Below, piece after piece: positions 1 to 47,431 of a stretch of DNA of 47,431 nucleotides. The DNA comes from a virus. Numbering within the stretch: the first letter of the stretch is position 1; every line of letters begins with the position of its first letter. The translations under genes and the position numbers were made by a program. The stretch spans positions 1 through 47,431 of IMG/VR virus record IMGVR_UViG_3300046715_000053; one strand, 5' to 3'. Below the pieces are notes generated by a model. That model saw nothing but the letters and a program-made list of their open reading frames with translations. It was not told where the DNA came from and did no database searches.

Positions 1-256
1 AACAGCGGAATGCGCTGGCGGATCCGGCCGGGCGGAAGTAGTTCTCGCTCGTGCACGCCGGGCACAGATCGGTCTGGCGGGCGCTGAGCGCTTTAGAGGG
101 GGCTTCCGCTGGCGCGGCGTTCGGCGGCGCTGTGAGGGGCGGAGCGGGCCGTTGGGCGGCAGGTGTGGGTTCGTCCCACCATGGCCGGGGTGAGGCCTGT
201 GAAGGCGCTTGTGCGGGCGCTGTGGTGCCGAGCTTCTTCGCCCAAAAGTCGCTCAC
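1..256 (-). CDS. Zinc-ribbon-like phage protein, C-terminus cut by window edge
   Basis: GTG start whose first bases overlap the TGA of the upstream gene (GTGA), with GGAG 9 nt before it. The protein begins MSDFWAKKLG, continues through a Pro/Ala-rich linker containing PWWDEP, and reaches a CPAC knuckle (about residues 70-73) followed by NYFRPAG and a Cys at residue 85, where the window ends. Short proteins with this MSDFW start, Pro-rich linker and C-terminal CxxC...CxxC zinc ribbon are familiar from actinobacteriophage replication regions; their function is unknown to me. The second CxxC pair would lie just beyond the edge. It is the last readable gene of the replication operon and is translationally coupled to the gene before it. 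Confidence 0.7.
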   Translation of the reverse strand, partial: MSDFWAKKLGTTAPAQAPSQASPRPWWDEPTPAAQRPAPPLTAPPNAAPAEAPSKALSARQTDLCPACTSENYFRPAGSASAFRC

Positions 257-660
257 GGAAGGTCTCCGAGGGAGGTCTCATCGAGTTTGAGGAGACCGGC
301 GGAGATCAGGTGGGCGATGATCACCGAGGCGGAGGATCTGATGATCGCTTCACAGGTGTCCTCCTGCATTTGGATCGTGTCCTCCTGCATTTGGATCGTG
401 TCCTCGGGCATGTCGCCGTTGGCCTTCATCATCGAGTTGACGATCTTGGCGGAAATGGCGGCGAGCTGATTGATGTAGGGCGACAGGACGATGCATGGAA
501 GCGTCCGCAGATGACTTTCGGCGTGTTCCATCTCGGCGACGTCGTCACTGCCGAACGGGATGCCCATACGGCCGAAATCCTCGCGGATGCTCTCCTCGTT
601 GTGCGGGAGCAGATCCCACAACATCCGGCGAGTGAGCATCAGTTGGGCATCAACGGTCAC
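253..660 (-). CDS. Hypothetical protein with an internal 7-residue tandem duplication
   Basis: A 135-residue protein starting with ATG inside the end of the polymerase gene (4-nt overlap), so probably coupled to it. I recognise no family. It is largely helical and acidic in the middle, and contains EDTIQMQ twice in tandem (about residues 88-101) followed by a third EDT, produced by a perfect 21-bp DNA duplication. The C-terminus (IIRSSASVIIAHLISAGLLKLDE) looks like a helical domain. Position after the polymerase suggests an accessory replication role, but that is inference only. Confidence 0.65.
   Translation of the reverse strand: MTVDAQLMLTRRMLWDLLPHNEESIREDFGRMGIPFGSDDVAEMEHAESHLRTLPCIVLSPYINQLAAISAKIVNSMMKANGDMPEDTIQMQEDTIQMQEDTCEAIIRSSASVIIAHLISAGLLKLDETSLGDLP
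356..397 (-). repeat. Perfect 21-bp tandem duplication in a coding region
   Basis: Two back-to-back identical 21-bp units followed by a further 8 matching bases. They keep the reading frame and encode EDTIQMQ twice. Perfect identity, including third codon positions, indicates a recent slippage event or a length-variable tract rather than an old protein repeat. Confidence 0.9.
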
Positions 661-2609
661 TTCGCTTCACTCCATCTGTCGACGCTCTTGACGTCGGCGG
701 CTAGTTTTACTTTCAAATACTTTTGGATGCCCTCACCGAGCATCGCCTCCTGAAGAATCCTCTTTCCATCGTCCACCAAATCGGCCGGACAAAGGGAACC
801 CAGCTCGTCATGGACGGTGAGGATCATTTTCATTCCCGGTACTTCGGGCAACCGGCGATGCAGTCGGATCATCGCAAGCTTGATGAGATCGGCCTGGCCG
901 CCCTGAATAAGACTGTTGAAGGCTTGACGTTCGGCCTTCTTTCGCACTCCGGTGCTCTGGGCGAATATCGTCGGCAGTCGGCGCTTCCGGCCCAGGAGCG
1001 TACGGATGTGTGGTGGTCTCCGGGACCGGCAGGTCTCGATGACGCGATCTTTCAGCTCATAGATTTCCGGGAATTCCCGCTCATGGAGCTTCCCGAATCG
1101 CGTGGCGTCCTTCACGCTGATGTGCGCCATACCTGCGACCGTTTCGTCACCGGCTCCGTACCCGATCGCGAAGTTGATTCCCTTGCCCACACCGCGCATT
1201 TCCGACGTGACGTCTTCAGGCGCGACACCGAAGATGGCCGACGCGGTGGTGGTGTGCGGATCGATCCCTTGCAGGAAGCCGTCGAGCAGCCGACCGGGTT
1301 TGGCGTAGTGCGCCATGATCCGCAGTTCGATCTGGTCATAGTCGGCGATCAGGAGCTTGTAGCCGGGGTCGGCGACGAACAGCTCGCGGATCAGCTTGCC
1401 CGCCTCGGTACGGGTGGGGATGTTCTGGAGATTGGGTTCCCGGCAGGAGAATCGGCCGCTGACCGTGCCGTACTGCACGAATTCGGCATGGAGGCGTCCG
1501 TCGAGGACGACGGGGAGCTTTCCCTCGGCCTCGTTTCCGAGATAGCTGCGAACGTAGGTGTTAAGGAGCTTGCTGACGTCCTGGTATTCGCCGAGGCTGC
1601 CGACGACGGGGTTGTTCTGATAAGGGGCCAGCGCCTCAGAGCTGGTGGAGAAGTCGTAATGGGTGAGTTTGTCGCCGCGCTTTTTTCTGCTTTCGCCGCC
1701 TTCGGTGAGAACTTTTCCACGTAGGCCTTGACCTCCCTTTGATTTGGGGAGGTAGAGGATCTCTTGCTTTTGTTTTACCGAGCCGATATTAAATCGTTTT
1801 CCGGCTGCCCGGTAAAGCTGGGCTTCCAGTCCGACCAGTTTTTCCGAGAGAACCGTCTCCAGCTCGCCGAGTCTGGTCATGTCGATCGGCGCACCGGTGA
1901 TGCGCATGTCGACAAGAACTTCGATCAGGTCGGATTCGAGGCGATGGACGTTCTCGATTCCGTCCTCTTCGATTAGCGGGAGAAACCGGTTGCGAAGCAG
2001 CCAGGTGTATTTGGCGTCGAGGTAGTTATACCTCGCCACTTTCGAGAAGGGGAATTTCTCTACCTGTTTGCCGATGTTCTCTTGGTCATAATCAAGGCCG
2101 TAGTATCGTTTGACGAGATCTTTCAGGCCTTTTGATTTGATGTTCTCGTTCAGCAGCCACTGTGAGACGATCGGGTCGGTGAACGGGGGTACCGGGGCTT
2201 GGCCGATGTATTTGACGACCGCGACATTGTCGTAAGTCGCATTGAATGCGCCTTTAATTATGTACGGGTCGAGGAACAAGGGCTTGAGTATGTCCCAGGC
2301 CTGACTCGGTCTTAGCTGAATCGGCGGCTCATCCCAGACAGGCGTCTTGTAGAACCGGATCTTTCCGTTCTTATCGGTTCGGGGCTCCTTTTTCTCGCCG
2401 ATGATGTTGTCGCCGATCGGATGCCCTAGTGGAACGACAACGGTTCTCCCGTAGGTGGCCAGTCCGATCCATGTGACGTTGCATTTAAGGGGGACTCTCC
2501 GATATTTTCCATCCGCCTCTACGTCGAATACGAATGCGTCTTGTTCGCGGATGTAATCGACTTCTCGCTGGAGCCGGTCAGCGTCGAGGATGACGTTGTT
2601 TGAAATCAC
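657..2609 (-). CDS. Family A DNA polymerase with 3'-5' exonuclease (phage Pol I)
   Basis: Replicative DNA polymerase of 650 residues. The 3'-5' proofreading domain is intact: Exo I FDVEADG (D29, E31), Exo II AFNATYD (N123, D127) and Exo III YNYLD (Y194, D198). Polymerase motif A is ADYDQIELR (catalytic D423), motif B is RGVGKGINFAIGYG (R472, K476, F480, Y484) and motif C is VHDE (H600, D601). There is no 5'-3' exonuclease domain, as usual for phage Pol I enzymes. The start is GTG at 2609 with only a weak GGGAA upstream. It lies downstream of the ssDNA-binding gene, separated by a hairpin, within an operon containing initiator, loader, helicase and primase. Confidence 0.96.
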   Translation of the reverse strand: MISNNVILDADRLQREVDYIREQDAFVFDVEADGKYRRVPLKCNVTWIGLATYGRTVVVPLGHPIGDNIIGEKKEPRTDKNGKIRFYKTPVWDEPPIQLRPSQAWDILKPLFLDPYIIKGAFNATYDNVAVVKYIGQAPVPPFTDPIVSQWLLNENIKSKGLKDLVKRYYGLDYDQENIGKQVEKFPFSKVARYNYLDAKYTWLLRNRFLPLIEEDGIENVHRLESDLIEVLVDMRITGAPIDMTRLGELETVLSEKLVGLEAQLYRAAGKRFNIGSVKQKQEILYLPKSKGGQGLRGKVLTEGGESRKKRGDKLTHYDFSTSSEALAPYQNNPVVGSLGEYQDVSKLLNTYVRSYLGNEAEGKLPVVLDGRLHAEFVQYGTVSGRFSCREPNLQNIPTRTEAGKLIRELFVADPGYKLLIADYDQIELRIMAHYAKPGRLLDGFLQGIDPHTTTASAIFGVAPEDVTSEMRGVGKGINFAIGYGAGDETVAGMAHISVKDATRFGKLHEREFPEIYELKDRVIETCRSRRPPHIRTLLGRKRRLPTIFAQSTGVRKKAERQAFNSLIQGGQADLIKLAMIRLHRRLPEVPGMKMILTVHDELGSLCPADLVDDGKRILQEAMLGEGIQKYLKVKLAADVKSVDRWSEAK

Positions 2610-2628
2610 GTAACGTTCCCGGGAATGG

Positions 2629-2676
2629 CCTGGCCCCCGCCCGGTGCAAGGGGGTCAGTGGCAGACGGGGGCCAGG
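2629..2676 (-). other. Stem-loop between ssDNA-binding gene and DNA polymerase
   Basis: Perfect 11-bp inverted repeat (CCTGGCCCCCG / CGGGGGCCAGG) with a 26-nt loop in the only sizeable gap of the distal replication operon. On the minus-strand transcript it lies about 20 nt upstream of the polymerase start and has no U-tract. A partial terminator, mRNA processing site or translational control hairpin lowering polymerase output are all possible; the sequence does not decide. Confidence 0.6.
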
Positions 2677-2712
2677 TGCTTTGATCGGATCGAAAATCGA
2701 TCTCGATGTCTT

Positions 2713-3540
2713 TTATGCGGCCTCGTCCAGAATTTCGCTGGCGAGGTCGGCGAGTTCATCCCGGGAATTGATCTGGATGAATGTTTCGTCGTGAAGCTCG
2801 TCGCCCAGTTCATCGAGTGCGTCGTAGGCGGCATCGATATCAAGGCCCCAGTCCTCTTCCAGATCCCGCTCTTTGACGGGAACCAGCGAGTAGGAGGTCT
2901 TGGATCCCTTGCCACTTCGTGAGACGGCCCAAAAGAGATCCTCACGATCTAGCGGTGAGGTCTTCTTGTCGAGCGAGAACTGTTCGATGACCTGAGCGAG
3001 CCGACTTCCAACGCTCCAGACCTTGACCTCCGGCTTGTCCGGATCGGAGTAGTCAAGAACGTTGAAGCAAACCTTCAGCGCCGGGGAGTCGGCAAGGTCA
3101 TCACACAAAGGGCAATCATCACCCAAACACGTGAATGACTTCTTTCCCTCGGCCTCATCGAGCCAGTGCTGGCGGTAGGTGAAGAAGGGGACGGGTTCGA
3201 GGAACTTGACGATCACGGCCTCATCGGTCGGGCGGAACGTTTCGGGGAAACCGCCCATCTCGGACCGGGCCTTTTGGTAGGCTGCCCATCCTCGGCCGAA
3301 TGCTGCGCTCGTGGTGTTCTGGCTGGGGGCACGGCTGCGGTCCCGGCGGGCCGGTCGGCCTCTCTTGTCCGGCTCGGGTACGTCCCGAGCAGTTCGGGAG
3401 GTCCGGAACCGAGGACGAGGCTCTGGCTGGTCGTCGTCGCGTGTGGCTGCACGTCGGCGGCGGACCGGACTCGGCTCGCGGGGACCGTAGTCCTCATCAG
3501 GGTCGGGATCCCGGCGTCGCCGGGGAATCGTACGGGGCAC
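2713..3540 (-). CDS. gp32-like single-stranded DNA-binding protein with zinc knuckle
   Basis: A 275-residue protein with a GTG start 7 nt after GGGAAG. The first ~75 residues are Arg/Asp/Pro-rich and probably disordered. The core includes FLEPVPFFTYRQHWLDE and a zinc-binding cluster CLGDDCPLC, then KVWSVGSRLAQVIEQF and SLVPVKERD, the layout of gp32-type phage ssDNA-binding proteins. The C-terminus is strongly acidic (DALDELGDELHDE), as in ssDNA-binding proteins that contact other replisome proteins. It would coat the lagging-strand template for the adjacent polymerase. The Arg-rich N-terminal extension is unusual compared with T4 gp32. Confidence 0.8.
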   Translation of the reverse strand: MPRTIPRRRRDPDPDEDYGPREPSPVRRRRAATRDDDQPEPRPRFRTSRTARDVPEPDKRGRPARRDRSRAPSQNTTSAAFGRGWAAYQKARSEMGGFPETFRPTDEAVIVKFLEPVPFFTYRQHWLDEAEGKKSFTCLGDDCPLCDDLADSPALKVCFNVLDYSDPDKPEVKVWSVGSRLAQVIEQFSLDKKTSPLDREDLFWAVSRSGKGSKTSYSLVPVKERDLEEDWGLDIDAAYDALDELGDELHDETFIQINSRDELADLASEILDEAA

Positions 3541-3543
3541 TAA

Positions 3544-3792
3544 CTAGCTTCCCTTCTTCGGTATTTCCAATTCGTGAACGTAGGAATCATCGCTGGTGGT
3601 CAGATTCCGCGCCGCATCCAGTTCATCATTCGTGGCATTGGCGACAAGATCGTCCAGATAACTGGTGATTTCGTCATCGCTCGGCGTCTTATCGAAATCG
3701 GTATCCGTGTCCAGCGTGACTTCAGCACTGACCTCGATGTGTTCGTAATTTCCGAGGTTGATCCAGTGAAGAACCCGCTTGGTGATCTTCAT
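3544..3792 (-). CDS. Small hypothetical phage protein
   Basis: An 82-residue acidic protein (KITKRVLHWINLGNYEHIEV start). The N-terminal half reads as beta strands (HIEVSAEVTLDTDTD) and the second half as a helical acidic segment. No family recognised. The ATG overlaps the stop of the MerR-like gene upstream, and its own stop is 3 nt before the ssDNA-binding gene, so the three are cotranscribed. The tryptophan-containing beta segment resembles small conserved proteins often found next to phage ssDNA-binding genes, but no function can be assigned. Confidence 0.7.
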   Translation of the reverse strand: MKITKRVLHWINLGNYEHIEVSAEVTLDTDTDFDKTPSDDEITSYLDDLVANATNDELDAARNLTTSDDSYVHELEIPKKGS

Positions 3793-4229
3793 CAGGCTGC
3801 CGCTGTCTCTAGCTCTTGACGAAAGAGCGCGATAACACGCTCCGTGAAGTTCGTCTCCCTTATCTGACGGACCCGCTGTCCCTTTCTCGGTCGATAGGGA
3901 TCGAGGAGAATTCCTTCATCGGCCGCTATTTGAACGATTCCTACCACCTGCTCTGCGGTGTAGAGGCGACGCCGTCCTCGCTTGTTCTCGACCTTCCTTC
4001 CCAGATCGTCGGTTACCGGTTCGCCGCCAGGGCCGAGAATGTATGCGTTGACCACGAATTGAGAGGCCGGGAGAATTCCCTCGCGTTCCCATTTCCTGAC
4101 GGTCACTACCTGACGCCCCAGAGCCTTCGCCAATTCGCCGATGGTGTAGAATTCACGTTCCACACCTTTGGCGAGATAACGCCGGGGCTTTAGTCCGATG
4201 AGAATGTTCTCCTTAGAGGGGATGATCAT
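3792..4229 (-). CDS. MerR-like helix-turn-helix DNA-binding protein
   Basis: A 145-residue protein. Residues about 28-55 (FYTIGELAKALGRQVVTVRKWEREGILPAS) form a MerR/excisionase-type winged HTH: helix-turn-helix, then the wing. A second conserved stretch, RGRRRLYTAEQVVGIVQIA, matches the continuation of MerR-type domains. The remaining C-terminal ~45 residues carry no sensor domain that I can see. It probably binds DNA as a replication or transcription accessory factor of the phage. It sits 6 nt from the preceding gene in the replication operon. Confidence 0.75.
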   Translation of the reverse strand: MIIPSKENILIGLKPRRYLAKGVEREFYTIGELAKALGRQVVTVRKWEREGILPASQFVVNAYILGPGGEPVTDDLGRKVENKRGRRRLYTAEQVVGIVQIAADEGILLDPYRPRKGQRVRQIRETNFTERVIALFRQELETAAA

Positions 4230-4235
4230 CGGTTA

Positions 4236-4670
4236 TCACGCGGCCTTCAGAGCGTAGGTCTCGGATTTGGTGAACATGTATTCGATGTCGCCGTCACTCA
4301 GCCGGTCCTCCTGATAGAGGACGTAAATCCGGTCTTGCGACAGACGCTTTACGACCTCAACGGCCTCGTCGTAAAGGCCCTTTTCGCGAAGGCGCTCTTC
4401 CGCCTTTTCCTCGTCCAGATAGGTCGAGGTGCGAACCTCACGCTTTATCGCACTGTAAGTCTTTTCACCAATTTTGATCGGCTCATCGAAGTCGAAATAG
4501 CGGTGGCCACTGGAGTCGGGCTCACCCTCATTTTCAACAATGTCGAGCAGCGACTTGCGAAGCCGCTTGGCGCGCTGATCGACAATGGTGATCTCCGCTT
4601 TAAGCGTGAGCCATTGTGCGGCGATATCTCGTGTCCGTCCCTGTGGCGAGACGGAGATGATCCGGGCCAT
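4236..4670 (-). CDS. Hypothetical coiled-coil-like protein, first gene of an operon
   Basis: A 144-residue charged protein (MARIISVSPQGRTRDI) with a predicted helical N-terminal half (AAQWLTLKAEITIVDQRAKR), a central beta-like stretch and a helical C-terminus. No family recognised. The Shine-Dalgarno AGGGGG sits 4 nt before the ATG, and a sigma-70-like promoter lies upstream, so it appears to open a sub-operon with the MerR-like, small acidic, ssDNA-binding and polymerase genes. This position suggests a recombination or replication accessory role, but there is no motif evidence. Confidence 0.7.
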   Translation of the reverse strand: MARIISVSPQGRTRDIAAQWLTLKAEITIVDQRAKRLRKSLLDIVENEGEPDSSGHRYFDFDEPIKIGEKTYSAIKREVRTSTYLDEEKAEERLREKGLYDEAVEVVKRLSQDRIYVLYQEDRLSDGDIEYMFTKSETYALKAA

Positions 4671-4710
4671 GTCACCCCCTGGCCGTTGGTCGGTGGATCA
4701 TGTAACACGC

Positions 4711-4740
4711 AGCCTAACCTGGTAGTTCTAGCGGATGCAA
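4711..4740 (-). promoter_or_regulatory. Candidate sigma-70-type promoter for distal replication genes
   Basis: In the 94-bp gap between the helicase stop and the next gene, the minus strand reads TTGCAT, 18 nt, TAGGCT. This matches TTGACA at four of six positions and the key T1, A2 and T6 of the -10 box. The ATG lies about 40 nt downstream with a good ribosome binding site. It would drive the 144-residue protein through polymerase independently of the helicase genes. Confidence 0.4.
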
Positions 4741-4764
4741 GCTTCCTAGTTGGTGGGTTTGAAA

Positions 4765-6408
4765 CTAGTTATGCTGCGTTAGAGCTTCCACCCTGAGAGT
4801 CGCCTGGAGGTTTGCGGTCAGTGACTGAACGGTGTTCCCAACGTCACTCTCCGTGCCGTCCAGAGTGGCGGCGGCGACGCGGCCCTCATGCCGGAGCGTG
4901 TCCCGGCGACGCTCTTCGACGGTCCCGGCCATGATCACGTCGACCACGTGCACACTGGCGTGCCGGGAGGCCGCCCGCACATGCCGCCGGTTGATCTGAC
5001 TCTGGCGGCCATGACTGAGCGCCAGGTCGTAGTTGATCAGCCAGTTGGCCATCGGCAGGTCCAGTCCGTACGCGCCAGCATGACTCGACAGCAAGAGCCG
5101 CACGTTCGGATCCCGGCCGAAAAGCGTGGTGCTAGCTGCACGTTCGGCCGTCGTCATCTGTCCGTGGTAAAGCGTGCTGCGGTACTCATGGAACGCCTCG
5201 GCCAAAAACGGAAGCATCTCCCGATAGCCGGTGAAAATGATGACCTTGGCGTCCGGGTCCTCGTCCAGGAGCAGCCGGACATGACCGGCGACAGCGCTGA
5301 GCTTGGGGCTGTACTCCAGCCCGTCGAGTAGGCCGGAGGCCACGGTTTCGGCCGCGTACCGCGATCCCGGCCAGGTCGCCTTTCGTACTCCAGCGGCCTG
5401 CTGTCGCTGTGACTCGGCGTAGGCGGCTGCGGAACGCCTAAGTAGCTCAGGGTGATCAAGATACATCTGAAGCGCCTGCTGGCGGGCGGCGATCCGTCCA
5501 TTAGCGCCACTGTCCTCAGTGCCCGAATAATGCGCCCATAGATCCCAGTTACCGGCTGTCGGTGGGTTCTCCATCAATTCCCAGTACAGATCCCGCGCAA
5601 GATGCTGATAGACCCTTGCTGTTGCGCCGTCAAGGTTCACTCGCCACGTATGCTCACGCAGATCCGGCATGTAGGGTGCGACTTCCGGATCGGTGGTTCG
5701 GATCCGCGCCATGACGGGCTGGAGCTTCTTGTGCAATACGTCGAGATTCTTATACCGGAGCACGCTCCCCCACTTGTTACGGACGATGAAGGCCTTATCG
5801 AACATCTCTGCGTTCCCCAGGACCGTGTCATCGACCCATTCCATGATGGAGAAGACATCTTCTGGCCGTTTCTCCACAGCGGTACCGCTAAGGGCCATAC
5901 GGTGACTCGCGGAAAGCTGCTTGATGGCCTGGGTGCGGTCGGCCTTGAAGTTCTTGATGGCCGAGGCTTCGTCAAGGACGATCAGACCCGCCGGAAACTG
6001 CGATACATCGACCCAGTCCGACAGCACCTGGTCGTAGCTGACGACAACGTATTCCGGTGGCGCGGCCAAGATCTTCTCGCACTGCTTCTCGCGCTGTGTG
6101 GCGTTCCCGCGCAGCACGACGCAGTACTCATCGGTCGGGACGGTGATCTCCTCGGATTTCACCGTCATGGTGCGTACGTCGACATGATCACACCAGGTGG
6201 CGAGCTGCTGCGCCCATTGCAGTTGTAGCGCAGCGGGACAAACGATCAGGCACATGTCGATTTTCCCGGAGCCGAACAGCTCTTCGGCACAGGCGATCGA
6301 CATCGCCGTCTTGCCGGTCCCCATGTCGGCGGCCAATAGCAGATTCCCGCGCTCAAGGAACTTGTCCACGATTTTGTTCTGATACGGGTAGAGGTCCTTA
6401 GTGAGCAT
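4765..6408 (-). CDS. SNF2/DEAD-like superfamily 2 helicase
   Basis: A 547-residue ATP-dependent DNA helicase/translocase. The N-terminus YPYQNKIVDKFLERG is the Q-motif-like region. Walker A is DMGTGKTA (K33), motif II is DEAS (D146, E147) and motif III is SGTAVEK (S174-T176). The second RecA-like lobe contains KVIIFTGYREMLPFL, ends of strand motifs with SSHAGAYGLDLP, and motif VI SQINRRHVRA followed by TVEERR, as in SNF2-type proteins. Phage enzymes of this type act in replication restart or recombination. It overlaps the primase gene by 11 nt. Confidence 0.92.
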   Translation of the reverse strand: MLTKDLYPYQNKIVDKFLERGNLLLAADMGTGKTAMSIACAEELFGSGKIDMCLIVCPAALQLQWAQQLATWCDHVDVRTMTVKSEEITVPTDEYCVVLRGNATQREKQCEKILAAPPEYVVVSYDQVLSDWVDVSQFPAGLIVLDEASAIKNFKADRTQAIKQLSASHRMALSGTAVEKRPEDVFSIMEWVDDTVLGNAEMFDKAFIVRNKWGSVLRYKNLDVLHKKLQPVMARIRTTDPEVAPYMPDLREHTWRVNLDGATARVYQHLARDLYWELMENPPTAGNWDLWAHYSGTEDSGANGRIAARQQALQMYLDHPELLRRSAAAYAESQRQQAAGVRKATWPGSRYAAETVASGLLDGLEYSPKLSAVAGHVRLLLDEDPDAKVIIFTGYREMLPFLAEAFHEYRSTLYHGQMTTAERAASTTLFGRDPNVRLLLSSHAGAYGLDLPMANWLINYDLALSHGRQSQINRRHVRAASRHASVHVVDVIMAGTVEERRRDTLRHEGRVAAATLDGTESDVGNTVQSLTANLQATLRVEALTQHN

Positions 6409-7420
6409 AGAGTCCCTTGAGCATGCGCAACGCGGAGATCGACGGCAGCGCCGTATGGAGAGCTTCCTCTATGGCATTGTCCTCCATCTCTCCCGGGTCC
6501 TTTGAACGATCGACGTAGTTGAACAGCCTGATCGGTATGCGATCCGCGTAGTTCTCGATGATATGGATGGCGACCCGGCATCCGTCGCGATCGACAAACG
6601 GATTGTCCAGCGCGAGGATCAGACGATCGGCTACATCAATGATCAGCTCCATCTGCGTTGAGGACACCTTCGCGCCATAAGAGGACAATCCGCCGGACGT
6701 GCCTGCGGTGTATATGCGTGCGGTGTCCAGCGGAGATTCGACCAGCACGGCCGTACCTCCGTAGAACTGCTGGAGTCCGAAGAGCGTCTGGGATTTGCGG
6801 ACCGCTTGAGCCGGGAGGTTCCGGAACCATCGCTCGTTCTTCTCCTGCCAGCCCCACAGCTCCCCGCTGTAGGGGTCGCGGATCGGTGTGATCCACATGC
6901 GTCGGTCCGGGTCCCACAAGACGCCGTAGTGCTCGCATGCCTCGGCGCTGAGAGCACGCGTGCGGAGCGCGGATTCCGGGGGTGGAGTGAACAGCGCCAG
7001 CGCGGCCTCGGTCAGTTCTGGGCGCTTGTCAGCGCGCTTTTCACCGCTTGTGAGGCGACGGCGGACCCATTCGATCGATCCACGTGCCCGGACCCAGGCG
7101 ACCGCCTCATCTCGCCGAAGCCGCAACACATAGCAGACCAGGTGGACAAAGGACCCGCTGAAACCACATGAAAAGCAGTTGTGCTCCCCGGTGCTGGTGT
7201 TACAGGACCAGGAAGGGTGCCGGTCGGCCTTGCCGGTGAGTTCACGGTGCGCCGGGCAGTGACCGGTCGCCTCATCCTCGATGACGCGGTCGATCGCGAC
7301 GCCGAGTTCAGTGAGCGCTGAAAGGACATCCCCGGGGACCGGGGTTTCGAGCGTCGCCCATCCTTTAGAACCCGGACGCTTGTGAGTACTCGTCTTCGGT
7401 CGCCTCGAACGGATTGTCAT
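6398..7420 (-). CDS. DNA primase, CHC2 zinc finger plus TOPRIM
   Basis: A 340-residue DnaG-type primase that makes RNA primers for the lagging strand. The zinc finger is C55-P-A-H58 ... C82-F-S-C85, preceded by the typical HPSWSCN segment. The TOPRIM domain shows LVESPLD (E228) and ALDNPFVDRDG (D272, D277). It is shorter than bacterial DnaG and lacks the C-terminal helicase-binding domain. The start overlaps the upstream DnaB-like gene by 56 nt, which is long but gives the only ATG before the zinc finger; a later GTG/TTG start cannot be excluded. Confidence 0.9.
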   Translation of the reverse strand: MTIRSRRPKTSTHKRPGSKGWATLETPVPGDVLSALTELGVAIDRVIEDEATGHCPAHRELTGKADRHPSWSCNTSTGEHNCFSCGFSGSFVHLVCYVLRLRRDEAVAWVRARGSIEWVRRRLTSGEKRADKRPELTEAALALFTPPPESALRTRALSAEACEHYGVLWDPDRRMWITPIRDPYSGELWGWQEKNERWFRNLPAQAVRKSQTLFGLQQFYGGTAVLVESPLDTARIYTAGTSGGLSSYGAKVSSTQMELIIDVADRLILALDNPFVDRDGCRVAIHIIENYADRIPIRLFNYVDRSKDPGEMEDNAIEEALHTALPSISALRMLKGLYAH

Positions 7421-8621
7421 CGAGTTCCTCCACGAGTCCCCTGTTCCAGTCCCTGCGGACGTACAGGTCCATCGGCGGGCAGTTCCGGGAGCCGAGGATC
7501 CTCACGTTGGCGATGAGCTTGTCCTTTGTGCGCTCGATTCCCAAAACGATGTCGCTGTCTTGCATAAAGGAGCTTGAGTATCCGATGGAGCCGGTGGTCA
7601 GTTTCTGACCGCGTGCCTTCCACTCCAGCGCTTGGGTGGATACCACAATGGGCAGGTCGACGCTTATCGCTAGCCGTTTCAAGCCTCTGGTGATGTTGGT
7701 GAGGGCCTGCGGGCTGCCGTTCGGCTCCCCCTCTTCGTCCTGCATGAAATACACGCCGTCGAGGAATACGATGTCCGGCTCGTATGTCTCGATCTTTCCC
7801 AGAATGCCGGTGATCGTGGTGGTGGACGCCGAGTCCGCACTGAAATAAAAGTCCGGGAGCGCCTCGACCTGATTGACGGTCCGGCGGAGTTTCTTCCATT
7901 CGGCGCTGGTGAGCCGTCCGGTGCGGAGCTTGGTCGGGTTCAGTCCTGCCCTGAAGGCATCGTGACGTTCCTCTTGCTCGAAATTGGACATTTCAAAGCC
8001 CACGAACAGAGGGCGGAATCCCGAGGCGTGGGCGCAGATCGCCGAGTGAAGCAAGGTGATGGACTTACCGGCTTTGGGCAGGCCGACCCAGGTGACGAGC
8101 TGTCCCTTCTGCCAGCCCTGGGTCGCCTCATCAATGGCGATGAATCCTGTGGGGATTCCGCTGAGTCGCCCGTCCAGTGCCTTGTAGGACAGGTAGCGCT
8201 CGATGCGGTCCGGGCCGGTCGTGGTGACGTTGGTGTCCCGGGAGTTCGGGATGTCGGTGGCCAGCTCGTTGAGAGCATGGGAGAGCGCGGCCTGGGCGGC
8301 GGCCAGATCTTCGGCGTCGTGGGCTTCCAGGGCCTCGGTAAGGCCGCCTTGGATGATGGCCAGGCCATGCCGGTGCCGGACGCGGTCGATCAGCAGCGCC
8401 ATCGGCTCTTCGACCTCCACGAACTTGTAGTTCGGGTAGTCGGTGCGCATGACGCCGATGGTGGGGACCTCACCGTAGTCGGCGCGGTGCCGGACGAGGG
8501 TTTCCCAGACGCGCCGGTTGGTGGGGTCCAGGAAGAACCGGGCGGAGATCCCGGCGTCGACCGGGGCGGTCAGGTCACTGTCTTGGATCGTCCGGGAGAT
8601 CAGGTACCGTTCAGCATCCAT
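7365..8621 (-). CDS. DnaB-like replicative DNA helicase
   Basis: A 418-residue RecA-fold helicase. The N-terminal ~120 residues match the DnaB N-domain (RYLISRTIQDSDL start, helical bundle). The linker helix precedes GIPTGFIAIDEATQGWQKGQL. Walker A is GLPKAGKS (K186), followed by FVGFEMSN; Walker B is DIVFLDG (D288). The C-terminal segment SVDLPIVVSTQALEWK and QDSDIVLGIER match DnaB motifs H3-H4. It unwinds the fork with the adjacent primase and is presumably loaded by the DnaC-like protein two genes upstream. The ATG overlaps the upstream stop by 1-4 nt. Confidence 0.92.
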   Translation of the reverse strand: MDAERYLISRTIQDSDLTAPVDAGISARFFLDPTNRRVWETLVRHRADYGEVPTIGVMRTDYPNYKFVEVEEPMALLIDRVRHRHGLAIIQGGLTEALEAHDAEDLAAAQAALSHALNELATDIPNSRDTNVTTTGPDRIERYLSYKALDGRLSGIPTGFIAIDEATQGWQKGQLVTWVGLPKAGKSITLLHSAICAHASGFRPLFVGFEMSNFEQEERHDAFRAGLNPTKLRTGRLTSAEWKKLRRTVNQVEALPDFYFSADSASTTTITGILGKIETYEPDIVFLDGVYFMQDEEGEPNGSPQALTNITRGLKRLAISVDLPIVVSTQALEWKARGQKLTTGSIGYSSSFMQDSDIVLGIERTKDKLIANVRILGSRNCPPMDLYVRRDWNRGLVEELDDNPFEATEDEYSQASGF

Positions 8622-9073
8622 CAGGTGCCGATCACGTACGGGTCACCAGGGTTGACGATGACACCTTTGCCCCGGGGATAGAGCAGGCGGTGCTCCGGGT
8701 TGGCGTCATAGACGGCCTTGACGTAGGGCCGGTGGACCAGCTCCCGGGCGAACAGTCCGGGGGCGGGGAAGGATTCGAGGCGAGCGAGCGGAATGTGCTC
8801 GGTCTCCATTCGCTCTTCGAGTTCCTCTGCGAGTTCGGGAGGCAGGAACGTCACGCCCTCGATCCTGACGTTTCTACGCCAGACGATGTCGAGCAGAATG
8901 TGCGTTACCAGTTCGTCGTGGAGGAAGCAGGCGGCGGCTTTGCGCCACTTCTTGGTATTGACTGCCCTGTCGAATGCCCGGCGGGTCTTGATGTCCGGGA
9001 GCAGGCCGACGAGTCCTTCGTAGACGATGATGATCACTGGGGAGATCTCGTTTGAGATGTCGCCGTTTTGCAT
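8621..9073 (-). CDS. Conserved hypothetical between helicase loader and helicase
   Basis: A 150-residue protein without a recognised domain. It starts MQNGDISNEISPVIIIVYEG, has a helical middle (TKKWRKAAACFLHDELVTHIL) and ends GKGVIVNPGDPYVIG. It overlaps both neighbours by a few bases (ATGA-type), between the loader and the DnaB-like helicase. Such tight placement suggests that it works with the loader or helicase, possibly as an adaptor. This is inference from position only. Confidence 0.7.
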   Translation of the reverse strand: MQNGDISNEISPVIIIVYEGLVGLLPDIKTRRAFDRAVNTKKWRKAAACFLHDELVTHILLDIVWRRNVRIEGVTFLPPELAEELEERMETEHIPLARLESFPAPGLFARELVHRPYVKAVYDANPEHRLLYPRGKGVIVNPGDPYVIGT

Positions 9074-9747
9074 CAGCTACGCCGGTCCCTGCCGACCATG
9101 ACGATGAGCGTAAACGCCTCGTCCAGAAACGAGTACATCGCCGAGCCGTAGATCTTGCGCCATTCATCCATTCCGAGGTTGGAGTTGATGATGGTGGGCT
9201 TGCCGTTGTTGTGCCGGTTGCGGATCAGGCGGTCGAACTCATCCACGGCGGCATCACTTGGGGTCTGGTGTTCCTTGCCGACGTCGTCCAGGATGATCAG
9301 CGGGCGGTTCTGTACCTGGTCCAGGCTTCGCTGGATTTGCCAGAATCGGGTGCCCGCCTCTTCGTCGCCCTTTTCCGCGAGCTTGCTGAATTTGATCTGC
9401 TCGACCCGGGCGTGTGTGTAGTCGGCCATGGTGGCGAACCTGATGTTCGCCTTGTGCTGGCGGTGTGCCTCCATCGCGGTGACCGCCGACAGCACGGTCT
9501 TGCCGACGCCGGGGTTTCCGAAGAACGCCAGCCCCTTGCCGACGACGGGGGTGCCGTAGGCGGTCCGGGCCGGATAGTTCGTGACGAACTGCTGGGCGTA
9601 GTGCAGGGCCGCTGTGCCGGTCGGGTGCTCGGGGTGGTAGTCATCGAACCGCAGGCCCCAGCATTTGCGTGGGATCCATGCGTTCTCCCAGCGGGATACG
9701 GGGATGTCATCGCTTTTGGTAACGGGAAATGTCGTCGCCATCTGCAT
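9073..9747 (-). CDS. DnaC/IstB-like AAA+ helicase loader
   Basis: AAA+ ATPase with Walker A GNPGVGKT, Walker B LIILDDVG, sensor 1 PTIINSNL and an Arg-finger region near DEFDRLIRNRHNNG. This is the DnaC/IstB clade pattern, and together with the upstream initiator it places the phage helicase at the origin, as lambda P or DnaC do. I chose the ATG at 9747 (MQMATTFPV), preceded by GAAGAAG, rather than the first ATG, since the upstream start would lengthen the overlap with the initiator gene to 77 nt. The remaining overlap of about 41 nt is still long. Confidence 0.88.
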   Translation of the reverse strand: MQMATTFPVTKSDDIPVSRWENAWIPRKCWGLRFDDYHPEHPTGTAALHYAQQFVTNYPARTAYGTPVVGKGLAFFGNPGVGKTVLSAVTAMEAHRQHKANIRFATMADYTHARVEQIKFSKLAEKGDEEAGTRFWQIQRSLDQVQNRPLIILDDVGKEHQTPSDAAVDEFDRLIRNRHNNGKPTIINSNLGMDEWRKIYGSAMYSFLDEAFTLIVMVGRDRRS

Positions 9748-10693
9748 CACCAGGCTTCTTCTTCCAGTATTCGGGGCTGTCACCGTCCGAACGCTGGAGA
9801 TCGCTCTCGGCCTTCTCTACGGACTTGATCAGCATGAATCGTTTCGCCAGGAAATCGATCCAAGGAGCCTTGCCTTCAGTCCAGTAGCCGGGGACTGCGG
9901 TGTAGGCGTCGATCATTGCTCGGATCTTATCCGGGTCCATGCCCGAGTCAATCCACCGTTTGAAGGCCCCTGCGAGGGCCTGGTGATTAGTAATGTCCCC
10001 CTTTCCTCTCCACTGGACTACACGACTAGATTCCCGGCTCCAGTAAAGTGCAAGCCCAATTCCGGTGTCCTGGCCGGGATTTCGCCTCTGCGACGCCGAG
10101 TGTGATCTAGGTCTCACTTCGTTCGTGGTCTCGTCCAGGCCGACGATCTTCGCCGGGTCCCGGTCTGCTTCGGCGGCCAGTTCAGCCTCGGCTTGCTGCC
10201 GGTTGCGCCGGTAGTTACTACGCCCGGTCGGGCGTTCCGAATACAGATACGTAGTATCTGTATGAGGATTGTTGTTAGTACTTGTATTGGGTCTCATTTT
10301 GAGACGGGTCTCATTTTGAGACGGGTCAGACGTAGCAACTACAGAGTTGTCACCTTTGGCAGGGGTCTCATTTTGAGACGGGTCCGCATCCGTAAGCGCC
10401 TGCTTCCAGTCCGTGACCGGTCGTATGCGCCGCACGACGGAGTTGTAGTGGCGGGCCTCCGGAGGCTGCTCGGCTTCGGGTACTTCCTCGATGATGTTCA
10501 TTGCAGTCAGTTTGCTCAGGGAGCGGAAGACTGTAGCGCGGCCCATGCGCGTGTTCATTGCGAGGGTGTCAATGGACTCCCATGTCATGCGGTGCTGCTC
10601 GCCAGCCGAATCCGCCAGCCGCAGCAGCAATACCAGAGCGTTGCCTGAGACCGGCGCGTATTTCCAGACCTCGGTTTGTATTCTTATCGACAT
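9707..10693 (-). CDS. Winged-HTH replication initiator (lambda O / DnaD-like)
   Basis: The start is the ATG giving MSIRIQTEVWKYAPVSGNA, preceded by AAGGA with 10-nt spacing. Residues 1-90 form a winged HTH (MTWESIDTLAMNTRMGRATVFRSLSKLTAMNIIEE). A long, low-complexity Asn/Thr/Ser linker follows, encoded by DNA holding three palindromic iterons. The C-terminal part (ITNHQALAGAFKRWIDSGMDPDKIRAMIDAY) resembles DnaD-like/helicase-interaction domains. With the DnaC-like loader and DnaB-like helicase directly downstream, the order initiator-loader-helicase and the repeats inside the initiator gene closely parallel lambda O/P. It probably binds the iterons and recruits the loader-helicase complex. 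Confidence 0.8.
   Translation of the reverse strand: MSIRIQTEVWKYAPVSGNALVLLLRLADSAGEQHRMTWESIDTLAMNTRMGRATVFRSLSKLTAMNIIEEVPEAEQPPEARHYNSVVRRIRPVTDWKQALTDADPSQNETPAKGDNSVVATSDPSQNETRLKMRPNTSTNNNPHTDTTYLYSERPTGRSNYRRNRQQAEAELAAEADRDPAKIVGLDETTNEVRPRSHSASQRRNPGQDTGIGLALYWSRESSRVVQWRGKGDITNHQALAGAFKRWIDSGMDPDKIRAMIDAYTAVPGYWTEGKAPWIDFLAKRFMLIKSVEKAESDLQRSDGDSPEYWKKKPGDADGDDISRYQKR
10241..10263. repeat. Perfect 23-bp dyad (10-bp arms) near iterons
   Basis: Arms ATACAGATAC and GTATCTGTAT flank a central GTA. The dyad is AT-rich in a GC-rich genome and begins 28 nt before the first iteron. It could be a protein-binding site or an extruding hairpin within the putative origin. Confidence 0.8.
10289..10384. 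repeat. Three GTCTCA-TTT-TGAGAC palindromic iterons
   Basis: The exact 15-mer GTCTCATTTTGAGAC occurs at 10291-10305, 10308-10322 and 10365-10379, each flanked by GG on the left and GGGTC on the right. Centre spacings are 17 and 57 nt. Two copies encode DPSQNET, but the third is read in another frame as TRLKMRP, so nucleotide rather than peptide identity is conserved. Degenerate half sites (GTCTCAC, GTCTCG) appear near 10110-10135. Confidence 0.9.
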
Positions 10694-10739
10694 CGTGTAT
10701 AGTTCCTTATGTCGTCCTCGCTCATGGCGATTTCCCAAT

Positions 10740-10780
10740 AGAAAGGCCCCCGTCTTAAGCTTTCAGACGGGGGCCTTTCT
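10740..10780. terminator. Strong terminator hairpin at late/replication boundary
   Basis: Arms GAAAGGCCCCCGTCT and AGACGGGGGCCTTTC, extended by one A-T pair, form a 16-bp perfect stem with a 9-nt loop. Flanking T-runs are modest on both strands (TTTCTATT on minus; GATTTTT shortly after on plus). It lies between the stop of the AT-hook-like gene and the replication initiator, so it would end late transcription before the replication genes. Confidence 0.85.
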
Positions 10781-10788
10781 GAGATTTT

Positions 10789-11718
10789 TCAGCTCCAGTC
10801 CTGCGGGCCGTATTTGCTTTCGATCTCCGCAAGCGTCATGTTCTTTGGCTCCTCACCCTTTCGGGGGCGTCCACGACGTGCCTTGCGAACCGTCCTGTCG
10901 GCGTCATTGACGTAGACGGCGATCTTCTCAGCCGATTTATCTGATGCTGAGACCTCTCGAAGGAACGCCCCGACCTCCTTGGTGAGGCGGGACTCTCGTT
11001 CGAGGAAGCCGTCGATCTTGAGCTGGTACTCAAAGGTCCGCGCCAGCAGCTCGACGGCCCTCTTGAGCCGGTCACCCTCCTGCCCGGCATCGGCAGGCTC
11101 CGGGGCGCTCTCAGGCTCGCTCAGAGGCTTCTCCTCGGCCTCCAATGACTTCGCCTGTTTCCGGCCACGCCCCCTGCGTTCACGCGGCTTCTCCGGCTCC
11201 GGAGCGGGCTCCGCCGGGGCCTGGGTCAGAAGGTCTTCAAGCCCTTGGGACAGATCCTCCGGGATGATCTTGGCCTTGTGAGCGGACATGAACAGCTCGT
11301 CCGTAACAGCGTCCGGTGCCTCATCCTGTGGCCCCCACGACAGCACAAGATGAGTGTCGTGGTTCTTTGCCGCCGCGTCGGTGAGCACCTTGATCGCGGT
11401 AGTGACCACAGCGCCCGGCTCTACGACCCGGACCCCCTTCGCCTCCTCATAGATGTAGCCCAGGTCTTCCGTTGGCTCGCGGTTATCGGTGATTATCGAG
11501 AAAGGCAGACCCATGTCGCCGACGAGCCAATCAACGATGTGCTCCGTCGTGTCGCCGCAACTGTCGATCGTCGTCACCAGATAGAGCATGACGTCCTTGG
11601 GCGTGGGGGGATCGGCCGCGTCGCCTACCCAGTCGCTGAGTAGATCCTTGATGTTGTTCGGGGTCGTTTCTCCGGTTCCTGCCAGCACGACGGTGGCCGG
11701 GTAGGTGAGGTTGGTCAA
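10789..11718 (-). CDS. Hypothetical protein with C-terminal AT-hook-like motif
   Basis: A 309-residue protein with a TTG start 6 nt after GGAGGAG; its start overlaps the TGA of the upstream frame. Residues ~1-165 look like one alpha/beta domain (TYPATVVLAGTGETTPNNIKD, then VLSWGPQDE). A Pro/Glu/Arg-rich linker containing RRGRGRKQAK follows, then a helical segment (RAVELLARTFEYQLKIDGFL) and near the C-terminus ARRGRPRKG, an AT-hook-like minor-groove motif. No enzymatic signature is visible; in particular it does not look like an endolysin despite its place beside the holin. It is the last gene before the terminator. DNA binding is plausible but unproven. Confidence 0.7.
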   Translation of the reverse strand: MTNLTYPATVVLAGTGETTPNNIKDLLSDWVGDAADPPTPKDVMLYLVTTIDSCGDTTEHIVDWLVGDMGLPFSIITDNREPTEDLGYIYEEAKGVRVVEPGAVVTTAIKVLTDAAAKNHDTHLVLSWGPQDEAPDAVTDELFMSAHKAKIIPEDLSQGLEDLLTQAPAEPAPEPEKPRERRGRGRKQAKSLEAEEKPLSEPESAPEPADAGQEGDRLKRAVELLARTFEYQLKIDGFLERESRLTKEVGAFLREVSASDKSAEKIAVYVNDADRTVRKARRGRPRKGEEPKNMTLAEIESKYGPQDWS

Positions 11719-11972
11719 GCGTACTCCTCCGTTGTCAAGACCTTGCAGCGCAGAACGTACCTTACGTCTCGGGAGTAACGGTAGTCCTGCTGAACCTCAC
11801 CTTCCGGGTAGGTCGGGTACGCGGCGACCCACCGACGCGGGCGGTACCCGGGCCGTGCGCCTGCCCGTCCGGCGCAACGTGATCGGCTCAGGAGTGTCGG
11901 CGGCGGCCAGGGTGTGCAGCAGGGCGACGACGGCGGTGACCGCCAGCACAACCAGGATCCGGTGCTGTACAT
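11715..11972 (-). CDS. Overlapping frame, probably C-terminal part of the neighbouring membrane protein
   Basis: The last ~43 codons (RPRRWVAAYPTYPEGEVQQD through VLTTEEYA) look genuinely coding and end in a TGA that overlaps the TTG start of the next gene, which has a perfect Shine-Dalgarno inside this frame. The first ~40 residues after the nominal ATG (Cys/Pro/Ser-rich) look like an antisense-type shadow of the membrane protein frame. No good internal start exists. The simplest reading is that the C-terminal part is reached by a +1 shift from the membrane protein frame, or that an indel separates one gene into two frames. Confidence 0.45.
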   Translation of the reverse strand: MYSTGSWLCWRSPPSSPCCTPWPPPTLLSRSRCAGRAGARPGYRPRRWVAAYPTYPEGEVQQDYRYSRDVRYVLRCKVLTTEEYA

Positions 11973-12102
11973 ACGTGAGCCCGTAGACCAGTGCCGCGAC
12001 GCACACCGGCTGGAGCCAGGCGGGCACCCGCAGCGGGAGCACCATGAGGAAGGTCTCCCACGTGATCCACGCCGCGAGGCCCGTGATGATCAGAGCGGTC
12101 AC
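11797..12102 (-). CDS. Small membrane protein, possible second holin or lysis accessory
   Basis: A 101-residue protein with a GTG start overlapping the upstream holin stop (GTGA). Two or three hydrophobic segments: LIITGLAAWITWETFLMVLP, LQPVCVAALVYGLTY and ILVVLAVTAVVALLHTLA. The C-terminus turns basic (LRRTGRRTARV) and stops two codons after CCC GGA. The +1 frame continues with convincing coding sequence to a TGA overlapping the next gene. Together with the preceding holin-like protein it forms a probable lysis cassette; antiholin or spanin-like roles are possible but unproven. Confidence 0.6.
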   Translation of the reverse strand: MTALIITGLAAWITWETFLMVLPLRVPAWLQPVCVAALVYGLTYVQHRILVVLAVTAVVALLHTLAAADTPEPITLRRTGRRTARVPPASVGRRVPDLPGR

Positions 12103-12530
12103 ACGGCCGAGCCCGGACCATCGTTCAGCGGGAACTGAGTCATGGGAGGCTGCGGATCTCCGGCAGGCGGCGTCACGACCGTGGCCGGAAGAGGCTCACC
12201 ACTCGGCACCCCGGCCGAAGGCGGAGGGGTGGGGTCCTTGACTCCCCGCTTGGCCAGCGCCGCCGCCAGGCCGCTCGGCAGCCACGCCCCCTTGTGCGTG
12301 GCCACGGCCACCGCCCAGCCGACCAGCACCGTCCACACCGCCTCCTGCCAGTGCACGTTGGTGGCGGGATCCACCAGCGTGGTCACCACACCGGTTACAG
12401 CCGTGAGCCCGGCCAGCGCCGTCGTCTTGACAGGTGAAGGCCAGCTCTCCTTGGTGACGAACGCCACCACGAGAGGCAGGAACGCCGAAAGGGTAATTCC
12501 CACGAGCTGACTCGTGTCGAATCCGAACAT
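12099..12530 (-). CDS. Holin-like membrane protein
   Basis: A 143-residue protein with three hydrophobic segments in the first ~80 residues: LVGITLSAFLPLVVAFVT, TTALAGLTAVTGVVTTLV and AVWTVLVGWAVAVATHKGAW. A Pro-rich soluble tail ends in NDGPGSAV. This size and topology fit actinobacteriophage holins that permeabilise the cytoplasmic membrane at lysis. It follows the tail fibre genes, the usual place of a lysis cassette, but no endolysin gene adjoins it. The assignment rests on topology and position, not on a sequence signature. Confidence 0.65.
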   Translation of the reverse strand: MFGFDTSQLVGITLSAFLPLVVAFVTKESWPSPVKTTALAGLTAVTGVVTTLVDPATNVHWQEAVWTVLVGWAVAVATHKGAWLPSGLAAALAKRGVKDPTPPPSAGVPSGEPLPATVVTPPAGDPQPPMTQFPLNDGPGSAV

Positions 12531-12538
12531 TGCTTTCC

Positions 12539-14158
12539 TTACTGGGTGTAGGGGACGGCATACACCGGCTCTGCCGACGTAATACCCATAGGATTATTCT
12601 GCTGGACGACTTGGGAAACTAGGTATTGCTTGAACCGCCGCCCCTGATACCAGTACGAACGCGACTCCCCGGCGACACCTCCGGCCTCCCACAAATAGTC
12701 AAAGCCGAAAGAGCCGTCGAAATAATCGAGGAGAAGCGTGTTCTCCTCTATAAGAACGCCATCGATCCAGAAGTTGCCAGAGGTTTGCCCCGGAGCGAGA
12801 GCCCCGGTGAATCTGATGTGGTCACGAGAGGTATCGGCGTCGAAACTGAACGAGAGACGAACCCAGTCCTCGCCAGGTTGAGCCGAAGCGAAAGACGAGT
12901 AACTCACGGAGTTCGCGTCGGATGCCGCCGAAAGGAACAGGTCGCTAAGACCCGTCCCCATCTTAATGTAGGCGGAGACCGTGTAGGTGCGGCCCGCGAT
13001 CAGGTTGTCGATGTCATGTTGGACGTAGCCGTTATTGACTCTGATCGAGACAGCACCTGATGTCGTGCCGAATCGTGCGGGGGTGGTCGTGTCCCGAGTC
13101 AATGTCGCGGAGGACAGCATCGACCAGTAGTTCGTTGATGATGCGAACCCAGGATTCTTGGCGAAGTTCAGCCGGGTCGGTTTCACCGTGGTCGTGATCT
13201 GCCGTGGCGTGACATACGCGGTCGGCCCGATGGCAATTTGTGAGTTTATCGGATATACCGCGAGCTGCACCATGTGGAGATAGTGCCAGTCACCTGAGGC
13301 CATGGTGCCGTAGTGCATACCGACCGCAGCGTAGGCGGCATTAGCCGGTGGGACGGCCAGCATCCAATGTCGCGTCCACGGCTGCTGATACCCACCGTCA
13401 TTGGTACCCGCATTCGAGGCGACACAGTACGAGACCACCGGATCGGGGTCGGTAGACCGATACATGGCGAAGTTGTCGAAGACCGCCGCCGGAGTACCTG
13501 ACAGGACCGTGAGCGTACCTGCGCTCTGCGACACTCCAGAGACCGCGAGGGGCACTGGAATCTGCGGCGAATAGATAACCAGATCGCCGGAAGACGCCGC
13601 GTCTCCATCCTCGATGAGCGGAAATCGCACATCGCGGGTCGAGGTGGAGGCGTTCGGGTCACCCGTCCAGACGCAACCGTACTGGTCCCCGTCACAGTAT
13701 TCGGTGACAGTCGCTTTCGGTTCTAGCTGAACCGCGTCAATATTGAACGTGACGGCATTGGCGGCCAGCGTCACGATGTTGGCATAAATGCTCGCCGTAC
13801 CCACTGGCGCTGAGATTCCCTGTACCGTGTACCGCGCCCATCCCTGGGCAAGCGTCACGGTCGGGGAGAGTACGACGACGCCACCTGGATTGATCGCGAT
13901 GACGATACGCACGTCGACCGGAGTCTGGGCGTCGGCATAGAAACTAAAACTGTAGGTTCCCGGCCCCTGACTGACCTGGGCCGTGGAAAATCCTTGTCCC
14001 GCCGCGCTCCCGTCTGTGGTCACCACCATCGAGCAGTTGCCGAACATGCTGTTCTCGACGTCCTGGGCGAGCACCGTGAACCCGATCGCCGTGTATCCGG
14101 TGAGGTCATCCTCAAAGCTCGGATTGGTGACGAGGTTAGTGGTGTATGGGGCCATCAT
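12539..14158 (-). CDS. Tail fibre / lectin protein with two carbohydrate-binding-like domains
   Basis: A 539-residue protein of tandem jelly-roll type. Domain 1 opens with LVTNPSFEDDLTGYT, typical of CBM4/9/16-like domains, and ends near CDGDQYGCVWTGDPNAS. A middle beta-rich part follows. Domain 2 opens with LNFAKNPGFASSTNYWS and ends with YFDGSFGFDYLW. Both domain ends share a YxDG...W-G...S pattern, suggesting internal duplication. Such modules on actinobacteriophage minor tail proteins bind cell-surface glycans. The ATG overlaps the stop of the preceding fibre gene (ATGATG), and the gene is the last of the tail module before the holin. Confidence 0.75.
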   Translation of the reverse strand: MMAPYTTNLVTNPSFEDDLTGYTAIGFTVLAQDVENSMFGNCSMVVTTDGSAAGQGFSTAQVSQGPGTYSFSFYADAQTPVDVRIVIAINPGGVVVLSPTVTLAQGWARYTVQGISAPVGTASIYANIVTLAANAVTFNIDAVQLEPKATVTEYCDGDQYGCVWTGDPNASTSTRDVRFPLIEDGDAASSGDLVIYSPQIPVPLAVSGVSQSAGTLTVLSGTPAAVFDNFAMYRSTDPDPVVSYCVASNAGTNDGGYQQPWTRHWMLAVPPANAAYAAVGMHYGTMASGDWHYLHMVQLAVYPINSQIAIGPTAYVTPRQITTTVKPTRLNFAKNPGFASSTNYWSMLSSATLTRDTTTPARFGTTSGAVSIRVNNGYVQHDIDNLIAGRTYTVSAYIKMGTGLSDLFLSAASDANSVSYSSFASAQPGEDWVRLSFSFDADTSRDHIRFTGALAPGQTSGNFWIDGVLIEENTLLLDYFDGSFGFDYLWEAGGVAGESRSYWYQGRRFKQYLVSQVVQQNNPMGITSAEPVYAVPYTQ

Positions 14159-16161
14159 TCCACCACGATTCCGTGCTTAGGCACGCTCGTATTGAAAAAC
14201 GTCGAATCGGTGTAGGTCAGAACCTGCACGCCGTTGCGGTAAACCGTGTAGATGTTTCCGCTCAAGCTGACCGTGAGCCGGTCGCCGTCAACACAGGAAG
14301 AAGAATAAGTGCCGACAGTTGTGAGGGTGCCCGCCTGCCTCTTTGCCAAAGAGGAACGTGTCGCCCGCCAGTAGTTGTTGACGTCGGTATACCTGAGGAT
14401 CAGACCCTGTGACATTCCAGCGGTCGGGCTTGTCGTCAAGGTGACGGACACCTGACAGTTCGCGTCGTTATTGCTTCCATTGATCACTGCGATGGAGCGG
14501 ACTGCTGGATCAGTCGGCCTGATTGTTCCGCCGTTGAATCCATCAATCGTCCACGAACCGGCCGGTGCCGACCAGCTATAGGCACCGACTTCCGGCGTGT
14601 GCGAGGTCAACGTCGTTCCAGCGTTCGGAGAGAACCGGTCGTAGCACAGGTTCCCGGCCGATCGCCCCTCTAGCTTGACGATCAAAGTGCCCGTCTGGTC
14701 ATACCACTCGATGAACGGCCAGACAGGACACGCTGCCGTTGTCGCGTACGTCCACGCCGAATGCGTGTATCCGCTGAGCATGAGCTGCACGCGCCCGTCT
14801 TTGCCGACGCATGCCCATTCATCGGTCGGTGGATCGTAGGCGGTCGGTGGCACGACGCCCTTCGACGCCCTCAGCGCCTGATAGACCCGGCCGCCGAACA
14901 TCACCAGGTCTGCTGGGAGGTATTCAACTGTGGGCGTCCACGTCAGGAACGGTGAAGGCACCGGAATGCCGTCCCCGATGACCTGACCACGATCCATGGT
15001 GGTCTGCCCGGACAGCCGGGAGACCGACCGCGCGATCAGGTCAAGTGTCTGACCGGTCCCCTTATTGAAGATCACCAGTGATGCGTTCGCGTATAGCTGA
15101 CCATCGATCGGGTTCGGAATGCCCTCCCCCATGATGATCGACCCCGGCGGGACCGTGAAAGTCGGTGAGTACACTTCCCACGTGTATTGGCCGCCAGTGG
15201 CCGGGTTCAACGCGAAGTTTGTCTGGATCTCGTTCCTGAAGGTCCACCAGGTATTGTCGGTGTTGCTGCCTGATGGTGCTTGAGCGGCACCATAGGCACC
15301 GCCGGTTTTTGCCATGTACCAGTTCTTTGTGTACCGGACTGTCTCACCGACCGCGTAGTTGATGGATGGATCCCAGGTGGGATAGGCCGGATGTGCGAAC
15401 TGAGCTTGGTCATCAGAGAGCAGCAGGTTCCGGGCCACTTGGATGTCGGCGTCCCATCCCGATACCGCTCTGATCCACCCAGCGAGCCCAGCGGGCTGAG
15501 ACTTTTCCTGATAAAGCGTCGTGATGCTCTGCACGAGATGACGCAGACGCACTGCTTCGATAGCGGTTCCAGGACGATACCCAAGCTGCTTCGCGAGTGC
15601 ACTCAAGTCGGCTTGAGCGTTCCTCATAGGATCGTTGATATAGGCCAGTGACTCATACAGAGTCCGTTGATTATCCAGCCCCCAGGCGAAGACCTTCAGC
15701 CAGTCTTGCAGATCCTGATTCTCGCTCGTGGACGCCAGCGCGGACAGCTCGGGACCGACATATTTGTAGTACTTCGGAATGCGATCGTATATCCAGTCGT
15801 ACGAGCCCTTATCGTCAGTGACGAGACACGATGTGATTCCCGCGCGAATCCAGGAGGTCCCGGTTTGCAGGAAGATCGCGTAATAGACGAACCTTCCCGG
15901 CTTGACGTTGGCGTCGGTCCAAGAACCGGGAGATAGATGGAGACCGTCGTAAAGCCTCTCTCCGTCGTCTTCCCGAATCGGGTAGCCGTTCCAATTCCGT
16001 AGAAGCCGGAATCCCGTCCAGTTCCCCCCAGGTCGCCCCCACGTCAAATGCACGCGCGTGTAATCGATTGACGACGAGACGAACGGCGAGACCGAAAACT
16101 CGACTGAGGTCGCGGTCCCGTAAAAGCTCAGGCCGTAGTAATCAATTCCGTAGATAGCCAC
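14155..16161 (-). CDS. Baseplate/tail protein I-like N-terminus fused to glycan-binding modules
   Basis: A 668-residue protein with a GTG start and AAGGTG upstream. Residues ~25-120 look FN3-like (DYTRVHLTWGRPGGNWTGFRL). Residues ~125-245 (IPKYYKYVGPELSALASTSE, LGYRPGTAIEAVRLRHLV) match the P2 gpI / phage tail domain that attaches fibres to the baseplate. Two CBM5/12-like chitin-binding-type modules follow (WDPSINYAVGETVRY; WTPTVEYLPADLVMFGG), then a C-terminal lectin-like beta-sandwich (GLILRYTDVNNYWRA, LTVSLSGNIYTVYRNG). It therefore connects the baseplate to receptor binding. It follows gpJ and a small fibre protein, matching the P2 order J-I-H. Confidence 0.8.
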   Translation of the reverse strand: MAIYGIDYYGLSFYGTATSVEFSVSPFVSSSIDYTRVHLTWGRPGGNWTGFRLLRNWNGYPIREDDGERLYDGLHLSPGSWTDANVKPGRFVYYAIFLQTGTSWIRAGITSCLVTDDKGSYDWIYDRIPKYYKYVGPELSALASTSENQDLQDWLKVFAWGLDNQRTLYESLAYINDPMRNAQADLSALAKQLGYRPGTAIEAVRLRHLVQSITTLYQEKSQPAGLAGWIRAVSGWDADIQVARNLLLSDDQAQFAHPAYPTWDPSINYAVGETVRYTKNWYMAKTGGAYGAAQAPSGSNTDNTWWTFRNEIQTNFALNPATGGQYTWEVYSPTFTVPPGSIIMGEGIPNPIDGQLYANASLVIFNKGTGQTLDLIARSVSRLSGQTTMDRGQVIGDGIPVPSPFLTWTPTVEYLPADLVMFGGRVYQALRASKGVVPPTAYDPPTDEWACVGKDGRVQLMLSGYTHSAWTYATTAACPVWPFIEWYDQTGTLIVKLEGRSAGNLCYDRFSPNAGTTLTSHTPEVGAYSWSAPAGSWTIDGFNGGTIRPTDPAVRSIAVINGSNNDANCQVSVTLTTSPTAGMSQGLILRYTDVNNYWRATRSSLAKRQAGTLTTVGTYSSSCVDGDRLTVSLSGNIYTVYRNGVQVLTYTDSTFFNTSVPKHGIVVE

Positions 16162-16173
16162 AACGGCCGCACC

Positions 16174-16824
16174 TTAGTACTGCGTAGTCGAGGTGAAATA
16201 CGAGGCGGGCCTCTTCATGAGCAGTGCGGTCATCTCCAAGTGCCTGCACGTTAGGGTATGCCCCGATGTTTGATATAGCCCGACCTGTACCCGCGTCGTC
16301 TCGGGAACTCTTGCGAAATATGTGATGTGCTGCCCCATGGGTGTACCGATCGCCGAACTGGCGAGCCGCGTATCACGCAGCATTTCCGATCCGTCGAAGC
16401 TGATGGTGAATACCCGGTAGCCAGACGAGTTCACATCCCATTCGCCATTAACATGAATGAGCCACCAGCTTTCGTCTTTGGTCGTGAGTCCTGACGCTGA
16501 TGCGTACCCGAAATGGTCCTCGGTAACTGACCAACTGGTCAGGGTTGCAAAGGACCGGGATGGCCTGCTGTATGACGACTTGGTCAAATAAATTGCGGGA
16601 CTGCTGAGGTTCGCCTGCATCGCTTCCAGGCGATTCTTTACCGTCCCATAATCCACATGCCGACCCCGGTCCAGCCCATTATTCACCACCTGCGGGTCGG
16701 CACCCAACGTCGTTTCAACTGATGTGATCTCGGTCTGCACGTCATTCATATCGTTGGCGTACACGACGTTGAGCTGGTCCTGCTTGGTGGTAAACGTTTT
16801 GATCCCGGAGGGATATGTGGCCAT
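16174..16824 (-). CDS. Putative tail fibre or baseplate accessory protein
   Basis: A 216-residue protein. The N-terminus MATYPSGIKTFTTKQD with VVYANDMNDVQTEI is typical of short phage fibre proteins that start with a baseplate-anchoring motif. A short helix (NRLEAMQANLSS) leads to a C-terminal beta-rich domain resembling a C1q/TNF-like jelly roll (WWLIHVNGEWDVNSSGYRVF, then MGQHITYFARV and QVGLYQTSG). It lies between gpJ and the gpI-like protein. A trimeric spike or fibre tip that contacts host glycans is likely. Confidence 0.65.
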   Translation of the reverse strand: MATYPSGIKTFTTKQDQLNVVYANDMNDVQTEITSVETTLGADPQVVNNGLDRGRHVDYGTVKNRLEAMQANLSSPAIYLTKSSYSRPSRSFATLTSWSVTEDHFGYASASGLTTKDESWWLIHVNGEWDVNSSGYRVFTISFDGSEMLRDTRLASSAIGTPMGQHITYFARVPETTRVQVGLYQTSGHTLTCRHLEMTALLMKRPASYFTSTTQY

Positions 16825-16836
16825 TCCATGGCTCCT

Positions 16837-18309
16837 TTAGACCGCGCCGCCAGAGGCAGTGACGTTGAACGTGCCGTACGCCGGTATCTCATAAGTGCGC
16901 ATCAAGACATCGGCCGTACCGGTCTGCGCCGCGTCGCTGCGGGCCATCATCGGGATGTACAGATAGGCCACACCGGAAATGCCTTGGAGGGCCGCGTAGA
17001 CTTGCGACAGCGATATGCGCTGGCCGAAATTAACGTTGGCCGGAGAAAAGAAGTTCTGTAGTGCCGCGATAACGCTGGACAGCACGGCGGATTGGGAGTA
17101 TCGGTCCAGCACAAAGAGTTGACACGGCGTTCCAGACGTACCGAAGTTCACCGGGATGACGTTCGCCGCCGACACCGTAAGCGACACTCCGGCGAGCATC
17201 CGGGTTGAGAAGAAGGCTCTCACGGCCGCGATCAACGGCGATGTGGGAGCCGTACCGCCGGGACCGGTGATATACATCGTGACCGAGGTGTAGTGCGTGG
17301 CCACCGCCGAGGCTTTTGTGACGCCGGGCACGGACAATGCCATGTCGTTGAAGTCCTGTATGGTCACGGCTCTTTGCTGAGTGCGAAAGGACAATGGAGC
17401 GTTCGCCCGTATCGAGTCATTCGATTCAGGGTCCGCTCCGCCGACCATCGCCGATGATTGGTAAACACCGTTGGCATCCTGCTGGATCTGTATACCGTTC
17501 ACGTCGTCGCTGGCGAACGTCGTCACGCTCCCGGCCGGGATGTTGCCGATCACGCCTCCGCCGATTCGGTAGGTCGCGTAGATGTCAAGGCCGAGGGTCG
17601 GGATCGCTCCGTTGACTCCGTCTCCGAACTGAATCCAGGTCAGGCCGTTCGCATCGGTGAACGTGGTGTAGACCAGGTCGGTCGGTTGCGCGTCCACAAG
17701 GTAGGAGATATGCGTCCACGTCACGTTGTCGGTTGTGCTCTCGATGGTCACGGAGACCGTGCCGTCGATCACGCTGACATTCGGGAGCTGGTAGACCTGG
17801 CTGGGGTTGCCTGTTGACGTGGCTATCTTCACGTCCGACTGGGTCGCGCCCTGGACGACGTTCGCGGTCACGACGCCGCCGTTCGCCGGAACAAGGGCAT
17901 CGGCGGACGTCTCGAAGATCAGGGGGGCGTCGATGGTGTTGATGAACGCCGTCGTGAGCTGGGTTCCAGCCGGTACGGTGACGGCCGGAGACGGGTTCGG
18001 CGTCACCAGCTTCACCGTCCCCGTCGATGGAATCGGACCGTGAGGGATATAGCCGAGAAGCTGGGCCAGATACAGCAGTGATAGTCGCTGCGTCGCAGTC
18101 GGAAGATAGGCTTCCATCCGAATGCGGTCGGCGTAGAACGCCTGAATGTCCGCCGCGTATGCGAACAACTCCACGAGGGTCATATCGAGTGAGCCCTCGG
18201 TACGGTTGGTCCATTTCGGCGCGACGACCGATGCATAATCGAGCAGGCTCTGCTTGACCGCGTAAAAATCACGGCCTGTATAGTCAACGGCTGGATCAGC
18301 CACGGCCAT
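16837..18309 (-). CDS. Baseplate wedge protein, gpJ family
   Basis: A 490-residue protein matching baseplate J (P2 gpJ / T4 gp6-like): DYTGRDFYAVKQSLLDYA near the N-terminus, then TLVELFAYAADIQAFYADRI, LLYLAQLLGYIP, and later GADPESNDSIRANAPLSFRT and DFNDMALSVPGVTKASAVA. These are standard conserved blocks of the family. It forms the baseplate wedges that trigger sheath contraction. It follows gp25 and is preceded by a 59-bp repeated element ending 9 nt before its ATG; there is no clear Shine-Dalgarno, so translation may be leaderless. Confidence 0.92.
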   Translation of the reverse strand: MAVADPAVDYTGRDFYAVKQSLLDYASVVAPKWTNRTEGSLDMTLVELFAYAADIQAFYADRIRMEAYLPTATQRLSLLYLAQLLGYIPHGPIPSTGTVKLVTPNPSPAVTVPAGTQLTTAFINTIDAPLIFETSADALVPANGGVVTANVVQGATQSDVKIATSTGNPSQVYQLPNVSVIDGTVSVTIESTTDNVTWTHISYLVDAQPTDLVYTTFTDANGLTWIQFGDGVNGAIPTLGLDIYATYRIGGGVIGNIPAGSVTTFASDDVNGIQIQQDANGVYQSSAMVGGADPESNDSIRANAPLSFRTQQRAVTIQDFNDMALSVPGVTKASAVATHYTSVTMYITGPGGTAPTSPLIAAVRAFFSTRMLAGVSLTVSAANVIPVNFGTSGTPCQLFVLDRYSQSAVLSSVIAALQNFFSPANVNFGQRISLSQVYAALQGISGVAYLYIPMMARSDAAQTGTADVLMRTYEIPAYGTFNVTASGGAV

Positions 18310-18317
18310 CCCGATCT

Positions 18318-18376
18318 CGATATAGGCGTTTATAGTTCGCCTTTTCAGGATAGGGCGCAGCTAATTCATACTGTTA
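18318..18376 (-). promoter_or_regulatory. Intergenic element copy A: late promoter-like sequence with dyad
   Basis: A 59-bp element that is 51/59 identical to one at 28493-28551. On the minus strand it contains CTGAAA (-35-like), an AGGCG/CGCCT dyad within an 18-nt spacer, and TATATC (-10-like), which ends 9 nt before the gpJ ATG. That spacing would start transcription at or next to the ATG, consistent with a leaderless mRNA. An alternative is a regulatory RNA hairpin acting on translation. Confidence 0.6.
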
Positions 18377-18393
18377 GGACCACCAGGAACTCA

Positions 18394-18822
18394 TCAGCGT
18401 ACGCCCTCTATCACCGTGCCTCCAGGCCGGAGAATAGCCCGGTTAAGCGTGGACGGAAGCGACACCGAGCTAGTCTCATCCGTGCGCGCATACCTCACCT
18501 CGACGTCCGCGATTCCGGATCCGTCAGGTGTGGGTATCGGCGCGACGGCCGCGACCGAGACGTTAGGCTCCCAGACCGTCATCGCCTCGGCGATGTCATT
18601 GGATATCCTCGCGGCGACCATGGGGGTATCCGGCTCGAAAACCTGACTGCTGATTCCCGTGCCGTAATCAACGATGATGACCCGCTCCCCCGGGTCTGTC
18701 GCCACCAGCGACTTCACATGCTGAGTGATCTGCGCGTTCTGGTCACTCTCCATTGCGATAGAGCCATCGGAAAGGAATGTGAATGGGATCTTCGTTTCGA
18801 TGGACACTCCAGGCACTGCCAT
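18394..18822 (-). CDS. Baseplate wedge protein, gp25/gpW family
   Basis: A 142-residue protein. IPFTFLSDGSIAMESDQNAQ followed by LVATDPGERVIIVDYGTGI matches the GPW/gp25 fold, in which the ATDPGER(V)xxPxYG motif is diagnostic, though here VIIVDYG replaces the usual xxPxYG. The lysozyme-like phage gp25 proteins of this size seat the sheath onto the baseplate. Its neighbours, spike upstream and gpJ downstream, confirm the baseplate cluster order spike-gp25-J. Start at ATG, 13 nt after the upstream stop. Confidence 0.88.
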   Translation of the reverse strand: MAVPGVSIETKIPFTFLSDGSIAMESDQNAQITQHVKSLVATDPGERVIIVDYGTGISSQVFEPDTPMVAARISNDIAEAMTVWEPNVSVAAVAPIPTPDGSGIADVEVRYARTDETSSVSLPSTLNRAILRPGGTVIEGVR

Positions 18823-18835
18823 AACGTATTTCCTC

Positions 18836-19705
18836 TCATCCGATCCTGGTCGCCATGACGAAGGAGCCGCTGGAAACTCTCGTCGCCGTAGTGGACGACG
18901 TCACCTGACCCCATTGGAGGCGTACGGTTCCCGCCGTGGTGGTATAAATGATTCCATCTTCCCGGATAGCCGTGGGATTCCCGTGGTCAACAGAATAGCT
19001 GGCAGTGACATTGAGCGTGCTCGGCTGTAGTCGCATTTTACTGTTACCACGGTTCGCAGCATCCGCAACTATCGAGGTTGGTCCGACACAGTGCTTAAAG
19101 CCAGTCGCCCCCGACGGCACACTCCAAGCGGTGACTATTCCGCCGTCCGGCCCGTTCGCAGCAACCACGAACTCCACGCGGTAAATGGCATTGGCGGCGA
19201 CAGTGAAGAACAGGTCCGCGTCATTGTGCATGGCCGTGCTCGACGTCACGTTCTCGTCGTTGTTCTTGTAGACCATGATGACGTTGCCGACACCATCGGC
19301 GATCAGGTTCCCCGTGACGATGGTGTCGGTGGCCTGCAAGGTGATCGAATCGCTGCCGGTCGTACCGGGATTACTGCTTTTAAGGTCGATGGAGGAGACG
19401 CCCGTCGAGGGATATCCGTACGGCTTTGGTGAGCTGAGCACGAGCTGCCCATTGACCGAGTCCCCGAAGGGCGCGATTGAGGGCGCTGAATAGACCGGGT
19501 GCCTGACGTCCCCGCCGTCGAACGTCGCCCATACCGATGATCCAACGGGCGGCGGATTTTGATAGAAGGAGTGAGGTTTGGCCCACATGGATGTGGCGTC
19601 CCCCAGAACCTGCGGAACCTTCATCAGCACCCGGTTGGCCTTCATCGGATCATTGTTGTCGACAACGATCGCACGGTATGTCGCCGTCGCATTACCTAGG
19701 GCCAT
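18836..19705 (-). CDS. Baseplate central spike, gp5/VgrG-like OB-fold protein
   Basis: I chose the ATG giving MALGNATATYRAIVVDNNDP, because GGAGGGG lies 8 nt upstream and it overlaps the hub gene stop by only 14 nt. The N-terminal ~95 residues (YRAIVVDNNDP..., VGSSVWATFDGGDVRHPVY) are the OB-fold seen in gp5, gpV and VgrG proteins that anchors the spike to the hub. The remainder is beta-rich with SSIDLKSSNPGTTGSDSITL and a C-terminal decoration domain. A long triple-stranded beta-helix is not obvious, so the tip may be a separate fold. It pierces the host envelope on contraction. Confidence 0.8.
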   Translation of the reverse strand: MALGNATATYRAIVVDNNDPMKANRVLMKVPQVLGDATSMWAKPHSFYQNPPPVGSSVWATFDGGDVRHPVYSAPSIAPFGDSVNGQLVLSSPKPYGYPSTGVSSIDLKSSNPGTTGSDSITLQATDTIVTGNLIADGVGNVIMVYKNNDENVTSSTAMHNDADLFFTVAANAIYRVEFVVAANGPDGGIVTAWSVPSGATGFKHCVGPTSIVADAANRGNSKMRLQPSTLNVTASYSVDHGNPTAIREDGIIYTTTAGTVRLQWGQVTSSTTATRVSSGSFVMATRIG

Positions 19706-20873
19706 AGATCGTCCCCTCCAATACTCCGGCCCTCCACAGGCCGTCATTCGTCAGCGTGGGCGGCACAAGATTGGCTTTGCGTGTAACCGGGATGACGTCG
19801 CTGAATACCTGCGCGCCTTGCTGGTTGCGGGTGAGCGATAGCTTCGTGGTGAATCCGGTGACGTTTGAGGTGTAGACGGTGCCGGTCGGCTGCAAGGAAT
19901 GCTCTGCGGAATCGATCAGCCATAGACCGGTGCTGTCGGCGTCGAGCATCCGGCCGCTCAGGTAGACCACCTGCCCCGGCTGGAGACGCACGTCGCCGAG
20001 AACCTGGGCGCTGGCGCTGACCCAGCCGGAGTTGACCCGCTGGGCGGCCATCAGAGCGTTCGTAGCGTCGGTGTAGGAGCCGAGCGGCCGGGGCATGTAG
20101 TTTTTGGTCAGTGTCGCGGCAGAGGAGCTTGCACGCGCCGACAGCAGGTTTCCGGACGGGTCGATGCCGTAGGCGGTCCGTGTGGCCTGGACTCCGGTGG
20201 CCGGGACGGCGCTCCCCTGGACGAGATTGAACTTCAAGATCCCGTCGTTCTTTCGGCCGTCCATCGCAAACGATGGGATCGTAGCGCCGAGCGGGGTCTG
20301 CAACAGCGACAAAGGGTCCAGGTAGTACACCACGCAGTTGTCGGCCCAGACACGGCGGCCGTCTTGTTGTCCGAGTTCGTTGATGAACGTGAAATCGCTT
20401 CCCTGCTGGGCTACATAGGTCCACACCTGGTTGGTCGCGTGAACAATGCTGGAGGCGTTGTTTCGCGTGGCGATTTCCCGAACGATGTATGAGTCAGTTA
20501 TCCCCTGCCAGCCTTCGCTGGTCTCGTTGTTCATGCTGACCGACGTTCCGATCAGTACGTAAACGACCTGCGGAAGGCTGGACCGGTCGTCGGATACGAC
20601 CTCATAGTGGTTGACGTACCCGTACCATACGGTCGTCGCACTCGGCGAACGTCCCCAGGTCATCCATACCGGTGCACCCTGAGAGAGCAGGGGTGCGGCT
20701 TTATATGTCTGCTGTGTCGTGACAATCGCGAGCGAATGCTTCCCGGTGCACAGCCGGATGTCGACGTTGATGATCGGCACCGTGACGTTCTGGGTCGGTG
20801 CGTTGAGCTGCGCGACGACGCGACGCTGGTCAGGCACTGGGAACTCGGATAATCGTGCCGACAGGTACCTCAT
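19692..20873 (-). CDS. Baseplate hub protein, gp27/gpD-like
   Basis: A ~393-residue protein between the LysM/gpX-like protein and the spike, the position of gpD/gp27 hubs. The sequence supports this: PIINVDIRLCTGKHSLAIV near the start, DSYIVREIATRNNASSIVH and DFTFINELGQQDGRRVWADN in the middle, and VYLSGRMLDADSTGLWLIDSAEHSL near the end, as in gpD-type proteins with two tube-like domains. The start is uncertain: the ATG at 20873 (MRYLSARLSEF) overlaps the previous gene by 44 nt; a GTG at 20837 (MPDQRRVV) overlapping its stop by 8 nt is a good alternative. An ATG at 20933 seems too early. Confidence 0.8.
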   Translation of the reverse strand: MRYLSARLSEFPVPDQRRVVAQLNAPTQNVTVPIINVDIRLCTGKHSLAIVTTQQTYKAAPLLSQGAPVWMTWGRSPSATTVWYGYVNHYEVVSDDRSSLPQVVYVLIGTSVSMNNETSEGWQGITDSYIVREIATRNNASSIVHATNQVWTYVAQQGSDFTFINELGQQDGRRVWADNCVVYYLDPLSLLQTPLGATIPSFAMDGRKNDGILKFNLVQGSAVPATGVQATRTAYGIDPSGNLLSARASSSAATLTKNYMPRPLGSYTDATNALMAAQRVNSGWVSASAQVLGDVRLQPGQVVYLSGRMLDADSTGLWLIDSAEHSLQPTGTVYTSNVTGFTTKLSLTRNQQGAQVFSDVIPVTRKANLVPPTLTNDGLWRAGVLEGTIYGPR

Positions 20874-21105
20874 ACCAGTCAAGGATCTCAGGGTTCGCGC
20901 TCGCGATGATCCACCATTTAGACCCGTCGCCATAGTTCTCGAATGCGATTTCGTCTATTCCTTCGGCGGCGCTGATCTGATGGTAGGTGAAGTCGAATAT
21001 CCATTCCTGTGCGGGGAGTGACGGTTCAATCGCGAGGCTGGTCGTACCGTTGCGATCGATCTTGACAATGCTGCTGTCCGCATAGCGCGAGGCGTTGCTC
21101 GCCAT
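20830..21105 (-). CDS. LysM / tail protein X-like baseplate protein
   Basis: A 91-residue protein. The end of the chain, WWIIASANPEILDWYEVPVG followed by TIIRVP, is characteristic of small LysM-like tail proteins (gpX / gp53-type), where the LysM fold clamps sheath and hub in contractile systems. The N-terminal part contains DRNGTTSLAIEPSLPAQE. It sits between a tube-initiator-like protein and the hub, exactly where LysM proteins occur in contractile phage tails and injection systems. Confidence 0.8.
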   Translation of the reverse strand: MASNASRYADSSIVKIDRNGTTSLAIEPSLPAQEWIFDFTYHQISAAEGIDEIAFENYGDGSKWWIIASANPEILDWYEVPVGTIIRVPSA

Positions 21106-21117
21106 GTCACACCTCCT

Positions 21118-21831
21118 TCAGAATCGCGGGGGGATCTGCGATGGCAGGTTGCCGCCGACGCCACCGCCCGTGCTCGAACCGCTCGAACCCGAACCGCTTG
21201 AGCCGCTCGAACCGCTGGTGAGATCGACCTTCGCGCCTGGCGGCTGCAACAAGACACTGATGCCGACCGTGCAGCGGACGGGTGTCATGTCCTGCGTCCA
21301 GTGCGTGACTTCGATGCTCAGGTCGGTGATGTATCCGTAGAACAGCATTGATCCGACGCCGCCGAAGTGGAAATAGGCCGGGTTCGGGATCATGAAGCTT
21401 TGCGCGACGTTGTTGCTTCCACCTTTGATACCTGGGCCAGGTGTGATGCCGACGAATGAGCGGAACGCATCGATGTCAACGGTCACGCCCTTGGTTCCCA
21501 CTGTACTGTGGGCGTATTTACTGTCCCATTTTTCGTAGGTGCGGTCGAATAGGAGTGAGAAGTTCATCGTGCCCTGGCCAAGGCCGATCGGCAGGCCCTG
21601 CGGACCGGTGAGGGTGTCGTTGTTCGGCGGGGGGCTTCCGTTGACCGCGTAATCAAGGTCCAGGACCGATGGGTTATACAGGAAACGCACTTGATAGGGC
21701 GTCCCGCTGTGTTTGATGGTCGCCTGCTTCGACTCTTCGATGTATCCCCGGCTGAGGCTCTTGGAGGAGCCGTCAGATGACAAGAACTTCACCGAATAGA
21801 TTCGAGAGTCGAACGGCGGGTTAAGATACAT
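21118..21831 (-). CDS. Tube-initiator-like baseplate protein (contractile tail tube family)
   Basis: A 237-residue protein whose ATG lies inside the end of the tape measure gene. The core, ATIKHSGTPYQVRFLYNPSV and LLFDRTYEKWDS with FMIPNPAYFHFGGVGSMLFYGYITDLSIEV, resembles the contractile-injection tube-initiator domain (family that joins the tube to the LysM/hub). The C-terminal ~25 residues are a Gly/Ser linker (SGSSGSSGSG...). The downstream LysM-like gene is 13 nt away. Confidence 0.75.
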   Translation of the reverse strand: MYLNPPFDSRIYSVKFLSSDGSSKSLSRGYIEESKQATIKHSGTPYQVRFLYNPSVLDLDYAVNGSPPPNNDTLTGPQGLPIGLGQGTMNFSLLFDRTYEKWDSKYAHSTVGTKGVTVDIDAFRSFVGITPGPGIKGGSNNVAQSFMIPNPAYFHFGGVGSMLFYGYITDLSIEVTHWTQDMTPVRCTVGISVLLQPPGAKVDLTSGSSGSSGSGSSGSSTGGGVGGNLPSQIPPRF

Positions 21832-24637
21832 TGTTCGTCACCCCAGTGGCGATTCGGTTATACAGATCCTCCTTGGAGAGCTGATCAGCGAACGCCGACG
21901 CGGCAGTGCGGGCGGCGTCTTGGGTCATCGCCCCCTGCACCTGGATGACCACCGAGCCCTGGCGGAAATGCAGTGCGACCGGGCCACCACCGTTCCCCTT
22001 CGCACGGTCGCTCGTGGTAGTCGCATACAGGGCGTCCTTAACCAGGACGTCGCGAATGAGTGACGCCTGCTTGGCGGGGATGACCATCTCGCCCTGATGA
22101 ATTCGTGCGTTCTGGTCTTGGGTGATCTCCCACGCACCCTTGTCGTACCAGTGATGTTGCTGCCAGAACGACCACGCATGAACCGGGTCACCATAACGGC
22201 CCTTGATATAATTAAGGCCCCATTTGATCTGTGTAGCCGGGTTGGTCTTCCAGTCCGACCCGGCCGAACTCATCTTGCTTCCCGGCAATGACTGAGGGAT
22301 TCCATAGGCCCCTGAAGGGTTCGCGGCCTTGTAATCCCAGCCTGACTCGTGATTCCACATCGTCAACAGGTCCTGCCATTCGGCACCCGAACCCCATCCG
22401 TATGCCCCGGCCATTTGCTGACCGAGTTTCTTGGCCCCTGCCGGTGTCTTACCTGAGCTTCCGTCGAGTGTTCCGGGCGTGCCGCCACTAGTCGAGGTTG
22501 AGGTTGATTGGCTGCCGCCGCTCATGGGACTGACCTTTTGTGCTCCGGCGGCGAGTGAGGCCATGATTGCCGAGACTTCTTCGATTGATCCGTAGTCGCC
22601 GACGTTGCCCCCGCCGGTCCCCTTGTTCAGGGTGCTCTGGTCGCCGCTCTGATTGTTATTACTGATGTCGTTCATGTTGCCGGTCGTACCGAAGATCCGG
22701 TACGCGGTGTCGTAGTATCCCTTGGGATACGGGCGGAAGCCGATCGGCCGACTGGAGTTATGCGCACCGTAGGTCTGGTTGTTTCCGGTGTACATTTCCA
22801 TGTGTTCGCTGCCCTTGAACACGAAGTCGCCGGGCTTGACCTCGCTGGGCCGGACGTTCTGCCCGGGGATTCGCTTGAAGTCCGGTACGACCATTCGACC
22901 GGCGGGAAGGTGAGGAAACTTCATCTGCCGGAGAACGTAATCCCATAGGCCCGAGCAGTCGAAACCGCCGTCAGATGGTTTTGATCCGCCCCAGATGTAT
23001 TTCCAGCCTTGGAATTTCTCGGCGATCTGTAGTGCCTGGGATGCTGAGCCTCCGCCTCCGCTCGTGCCGCCTACGCTTGACCCATTGTTGGTGGCACCGG
23101 AAGGTGACGCACCGAGGGATGAAAAAGTGGCGGTGGCGGAGCTTGCTCCTCCTCCGATCGCGCCGAGCGTCTTCCCACCGGTCATTCCCCCACCCATACC
23201 GGGCAGGAACATGTTCGCGAGAGGTCCGGCGAACTTGCCGATCGGACTGTTGAGAAATCCGCTAAATGCGGAGTTGAGAATCGAAGCGCCACCGGATGCC
23301 CCGACGATCTGTTTGATGCCTGGCAGATTTACGATCGATGTCAGTGCCTTGGAGAACTGGTCGACGGCGTCGGTGGCGTCCGTTACCGATGCGGAGAAGT
23401 CCTCGTTGACATCACCAGTGCGGCCGGTTCTGGTCGCTTGTAGATCCTTGAGGCTCTGGAGGGAGCTACGGCGAACGCCGACCTTATTGAGTTTGCTCCA
23501 GGCTCCCTTGTCACCATGCATGGCCTTTTGCGTTAGTGCGTCATAGTCCGAGCCGGACATCCCATGCCCTTGGGCGCTCGACAGCCCTTGCAGGTAGTTC
23601 TTGAGAGCTTCCTGGGAGCGAGAATCCAGGCCGAGCTGAGAGATGTTGTAACCCAGCATCCCGTTATCGGATACTGCCTGGCGCATCTGGTCAGGGCTTA
23701 GCTGCCTATTTCCGAATGTGCGCTGAAGGAGAGAATTTCCGATCTGGTTGAGAGGCTGGGCCTTTCCTCCGATCATCGTCCGGCCGAGGCCGAGCGACAT
23801 CATCCGGTAATAGCCCTGTGTGCTATAGAGCTGCCGCATCATGTTCGCGGAACCAGCGGCACCAAGGGTCGGGTCCGTGGTGTTCAGCGCGGCCATGGCG
23901 GAATTCATCGTTCCGCCGTTTCCGGACGTGATGCTCGTGCTGCCGAATGTCCGCTGGGCCATCATCGCGCCCTGCATGGCATCGGTCGGCCCGAGTGCCA
24001 TCGCGTTCAAGCCTTTGTTGTTGGATCCAAAGGCTGCGTAGCGGGCGGCGTTGCGGGCACCGACGCTGTTGCTGCCGATGGTCGCCCACGTGGCGTAGGA
24101 GTCCATGGCGAGCTGGTCCGGCATCATCCGGTTGCCCATGCCGACAGTCCCGGCCCACATGCCGCGCAGGCCTGTGCCGTAGGTGTAGGCGTTGTATCCG
24201 GCCGGGGGGTAGCCCCCCGCTGGTGGATAGCCGCGAGGTGGCGGGTAGGTCGGGGGGATGCCTCCGCCGCCAGGCGCATACCCGCCGCCATACCCGCCGC
24301 CGGGCGCATATCCACCGCCAGCCGGGGTGCGGGCGTAGGTGTCGGGGATGCCGGGTGCGGTGTAGGAGGTGGTTCCACCCGTTGAGCGGTTGTAGCGGTT
24401 GAACGTGACGTTCCCGCCGATGGGCATACCGCCGGACTGTGGTCGGTAGTTTGGGCTGTAGGGACTGGCGTTGCCGTACCAAGCGCGGTTGGCCCACTGA
24501 GCTGCCGGGCGGGCGGATACATCCGGCCGGTAAGACGCGCCCATTTTCTCGACTACCCGTTCAAGGGAGTCGACCGCTCGTTGCAGTTGGTTGACGCCGA
24601 GGAGTCTGCCGACTCCGCCGCTGGTGTCTTCAGCCAT
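21821..24637 (-). CDS. Tape measure protein with NlpC/P60 and lytic transglycosylase domains
   Basis: A 938-residue tail length-determining protein. After a helical start, residues ~55-155 are Gly/Tyr/Pro-rich with GGGYAPGG repeats; residues ~160-490 are helical and Ala/Ser/Gly-rich. Residues ~535-650 are an NlpC/P60 peptidase (FDCSGL, catalytic C561; EHMEMY, H612). Residues ~735-835 are a soluble-lytic-transglycosylase-like domain (WNHESGW, E764; GAYGIPQ; IKWGLNYIKGRYG). The two enzyme domains would cut peptide and glycan bonds for DNA entry. Its start overlaps the stop of a small ORF, and its end overlaps the next gene by 11 nt. Confidence 0.9.
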   Translation of the reverse strand: MAEDTSGGVGRLLGVNQLQRAVDSLERVVEKMGASYRPDVSARPAAQWANRAWYGNASPYSPNYRPQSGGMPIGGNVTFNRYNRSTGGTTSYTAPGIPDTYARTPAGGGYAPGGGYGGGYAPGGGGIPPTYPPPRGYPPAGGYPPAGYNAYTYGTGLRGMWAGTVGMGNRMMPDQLAMDSYATWATIGSNSVGARNAARYAAFGSNNKGLNAMALGPTDAMQGAMMAQRTFGSTSITSGNGGTMNSAMAALNTTDPTLGAAGSANMMRQLYSTQGYYRMMSLGLGRTMIGGKAQPLNQIGNSLLQRTFGNRQLSPDQMRQAVSDNGMLGYNISQLGLDSRSQEALKNYLQGLSSAQGHGMSGSDYDALTQKAMHGDKGAWSKLNKVGVRRSSLQSLKDLQATRTGRTGDVNEDFSASVTDATDAVDQFSKALTSIVNLPGIKQIVGASGGASILNSAFSGFLNSPIGKFAGPLANMFLPGMGGGMTGGKTLGAIGGGASSATATFSSLGASPSGATNNGSSVGGTSGGGGSASQALQIAEKFQGWKYIWGGSKPSDGGFDCSGLWDYVLRQMKFPHLPAGRMVVPDFKRIPGQNVRPSEVKPGDFVFKGSEHMEMYTGNNQTYGAHNSSRPIGFRPYPKGYYDTAYRIFGTTGNMNDISNNNQSGDQSTLNKGTGGGNVGDYGSIEEVSAIMASLAAGAQKVSPMSGGSQSTSTSTSGGTPGTLDGSSGKTPAGAKKLGQQMAGAYGWGSGAEWQDLLTMWNHESGWDYKAANPSGAYGIPQSLPGSKMSSAGSDWKTNPATQIKWGLNYIKGRYGDPVHAWSFWQQHHWYDKGAWEITQDQNARIHQGEMVIPAKQASLIRDVLVKDALYATTTSDRAKGNGGGPVALHFRQGSVVIQVQGAMTQDAARTAASAFADQLSKEDLYNRIATGVTNNVS

Positions 24638-24809
24638 TTTTCATCCGTTCCATACGCGCGAGCGCCGTCCTCAACCAAAAACGACGTTCACGGGGTGAGA
24701 TCCGGCGTATGTCACGGAGGCTCCAGCCGGGGTGTGCTACAGCGAGTGCTTCATATTCGTTGTACAGGTTTTGATAGTTAGAAATCCTGAAACAGTTCGC
24801 CGATTCCAA
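24630..24809 (-). CDS. Small overlapping ORF upstream of tape measure, possible frameshift product
   Basis: A 59-residue frame with TTG start (AAGGTGA 9 nt upstream) or entered by +1 shift from the chaperone-position gene. It reads ISNYQNLYNEYEALAVAHPG, WSLRDIRRISPRERRFWLRT and ends ARMERMKNG, with TGA inside the tape measure start (ATGGCTGA). The W-L-x-x-I-R-x-I-S-x-R-E-R pattern resembles the short product immediately upstream of tape measures in other phages, where it is often a frameshifted extension of the tail assembly chaperone. It fills a 140-bp gap that otherwise has no gene. Confidence 0.6.
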   Translation of the reverse strand: MESANCFRISNYQNLYNEYEALAVAHPGWSLRDIRRISPRERRFWLRTALARMERMKNG

Positions 24810-25653
24810 TCGGCAACATCACCTTCTTACCGCAGGTCTCATGCAGGCATGAAACCTCATCGAATCGTGGGCCAGGCTGGCGGAGCTTGACCTCTTTTAC
24901 CAGCTTCGCCCGGTCGGGAACTGACAGCCCTTCGCGAACGAGGGAGGGGAATCCAGCGACCGGTCGTTCCTGACCGTTGGAATCGGTGATCGAAATGACG
25001 GTGCGTGAAAGTAGGAGGGAGTTTTGCTCGGCCGGGGAGAAGTTCATGTTCGCCAGCAGCTCTTCCTGGTCATCGCCGGTCGCCAGCCGGATGTTGGCCT
25101 TGCGTCCCTTCCGGAGATTGACGGTGAAGACCGAGTCCATCAGCGGGTCTTCGAGCTTTCTGATCGGCACCTCATCGAGGGTGACGCTGAACTCGGTCTC
25201 TTCACCGCAGTGCGGGCACTCCAGTGAGCCCAGCTCGACCTCGTCTCCGTAGGTGGCCTCGCGGATCCCCATGATGATGAAGTCGCGGTCGCCGACGAAC
25301 ATCTGCTTGAGCATCTTCTGCGTTGGCTTTTCGCCGCCGACTGAGACAACCCCGCATTCGAGCAGGACGGAGATGAACCGCGCGAGGTTTCCGCTCTGCT
25401 TGGCCTTGGCGATCCGCTCTTCATGAGCGCCGTTAAGCTCACAGACCTCAACGTCCTTGACCACCTTGCCCTCGGCCGTGACCAAGCCGCCAGGGAGCGT
25501 TAGAACGCTCTCCGGCGGTGGCTCTACGAGCACGTCCTCTGTAGATGAGGACATGATCCTGTTGATTGTGGCGTTCGCTTTTTCCGGGTTGATGGTCGGG
25601 TCGATGAATCCGTCCGTCTCCACGTCTCTTCCTCCTTTTGATGTTCCAGCCAC
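24778..25653 (-). CDS. Tail assembly chaperone-position protein with zinc-binding motif
   Basis: A 291-residue protein lying between tube and tape measure. It contains CPHCGEE (about residue 153) and CLHETC (about 273), probably a zinc site, flanked by MGIREATYGDEVELGSLE and NIRLATGDDQEELLAN. This organisation resembles T4 gp26/gp51-like baseplate hub and tail-assembly proteins in many phages. By gene order it functions in tail assembly. The C-terminus (IGIGELFQDF*) ends within a TTT CAG GAT TTC TAA context where a +1 slip at TTT-C would enter the downstream overlapping ORF. Confidence 0.75.
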   Translation of the reverse strand: MAGTSKGGRDVETDGFIDPTINPEKANATINRIMSSSTEDVLVEPPPESVLTLPGGLVTAEGKVVKDVEVCELNGAHEERIAKAKQSGNLARFISVLLECGVVSVGGEKPTQKMLKQMFVGDRDFIIMGIREATYGDEVELGSLECPHCGEETEFSVTLDEVPIRKLEDPLMDSVFTVNLRKGRKANIRLATGDDQEELLANMNFSPAEQNSLLLSRTVISITDSNGQERPVAGFPSLVREGLSVPDRAKLVKEVKLRQPGPRFDEVSCLHETCGKKVMLPIGIGELFQDF

Positions 25654-25655
25654 GG

Positions 25656-26210
25656 TTAAAGAATGGCTTCGTCCGCGCCGATTTTGTTAGCGACCTTGAA
25701 CTCGAATCCCTCGTGAGCCAGAGTCATCTGCTGAATCACGATCGCGTTGGCTCCGGCGTCCAGGTCACTGAAAGCGACAGCGGTAGGCCATGCGTTATAG
25801 ACCTTGAAGGCCGCCTTGATCGGGGCGGTCGCGGTGGTGACGGGATGGTCGATGACGTTGATGTTAACGGTGGACCGGAAGTCCTGCCCTGCCCGTCCAC
25901 TACCGGTGCCCTGCATGACGGTGAACAACTGGTTCATCCACGCCATCATGTGATAATCACCGACTGCCAGGCCCTTAGATAGAGTGATGGGGGCGAAGTC
26001 GGACTGCCCAGGCATTTTCTGGGTCGTCGTGTTGTGCCCGCCCTGCCGGTAGGGAATGACCTCGGTGGTGATGTTGAGCCCGCTCACCGACATGAAGCCG
26101 ATGTTGATGAATCCCGGGATCGTGCTGTTGTGGATGTTCACCTGGAACTTGAAATTACGCAGTGGGTCCGTGGCCAGATGCGCAATGCTCGACTTCTGAC
26201 TTACTGCCAT
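25656..26210 (-). CDS. Tail tube protein (T4 gp19 family)
   Basis: A 184-residue tube subunit. DPLRNFKFQVNIHNS at the N-terminus, then GFMSVSGLNITTEVIPYRQGG and SDFAPITLSKGL are the hallmark of the gp19/tail-tube family; the C-terminus VKVYNAWPTAVAFSDLDAGANA with QMTLAHEGFEFKV is the terminal beta sheet. Hexamers stack to form the inner tube through which DNA passes. It is adjacent to the sheath gene, as in all contractile tails, and is separated from it by 21 nt. Confidence 0.95.
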   Translation of the reverse strand: MAVSQKSSIAHLATDPLRNFKFQVNIHNSTIPGFINIGFMSVSGLNITTEVIPYRQGGHNTTTQKMPGQSDFAPITLSKGLAVGDYHMMAWMNQLFTVMQGTGSGRAGQDFRSTVNINVIDHPVTTATAPIKAAFKVYNAWPTAVAFSDLDAGANAIVIQQMTLAHEGFEFKVANKIGADEAIL

Positions 26211-26231
26211 GTTCTTCTCGCGCTCCCTCTC

Positions 26232-27779
26232 TTACGTGGCGTTATCGGTGGCCGATGTGCCACCCTCGTACTGGCTGATCGTCACGATGACGAATTCAGC
26301 GGGCGACTGGAGCGCGACGCCGATTGTGATATTGACGATTCCCGCGCCGGTCTGGCTCGGCGGATTATTATTGGCATCGCACTGCACGAAAAATGCGGTG
26401 TCCGGGGAGTTGCCAGACAGGACTCCGGTCTGCATGAGCGTGGTCAGATACTGCGTGCACACTGCGTTGATCTGATTCCAAAGGCTCGGGCCGTTGCTTT
26501 CGAAAATCGCGAACCGGGTGAGGTTGGACAGGTCGTTTCGGAGCATCTGAAGTGTGCGCCGTACCGGCACATACCGGTCTGGATATCCGGTCTTGAGCGT
26601 GCGGGCACCCATGATGCAAAAGCCGCTGCCGGGAACGATCCGAATAGCGTTAATCGCCTTGGAATTGAGCAGGTCGGTATCGGAACTGGTGAACCTGGTC
26701 TCCAGATCAAGTACACCGACCAGAGCCGAGTCGATTCCGGCCGGAGCCTTCTGTACGCCTCTCAGCGCGTCCGTGGCGGCCATCTGCCCAAGGACTGCAC
26801 CGCCGGGCGGCAGAAACCGCATGGCTCCGGGCAAACTGCTGCTCGGGTCCGCCACGATCAGCCAGGGACCGTAGATCGCCGCGTATGAGGTCGGCGTCAG
26901 TGCGTTTCCGCCGGAGATCATCGCAACGTAGTTGGCCGCGACCTGGGCGCTGGTGCTGTTGGCCGGAGCCTGAGCGCCGTCGACTACCAGGAACGCGGTC
27001 CCCCGCGCCTCGCAGTAGGCGATGACTCCGTTCAAGACGGTCTGAGACGAGACGCCTGGCAGGTTGATGTTCAGGACGCCCGGGACCTGGTCCAAGGTGT
27101 TGGTCGCGCCGATGAGGTCTGGCGTGCCACTACCGTCCGCGCCTCCGGCTAGTTCTGCGGGATCGACAGCCGCCAGGCCGTCTACGGCTTCGTTATAGGT
27201 CCATCCCGCCGTGCCGACCTTTAGGTCAGTGACCTGAACGTAGTTCGATCCTGTGACGGGTGAGTTGACGACGCTGGCGACATACCGGGGATCGGCCGGG
27301 TCATTGCTGACATCGGGGAATCGTTCGACAAGGGTAGTGGTCGAGTTGTAGCGGACGATCAGGTCGAAACGGTCGGCGCTGGCACCCACGGTGATGGCGA
27401 CGTTGATGTTGGATCCCCACGCGCCGGGCGCGATAGCCGACACCTTCAGTCCGGCTTTGGGCGACTGGGTACTGGAGATGTCCGTGAGCTGCACGGACGC
27501 GGTACTGGCGTTGCCGTTGACGGCGCGAACGACGTAACAGTTCTTACCTCCGTTAAGGAAGAACTGGTAGACCGCAAAAGGCAGCAGATATTGCGGACCG
27601 GCAAAGCCACCGAATCGGGCGACGTACTGCTGCCAGCCGGTAATGAGAGTCGGCGTGGTCGGCCCTTGTGGAGACTGACCGACGAACGCGGCCACCGATT
27701 CACCGGGACCGGTTCCAGTAGGGGCAAGTGGAGCCAAGTTCTCCACAATGTAGGGACCTGGCGTTAGGTAGGTTGGCAC
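26232..27779 (-). CDS. Contractile tail sheath protein
   Basis: A 515-residue protein. The N-terminus YLTPGPYIVENLAPLAPTGTGP is the classic sheath opening in contractile tails; AFVGQSPQGP and YQFFLNGGKNCYVVRAVN continue domain I. The C-terminal half contains AIYGPWLIVADPSS, PPGGAVLGQMAATDALRGV, and NAIRIVPGSGFCIMGARTL, all conserved in sheath domain IV, ending with NITIGVALQSPAEFVIVTISQ. Sheath contraction drives the tube and spike through the cell envelope. This is the strongest evidence that the phage is a myovirus. Confidence 0.96.
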   Translation of the reverse strand: MPTYLTPGPYIVENLAPLAPTGTGPGESVAAFVGQSPQGPTTPTLITGWQQYVARFGGFAGPQYLLPFAVYQFFLNGGKNCYVVRAVNGNASTASVQLTDISSTQSPKAGLKVSAIAPGAWGSNINVAITVGASADRFDLIVRYNSTTTLVERFPDVSNDPADPRYVASVVNSPVTGSNYVQVTDLKVGTAGWTYNEAVDGLAAVDPAELAGGADGSGTPDLIGATNTLDQVPGVLNINLPGVSSQTVLNGVIAYCEARGTAFLVVDGAQAPANSTSAQVAANYVAMISGGNALTPTSYAAIYGPWLIVADPSSSLPGAMRFLPPGGAVLGQMAATDALRGVQKAPAGIDSALVGVLDLETRFTSSDTDLLNSKAINAIRIVPGSGFCIMGARTLKTGYPDRYVPVRRTLQMLRNDLSNLTRFAIFESNGPSLWNQINAVCTQYLTTLMQTGVLSGNSPDTAFFVQCDANNNPPSQTGAGIVNITIGVALQSPAEFVIVTISQYEGGTSATDNAT

Positions 27780-27812
27780 TTAACTCTCCTCGGTAGATAT
27801 ATCCTGGGTGCC

Positions 27813-28484
27813 TTATGGTGCGACCACTGGTATGTCGTATTCGGCCTGAAACTGATCCAGGCTTATCCCCGAGTCCTTGTCGGTCATGTTGATCAGTACC
27901 TCCATGACACGCGTGAACGTCTGGACCTGAGAGGCGAGCAGCTCGGTCGAGACGCGGATGCCATAGATGGCTTGAAACAGCCTCTTCCCGTCGCCGTCCT
28001 TGACGGCTCTTAGTTCTGGCCCGCCGATCAGGTCCAAACGCCGTACGGTTCCGTCTTCGGGAATCGGTAGGAAGCCGAATCGCGCGGGCAGATAATCGAA
28101 TGCAGCCATCTGCTGCACCAGCGACATGTGATGCAGCACCTTGCGCGAGAGCACAGTGACCTGGTAGTCAATGTTGTACGGAATCGGAAAGTCGGCCGTA
28201 TAAGGCGAGGCCGCCGGATCATACGTCGTTGGGTTTGTATCCCACAGCGGCTGACCTTCAGGGGCATACGGGAGGAGAATGGATCCTCGATGCTCACGCT
28301 GAGAATCCTTGACGAGATCTGAGTGATCGATAATGACTGTCGGGAACGTCAGATCGGCCAGCTCGTTTTCTGGAAGCCTGAATCGGACGGGGACGGGACG
28401 ACCAGAAGGAGCGTTGACGTCGGTCACGCTCAGGCCGCGCAGTTTTTCTTTCAGCGCGCCATCTTCATTAAGGAGCCAGCTCAT
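27813..28484 (-). CDS. Putative tail completion / terminator protein
   Basis: A 223-residue protein preceding the sheath. The N-terminus is MSWLLNEDGALKEKLRGLSV; the core includes DYQVTVLSRKVLHHMSLVQQ and IYGIRVSTELLASQVQTF, compatible with a mixed alpha/beta tail terminator. Position between the neck protein and the sheath supports a tail completion role. It is preceded by copy B of the 59-bp element; the ATG follows the -10-like TATATC by 9 nt and lacks a convincing Shine-Dalgarno, so initiation may be leaderless as proposed for gpJ. Confidence 0.65.
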   Translation of the reverse strand: MSWLLNEDGALKEKLRGLSVTDVNAPSGRPVPVRFRLPENELADLTFPTVIIDHSDLVKDSQREHRGSILLPYAPEGQPLWDTNPTTYDPAASPYTADFPIPYNIDYQVTVLSRKVLHHMSLVQQMAAFDYLPARFGFLPIPEDGTVRRLDLIGGPELRAVKDGDGKRLFQAIYGIRVSTELLASQVQTFTRVMEVLINMTDKDSGISLDQFQAEYDIPVVAP

Positions 28485-28492
28485 CCTGCATC

Positions 28493-28551
28493 CGATATAG
28501 GCGTTTGTACATCGCCTTTTCAGGATAGAGCGGCGTTAATTCAGACTGTTA
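28493..28551 (-). promoter_or_regulatory. Intergenic element copy B: late promoter-like sequence with dyad
   Basis: Same length as, and 51/59 identical to, the element upstream of gpJ. It retains CTGAAA, AGGCG/CGCCT dyad and TATATC at identical spacing, while the loop sequence differs. The downstream ATG is again exactly 9 nt after TATATC. Its far end overlaps the stop codon of the neck gene. Confidence 0.6.
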
Positions 28552-29061
28552 AGGCTGAGACCACTGAGCGAACTGGAGGTCGTTCACCAGCTCGTCACCC
28601 CGCAATTGGGTGCCTTCGATGCCCACGATGACGTCTCGCTGCTGAATTTGCCCCAGAATATTAATCGCGGTTACACGGAACGGCTTCCCGTTGTAGACCA
28701 TGCGATCCTTGAGGTAGCGTTGCGTTTCCAGGTCCGCAAGCGTCAGGCCAGCGCGGGTTATCTGCGAGAACGAGGCCGTAACGTTCAGGTCGTCATTGTA
28801 GTAGAAGCCCGTGTCTTCATCCTCGTTCGGACCTTCTTGATGAATCACGTGAAGGACCGGCAACCTGATCGGATCGGCGAAGACCTTACCGACCAGATCT
28901 CCCTCATCGTAAATGTCGTTCACCCGGCTTTCGCTTTTGATGAACCTGTAGTAATCGATGACGTCGCCAAAATTCGACTGATAGCCGGACAACGCACTGT
29001 TGATCTCATAAGTCTCATAGTCGGCACCGAATCTGCCGCGCTTCCAGTCGAGCCGGGCCAT
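28549..29061 (-). CDS. Putative head-tail connector / neck protein
   Basis: A 170-residue protein between small tagged genes and the tail terminator. The sequence DYETYEINSALSGYQSNFGD with DVIDYYRFIKSESRVND and a later IPVLHVIHQEGPNE-type beta segment contains no unambiguous signature, but size and position match neck proteins that join portal-adaptor to tail. The ATG overlaps the upstream stop by 1 nt. I rely on gene order rather than sequence for the role. Confidence 0.6.
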   Translation of the reverse strand: MARLDWKRGRFGADYETYEINSALSGYQSNFGDVIDYYRFIKSESRVNDIYDEGDLVGKVFADPIRLPVLHVIHQEGPNEDEDTGFYYNDDLNVTASFSQITRAGLTLADLETQRYLKDRMVYNGKPFRVTAINILGQIQQRDVIVGIEGTQLRGDELVNDLQFAQWSQP

Positions 29062-29333
29062 CAGTTCGCCGAGTAGGACTTGTTCGGGGTGAATTTGCCG
29101 CCCAGGCTTCCCTGCTTCACCTCGTTCAGAGTGTTCTCACGCCATGCCGGATCATGTCTGGACAGGAAGCTGTGGTCCGAGGCGTTTTCTTTGTTCACCG
29201 CGTTTTGCATTCTTGCGCTGAACGTAAGGTTGTTGTGTGCACCCTCATAGTCATAGGCGGTCTTGTGGTAGTTCGCGGTGTCCGGGTCGAAACCAGGGAA
29301 CTGGACAGGGTTGATGTTGTCTTCAGCGGCCAT
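29061..29333 (-). CDS. Small tagged protein 1 (MAAEDNINPVQF)
   Basis: A 90-residue hydrophilic protein starting with MAAEDNINPVQFPGFDPDTA. The N-terminal 12 residues are shared with the next two upstream genes; the rest is different (AYDYEGAHNNLTFSARMQNA, SFLSRHDPAWRENTLNEV). The shared tag plus variable body is typical of modular targeting signals. Possibly an internal head or neck-associated protein; no enzymatic motif is seen. Start region TAAATCATGGCC is identical to that of the second tagged gene. Confidence 0.7.
   Translation of the reverse strand: MAAEDNINPVQFPGFDPDTANYHKTAYDYEGAHNNLTFSARMQNAVNKENASDHSFLSRHDPAWRENTLNEVKQGSLGGKFTPNKSYSAN
29299..29333 (-). repeat. N-terminal tag coding repeat, copy 1 of 3
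   Basis: DNA encoding MAAEDNINPVQF. Copies at 29558-29593 and 29903-29938 encode MAAEDNINPVQF and MAAVDNVNPVQF. Copies 1 and 2 are near-identical in DNA, including the seven bases before the ATG; copy 3 differs at many third positions, so it is older. Confidence 0.85.
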
Positions 29334-29344
29334 GATTTATCGCC

Positions 29345-29593
29345 TTAGTTATTCGTGCTGTGTGACAGCCAAGGGATTTTGAACTCCTCATGAGATCCGC
29401 TGGGCATGGCATGTGCTGGATGCGTCGTGTCCGTAGTCCCTGATAGCGCAGCACGGAAATATGCATGCGCCTGCGTCCGAGCGCCCGGTGTCTTATATTC
29501 GGATGCATTATCGAACACCGTGCCCTGATAGCTCTCCGAAGCTGGATCGAATTTAGAAAACTGGACAGGGTTGATATTGTCTTCAGCGGCCAT
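29345..29593 (-). CDS. Small tagged protein 2 (MAAEDNINPVQF)
   Basis: An 82-residue protein with AGGAG 9 nt before the ATG. The tag MAAEDNINPVQFSKFDPASE matches tagged protein 1 exactly over 12 residues, and both continue with xFDPxxxxYxxTxxD. The body (TPGARTQAHAYFRAALSG, then PSGSHEEFKIPWLS) is unrelated to anything I recognise. It appears to be a paralogue of protein 1 only in the first ~28 residues. Confidence 0.7.
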   Translation of the reverse strand: MAAEDNINPVQFSKFDPASESYQGTVFDNASEYKTPGARTQAHAYFRAALSGTTDTTHPAHAMPSGSHEEFKIPWLSHSTNN

Positions 29594-29596
29594 GAT

Positions 29597-29938
29597 TTAA
29601 GCTCCTCTCTCCCCGATACCCCTCAACCACGCCTGTGCTTTATTGGAAAGCCGATCAGAGTGCTGGAGATCGGGACGCTGCTCCCGCGCCCGCCGAAGCA
29701 GTTCAGTCGCGATACCTCGTCGCTGGTGCTCCTCGCTCACGTTCACGTTTCCTATCTCCCCTGTAGTTTCGCCCCAGGTGAGGTACCCCGCCATCCGCCC
29801 CTCCGGGGTACGCATAGTGACGGAATTAGGCTCGGCGACTGTGTAGTAACTGTCACCAGTCTTCGCGACGAACTCTCCATCAGCCCATTCCGGCCTGTTA
29901 GAAAACTGGACTGGGTTCACGTTATCTACGGCAGCCAT
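29597..29938 (-). CDS. Tagged mini-GNAT acetyltransferase-like protein (MAAVDNVNPVQF)
   Basis: A 113-residue protein. After the tag comes a compact GNAT-like domain: EPNSVTMRTPEGRMAGYLTW, IGNVNVSEEHQRRGIATELL with the acetyl-CoA-binding pattern Q-R-R-G-I-A (Q/R-x-x-G-x-A/G), then RRAREQRPDL. It is shorter than typical GNATs (~150 residues), keeping only the beta4-alpha3 core and probably lacking full substrate sites. It may acetylate a host or virion target, or be a binding-only remnant. It lies between neck and adaptor genes, an odd position for an enzyme. Confidence 0.75.
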   Translation of the reverse strand: MAAVDNVNPVQFSNRPEWADGEFVAKTGDSYYTVAEPNSVTMRTPEGRMAGYLTWGETTGEIGNVNVSEEHQRRGIATELLRRAREQRPDLQHSDRLSNKAQAWLRGIGERGA

Positions 29939-29941
29939 GGC

Positions 29942-30760
29942 TCATCCCCACCCGTTTGGGTACAGCGGTGAGGCGACTCCGGACTCGTCATCGTCGCGGT
30001 GGTCGATCGGAGGCAACTCACGAACCGGCAGGCTCGTGTCGTCGTATTCGCGGGCTCTGAACACCGGAACGAGACGTCCGGTTGTGAGGGACACCCGGCG
30101 GAGAGTGCTGATCTCCACGCGGTACAGGCCGACATTGAGTTGCGCGGCCATTTCCCTGTATTTGGCGGTCAGTACGTCGATCTGCCGGGTGATCTGCGCC
30201 CATCGCTGGCTTCGGGCCAGGTGGGTCCCTTCGGCGGTGCTCACGTCGATATCGGTTGACGCGTCGGTGGAAAGCGCCCACAAGGATTCAATCGTCGCAA
30301 GGATCGCAACGAGCGGCTCCTCTATCGTCGGCAGATTTTCCAGCACGACGGGCTGCTCGTCGTATTTGATGAACCCGTTCGCATTGCGGTAACGGGTTTC
30401 GATCGTCCGCCCGCTTCCGTGCTGAGTGACGGCGTCGTTGATGAGCATGGTCAGCTCGTCATCACCGAACATCCCGTAGCTGACGCCGGAGATGACGAGG
30501 ACCTGGCTGCCGCCGGGGGCGGTGGTCATCTGAATGGATCCGTTGGCGAAGTCCATTGTGTAGGCGCTACCCGGCAGGTCGTGCGACGGAATACCGTTGT
30601 CGATCGTGAATACGTGGAACGATGCGTCATTGGCGATGTGTTTGACGGGGAGGTCGAACCAGGTCGTGATGCCGTCGCCGGTCACTGATGTGCGAAAGGA
30701 GTCGCCGAGATCGCCAAGCTCGAACCGTACACGCTTGATCAGATCACTGAGCTGTGCCAT
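29942..30760 (-). CDS. Putative head-tail adaptor protein
   Basis: A 272-residue protein. The N-terminus LSDLIKRVRFELGDLGDSFR and the beta-rich DGITTWFDLPVKHI match the opening of phage head-tail connector/adaptor proteins, which are helical near ELTMLINDAV and LARSQRWAQITRQIDVL. The C-terminus is extended and acidic (DHRDDDESGVASPLYPNGWG). It follows the fibre-like W-repeat protein in transcription order, in the neck module. Function is inferred from family-like patterns and position. Confidence 0.65.
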   Translation of the reverse strand: MAQLSDLIKRVRFELGDLGDSFRTSVTGDGITTWFDLPVKHIANDASFHVFTIDNGIPSHDLPGSAYTMDFANGSIQMTTAPGGSQVLVISGVSYGMFGDDELTMLINDAVTQHGSGRTIETRYRNANGFIKYDEQPVVLENLPTIEEPLVAILATIESLWALSTDASTDIDVSTAEGTHLARSQRWAQITRQIDVLTAKYREMAAQLNVGLYRVEISTLRRVSLTTGRLVPVFRAREYDDTSLPVRELPPIDHRDDDESGVASPLYPNGWG

Positions 30761-30770
30761 AACTCCTCCC

Positions 30771-32342
30771 CTACCCTAGTGTCTCGTTACTCGCCGGGTT
30801 TCTTATAGGACGTCGATCGGAGTCACGCATCGTGCTCATACGATCGAGCACCATCAAAGGAATATCGGGGTTGGCGAAGAGGCCACGCACATTCCAAGCG
30901 ATCGGGTACTGGAAGAAGCCTCCCCGAAAATAGATATCCCATGTGGAGGATCTGCGTATCGTCAGCTTCGTCCGGCAATTCCAGCGTGACGACGCGCTGA
31001 GTGAGATCGGCGTCCGTATGTTCCACGCTGCACTCACGGATTTCGGTCCGCTGGCCTCGAATACCCGCCAGCCCGACGACGCCGATTGGCTCAGGGCGTT
31101 GCGGACGTTCCACGCTGTTGAGCTTGTGGTGGTGATCGGCGCGCGGGTATTCCATCTGATGGGGCGGGCCGTGGCCACAGTCCCAGCGATGTTCCATCCG
31201 GTGTTGCTGGCCGCTGTCACATGAGATGCGATGTTCCAGGCGGCCGGTCGGGTGGTCGCTGTGCGACTGAGGATGGCCCATGACGAGCTTTGTGATGTCT
31301 GGGCGCTCACGTTGACACGCCAGCTCGCTCCGGTGGTCGTCCAGGCGGATGCCAGGACCGTCCACACCGCCTGCCCTGACGTTGATGTCGCCACACGCAC
31401 GCCCCAGGAAGCCGCGCCTACTACCGCGATACGGGCGCTGAGGTTCCAGCTCGCTGACGCGGTTCTCGACGGCCTCGCGAACGCATTCCAGGCCAGTTGC
31501 TGACTGGAGGAGACCGCGCTACGTACGATCCACGCCTGCTGGGCGAGCTTCGCGACTCCAGCTCTCAGGTTCCATGAGGCTTGCCGCTGGACCGAGCGGG
31601 TCTGTAGCAGATTCCAGGACGTACTTTTTTGCAAGAGGACGGGAACGCGAACGTTCCACGCAAGCGACGGGCTCTTGGTCACCTTCGTCGTTGCCGTGAC
31701 GTCCGGGCCGATCCATCCGGTGTCAGCTACTGCGACAGAGTCCAGATACACGTTTGCGTTTGTGACTCCGGCACGGGCGAAACATCCGAAAAAGACCGCC
31801 GCGCTCTCCGTGCTGAGATTGAGACCGGTGATCTGAAAGGTCTCATCCGGCGTACTGGATTCCGGAGCCCGCGCGTAGAGCCTGACATCGGCGACTGGGC
31901 TGGCACCGCCGACGTTGACGTGCCATTCGACCCTGCACCATTGCCCAGGGTTGATTTTGGATACCGACGTGAAGAGGACTTCGTTTCCGGAGTACCCTAC
32001 AAGGATATTTCCGGACGTGTTCATGCCGATGGTGAGATTCCCCTGGTTGACACTGTCGACCGGTTCAATCATGACGATTCTGCCGCCGACCGGGAGAGCG
32101 TCGATCCAGAAGTAGGCTCGCCCGTATACGTCGAGATTCGTGTAATTCGTTCCGTATGGCTTGCTCACCCGGGACTTATCGGTTGAGGTGTGCGCCGTCG
32201 CCAGCATCGACAGTCCACCGCTTTTGGCGTGCGCGGAGCTGTAGGTACAGGTTCCGGTTACGGATCCCCATCCACCGGTTGCGTCATTGGAGACCAATGC
32301 CTGACCGGCAACCCCACTCTCAAAGCCGGTATTCCACTGCAT
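30771..32342 (-). CDS. Lectin-like domain plus about 18 Trp repeats (virion fibre-like protein)
   Basis: A 523-residue protein. Residues 1-~210 look like a LamG/concanavalin-type beta sandwich (QWNTGFESGVAGQALVSND, FWIDALPVGGRIVMIEPVD, PGQWCRVEWHVNVGG). Residues ~220-490 consist of about 18 tandem repeats of 13-15 residues with consensus x-x-x-s-x-W-N-[VIL]-R-x-x-[VI]-x-x, e.g. ASWNLRAGV, AAWNIASHV, TAWNVRNAL. These would form a beta-solenoid or stacked blades. It lies in the head-neck module rather than with the tail fibres, suggesting a head- or neck-attached glycan-binding whisker. Confidence 0.75.
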   Translation of the reverse strand: MQWNTGFESGVAGQALVSNDATGGWGSVTGTCTYSSAHAKSGGLSMLATAHTSTDKSRVSKPYGTNYTNLDVYGRAYFWIDALPVGGRIVMIEPVDSVNQGNLTIGMNTSGNILVGYSGNEVLFTSVSKINPGQWCRVEWHVNVGGASPVADVRLYARAPESSTPDETFQITGLNLSTESAAVFFGCFARAGVTNANVYLDSVAVADTGWIGPDVTATTKVTKSPSLAWNVRVPVLLQKSTSWNLLQTRSVQRQASWNLRAGVAKLAQQAWIVRSAVSSSQQLAWNAFARPSRTASASWNLSARIAVVGAASWGVRVATSTSGQAVWTVLASAWTTTGASWRVNVSAQTSQSSSWAILSRTATTRPAAWNIASHVTAASNTGWNIAGTVATARPIRWNTRAPITTTSSTAWNVRNALSQSASSGWRVFEASGPKSVSAAWNIRTPISLSASSRWNCRTKLTIRRSSTWDIYFRGGFFQYPIAWNVRGLFANPDIPLMVLDRMSTMRDSDRRPIRNPASNETLG

Positions 32343-32888
32343 TTAGGCACCAGTGTCGAAGTCGATCTCCAGGGTGAGTCCGCCGTTGTTCTGGGGCGGC
32401 GTGTTGGCAGCCGACCTTTGAATCCACACGGCCCGGCACTGACCGGGCGCGATGTTCCCCAAAGCGAGCGCTGCGGGGGCGCTGGCCGCTGAGGAGAACG
32501 CGGTGACTCCGGCCGGGGTGGTCGTCGCGGTCGCGATCTGAGCAGCCTGAGCCGAAGATGAGGTGTTGCTCACAGGCCCGATGTTGTCGACGGCCACCCT
32601 GCACGTTGCGCCACCGGCGACCTGGGTGTTGATCCAGACGGCAGCGCCGACCATTGTCAGCGTCGCGTGATTGTTGACGATGAACAGACACCGGTAGTCG
32701 ACCTGAGAGGCCGCGTTAGCGGCACCAGAGATGTCGTTGAACAGATTGTCCAAGGCAGTGGTGGAAAGCGCCGTCGTTGAGATGTACTTGCCGAGCGATG
32801 AATTGGGGTCCGGCTGAGCCGTGGAGTTACCGGCGGTTCCGCTCGTGACCGACAACATCAGCCCAACGTCGGTTGCGGCGATAGGCAT
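32343..32888 (-). CDS. Hypothetical beta-rich virion protein
   Basis: A 181-residue protein starting immediately upstream of the W-repeat gene (adjacent start/stop). Composition is Ala/Thr/Ser/Gly-rich; strands DYRCLFIVNNHATLTMVGAA, GATCRVAVDNIGPV and PGQCRAVWIQRSAAN resemble an Ig-like or fibre head fold. Such proteins are often head decorations. It is part of a run of small structural genes between the capsid and the neck. Confidence 0.6.
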   Translation of the reverse strand: MPIAATDVGLMLSVTSGTAGNSTAQPDPNSSLGKYISTTALSTTALDNLFNDISGAANAASQVDYRCLFIVNNHATLTMVGAAVWINTQVAGGATCRVAVDNIGPVSNTSSSAQAAQIATATTTPAGVTAFSSAASAPAALALGNIAPGQCRAVWIQRSAANTPPQNNGGLTLEIDFDTGA

Positions 32889-32897
32889 GACAGATCC

Positions 32898-33332
32898 TTA
32901 GGTAAGAGTCATGGTCAGCTTGCCCGCAGAAATCTGGAGCTGCTGGCCGGTAAGCAGCGTGATCGGGTTACTTAGAGTCCACCATGCCAAGTAGTCGCCT
33001 GTGGTTCCGGAAGATGTCGTTACGAGCGCTGCCGCGACGATCGCCAGCGACGACGGCATATCTGCGGCGAGCCCGGGGAAGGTGACGAGCGCCGAGTTGG
33101 AGATGACCGGAGGGTTGACGTTCGTCGCGGCAACCCAGGTGATCGCCTTACGTTGATAATTGGTATCGGTCAGCTCGGGGAGCCCTGACATTGTCGTGTC
33201 ATCATCGATGTTCGCCGTGCACAACGCCAGATACGTCGAAAAGGCCGCCGGGTAATTGAGGGCACGGCCGGTGATGTAATCCAGGCAGACCTTCGCACCC
33301 CACGTCGACAGCTCACCAGGCATCAGCGTCAC
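32898..33332 (-). CDS. Hypothetical structural protein, fibre-like
   Basis: A 144-residue protein. PGELSTWGAKVCLDYITGRA with AFSTYLALCTANIDD is a pattern I associate with a small conserved phage protein annotated as head or tail fibre in actinobacteriophages. The rest is beta-rich (ITWVAATNVNPPVISNSA). No catalytic features. Located between a capsid-associated protein and the beta-rich virion protein, so probably a head decoration. Confidence 0.6.
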   Translation of the reverse strand: MTLMPGELSTWGAKVCLDYITGRALNYPAAFSTYLALCTANIDDDTTMSGLPELTDTNYQRKAITWVAATNVNPPVISNSALVTFPGLAADMPSSLAIVAAALVTTSSGTTGDYLAWWTLSNPITLLTGQQLQISAGKLTMTLT

Positions 33333-33334
33333 CT

Positions 33335-33709
33335 CTAGTGGTAAACGACACCCTTTTCCTCCAGGTGCTCAGCGACGTGACGCGGAACGCGGTAGTTCCG
33401 GCCCACCTCGAAGTCGTAGTTGTTTCCGTAACCGATGGTGACCTGCTCCAGATCGGTGTTCACCCGGATGGTGACGTAAGGCTCCTCAACAGCGACAACG
33501 TCGCTCTCCTGCTCCGTAACCTCCGGCTCCGGACGCGGAGACTTAGTGAGGTCAATGACCTCATCGCTCTTCGCCTGCTCGGCCTCAGCGGTCATCATCG
33601 CCATTTCCTTGGACCGCGCCTTCAGCTCCTCCTGGTGCTCCTTCTGGAGATTCTCGGTCTTCCGTCCGGTGAAGTCGCTGGCGGGCTTGCGGGAGTTACG
33701 AGGCGGCAT
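33335..33709 (-). CDS. Capsid-associated protein, coiled coil then beta domain
   Basis: A 124-residue protein. The first half is a charged helix (LQKEHQEELKARSKEMAMMT, AEAEQAKS). The second half is a small beta domain (EPYVTIRVNTDLEQVTIGYG, NNYDFEVGRNYRVPRHVAEH), common in proteins that follow the phage major capsid gene. It could be a capsid cement or adaptor-like protein. Shine-Dalgarno AAGGAGAAGAG precedes the ATG. Confidence 0.6.
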   Translation of the reverse strand: MPPRNSRKPASDFTGRKTENLQKEHQEELKARSKEMAMMTAEAEQAKSDEVIDLTKSPRPEPEVTEQESDVVAVEEPYVTIRVNTDLEQVTIGYGNNYDFEVGRNYRVPRHVAEHLEEKGVVYH

Positions 33710-33738
33710 GTCTCTTCTCCTTGTTCGTGTGATGTTCC

Positions 33739-33771
33739 ATGGGGGCCGAGGGCAGTTATCTCGACCCCCAT
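33739..33771 (-). other. Stem-loop after the capsid gene
   Basis: Arms ATGGGGGCCGAG and CTCGACCCCCAT pair over 12 bp with one mismatch around a 9-nt loop, 10 nt after the major capsid stop. It lacks a U-tract. Hairpins here often act as partial terminators or 3' stabilisers, allowing more capsid mRNA than downstream mRNA. Confidence 0.6.
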
Positions 33772-33780
33772 CAACAGTTC

Positions 33781-34875
33781 CTAGTTAGTCTCGGCGATGA
33801 CGACGGACTGGTCCGTAATAAGACCAAGCCCCCAAATTGCATACCACGCCAAAGCGTGCTCTCTTCCGAAATCTAGGATTCCGCCGTCCCGCAATTCGAC
33901 GGGGAGGGAAATGGCGTGGCCGAACGCGTTGTCTCCGAGGAAGATCGCCTGGTAAATGTCGCTGGTCGGGACGACGGGCGGCCCGACAGGGTCACCACCG
34001 GCACCGGCGAGAACCTTTACCTGAGTCGTCTCGATAAAGACAACATCGTTGATCCGGCCGATTTCTCCAAGCATAAAATTGCCCGGAGCGGCATACTTTG
34101 TGACCTCGATCCATTCAGGATCTTCACGGAGCCACCGAGACTGGTGAGGGTGGACGAAACAGACGTACGTTTCTCCCAAGCGGGGAATGTTTTTCGTCCC
34201 GAGAACCTCGACGGCGTCCTTGGTCAGGGTCGCCGAGAACTTGTAGGTCCCGTCCATCTTCTTCCGGGCCGTGGTCGACACACCCGGGCCAGGGCCGGTC
34301 GGGTTCAGCGGAAGGGCAGCGGAGGATGACGACTTGCCCTGGTCAAAGGGAGACAGAGGCGTCACGGTGGCGGTAGTGGGCGGCCAGACGGTGCCCGATC
34401 CCGCCGACTTGTTGTAGCCGTAGATGACGCTCGTGCCCTGAAGCAGCGTGTCTCGGGCGGAGACGTCAAGATAGGTCGCCATGTTGCGGCCCAAAAGACG
34501 CGACGCGCTCGCCATGACATCATCGAACGAGGCGTTCAGAAGCAGTTCCGAAACGGCAACCGCGTAGCCCTGCTCAGCCACGGTAATCGAGAACTGCTGC
34601 GCCGTCAGAGCGTTGGTCTGCATGCGCACACCTTCAACGAGCTGCGAGGCAGCGCCGAGGTTCAAGTAGCGCATGAAGTTGATGGTCAGACCAGGCTGAA
34701 CGCCCAACTCCGTCTTTTTCACCGCAAATTGCTCAAAGCGCAAAATCGGCATTGACTGGAACAAGATTTCCTTGCTCCAGATGGTCTGAATTGCCGGTCC
34801 GAGGGTGGAGTTCGCCCCACTGTAGGCGGTCGGGGTGGCCGAAAGATTCGGCGTACCGGTAATGGCACTAGGCAT
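33781..34875 (-). CDS. Major capsid protein (N4-gp56-like/HK97-fold)
   Basis: A 364-residue protein. The order portal-scaffold-capsid is standard, and the sequence fits: TIWSKEILFQSMPILRFEQF, NFMRYLNLGAASQLVEGVRM, TVAEQGYAVAVSELLLNASF and NIPRLGETYVCFVHPHQSRW resemble the N4-gp56 family of capsid proteins; the C-terminus contains GDNAFGHAISLPVELRDGG. It is the icosahedral shell subunit. AGGAAAG precedes the ATG. A hairpin follows the stop, consistent with high expression. Confidence 0.88.
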   Translation of the reverse strand: MPSAITGTPNLSATPTAYSGANSTLGPAIQTIWSKEILFQSMPILRFEQFAVKKTELGVQPGLTINFMRYLNLGAASQLVEGVRMQTNALTAQQFSITVAEQGYAVAVSELLLNASFDDVMASASRLLGRNMATYLDVSARDTLLQGTSVIYGYNKSAGSGTVWPPTTATVTPLSPFDQGKSSSSAALPLNPTGPGPGVSTTARKKMDGTYKFSATLTKDAVEVLGTKNIPRLGETYVCFVHPHQSRWLREDPEWIEVTKYAAPGNFMLGEIGRINDVVFIETTQVKVLAGAGGDPVGPPVVPTSDIYQAIFLGDNAFGHAISLPVELRDGGILDFGREHALAWYAIWGLGLITDQSVVIAETN

Positions 34876-34887
34876 GTCTTATCTTTC

Positions 34888-35760
34888 CTATCCGAACATC
34901 CCGCGTGAGGATGCATTGGCTGCGCCGATTACGCGGCCCCGAATCTTCTCCCACTCCGACATCGGCATAGATGAAATCTCGTCTGGTGTGTACGTCTTAG
35001 TGCCCGGTTCGTTGTCCATGGGGCCGGTGGCCGCATATCCGGCCGTGCTTACGCCCCTTTGTGCCGCCCGCGCAGTCGTCTGCGCCTGCGACAGATTGCT
35101 CACAATGGCCTCCGTCTTAGAACGGAGCATCGCGATACTCGTCTCGACCTCATCCTCGGTATTTCCGTTGATGAGGTCGATCAGTTCCGGAGCGATGTTG
35201 TCCTGCTCCTCGCGGGCGCGCTGAGCGATGTAGGCGCGCAGAGAGGCGAACTGCCGCTCCTTCTCCAGCGCCGCTCGCTCCTCGTTCCGCTGACGCTCGA
35301 TGGCCTCCAACCGCTCCCGCCACTCCTGATCCTTGGCGGCGATGAGCTGCTTGGCGGACATCTCCTCCTCGGCCCTCTTGCGGGCCTCTTCCTCAGCAAC
35401 GGCACGCTGAGCCTCCTCAGCGGCCTTCTGCTCCTCACGCCACTGCCGGAGCTGCGTCAGCTCGTCCCGCATCGCCTTGGACTCGGTCTTGAGCTTCTCC
35501 TGCTGCCGGTAGAGCTTGGTCTTCTCCTCCTCGCGCGCCTTGGCGATGTCCTCGGCCGTGAACTTCGGCGTGGGGGGCGGCGTAGGCGGCTGTGCGCCCT
35601 CTACGGGCTCCTCCCCCTGCGGCAGGCCGGGAGCCTCTTGGGTGCCCTGAGCGAACGTCTCTTCGGACGCTTTAGGCGCACCACCGGCAATGAGCCGGAT
35701 CGGCGTACCGTCCTTGCGGTAGCCGATGACCTCGCCGGGTCGCGTGGATCGGTAGTACAT
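34888..35760 (-). CDS. Capsid scaffolding protein
   Basis: A 290-residue protein immediately upstream of the capsid gene. N-terminal beta-like segment (GEVIGYRKDGTPIRLIAGG), Pro-rich linker, then a long charged coiled coil at about residues 65-190 (KAREEEKTKLYRQQEKLKTE, EEARKRAEEEMSAKQLIAAK). The C-terminal part (YTPDEISSMPMSEWEKIRGR) would contact capsid subunits. This size, coiled coil and position are typical of phage scaffolds that template procapsid assembly and then leave. A maturation protease is not evident in the window. Confidence 0.85.
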   Translation of the reverse strand: MYYRSTRPGEVIGYRKDGTPIRLIAGGAPKASEETFAQGTQEAPGLPQGEEPVEGAQPPTPPPTPKFTAEDIAKAREEEKTKLYRQQEKLKTESKAMRDELTQLRQWREEQKAAEEAQRAVAEEEARKRAEEEMSAKQLIAAKDQEWRERLEAIERQRNEERAALEKERQFASLRAYIAQRAREEQDNIAPELIDLINGNTEDEVETSIAMLRSKTEAIVSNLSQAQTTARAAQRGVSTAGYAATGPMDNEPGTKTYTPDEISSMPMSEWEKIRGRVIGAANASSRGMFG

Positions 35761-35774
35761 TTACTCGTCTCCTA

Positions 35775-37502
35775 TTAGCTTTGGTTCTCCGGATTTCGGC
35801 GTTGGGCCAATTTGGTCCCGTACGCCTGCGTCACCAGATCTGCGAGCAACTTCTGGGTTTCCGGTCCGGTTATGTCCGCGAACGGAGGTGCCGCTTGCGG
35901 ATTCACCGTTACTCCTGCACCAGACGGAGACGAGTTAGAGCTACTAGAGCCTGGTGCGTCGTTATTCTCTTGGTCTTGCGGTTCAGGTCCCTCAGGAACC
36001 ATTCCCGTCAATGCGAGAATAGCCGAATTTATCTGAGATTTAATAAGGTCGAGCGCGCCTTGGTCCTTAGCGTCCTCGACAAGTTCCTCAAAGATCTCCT
36101 CCAGCTTCTCGTCGGCGAATTCCTCGCCGAGGTCTCGGAGCGCCCCGCGCTTGGATTCCAGACCCAATGCCATCTTCGCCTGGATCTCGTTGAGTTTCAC
36201 CAGAACATCGGTCGGAAGTGGCGGTGGCCATTCGCATTCGGTCAACGTGACGAGCGGGTCGTCCGGGTTGATCACCAGCGGTTGACCCTCTTGAATGATT
36301 CCTTCGGTATCAGGGTCGTAGCGGACGGTTTCCGGCTCGAACAAGAACAATGTGCGAAGGGCAAGCTCATTGATACGCTTGAGTCCGGCGGTATACTCAC
36401 GCTTCTTCATCGAGTAACGCATCATCATCGGCATGAACTGAATCGCCAGTGCCACGCCGGATGTATTCGAAATCGGCTGGAGCTGTCCGAGTGCCGTTTC
36501 CGGTACGCCGGTAAGCTCGTGCATGCTTCGCTTGATCTGCTCTAGGAACTCAAGCGGACCGGCCAGATCGACGCCGTTTTCCAGGTTGAAGACATTGGCG
36601 TCCTTGGGAAGACCGCCCCACACTTTCCGTGCCGATTTCTCAAGGTTGGAAACTTTTGCGCCCGTCACGATGGTTACGGGAGCCGCGTGGTAATTGATGA
36701 TGTCGCTGATGTCCGTGGCCTTTTCATTGAATTCACGGTTCAGCGCGACGATCGAGTTGATGTCTGAGAGTCCCCACGGGCTTCCTGAGATCGGGATGTT
36801 CCTGATGTGAACGACGGGGATTGTCCCGATGGGATTCGGCCGCTCATCGATCAGTTCGTCATTGACGAACTCCTGAATGAGGTCGTCGGTCAGGATCTCC
36901 GTGTAGGTATAGACCTGCCTGGTGCCCTCCAGGCTGGTACCCCAGAAACGGTACTTCATCTTGAACCGGATCAGCCTGTCCCGATCATGCGGATGGTACT
37001 CGGGAAAACAGAAGCTGCTGTTCAGCGGGAGAATGCGCACGCGGCCGGGATGCTGGAATCCCGCCGGGTCCTCCCACGCCGGATCATAGGCGACCTTGAC
37101 GAAGCAGTCTCCCGAGACTCCGCCTTGCTGCCCCATATCCCACAGGGTCTGACTCTTGTTGTTGTCGACTTCCCAGATACGCCGCAGCAGCGCGGGCACG
37201 ATGTGCTGGAACTCTTTGGCGGACTGGAAATGGACGCCTCTGCCAAAGGTGAAGTTGTTGATGTAGTTGGCGAACGCCTCGACGTAATTGAAAACGAGCT
37301 GCGCATCACCGAACTGGCGCTTGTACGCCCAATGGTGACCTAGGTAAAACGCCCAGTTTTGTGCATACCTGTTGATGCGAGGTCCATGTACCTCGAATTC
37401 TTCGTCAGCCAGCTCGATAAGGCCCAAAGGCGATACGGAGATGGCGAGATCCGACGCTGATGCCCGCATTGATGGGCTGTAGAAATCGACTCCCGCCGTC
37501 AT
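35775..37502 (-). CDS. Portal protein (SPP1 gp6-like)
   Basis: A 575-residue protein. Conserved segments include NWAFYLGHHWAYKRQFGDAQ, NFTFGRGVHFQSAKEF, SDCFVKVAYDP-like GDCFVKVAYDPAWEDP, and LSDINSIVALNREFNEKATD followed by YHAAPVTIVTG and MHELTGVPETALGQLQPISN, which are typical of SPP1-type portals. The C-terminus is low complexity (SSSNSSPSGAG). Portals form the dodecameric DNA channel at one capsid vertex. It lies two genes downstream of terminase in transcription order. Confidence 0.92.
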   Translation of the reverse strand: MTAGVDFYSPSMRASASDLAISVSPLGLIELADEEFEVHGPRINRYAQNWAFYLGHHWAYKRQFGDAQLVFNYVEAFANYINNFTFGRGVHFQSAKEFQHIVPALLRRIWEVDNNKSQTLWDMGQQGGVSGDCFVKVAYDPAWEDPAGFQHPGRVRILPLNSSFCFPEYHPHDRDRLIRFKMKYRFWGTSLEGTRQVYTYTEILTDDLIQEFVNDELIDERPNPIGTIPVVHIRNIPISGSPWGLSDINSIVALNREFNEKATDISDIINYHAAPVTIVTGAKVSNLEKSARKVWGGLPKDANVFNLENGVDLAGPLEFLEQIKRSMHELTGVPETALGQLQPISNTSGVALAIQFMPMMMRYSMKKREYTAGLKRINELALRTLFLFEPETVRYDPDTEGIIQEGQPLVINPDDPLVTLTECEWPPPLPTDVLVKLNEIQAKMALGLESKRGALRDLGEEFADEKLEEIFEELVEDAKDQGALDLIKSQINSAILALTGMVPEGPEPQDQENNDAPGSSSSNSSPSGAGVTVNPQAAPPFADITGPETQKLLADLVTQAYGTKLAQRRNPENQS

Positions 37503-37503
37503 A

Positions 37504-37803
37504 TCACTGCCCCTTGCGACGGTCGCGCATGACGCTGTTCATCACGGCGTCAGAGGACGGATCGGAGCTGATTGTCGGAACGAGCCGGGTGATCCGCCGA
37601 AGGCTGTCCGTCTTCACCGCGCCGATGAACTCCCCGGCGTCAGCTCCTTCGACCAGGCGCGCACCTTTTCCCGCACTGCGGAATCCGTCCGGCCGGTTCT
37701 GAGCCAAGCGCACGCGAGTGCCGGGGAGCGGATGGTGGTCACCCGGATACCACGCATCCGTTCCCCGGGGGTGGAACTCATACGTCGCCCTTTTTCCGGC
37801 CAT
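37504..37803 (-). CDS. Small basic hypothetical protein next to portal
   Basis: A 99-residue basic protein (KRATYEFHPRGTDAWYPGDH, then ARLVEGADAGEFIGAVKTDS). No recognised domain. One nucleotide separates it from the portal start. Together with the next two genes it forms a packet of small proteins between terminase and portal, which are conserved in order in some actinobacteriophages and may be head components. Confidence 0.6.
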   Translation of the reverse strand: MAGKRATYEFHPRGTDAWYPGDHHPLPGTRVRLAQNRPDGFRSAGKGARLVEGADAGEFIGAVKTDSLRRITRLVPTISSDPSSDAVMNSVMRDRRKGQ

Positions 37804-37805
37804 TT

Positions 37806-38219
37806 TCAGTCCGTCACACGCGCCGGGTTCTTACGCTCATACCGGCCACCGTCACGGTCGGCCTGCTCGAATCGCCGCTCAGCAGCCGGACCAACACCGT
37901 GGGAGAACTCGCCGATAAAAGTGGGAGCCTCGACCCAGGCGGCAGAGCCGACGTGAGCGCGCTCGCGCATGGTCTCAGCGGGCAGCTTCTCGTACACATT
38001 CGCATTATGATTCGGACGCCCGGGAGCGGTCCGGTATCCCTGGAGGATTCCGACCTGGAAATCATCCGGGACGTCCGTGTCGGTCGCGACCCCCTCCTCA
38101 AATCGCAGCGGACCACGGCGAGCGTTATTAGCGCCCATCTTCCGCTCGTAGATGGGGGTAATTCGCTCCGGGAACTGGGGAGTCGGCGCGAGGGGGGAAA
38201 CCTCGTTCGGATCGGCCAT
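37806..38219 (-). CDS. Hypothetical protein, possible internal head protein
   Basis: A 137-residue, low-hydrophobicity protein. The N-terminus MADPNEVSPLAPTPQFPERI is vaguely like the MAAxDNxNPVQF tag of the three small neck-region proteins, but gaps make it weak. The body contains QVGILQGYRTAPGRPNHNAN and ends RRFEQADRDGGRYERKNPAR. Its ATG overlaps the stop of the next small gene upstream (ATG/TAA neighbourhood). No function recognised. Confidence 0.6.
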   Translation of the reverse strand: MADPNEVSPLAPTPQFPERITPIYERKMGANNARRGPLRFEEGVATDTDVPDDFQVGILQGYRTAPGRPNHNANVYEKLPAETMRERAHVGSAAWVEAPTFIGEFSHGVGPAAERRFEQADRDGGRYERKNPARVTD

Positions 38220-38437
38220 TACATCTCACTTCCGCGTGCAATGCTCGCGTTGGCCCAGAACATGACCTCTTCGAGCTTGGTGATCGCTAGAGACTTCTCA
38301 CGGCCGTCCTTCAGTTGGTAATTCATAATCTGCGCCAGTGCCAGGCATGCGGAGCGCACCTGGTGATGCGCCTCCTGCCGCTCCGGAATGTCCGCCGGGT
38401 GGAACTTGAAACGGTTCTCCAGGTCATCAACGGCCAT
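38219..38437 (-). CDS. Small helical hypothetical protein
   Basis: A 72-residue helical protein (MAVDDLENRFKFHPADIPER, HHQVRSACLALAQIMNYQLK, SLAITKLEEVMFWANASIAR). The pattern ...EVMFWANASIARG is characteristic of a small conserved phage protein (Acb2/Tad1-unlike helical hairpin) occurring in many phages next to structural genes; such proteins include the Acb2 anti-CBASS family, which share LEEA-type helices with MFWANAxIAR. The match is from memory and should be tested. It is preceded by a promoter-like dyad. Confidence 0.6.
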   Translation of the reverse strand: MAVDDLENRFKFHPADIPERQEAHHQVRSACLALAQIMNYQLKDGREKSLAITKLEEVMFWANASIARGSEM

Positions 38438-38476
38438 GTACGCCCCTATAACTGATCGGTCTCTTTAATCAGATTA
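38438..38476 (-). promoter_or_regulatory. Promoter-like region with CTGAT/ATCAG dyad
   Basis: In the 64-bp gap downstream of terminase, the minus strand reads CTGAT, 11 nt, ATCAG, then TTATAG and an ATG 8 nt later with no strong Shine-Dalgarno (only GGGGCG). The layout resembles the two copies of the 59-bp element (dyad, TATA-like box, nearby ATG) but sequence identity is low. Confidence 0.35.
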
Positions 38477-38501
38477 GGGTCGCTATGCTCAGCGTTTATA
38501 A

Positions 38502-40079
38502 TCAGCGCACGAACGGCGAGTCGGTGACCTCCACCTCTGGCATCTGGAAATCCACCGTCAGTGCACACGCGAGAGCCAACGAGTCAGCGTAATCGTCATG
38601 TGCATCAGCCTCGTTCGGTGCCGCCGCCAATACATATGGACCAGTGAATTCCTTTTGCAGATCAGACATCTGCTGATAGAAACGACGCCAGGTCTTCAGC
38701 CTCCGCGTCTTCGCGTGCGCGGGCCAGGCGATGAGCCGCCGATTCATCAGCTCCATCAGATGCTTCCAGCGTTTGGACTGATCCGGCCGCTGAGATCCAA
38801 GCTCCTCAATATGAACGTGAGGCATGAGCACCTTCAGCCGGGACGCGACAGCGTCACCTACGCCGCCAACGTCAACGCCGATAGCGAGCACGTCGTATGC
38901 TTCAAGGAAATCAACGATACGGAAATACTGAACCTCCCATTCCATGCCTGTGAGATCCAGCCAGTTCAATACCCGATGCTGGTAATGGCCGAACTCATCG
39001 GGCCGATCCCAGTCGACTAGGACAACCGTGACGACCGTCGAGTCTTGCTTTCTGGCCGGGTCGATACCGACGACGACCGGTGTCCGGTGCCAGGCGTGTA
39101 CGATCTGCATCGACTTGTCGCCCAGATCGTCCAGCAGTTCCGAGGTGGCGAACTGTCCCTTGTCCAGCAGCCAGTGATTGCAGTAGGACAAGCGGAACTC
39201 ATCCGAGTCACTTCCGAGCCGGAGCATTTCTTTCTTGACAAAGCGCCCGTAGTTCGTGTTGCTCTTGGCGGCTTCGTGATAATCGGCCTCAAAGTGGTTT
39301 TGTCTCGCACCCCGCCGTAGCCCTTGCCGCTTGTTCAACTGAATGGTCTTAAAGAAGACGCCTTTGTTGTACGTCGGCGTCCCCGTGAATACCAGCGTGG
39401 CGTTGGTGGAGGCCCCCATAGGGCCGATGCTCTTGTTGACGACTCGCTCATCTGCGCCCTGGCACTCGTCAATGAGGATGAGGTGGTAGGTCCGACCCTC
39501 GATGGTGGCTCGCGGGTGTGCCGTCTGGCGGCGTACGAGAGAGCCTCTCTTGAGCGTTACGGTCCTGCCCCGGCCCTTGATGCGCTCTTCGATGTCCGGG
39601 TCCGCCATGAGGTTCTCGGCGTTCTCTGACGTCAGCCTGGAGACGATCCGGCCGAACAGTGTGTCGGCCTGGTCATCCACCGGAGCGAACGCGCCGACCC
39701 ACAACCCCTCAGAGAACTTCCCCATCAGGTCGGGATAGACCTTGGCCAGAATCGGGAACAGGATCATGCAGGCCGCGACGACATTGGCCACTGTCTCGCT
39801 CTTGCCGCTCTGACGGCAGAACAGAGCCGTCAGCGTTGCGCCGTCGCCGATGATGAGCGACTCGATCATCCGCCGCGCGAAAGGCTTTTGGTAGTGATAG
39901 AGCGGATGTCCGGACAGCTCATCAACTACTACCAGAACTTTCTCGATTACCGCATCGACAAACTCCTGCGAAAGCTCATCGAGGATGATGTCGGTAGCGA
40001 GCCGCGCTTCACGTTCATCGGCCGTCTCGTCCGAGTAATCGGTTTCGAGGATCTCCTCCTCATCAAGCGAGACGTCCAT
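38502..40079 (-). CDS. terL: Terminase large subunit
   Basis: A 525-residue packaging motor. ATPase: Walker A CRQSGKS (K93), Walker B ILIDE (D204, E205), coupling motif FTGTPT. The C-terminal RNase H-like nuclease shows VVGIDPARKQDS (D340), GVDVGGVGD and a terminal AHDDYADSLALAC. It cuts and translocates DNA into the procapsid through the portal encoded downstream. No obvious small terminase is adjacent; the Zn-HTH protein two genes upstream is a candidate. It opens the late operon after a terminator and a palindromic element. Confidence 0.93.
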   Translation of the reverse strand: MDVSLDEEEILETDYSDETADEREARLATDIILDELSQEFVDAVIEKVLVVVDELSGHPLYHYQKPFARRMIESLIIGDGATLTALFCRQSGKSETVANVVAACMILFPILAKVYPDLMGKFSEGLWVGAFAPVDDQADTLFGRIVSRLTSENAENLMADPDIEERIKGRGRTVTLKRGSLVRRQTAHPRATIEGRTYHLILIDECQGADERVVNKSIGPMGASTNATLVFTGTPTYNKGVFFKTIQLNKRQGLRRGARQNHFEADYHEAAKSNTNYGRFVKKEMLRLGSDSDEFRLSYCNHWLLDKGQFATSELLDDLGDKSMQIVHAWHRTPVVVGIDPARKQDSTVVTVVLVDWDRPDEFGHYQHRVLNWLDLTGMEWEVQYFRIVDFLEAYDVLAIGVDVGGVGDAVASRLKVLMPHVHIEELGSQRPDQSKRWKHLMELMNRRLIAWPAHAKTRRLKTWRRFYQQMSDLQKEFTGPYVLAAAPNEADAHDDYADSLALACALTVDFQMPEVEVTDSPFVR

Positions 40080-40090
40080 TCATACCCCAC

Positions 40091-40112
40091 ATAGAGAATC
40101 CAGGTTCTCTAT
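40091..40112 (-). promoter_or_regulatory. Perfect palindrome upstream of terminase
   Basis: Arms ATAGAGAA and TTCTCTAT with a 6-nt loop, 11 nt upstream of the terminase ATG and just after the terminator of the early operon. CTGAA directly precedes it, as in the 59-bp elements. Likely an operator or part of a late promoter. Confidence 0.55.
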
Positions 40113-40124
40113 TCAGGGTAAAAA

Positions 40125-40158
40125 GAAGACCCGGCCAAGTAGTAATGGCCGGGTCTTT
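40125..40158 (-). terminator. Rho-independent terminator of early operon
   Basis: Stem AAGACCCGGCCA / TGGCCGGGTCTT (12 bp plus a wobble pair) with an 8-nt loop; on the minus strand it is followed by CTTCTTTTTACC, a good U-tract. It follows the three-gene leftward operon and precedes the terminase region. Confidence 0.9.
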
Positions 40159-40180
40159 CCACGAGCACTTGTCTATTGTG

Positions 40181-40495
40181 CTACGGGCGCGTGGATTCGC
40201 CCAGGGCCTTAAGACAGGCGGCGAGATCTTCAGCGGTGGTGAGTTCGTGGTGAGTCAGCGTCGTTCCGCCCTGCTCGAAAACACTACCAACCTCCAGCTC
40301 TGCCTCCCCACTCGTCAACACTGTGAGCTGCGCTGCTACCAGCTCGCTCTCGCATGTGACCCAGGCCGCCGACTTGTCGCGAGATGGACCGTATTTGAAA
40401 TCCCACTTGATGTCGGCCGCATCCCAGTAGGGGGCCTGTTCGTGGACGGCCTGGGCGAGACTTGACAGGTCGAACCGGTTCTTGTAGTCGCTCAT
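40181..40495 (-). CDS. Small acidic hypothetical protein, last gene of early operon
   Basis: A 104-residue protein; the true start is the ATG giving MSDYKNRFDLSSLAQAVHEQ, since longer readings run through the Zn-HTH gene in another frame with an Arg/Pro/Ser-rich shadow composition. It has an alpha/beta character (AAWVTCESELVAAQLTVLTS, TTLTHHELTTAEDLAACLKA). I recognise no family. The ATG is 1 nt after the stop of the Zn-HTH gene, and a terminator follows. Confidence 0.7.
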   Translation of the reverse strand: MSDYKNRFDLSSLAQAVHEQAPYWDAADIKWDFKYGPSRDKSAAWVTCESELVAAQLTVLTSGEAELEVGSVFEQGGTTLTHHELTTAEDLAACLKALGESTRP

Positions 40496-40496
40496 A

Positions 40497-40829
40497 TCAG
40501 GAGGTCTTTCCGAGTCGCCGATTAACGATCTGCCGGACGTTCTCGCGGGCGATGCCGAGCAGCCTCGCGAGGTATGCCGCCTCTGCTCCGCAGGCGAGCA
40601 TGATGGCGACCATGCGCGAGTCGCGTACCTCGGCGGCGTAGATCGGTGGGTTCCGGCTGCACATGGCGTTGCAGTACATCGCGTTCTGGCTGCGCGTTGA
40701 GGGCGTGTACGCGATATAGGCCCCGCAGCCGCTGCAATTGATATTGTTTCCGGCACCGAATTCGCTCTGAACCAGGGTCAGTCGCCGCCGGTTGTCTGGC
40801 CTGTTCTTGATCTCAGGCTTCGTCGCCAC
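40497..40829 (-). CDS. Zinc-ribbon plus helix-turn-helix DNA-binding protein
   Basis: A ~110-residue protein. CSGCGAYIAYTP...YCNAMC forms a four-Cys zinc knuckle (~25 residues apart), and the C-terminal AAYLARLLGIARENVRQIVN RRLG (split here) is a helix-turn-helix. I favour the GTG at 40829 (MATKPEIKN; GAGGAAGG 8 nt upstream), which overlaps the previous gene by 17 nt, over the ATG at 40871. It could be a phage transcription regulator or a small-terminase-like DNA-recognition protein, given its place just before terminase. Neither role is proven. Confidence 0.7.
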   Translation of the reverse strand: MATKPEIKNRPDNRRRLTLVQSEFGAGNNINCSGCGAYIAYTPSTRSQNAMYCNAMCSRNPPIYAAEVRDSRMVAIMLACGAEAAYLARLLGIARENVRQIVNRRLGKTS

Positions 40830-41193
40830 CAGCGTCACCTTCCTCGGTCGCAGCGAGGCCGAGCTGATCACGCACTTCGCCGAGCCGTTTGATCATGTCA
40901 TCGATCGCCTGGCCGGAGAGGTTCAGCTTCTGTGGATCACAGGTCGCCATCGCGTCGATCATGGACTGTGTAAGTTCAGGGATATGCCATACCGGCATTT
41001 CCACACCCTTACCCCAGGTCCACTTACCACCGGTCTGGCCTTGCCTGACGGAATCTCGCAGCTCGATGTACTGCTGAAGATCCGTTCCATCGACCGTGAT
41101 CGGCGTCACGATCATGGCCACCACGCGCTTGTTGGGCGAAACCTTTACCTGATGGACTACCTGCTCGTCATATGTCAATGATGGGGTGGTCAT
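40813..41193 (-). CDS. Hypothetical protein, first gene of leftward early operon
   Basis: A 126-residue protein with AGGAGG 6 nt before the ATG. N-terminal half is beta-like (VVHQVKVSPNKRVVAMIVTP); the second half is helical (SMIDAMATCDPQKLNLSGQA, DDMIKRLGEVRDQLG) with an acidic tail. No domain recognised. A -35/-10 pair lies about 26 nt upstream. It heads a three-gene unit ended by a strong terminator, consistent with early or regulatory genes. Confidence 0.7.
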   Translation of the reverse strand: MTTPSLTYDEQVVHQVKVSPNKRVVAMIVTPITVDGTDLQQYIELRDSVRQGQTGGKWTWGKGVEMPVWHIPELTQSMIDAMATCDPQKLNLSGQAIDDMIKRLGEVRDQLGLAATEEGDAGGDEA

Positions 41194-41218
41194 CCAAGCC
41201 TCCTGTAGTTACTTCGTT

Positions 41219-41247
41219 ACACTAACGCAAGGTCTTCTGAGCCGCAA
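41219..41247 (-). promoter_or_regulatory. Candidate leftward promoter
   Basis: Minus strand TTGCGG, 17 nt, TAGTGT, with the ATG 26 nt beyond the -10 and AGGAGG in between. The -10 keeps T1, A2 and T6. It lies in the 159-bp divergent region between leftward and rightward genes. Confidence 0.45.
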
Positions 41248-41281
41248 CCTCCGCATGGCGCAAGCTGTGCTGCGTAGGCCC

Positions 41282-41310
41282 TTGACACATGCATCGCCAC
41301 AGGCGATCCT
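41282..41310 (+). promoter_or_regulatory. Candidate rightward promoter
   Basis: Plus strand TTGACA (perfect -35), 17 nt, GATCCT (only A2 and T6 conserved). About 43 nt before the next ATG, which has a perfect GGAGGTGA. The weak -10 suggests activator dependence or that the real box is elsewhere. Confidence 0.4.
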
Positions 41311-41352
41311 TGAAAGCGGACAAATATGTTCTTTGGGAGAGGGGAGGTGAAC

Positions 41353-41721
41353 ATGGACTTCGAACATATTAGCGAGATCGGCGATGGGGCTACCGCCCCG
41401 CCGATGGGCGGCAACTTTACGGGACTACCGGACTATGTCACCACGCACGCCGCCGCCGAGTATCTCGCGGCCGAAGAGGCGACCATGGCGGTCGTCCAGG
41501 GACCTGACGGCCGACCCGTCTGGGTCAACAAGTACACCGGTCAACCCGCCAGCCCGGCCCAGCACGCCGTGAGCAGCGTCGTGCACGACTACTGGCGGAT
41601 ACAGCGTGTCGGGACATGGATCGCGGCCATCGGCATCGTCCTGGCCCTTCTCACGGTCTTCGTGCCCGGCCTGCTGCCGCTGCTCGCCCAGGCCATCACC
41701 TGGCCCATCCGTCACCTCTGA
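41353..41721 (+). CDS. Single-pass membrane protein, rightward
   Basis: A 122-residue protein starting MDFEHISEIGDG, with GGAGGTGAAC directly before the ATG (the upstream ATG at 41326 would put the ribosome site inside the gene). The body is soluble (VVQGPDGRPVWVNKYTGQPA), and one hydrophobic helix near the C-terminus (WIAAIGIVLALLTVFVPGLL) followed by LAQAITWPIRHL anchors it. Similar tail-anchored proteins occur in actinomycete genomes. With the next gene it forms the only rightward unit in the window, possibly an early or lysogenic module (superinfection functions are possible). Confidence 0.65.
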   Translation: MDFEHISEIGDGATAPPMGGNFTGLPDYVTTHAAAEYLAAEEATMAVVQGPDGRPVWVNKYTGQPASPAQHAVSSVVHDYWRIQRVGTWIAAIGIVLALLTVFVPGLLPLLAQAITWPIRHL

Positions 41722-41749
41722 CGCCCCAACACTTTCACAGGAGATCCCA

Positions 41750-42046
41750 TTGGGAAGGCGCACCCTCCAGAACGTTGCACGCCTGCATGAGGAAACAGTG
41801 CAGGCGGCTGTTTCCAACAGGCTGGTCTTGCCCGAGGAAACCGCCGAGGATTCTGAGTACTTTCCTGTGCAGCACATTCAGGTTGACGCGGCTGTGCTCA
41901 AGGAGGCCCTTAAATCAGCCGGAGGAGATCCGCGCCGACTTCGAATTCAGCATGACGGTTCGATTATTGTCGCCAACAAGCCGGTTAGACGGCTGGAGTA
42001 CACGGGTGAGTTTATGCCCGACTGGGATCGGGAATGTAGCGCATAA
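41750..42046 (+). CDS. Small hypothetical protein, TTG start, rightward
   Basis: A 98-residue protein. The TTG start (MGRRTLQNVARLHEETVQAA) is supported by ACAGGAG 6 nt upstream; no ATG is available before the coding composition begins. Middle: AEDSEYFPVQHIQVDAAVLK; C-terminus: GEFMPDWDRECSA. Polar and helical; no family recognised. 28 nt after the membrane protein, so cotranscribed. Confidence 0.7.
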   Translation: MGRRTLQNVARLHEETVQAAVSNRLVLPEETAEDSEYFPVQHIQVDAAVLKEALKSAGGDPRRLRIQHDGSIIVANKPVRRLEYTGEFMPDWDRECSA

Positions 42047-42062
42047 TAGGCGACCAATAAGA

Positions 42063-42099
42063 GAAGGAGCCGGACCACCCCCCTGGGTCCGGCTCCTTC
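42063..42099. terminator. Bidirectional terminator between converging genes
   Basis: Arms GAAGGAGCCGGACC and GGTCCGGCTCCTTC (14 bp, perfect) with a 9-nt loop, between the rightward gene stop and the leftward membrane-anchored gene. U-tracts are weak, as often seen in actinobacteria. Confidence 0.8.
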
Positions 42100-42110
42100 G
42101 CTATGTGGGG

Positions 42111-42602
42111 CTAAAGCTGTTCTACCTGAATCTTCCAGCTACACTCACTGTTGATACTGAGCCTCATCGCCCCGTTGCCATCGTGCAGATGCGTCGTGCC
42201 CTTTCCCTGCATGGCCAATGCGATCACGTAGGATCCGCCGTTAGTCCCGTCGACAATGAAGTCCCCTTCAGAGCCGAAGACCGCACAGTTGAAGCTGTAG
42301 CTCAGGTCCCAGTCACCCAAGACGCTGAAGGTGGCCGTGGACTTGGTGCCCTTGCCGTACTCGGTGAGGACGACGCGCGCCGACGTCTTGTGCTGCGCTG
42401 GCGGCGGGCTCGATGAGTTGACAGTGGCACGCCGAGACGCCGAATCGAGTGTCTTGGAATTGCCGTCGAGAATCATCCCGATGACGAGCGCTCCGATGAC
42501 GAGCCCGAGCAGAACTATGCACCCGATCCCCAAGAGCTTGGCCGGAGACTTCTTTGCCCGGTGCCCCGAGGACGGCGGAACAGGTGGCGTGTACATCGAC
42601 AT
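42111..42602 (-). CDS. Membrane-anchored or secreted protein with beta domain
   Basis: A 163-residue protein. The N-terminus is Pro/Lys-rich, then one hydrophobic helix (LLGIGCIVLLGLVIGALVIG) anchors the protein, and a Ser/Pro linker leads to an extracytoplasmic beta domain (SARVVLTEYGKGTKSTATFS, then NGAMRLSINSECSWKIQVEQ). Proteins of this shape, with a conserved NxECSWxI end, are common in streptomycete-type genomes and prophages. The role may be superinfection exclusion or host surface conversion. The ATG could be 42602 or 42596 (AAGGGA spacing favours the latter). Confidence 0.7.
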   Translation of the reverse strand: MSMYTPPVPPSSGHRAKKSPAKLLGIGCIVLLGLVIGALVIGMILDGNSKTLDSASRRATVNSSSPPPAQHKTSARVVLTEYGKGTKSTATFSVLGDWDLSYSFNCAVFGSEGDFIVDGTNGGSYVIALAMQGKGTTHLHDGNGAMRLSINSECSWKIQVEQL

Positions 42603-42646
42603 TCATTCCCTTGGTTGGCGGAATTGCAGTGGGGATGAAGTTGCGC

Positions 42647-43219
42647 TTAGTTCAGCGATTTGCCGAACGCCGTGATGATCGTCTGCAAGGCCTCCAGGAC
42701 GGCACCCGATGCGGTTACGTTCCTCGTCAACCGATCCTGGACGTAGGGTGTCGTGATTTTGGTTTCTCGCGAATGCGTCACGAGGTACCGAGTGCGGGCG
42801 ATGTCGACCGCGCAGAGGAAACGCATCTCTTCACGGTCTTGGCGGTAGCGGATCCGGCGGTTCGAGGCGTCTTTGTGGACCTGACGTATCTCCTCAGGCG
42901 ACATCGAGGCCACGTCCATTACTTTGGCGAATCCCTCATGAAGGAAGGCGACACCGACAAGGGATCTGGGCACAACCTTGTGCGTGATGGCCGGATTCCT
43001 GGCTACCTGAGATGCGAGAAGGGTGAGAGTATCGACCGGATCGCTGTTCGACCAGATGGTGCACGGGGTCGGTATTTCCTGCGCGAAAAGCAGCGGACCG
43101 AATGCGCTCTGTCGGTTCACGAGCCCTATCAGCTTCGGAGGCGCATCCCACTCTAGTTGTTCGTATTCGATTAGGTCCGCGAGGACCCCCACCAGAACAT
43201 GAGGATGTAGCTTGTTCAT
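42647..43219 (-). CDS. Hypothetical accessory protein
   Basis: A 190-residue protein starting MNKLHPHVLVGVLADLIEYE with GAGGG 5 nt before the ATG. Mixed alpha/beta; PTPCTIWSNSDPVDTLTLLA, GVAFLHEGFAKVMDVASMSP and EMRFLCAVDIARTRYLVTHS are its most distinctive stretches. No known family. The ATG overlaps the end of the next upstream gene by 4 nt, so it is in an operon with the HAD and alpha-CTD-like genes. Confidence 0.65.
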   Translation of the reverse strand: MNKLHPHVLVGVLADLIEYEQLEWDAPPKLIGLVNRQSAFGPLLFAQEIPTPCTIWSNSDPVDTLTLLASQVARNPAITHKVVPRSLVGVAFLHEGFAKVMDVASMSPEEIRQVHKDASNRRIRYRQDREEMRFLCAVDIARTRYLVTHSRETKITTPYVQDRLTRNVTASGAVLEALQTIITAFGKSLN

Positions 43220-43518
43220 ACTGCCCTCTTGTCGTATCCCTCCGGCTCCGTGTCTTCCGAGCCGTTCCATTTATATGCCGCGAGTATTGCCTTTGCGCGA
43301 GCGGTTTCCATCGTTCTCGGCCGCCCCTCCTCGTCTTCACCGAATCCGTAATAGCACCATCCCCTGTCATAGCCGTCTTGATGTTCGACCGGCGTGGTCA
43401 CGAGCCGGTGATTGAATAGCATTTTCAGTACGTCGATGAAGTGCGTGCCGTCCTCGTTAAGGCGAACACGCGTACCTCCTGAAATCGGTCGCATGATCAG
43501 ATCGACAGATTCACTCAC
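43216..43518 (-). CDS. Small hypothetical protein
   Basis: A 100-residue protein with GTG start (MSESVDLIMRPISGGTRVRL) overlapping the HAD gene stop (GTGAGTGA). The motif DGYDRGWCYYGFGEDEEGRP and ETARAKAILAAYKWNG are distinctive. No family recognised. Probably translated with its neighbours in the accessory operon. Confidence 0.6.
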   Translation of the reverse strand: MSESVDLIMRPISGGTRVRLNEDGTHFIDVLKMLFNHRLVTTPVEHQDGYDRGWCYYGFGEDEEGRPRTMETARAKAILAAYKWNGSEDTEPEGYDKRAV

Positions 43519-44104
43519 AATCGGGGTCCTCCTCGGCTCGATATTTGGCGAACGTCGTGAGAACCGTCCGCGCCTCTGTTAGGTGATGGTCGTTCAGTCC
43601 TGTTCGTGAATCCACCGGGATCACCAGGTGAGGGCCGATGTGGCGGATATGCGCCAGGTAAATGAGTTCGTCAGGGACATCGGGCTCATCTTCGAGCCAC
43701 GCGAACTCGCGCCCGTCCGCCCACTTGACGACATGCCTGGCCTTCCATGCGCCATGCCTGATCGCCGAGTCCGGCCCCCACCGGGGTATCGGCGGCATCG
43801 GAACCCACGGCAGCTCCGGGAGGCCGATGACGGGGCCGATGTAGACGTTCGCCAGGCTCGTCCAGAAGCTGGCCCAGACCAGCTCGGCACCCGTTGATTC
43901 GGCCAGCTCAAGGAGAGCCTCTCCATGGGAGGGGTTCAGGCGCATCCTGTACGGCCCTCCAGGGACGTCGAGAAGCTTCTCCACCGTCCAGCCGGGGTGG
44001 CAGTCACACCCGTCCTGGCAGCGGGTGATGGGGTTCAGGACGCCGTCGATGTCTATCAGCAGGGCAGGCGGCGTATCCGTTGCCGGAATGACGGGGGTTT
44101 TCAT
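43511..44104 (-). CDS. HAD-superfamily hydrolase-like protein
   Basis: A ~197-residue protein. Motif I is LLIDIDGVLN (nucleophile and general acid Asp, DxDGVL), motif II WASFWTS, and motif IV WLEDEPDVPDE; a basic residue in RHVVKW could serve as motif III. This is the HAD phosphatase fold, as seen in actinomycete and phage HAD proteins. A Cys cluster (CQDGCDCHPG) follows motif I, an unusual insertion. I take the ATG at 44104, which overlaps the upstream TGA (ATGA) with GGAG 6 nt before. Substrate cannot be told from sequence. Confidence 0.8.
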   Translation of the reverse strand: MKTPVIPATDTPPALLIDIDGVLNPITRCQDGCDCHPGWTVEKLLDVPGGPYRMRLNPSHGEALLELAESTGAELVWASFWTSLANVYIGPVIGLPELPWVPMPPIPRWGPDSAIRHGAWKARHVVKWADGREFAWLEDEPDVPDELIYLAHIRHIGPHLVIPVDSRTGLNDHHLTEARTVLTTFAKYRAEEDPDCE

Positions 44105-44460
44105 TTCCACTCCAGATCAGCGTCTTCGAAGATCACCACAAGGCGTTCGATCTCGGCGATGGCCGCGCGTAGTGCGTTTCCGACTGGCGTTCCGGTGCGC
44201 GCGTCCAGATCAGCGATTCTCCGCCATCTCCTGATTTTCAGATCCAGCGGGATGCCTGATTCCAGCGGGCTCTGCGTGCGCAGCAGATTTCGCTGGACGG
44301 TCAAGATTTCGGCGATCATGACGTCGCCCACCCCATGGATTTTTCGAAGCCGCGACGCGGTCAGCTTTTTGAACTGATCCAGCGTGAAGATCTCTTCCCT
44401 GTAGAGATAATTGCGTGTCTTTTTAGGGAGCGGAAGTCCTTCCAATTCATACGACGCCAT
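44101..44460 (-). CDS. RNA polymerase alpha-CTD-like / helix-hairpin-helix protein
   Basis: A 119-residue protein. Residues ~10-50 (LPKKTRNYLYREEIFTLDQF, then LTASRLRKIHGVGDVMIAEI) match the helix-hairpin-helix pattern of the RNA polymerase alpha C-terminal domain (xxVRxxNxLxRxxIxTxxDL...LxxIxxxGxxSLxEI). The remaining ~65 residues are helical and charged. A stand-alone alpha-CTD-like protein could bind DNA and modulate phage or host transcription. The alternative is a generic HhH DNA-binding protein. Confidence 0.7.
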   Translation of the reverse strand: MASYELEGLPLPKKTRNYLYREEIFTLDQFKKLTASRLRKIHGVGDVMIAEILTVQRNLLRTQSPLESGIPLDLKIRRWRRIADLDARTGTPVGNALRAAIAEIERLVVIFEDADLEWK

Positions 44461-44763
44461 TCACACCCTCCCGGGAAAGATAGGGTCACCACAATTCGGG
44501 CATCGGTCGTATTTTCGGTATTGCAGCCATCGGATCAGGCGCGTTATGAAAATTGTTGGCCAAAGCACGGCCAGTAGAACAATGGCCCCGATATAGAGCG
44601 AGATATGGATGGCGAAAAGTCCGGCCAGGATGCTCAGCTCTCCCTGCCAGCAGTCGCAGCCCGTATCCGCGAGCATCTCGACCTTGCGCCAGATCTTGGC
44701 GAACGCCACTGGGATCCCGATGACCCAGATCGCCAGGAGACACATCGATGGTGTGAGTGTCAT
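44461..44763 (-). CDS. Two-helix membrane protein with CPNCG motif
   Basis: A ~100-residue protein starting MTLTPSMCLLAIWVIGIPVA, whose ATG overlaps the DUF2637-type stop (ATGA). Two hydrophobic segments (N-terminal ~20 residues; HISLYIGAIVLLAVLWPTIF) and a C-terminal CPNCGDPIFPGRV zinc- or redox-type knuckle on the cytoplasmic side. TGCDCW between helices adds Cys residues. No family recognised. Confidence 0.65.
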   Translation of the reverse strand: MTLTPSMCLLAIWVIGIPVAFAKIWRKVEMLADTGCDCWQGELSILAGLFAIHISLYIGAIVLLAVLWPTIFITRLIRWLQYRKYDRCPNCGDPIFPGRV

Positions 44764-45728
44764 GCCATGGCCCTCTGTGCCTCCTGCTGCTCCTGCTCTT
44801 CGACCCAGCGGCGCACCCTTCGCCACCAGCCCGGTGACTTGCCGAGCGCAGCGGCGAGCATCTCGCTCGTCGGTCGGACGTGCGGGTACTTCGCCAACTC
44901 CTCCTTCAGAGCAACTACCGAATCACGCGGCGGCCTCCATGGCAAGCTCTGACTGGTAGAAGGTACCGTTTTTCCGGACGGTTGGGTAGTTACTACCGGC
45001 AAGGAATCTGGTAGCGTTCCTGGCGCTGGGTCCGATACCGGAACCGGGGTACCAGGGGCCGATGGCCCGGGTACGTCACGCCGATTTGGTACCGGTATCG
45101 CCCTCCGCCCAGCCGCCGCCACTGGTGCCGGTACCGAGCCTGCATGACCCCCGTTCGGTACCGGGTCCGGTCGGGGTGCGTGGTGCTGCCCCGCACCCTC
45201 CCCGAGCACCTCGGCCGGACGCGGTGGCGTTTCTCGGGTCAGCGAGACCTCGGATGATTCTGTTACTACCGAGTCGCTTTCTGATACCTGATCCGGTACC
45301 GGCACCTCGTCCGGTAGCGACAAGGCGAGATGGATCAGTGCCGCGACGACCGCAGGCGGTACCGCCGAGACCGCTACCACGACTCTCCAGTCCATCGGTA
45401 GCACTCCGGCACGAATCAGGTGCCACGCCTCGTTGAGCGCTACCGACAGGCCCACGGCGACGACGGCGTTGAGTGCCGCTCGCTTCCGCCCCTCGCGGTA
45501 CCGGATGTCAGTGCCGAACAGTGCCAGCGCCGAGAGCGCGGCGTAGACCTCGACGGCCACCGGAAGCAGCCAGGCCACCGCTCGCGGCCAGCCGACGTGG
45601 ATGGCTAGCTCATACAGCCCCTGGACGCTCAGAGCGCCAGCGGCGGCGAGAGAGACGGGGATGCCCCACGTGAGGATCCGCCGGACGGTGGGATCGATCG
45701 GGTCGTATGTACTCTTATGGGTGGACAT
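44760..45728 (-). CDS. DUF2637-type membrane protein with C-terminal DNA-binding-like domain
   Basis: A ~322-residue protein. I take the ATG giving MSTHKSTYDPIDPTVRR; upstream codons read through hairpin and repeat DNA. Four hydrophobic helices (WGIPVSLAAAGALSVQGLYE, AVAWLLPVAVEVYAALSALA, ALNAVVAVGLSVALNEAW, VVVAVSAVPPAVVAALIHLA) match DUF2637/SpdB-like proteins found on actinomycete plasmids and integrative elements. A Pro/Val-rich linker follows, then a C-terminal helical segment (RPTSEMLAAALGKSPGWWRR VRR, split) resembling a winged HTH. Conjugation-related spread proteins share this layout, but here the neighbours are phage genes. Confidence 0.75.
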   Translation of the reverse strand: MSTHKSTYDPIDPTVRRILTWGIPVSLAAAGALSVQGLYELAIHVGWPRAVAWLLPVAVEVYAALSALALFGTDIRYREGRKRAALNAVVAVGLSVALNEAWHLIRAGVLPMDWRVVVAVSAVPPAVVAALIHLALSLPDEVPVPDQVSESDSVVTESSEVSLTRETPPRPAEVLGEGAGQHHAPRPDPVPNGGHAGSVPAPVAAAGRRAIPVPNRRDVPGPSAPGTPVPVSDPAPGTLPDSLPVVTTQPSGKTVPSTSQSLPWRPPRDSVVALKEELAKYPHVRPTSEMLAAALGKSPGWWRRVRRWVEEQEQQEAQRAMA

Positions 45729-45756
45729 GGGGGGCTCGCACACTCCTAGGTCTGGA

Positions 45757-45792
45757 GGGTCCTCGGGGGCTTTGCGGCTATCCCGAGGACCC
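45757..45792. other. Stem-loop in the leader of the DUF2637 gene
   Basis: Perfect 11-bp arms GGGTCCTCGGG / CCCGAGGACCC around a 14-nt loop, about 29 nt upstream of the DUF2637 ATG on the minus strand. No U-tract in that direction. A leader hairpin or weak terminator for plus-strand transcription. Confidence 0.65.
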
Positions 45793-45823
45793 TTCGCTGC
45801 TTCTAGAGGCCCACCGGTGCCCG

Positions 45824-45862
45824 AGGGCACCCTCAGGGCACTCTCAGGGCACTTGAGGGCAC
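45824..45862. repeat. Four AGGGCAC repeats with 10-11 bp phasing
   Basis: AGGGCAC begins at 45824, 45835, 45846 and 45856, that is every 11, 11 and 10 bp, close to one helical turn. Two more pairs with 11-bp spacing are at 46023/46034 and 46127/46138 (first of the last pair AGGGCAT). The phasing puts sites on one DNA face, as for cooperative protein binding. Confidence 0.85.
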
Positions 45863-45956
45863 TGTCGCCCTGTGGGATGCGATGCAGCCAGATGGAGTGT
45901 TTTCCCAGGTCAGGGGCCACTTTGCGTGATCGTCACAGGCAGCCGAAGTGGTCCAA

Positions 45957-46048
45957 AAACTTCCGCTGGGAATACATGGATCATGGGTTCTACCTGGTAA
46001 AGCGCCGATTTCGCCACCCCTGAGGGCACTTTCAGGGCACTCTAGCCG
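45957..46048 (+). repeat. ~92-bp direct repeat, copy 1, coding-like on plus strand
   Basis: Partner at 46062-46152. Read on the plus strand it encodes KNFRWEYMDHGFYLVKRR; the partner encodes RNFRWESTDTCFYLVKRR. Many differences are synonymous third-base changes (TTC/TTT twice, GAA/GAG, GTA/GTC, AAG/AAA, CGC/CGT, CGA/CGC). Ends in two phased AGGGCAC units and CTCTAGCCG. Confidence 0.8.
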
Positions 46049-46061
46049 GATCCTGGCTCAG

Positions 46062-46152
46062 AAACTTTCGCTGGGAGTCCACGGATACCTGCTTTTACCT
46101 GGTCAAACGTCGCATCACATGCCCACAGGGCATTCTCAGGGCACTCTAACCG
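46062..46152 (+). repeat. ~91-bp direct repeat, copy 2, abutting the integrase stop
   Basis: Second copy, 14 nt after the first. Its last bases cover the integrase stop codon (TAG on the minus strand). It ends with two phased AGGGCAY units and CTCTAACCG. The plus frame is open to TAA after RAL but has no start codon, so it is not a stand-alone gene; it may be a captured host gene end or part of attP. Confidence 0.8.
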
Positions 46153-47363
46153 TTCGTAACCAGCTCGATGACGTCGGCTTCCCCCTGGAAGAAGCGTTCC
46201 GTCGCCTCACGAGACCGCTCCTCACCGCCGGGGATGAAGTGGGCATACGTCTTCGCCGTGACAGCAACCGTGTCGCCGAGATAGGCCGCGACGCTCACGA
46301 TGTCAATCCCGGACGCGAGCTGCACGGAGGCGAAGGTGTGCCGCATGGCGTGCATGCCATTGGTGCGATCATCAGGGATGCCCACTGCCCGCCTGGCCGG
46401 TCTCCACTCGCCGTCGTTGAACATGGTCGCTCGGACATGGCTTCCGTCTTGGTTGCCGAGAAGTAGCTTGCGCTTCGTTGGCGTGCCGTTCGCCTTCTCC
46501 CACGGCAGCGTGATCTCGACCGGCGGAAACTTCTTGATGTGTTCGCTCAGTTGAATGCACATTGTCTCCGTGATCGGGACAGTGTGCGGGGTCTTGTTTT
46601 TGAGCTGAGCGAAAACCCATTCACCGCCGAGTCGTTTGATCTGGACGTTCACGTTGATCATTCGGCGGAGGAAATCGATGTCGTCTACATCGAGACCGAA
46701 GATCTCACCCTGCCTCATACCACTGCCCGCACCGAGGTAAGGGATGACCGCGAAACGCTTTGGCAGCTCTTCTGACATTCCCTCAATCCACGCCAGCGGC
46801 CACGGCTGAGCCTTATTTTTTGGGATCGTGGGCTTCTTCACCGACTGCGCCCTGATTGGGTTGCGATGGATCAGCTCGTCGTCCATGGCGGCAGTGAATA
46901 TCGAGGAGACATCCTTGATGGTGATGATCTGAGCACTGGCCCCTCCTGACATCCCCTGAATCCACGCCTGGATAATCGACGGCCGCTTGGCAAGCTCCAG
47001 AAGAGTCCGCTCGCCAATGACCGGCCACACGTGAAGGCGTAGTTGCCGTTCACGCCGATTGTCCGTGTTGAGGTCTCCTGTTTTGTGGATTCCAAGCCAC
47101 TGTCGAGAGAAGTCCTCGAACGTGACATTGGCGTCTTCGGGGGAAACATACTTACCAGTGTTCAGATCGTGTTCGATCTTCGTCCTGAACGCCTCGGCGT
47201 GGATCTCGGGATTCTTTCCGGCCTTGAGTTCGAAATTTCGCTTGCAGTCCTTCCCCGCATCGTCGGTCCACTGGACTTGCCAGCGCTTGCCCTTCTCACA
47301 CTCGGCGCTCTTTACCTTCTTTCCATTGACGGTCTTGTACCAACGGTCTTTGATCCTCGCCAT
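46146..47363 (-). CDS. int: Tyrosine recombinase, phage integrase
   Basis: A 405-residue site-specific integrase. The N-terminal ~75 residues (RWYKTVNGKKVKSAECEKG, RWQVQWTDDAGK) form the arm-binding AP2-like domain; ~78-170 the SAM-like core-binding domain (TFEDFSRQWLGIHKTG). Catalytic residues: R217 in GMRQGE, Lys near QLKNKTPH (K255/K257), H338-x-x-R341 in HAMRHTF, D364 in YLGD where many have H/W, and the nucleophile Y373 in KTYAHF. It integrates and, with an excisionase, excises the phage. ATG start; the stop lies inside the second direct repeat. Confidence 0.95.
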   Translation of the reverse strand: MARIKDRWYKTVNGKKVKSAECEKGKRWQVQWTDDAGKDCKRNFELKAGKNPEIHAEAFRTKIEHDLNTGKYVSPEDANVTFEDFSRQWLGIHKTGDLNTDNRRERQLRLHVWPVIGERTLLELAKRPSIIQAWIQGMSGGASAQIITIKDVSSIFTAAMDDELIHRNPIRAQSVKKPTIPKNKAQPWPLAWIEGMSEELPKRFAVIPYLGAGSGMRQGEIFGLDVDDIDFLRRMINVNVQIKRLGGEWVFAQLKNKTPHTVPITETMCIQLSEHIKKFPPVEITLPWEKANGTPTKRKLLLGNQDGSHVRATMFNDGEWRPARRAVGIPDDRTNGMHAMRHTFASVQLASGIDIVSVAAYLGDTVAVTAKTYAHFIPGGEERSREATERFFQGEADVIELVTNG

Positions 47364-47368
47364 GCGGT

Positions 47369-47431
47369 TCAGGCCCCTTTTTGCCGCGCCATTGCGTGAA
47401 GCTGATCCCAGATCTTCACTTCAGCATGGAC
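47369..47431 (-). CDS. C-terminus of a gene upstream of integrase, cut by window edge
   Basis: Only the last 20 codons (VHAEVKIWDQLHAMARQKGA) and the stop are visible. It lies 5 nt before the integrase ATG in the same direction. A gene there is often an excisionase or small HTH regulator, but no HTH is visible in this fragment. Basic, helical C-terminus. Confidence 0.5.
   Translation of the reverse strand, partial: VHAEVKIWDQLHAMARQKGA

Follow-up and report, generated by a model that had tools for sequence, protein, structure and literature searches.

A shared N-terminal peptide on small phage proteins with unrelated bodies: a candidate virion-loading signal in a contractile-tailed phage lineage

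Introduction

What is a common 12-residue start doing on neighbouring small proteins of a phage? The question is raised by a stretch of DNA of 47,431 nt (IMG/VR record IMGVR_UViG_3300046715_000053), the whole of which was analysed and is called the window here; by gene content it comes from a contractile-tailed phage. A first-pass annotation of the sequence had pointed to three adjacent genes in the head–neck region with N-termini of the form MAAxDNxNPVQF, and had read them as a common tag on unrelated cargo, behind which new effectors can be added. The coordinates and the motif were verified, and the head–neck location is correct and recurs in three related contigs (L025, L070 and L122). The three genes, referred to as A, B and C, and their tags are as follows.

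29597..29938, minus strand: gene C, tagged mini-GNAT acetyltransferase, 113 aa (PF00583, 28.2 bits; AlphaFold)
29903..29938, minus strand: tag of gene C, MAAVDNVNPVQF (from sequence; the same tag family is found on 56 non-redundant proteins)
29345..29593, minus strand: gene B, tagged, body without a known domain, 82 aa
29558..29593, minus strand: tag of gene B, MAAEDNINPVQF (from sequence)
29061..29333, minus strand: gene A, tagged, body without a known domain, 90 aa, paralogue of B at least to residue 28
29298..29333, minus strand: tag of gene A, MAAEDNINPVQF (from sequence)

The three tagged genes

The genes are tightly packed, with gaps of 3 nt between C and B and of 11 nt between B and A, and A overlaps the next gene by 1 nt. 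Beyond the tag, C is unrelated to A and B. The earlier statement that A and B also differ completely past residue 12 did not hold: BLASTP gives 18/28 identities over residues 1–28, and the two are diverged paralogues at least through residue 28. Their DNA is common around the ATG, as had been noted, running from TAAATC through the tag with only two differences, both silent; this nearly identical region takes in the 6 nt upstream of the ATG, and in B the TAAATC consists of the stop codon of C followed by ATC. The tag of C is kept mainly at the protein level, with synonymous changes relative to A and B in Ala, Asp, Pro and Phe codons, and this mostly silent divergence fits the proposal that C is the older copy. 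The DNA common to A and B in turn fits a copying of A from the start of B. In the simplest history, C would carry the old tag, B would have a start of its own, and A would have arisen when that start was recently copied.

Gene C is the body that had been recognized as a mini-GNAT, and its match to PF00583 (28.2 bits against a curated Pfam cut-off of 20.7) bears this out. The AlphaFold model has a GNAT-like body with a pLDDT of 77–86, while the tag (pLDDT of ∼34) lies outside the body and the first 29 residues are unfolded. Foldseek comparison of the model with GNAT structures gave probabilities of 0.8–1.0 with modest TM-scores of 0.33–0.46. A tag modelled without structure beside a confident GNAT body is as expected of a partner-binding peptide. 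Tagged GNAT relatives of C are found in contigs L025, L110, L112, L116 and L117. Neither A nor B has a Pfam or PHROG match, and no close relatives of their bodies were found in viral contigs or annotated phages; the model of A is weak and mostly disordered, with two helices and a pLDDT of 51.

The tag family

A search of viral contigs for the exact form DNxNPVQF returned four stretches, none of them an N-terminal tag on a gene-sized open reading frame; the family surfaced only with a looser pattern containing Leu. Tagged proteins were collected from pattern scans of viral contigs and from three tag-bearing relatives of the window covered wholly or almost so, G001 (80 of 81 kb), G002 (112 kb) and G003 (54 kb), using M-[SA]-A-x-D-N-L-[SN]-P-x-Q-F or M-x-N-L-[SN]-x-x-Q-F at most eight residues from the start. 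This gave 69 tagged proteins, or 56 once near-copies were removed, from a group of soil and freshwater phages. The proteins are 57–181 aa long with one body each, and their genes often stand in arrays. The core Asn lies five residues past the Met in 30 proteins and two residues past it in 17. Information content reaches ∼3.9 (N), 3.8 (L), 4.1 (Q) and 4.2 bits (F) and falls to 0.75 bits at the next residue; conservation at letters that the scans required is partly circular, and the sounder evidence comes from positional counts and from residues outside the scan requirements. Large proteins containing NLNP.QF, for example in L027, L032 and L040, were omitted as the motif lies hundreds of residues into the reading frame.

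Once the tag is cut off, BLAST sorts the bodies into 27 clusters, 19 of which are single proteins, many without a Pfam match. Together with the drop in information after the Phe, this excludes the tag being part of a conserved full-length domain, and the idea of a common tag behind which effectors are added is borne out by its occurrence elsewhere on unrelated bodies. Pfam finds nine GNAT, eight Arr-ms (Arr-type ADP-ribosyltransferase) and three ParB_N matches among the 69 proteins, and PHROGs add further ParB-like matches. A 57 aa tagged protein (MNQNLSMAQFSPQRSITMAGAMPR...), found at L112 220–393, L117 2268–2441 and L137 8632–8805, is conserved in several freshwater contigs; it has no apparent domain and is nearly only tag and tail. 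Literature searches with spelled-out forms of the motif returned no paper, which is weak evidence of novelty.

The positional counts are as follows. A start-independent pattern (A-x-D-N-[L/F]-x-P-x-Q-F, no start codon required) hit viral contigs 20 times, and 14 of these hits lie no more than two residues from a start codon; 257 Gb of bacterial and archaeal genomes yielded 31 hits, none of which opens a gene-sized reading frame. A loose motif, [NH][LIVMF]x..Q[FW], falls within the first eight residues of 16 reading frames in G001–G003, where its internal rate predicts 0.32 (Fisher 3e-17). At least three of the 16, however, had led to these records in the first place as scan matches, so that ∼12–13 are independent. 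The seven cases counted as internal in the same records include several that are also near plausible starts. Five untagged relatives have no N-terminal occurrence of the loose motif, against 0.27 expected.

Among isolated phages, the closest relatives of gene C come from the Mycobacterium C-cluster, where they are segments of a large protein encoded upstream of the portal gene. Gene C is also weakly related to E3 gp70, an annotated structural protein, and to T7-like internal virion proteins; E3 gp70 is the counterpart of gp80 of Mycobacterium phage Essence. Essence gp80 (L002 10900–12942) is a 680 aa protein annotated as hypothetical and is encoded ∼5 kb upstream of the portal gene. Its ParB-like segment aligns with a tagged protein with 29/88 identities (E 2e-10, single comparison), its GNAT segment aligns with another tagged protein with 23/67 identities (E 6e-9), and its start has a weak ADP-ribosyltransferase-like resemblance. 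As one protein thus holds segments homologous to separately tagged proteins, the tagged set looks like a polyvalent protein taken apart, in which the shared tag would do the work of the fusion. Both packaged ADP-ribosyltransferases and polyvalent proteins encoded close to late genes have been described (PMC5512222, PMC9503650), and the cargo folds match those known in injected or virion-borne phage proteins.

The neck-region slot

Genes A, B and C lie between two conserved neck genes in a block of structural genes.

38502–40079, minus strand: terminase
35775..37502, minus strand: portal protein (PF05133, 81 bits)
34888..35760, minus strand: scaffolding-protein homologue (phrog_2303, weak; homologue of GiJojo gene 70)
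33781..34875, minus strand: major capsid protein, lineage marker common to G001, G002 and G003 (phrog_1357, E 1.3e-65)
29942..30760, minus strand: p29942, conserved head/neck protein, upstream flank of the slot
28549..29061, minus strand: p28549, conserved head/neck protein, downstream flank of the slot
27813..28484, minus strand: tail terminator homologue (homologue of, and in the same position as, GiJojo gene 79)
26232..27779, minus strand: tail sheath (phrog_23, E 8.7e-51)

GiJojo gene 70 is annotated as a scaffolding protein and GiJojo gene 79 as a tail terminator directly ahead of the sheath gene. The major capsid protein is 57–61% identical in G001–G003. The flanking protein p28549 is 46–52% identical in Streptomyces phages, and p29942 is 48–49% identical in five of them, where its gene abuts that of p28549. 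In the Streptomyces phages BRock and GiJojo the two neck genes adjoin and the slot is empty, and LuckySocke, Alone3 and pSt2308 seem to have this arrangement too.

In contig L025 the slot holds a tagged GNAT (MANRNLNPDQF) directly ahead of the 28549-type gene, with a second one (MNRNLQPLQF) after it. In L122 the gene directly ahead of the 28549-type gene, overlapping it by 4 nt, encodes a different sort of tagged protein (MSAQDNLNPQQF), and in L070 a tagged protein that continues FFHGT, like the ADP-ribosyltransferase-like cargo, lies directly ahead of the 29942-type gene. Tagged genes with differing bodies thus occupy the neck position in four phages, and the identical place in three of them (the window, L025 and L122). 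Their co-directional embedding between neck genes in all four fits late, structural expression. In L114 tagged genes are close to those for terminase and portal. The tagged arrays of G001 and G003 are 10–17 kb from the terminase gene, outside the head block.

The place between the neck genes is also a general insertion site, with untagged genes of other sorts at L070 4193–6404, G002 23430–24970 and L008 1379–1747; in L008, L009 and L014 the slot is occupied by a single unrelated gene of ∼118–125 codons. Elsewhere in the head block, three related contigs have an insert of ∼285 nt that splits the major capsid gene after about codon 47 (L010 1549–2827, L012 1803–3081 and L013 1780–3062); the insert leaves two separate open frames and has no Rfam match.

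Distribution in the lineage

All tagged contigs but L124 share genes with G001–G003 or the window, and the window, BRock and its relatives have terminase, portal, capsid and neck genes in common and in order. As far as searched, and with the exception of L124, the tag appears to be confined to this BRock-related myovirus lineage. The tag scan covered BRock, GiJojo, LuckySocke and pSt2308, but not the full genome of Alone3, and detected no N-terminal tag. Queries with tagged ADP-ribosyltransferase, GNAT and ParB proteins found no tagged isolate among annotated phages. An Arr match in Acinetobacter phage MD-2021a was set aside, as it lies beside cmlA1 and sulI and is resistance-cassette DNA rather than a tagged phage gene.

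On the terminase tree the tagged phages occupy several deep branches, so that the tag has been gained or lost more than once; a single origin was rejected, the tag needing two to three changes on this tree. The window has no gene besides the cargo that is unique to tagged phages and could encode a receptor. Since the five untagged relatives examined share the capsid, portal and scaffold families with tagged phages, no unique receptor can be named.

An HslV/proteasome-like Ntn hydrolase (PF00227, 23.8 bits; N-terminal MTTIVGVQYKD) is encoded near the freshwater tagged arrays, at G001 56467–57015 and in L022 (5376), L023 (6850), L054 (8709), L116 (7032), L119 (5275) and L125 (2699). In G002 a hydrolase of this kind and a proteasomal-type AAA ATPase (PF00004, PF16450, PF17758) are found at 64341–64982 and 598–2115, respectively, the ATPase gene being directly upstream of the terminase gene.

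Proposed function and alternatives

We consider it probable that the 12-residue N-terminus is a modular virion-loading signal carried by unrelated small effectors. The tag would be a portable sorting element, fused to effectors that occur singly, in threes or in arrays, and would bind a component of head or neck assembly. The most plausible partner is the scaffold or the portal side of the prohead, with the scaffolding-protein homologue as a candidate receptor. To judge from its sequence, L-[S/N]-P-x-Q-F resembles a helix N-cap, with Ser/Asn as the cap and a Leu–Phe staple, and the tag may fold on its receptor. Proteins so tagged would become part of the virion and reach the host cell together with the DNA; there the bodies, among them GNAT, ADP-ribosyltransferase and ParB-like ones, could act on host targets.

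The main rival gives the tag a docking role within the infected cell, where it would bring the effectors to one phage or host protein (RNA polymerase, the replication complex or a host hub, for example) and have no role in the virion. This is unlikely in our estimate, yet deserves to be taken seriously: it would suit the arrays outside the structural block in G001, G003 and related freshwater contigs, and a short, potentially helix-capping motif is typical of docking peptides. It sits less well with tagged genes that run co-directionally between neck genes in four phages, and with cargo folds like those that other phages have as fused parts of structural or injected proteins.

We think it improbable that the shared N-terminus is a leftover of duplication, or a recombination or translation-start cassette whose peptide has no function. 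The nearly identical DNA of A and B, including the 6 nt upstream of the ATG, is what a recent duplication of a start region would leave. Across the lineage, however, the residues are conserved while the codons vary (Asn AAC 30 and AAT 22, Phe TTC 28 and TTT 27, and several Leu codons), and 27 body clusters have kept the tag across branches that separated deep in the tree, which together argue for selection on the peptide.

Still less credence is given to a degradation or processing signal for the HslV/proteasome-like protease near the arrays. The hydrolase is encoded in G001, G002, G003 and several array contigs, G002 adds the ATPase, and this is the sole non-cargo family present in G001–G003 and in none of the five untagged relatives. 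However, no copy was found in the window, itself a fragment, and the G002 protein shares only ∼24% identity with its counterparts. The association comes from few and partly related genomes, and large arrays of proteins made to be degraded are hard to justify; a link between hydrolase and tag is possible but weak. Chance convergence on LSPxQF as a common helix start can practically be dismissed: most bacterial matches lie inside genes or in non-coding DNA, and some are helix starts such as DNLTPTQFSTLI, but the tag is N-terminal with a shared prefix M[SA]AxD, 16 N-terminal cases stand against 0.32 expected, and most tagged proteins lack an amphipathic helix after it.

Taking the virion-loading reading at its broadest, we lean slightly towards one portable address tag that loads interchangeable single-domain effectors into the virion throughout the lineage, a separate-protein equivalent of polyvalent effectors in which a tagged N-terminus marks an injected effector. 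If this is true, finding host-entering phage proteins of unknown function becomes a text search, with dozens of candidates flagged by the motif. The tag would also join the T4 and P1 signals as a further short code for capsid loading, and, as the isolated relatives infect actinobacteria, offer a possible tool for delivering chosen proteins into these hosts.

Comparison with known systems

The capsid-targeting sequence (CTS) of T4 is an N-terminus of about ten residues that brings virtually any protein into the prohead and marks highly diverse, host-directed internal proteins (PMC3012670, PMC7697877, PMC9026906). The adjacent T4 genes ipII and ipIII share their first 11 residues, MKTYQEFIAEA, and differ in their bodies, and the window is alike in having a conserved N-terminus of about ten residues common to neighbouring genes with diverse, unrelated cargo. 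The two tags differ in sequence: MKTYQEFIAEA and MSAxDNLSPxQF do not match, and no motif is common with DNLSPxQF. The phage lineage is also another one, and the tagged cargo here is made up for the most part of enzyme folds and can occupy whole arrays. Neither a T4-type protease nor a cleavage site was recognized; no prohead protease was seen among the head-region proteins scanned from the window and its relatives, a search that a divergent one could escape, and a T4-style cleaved tag is thus without support. If the loading reading is right, the tag would work like the T4 CTS yet stand outside that sequence family.

In P1, an N-terminal signal targets the effector DarB to the head, as found by reporter fusion; it lies within the first 30 residues, and the same study found no consensus among the Dar N-termini (PMC9024508). 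The head targeting proposed here would share the N-terminal location, but the tag has an explicit consensus.

BRock, GiJojo, LuckySocke, Alone3 and pSt2308 have the same terminase, portal, capsid, scaffold and neck genes as the window, and differ in that the neck slot filled in the window is empty in them. Finally, polyvalent and MuF-fused effectors have ADP-ribosyltransferase, ParB-like and GNAT domains, are encoded near late genes and are thought to be injected (Iyer et al., 2017; PMC5512222). The same kinds of domain occur in the tagged set. Polyvalent proteins carry several effector domains per polypeptide, whereas here each domain is a separate small protein with a single body, and the common element is a short tag rather than a fusion.
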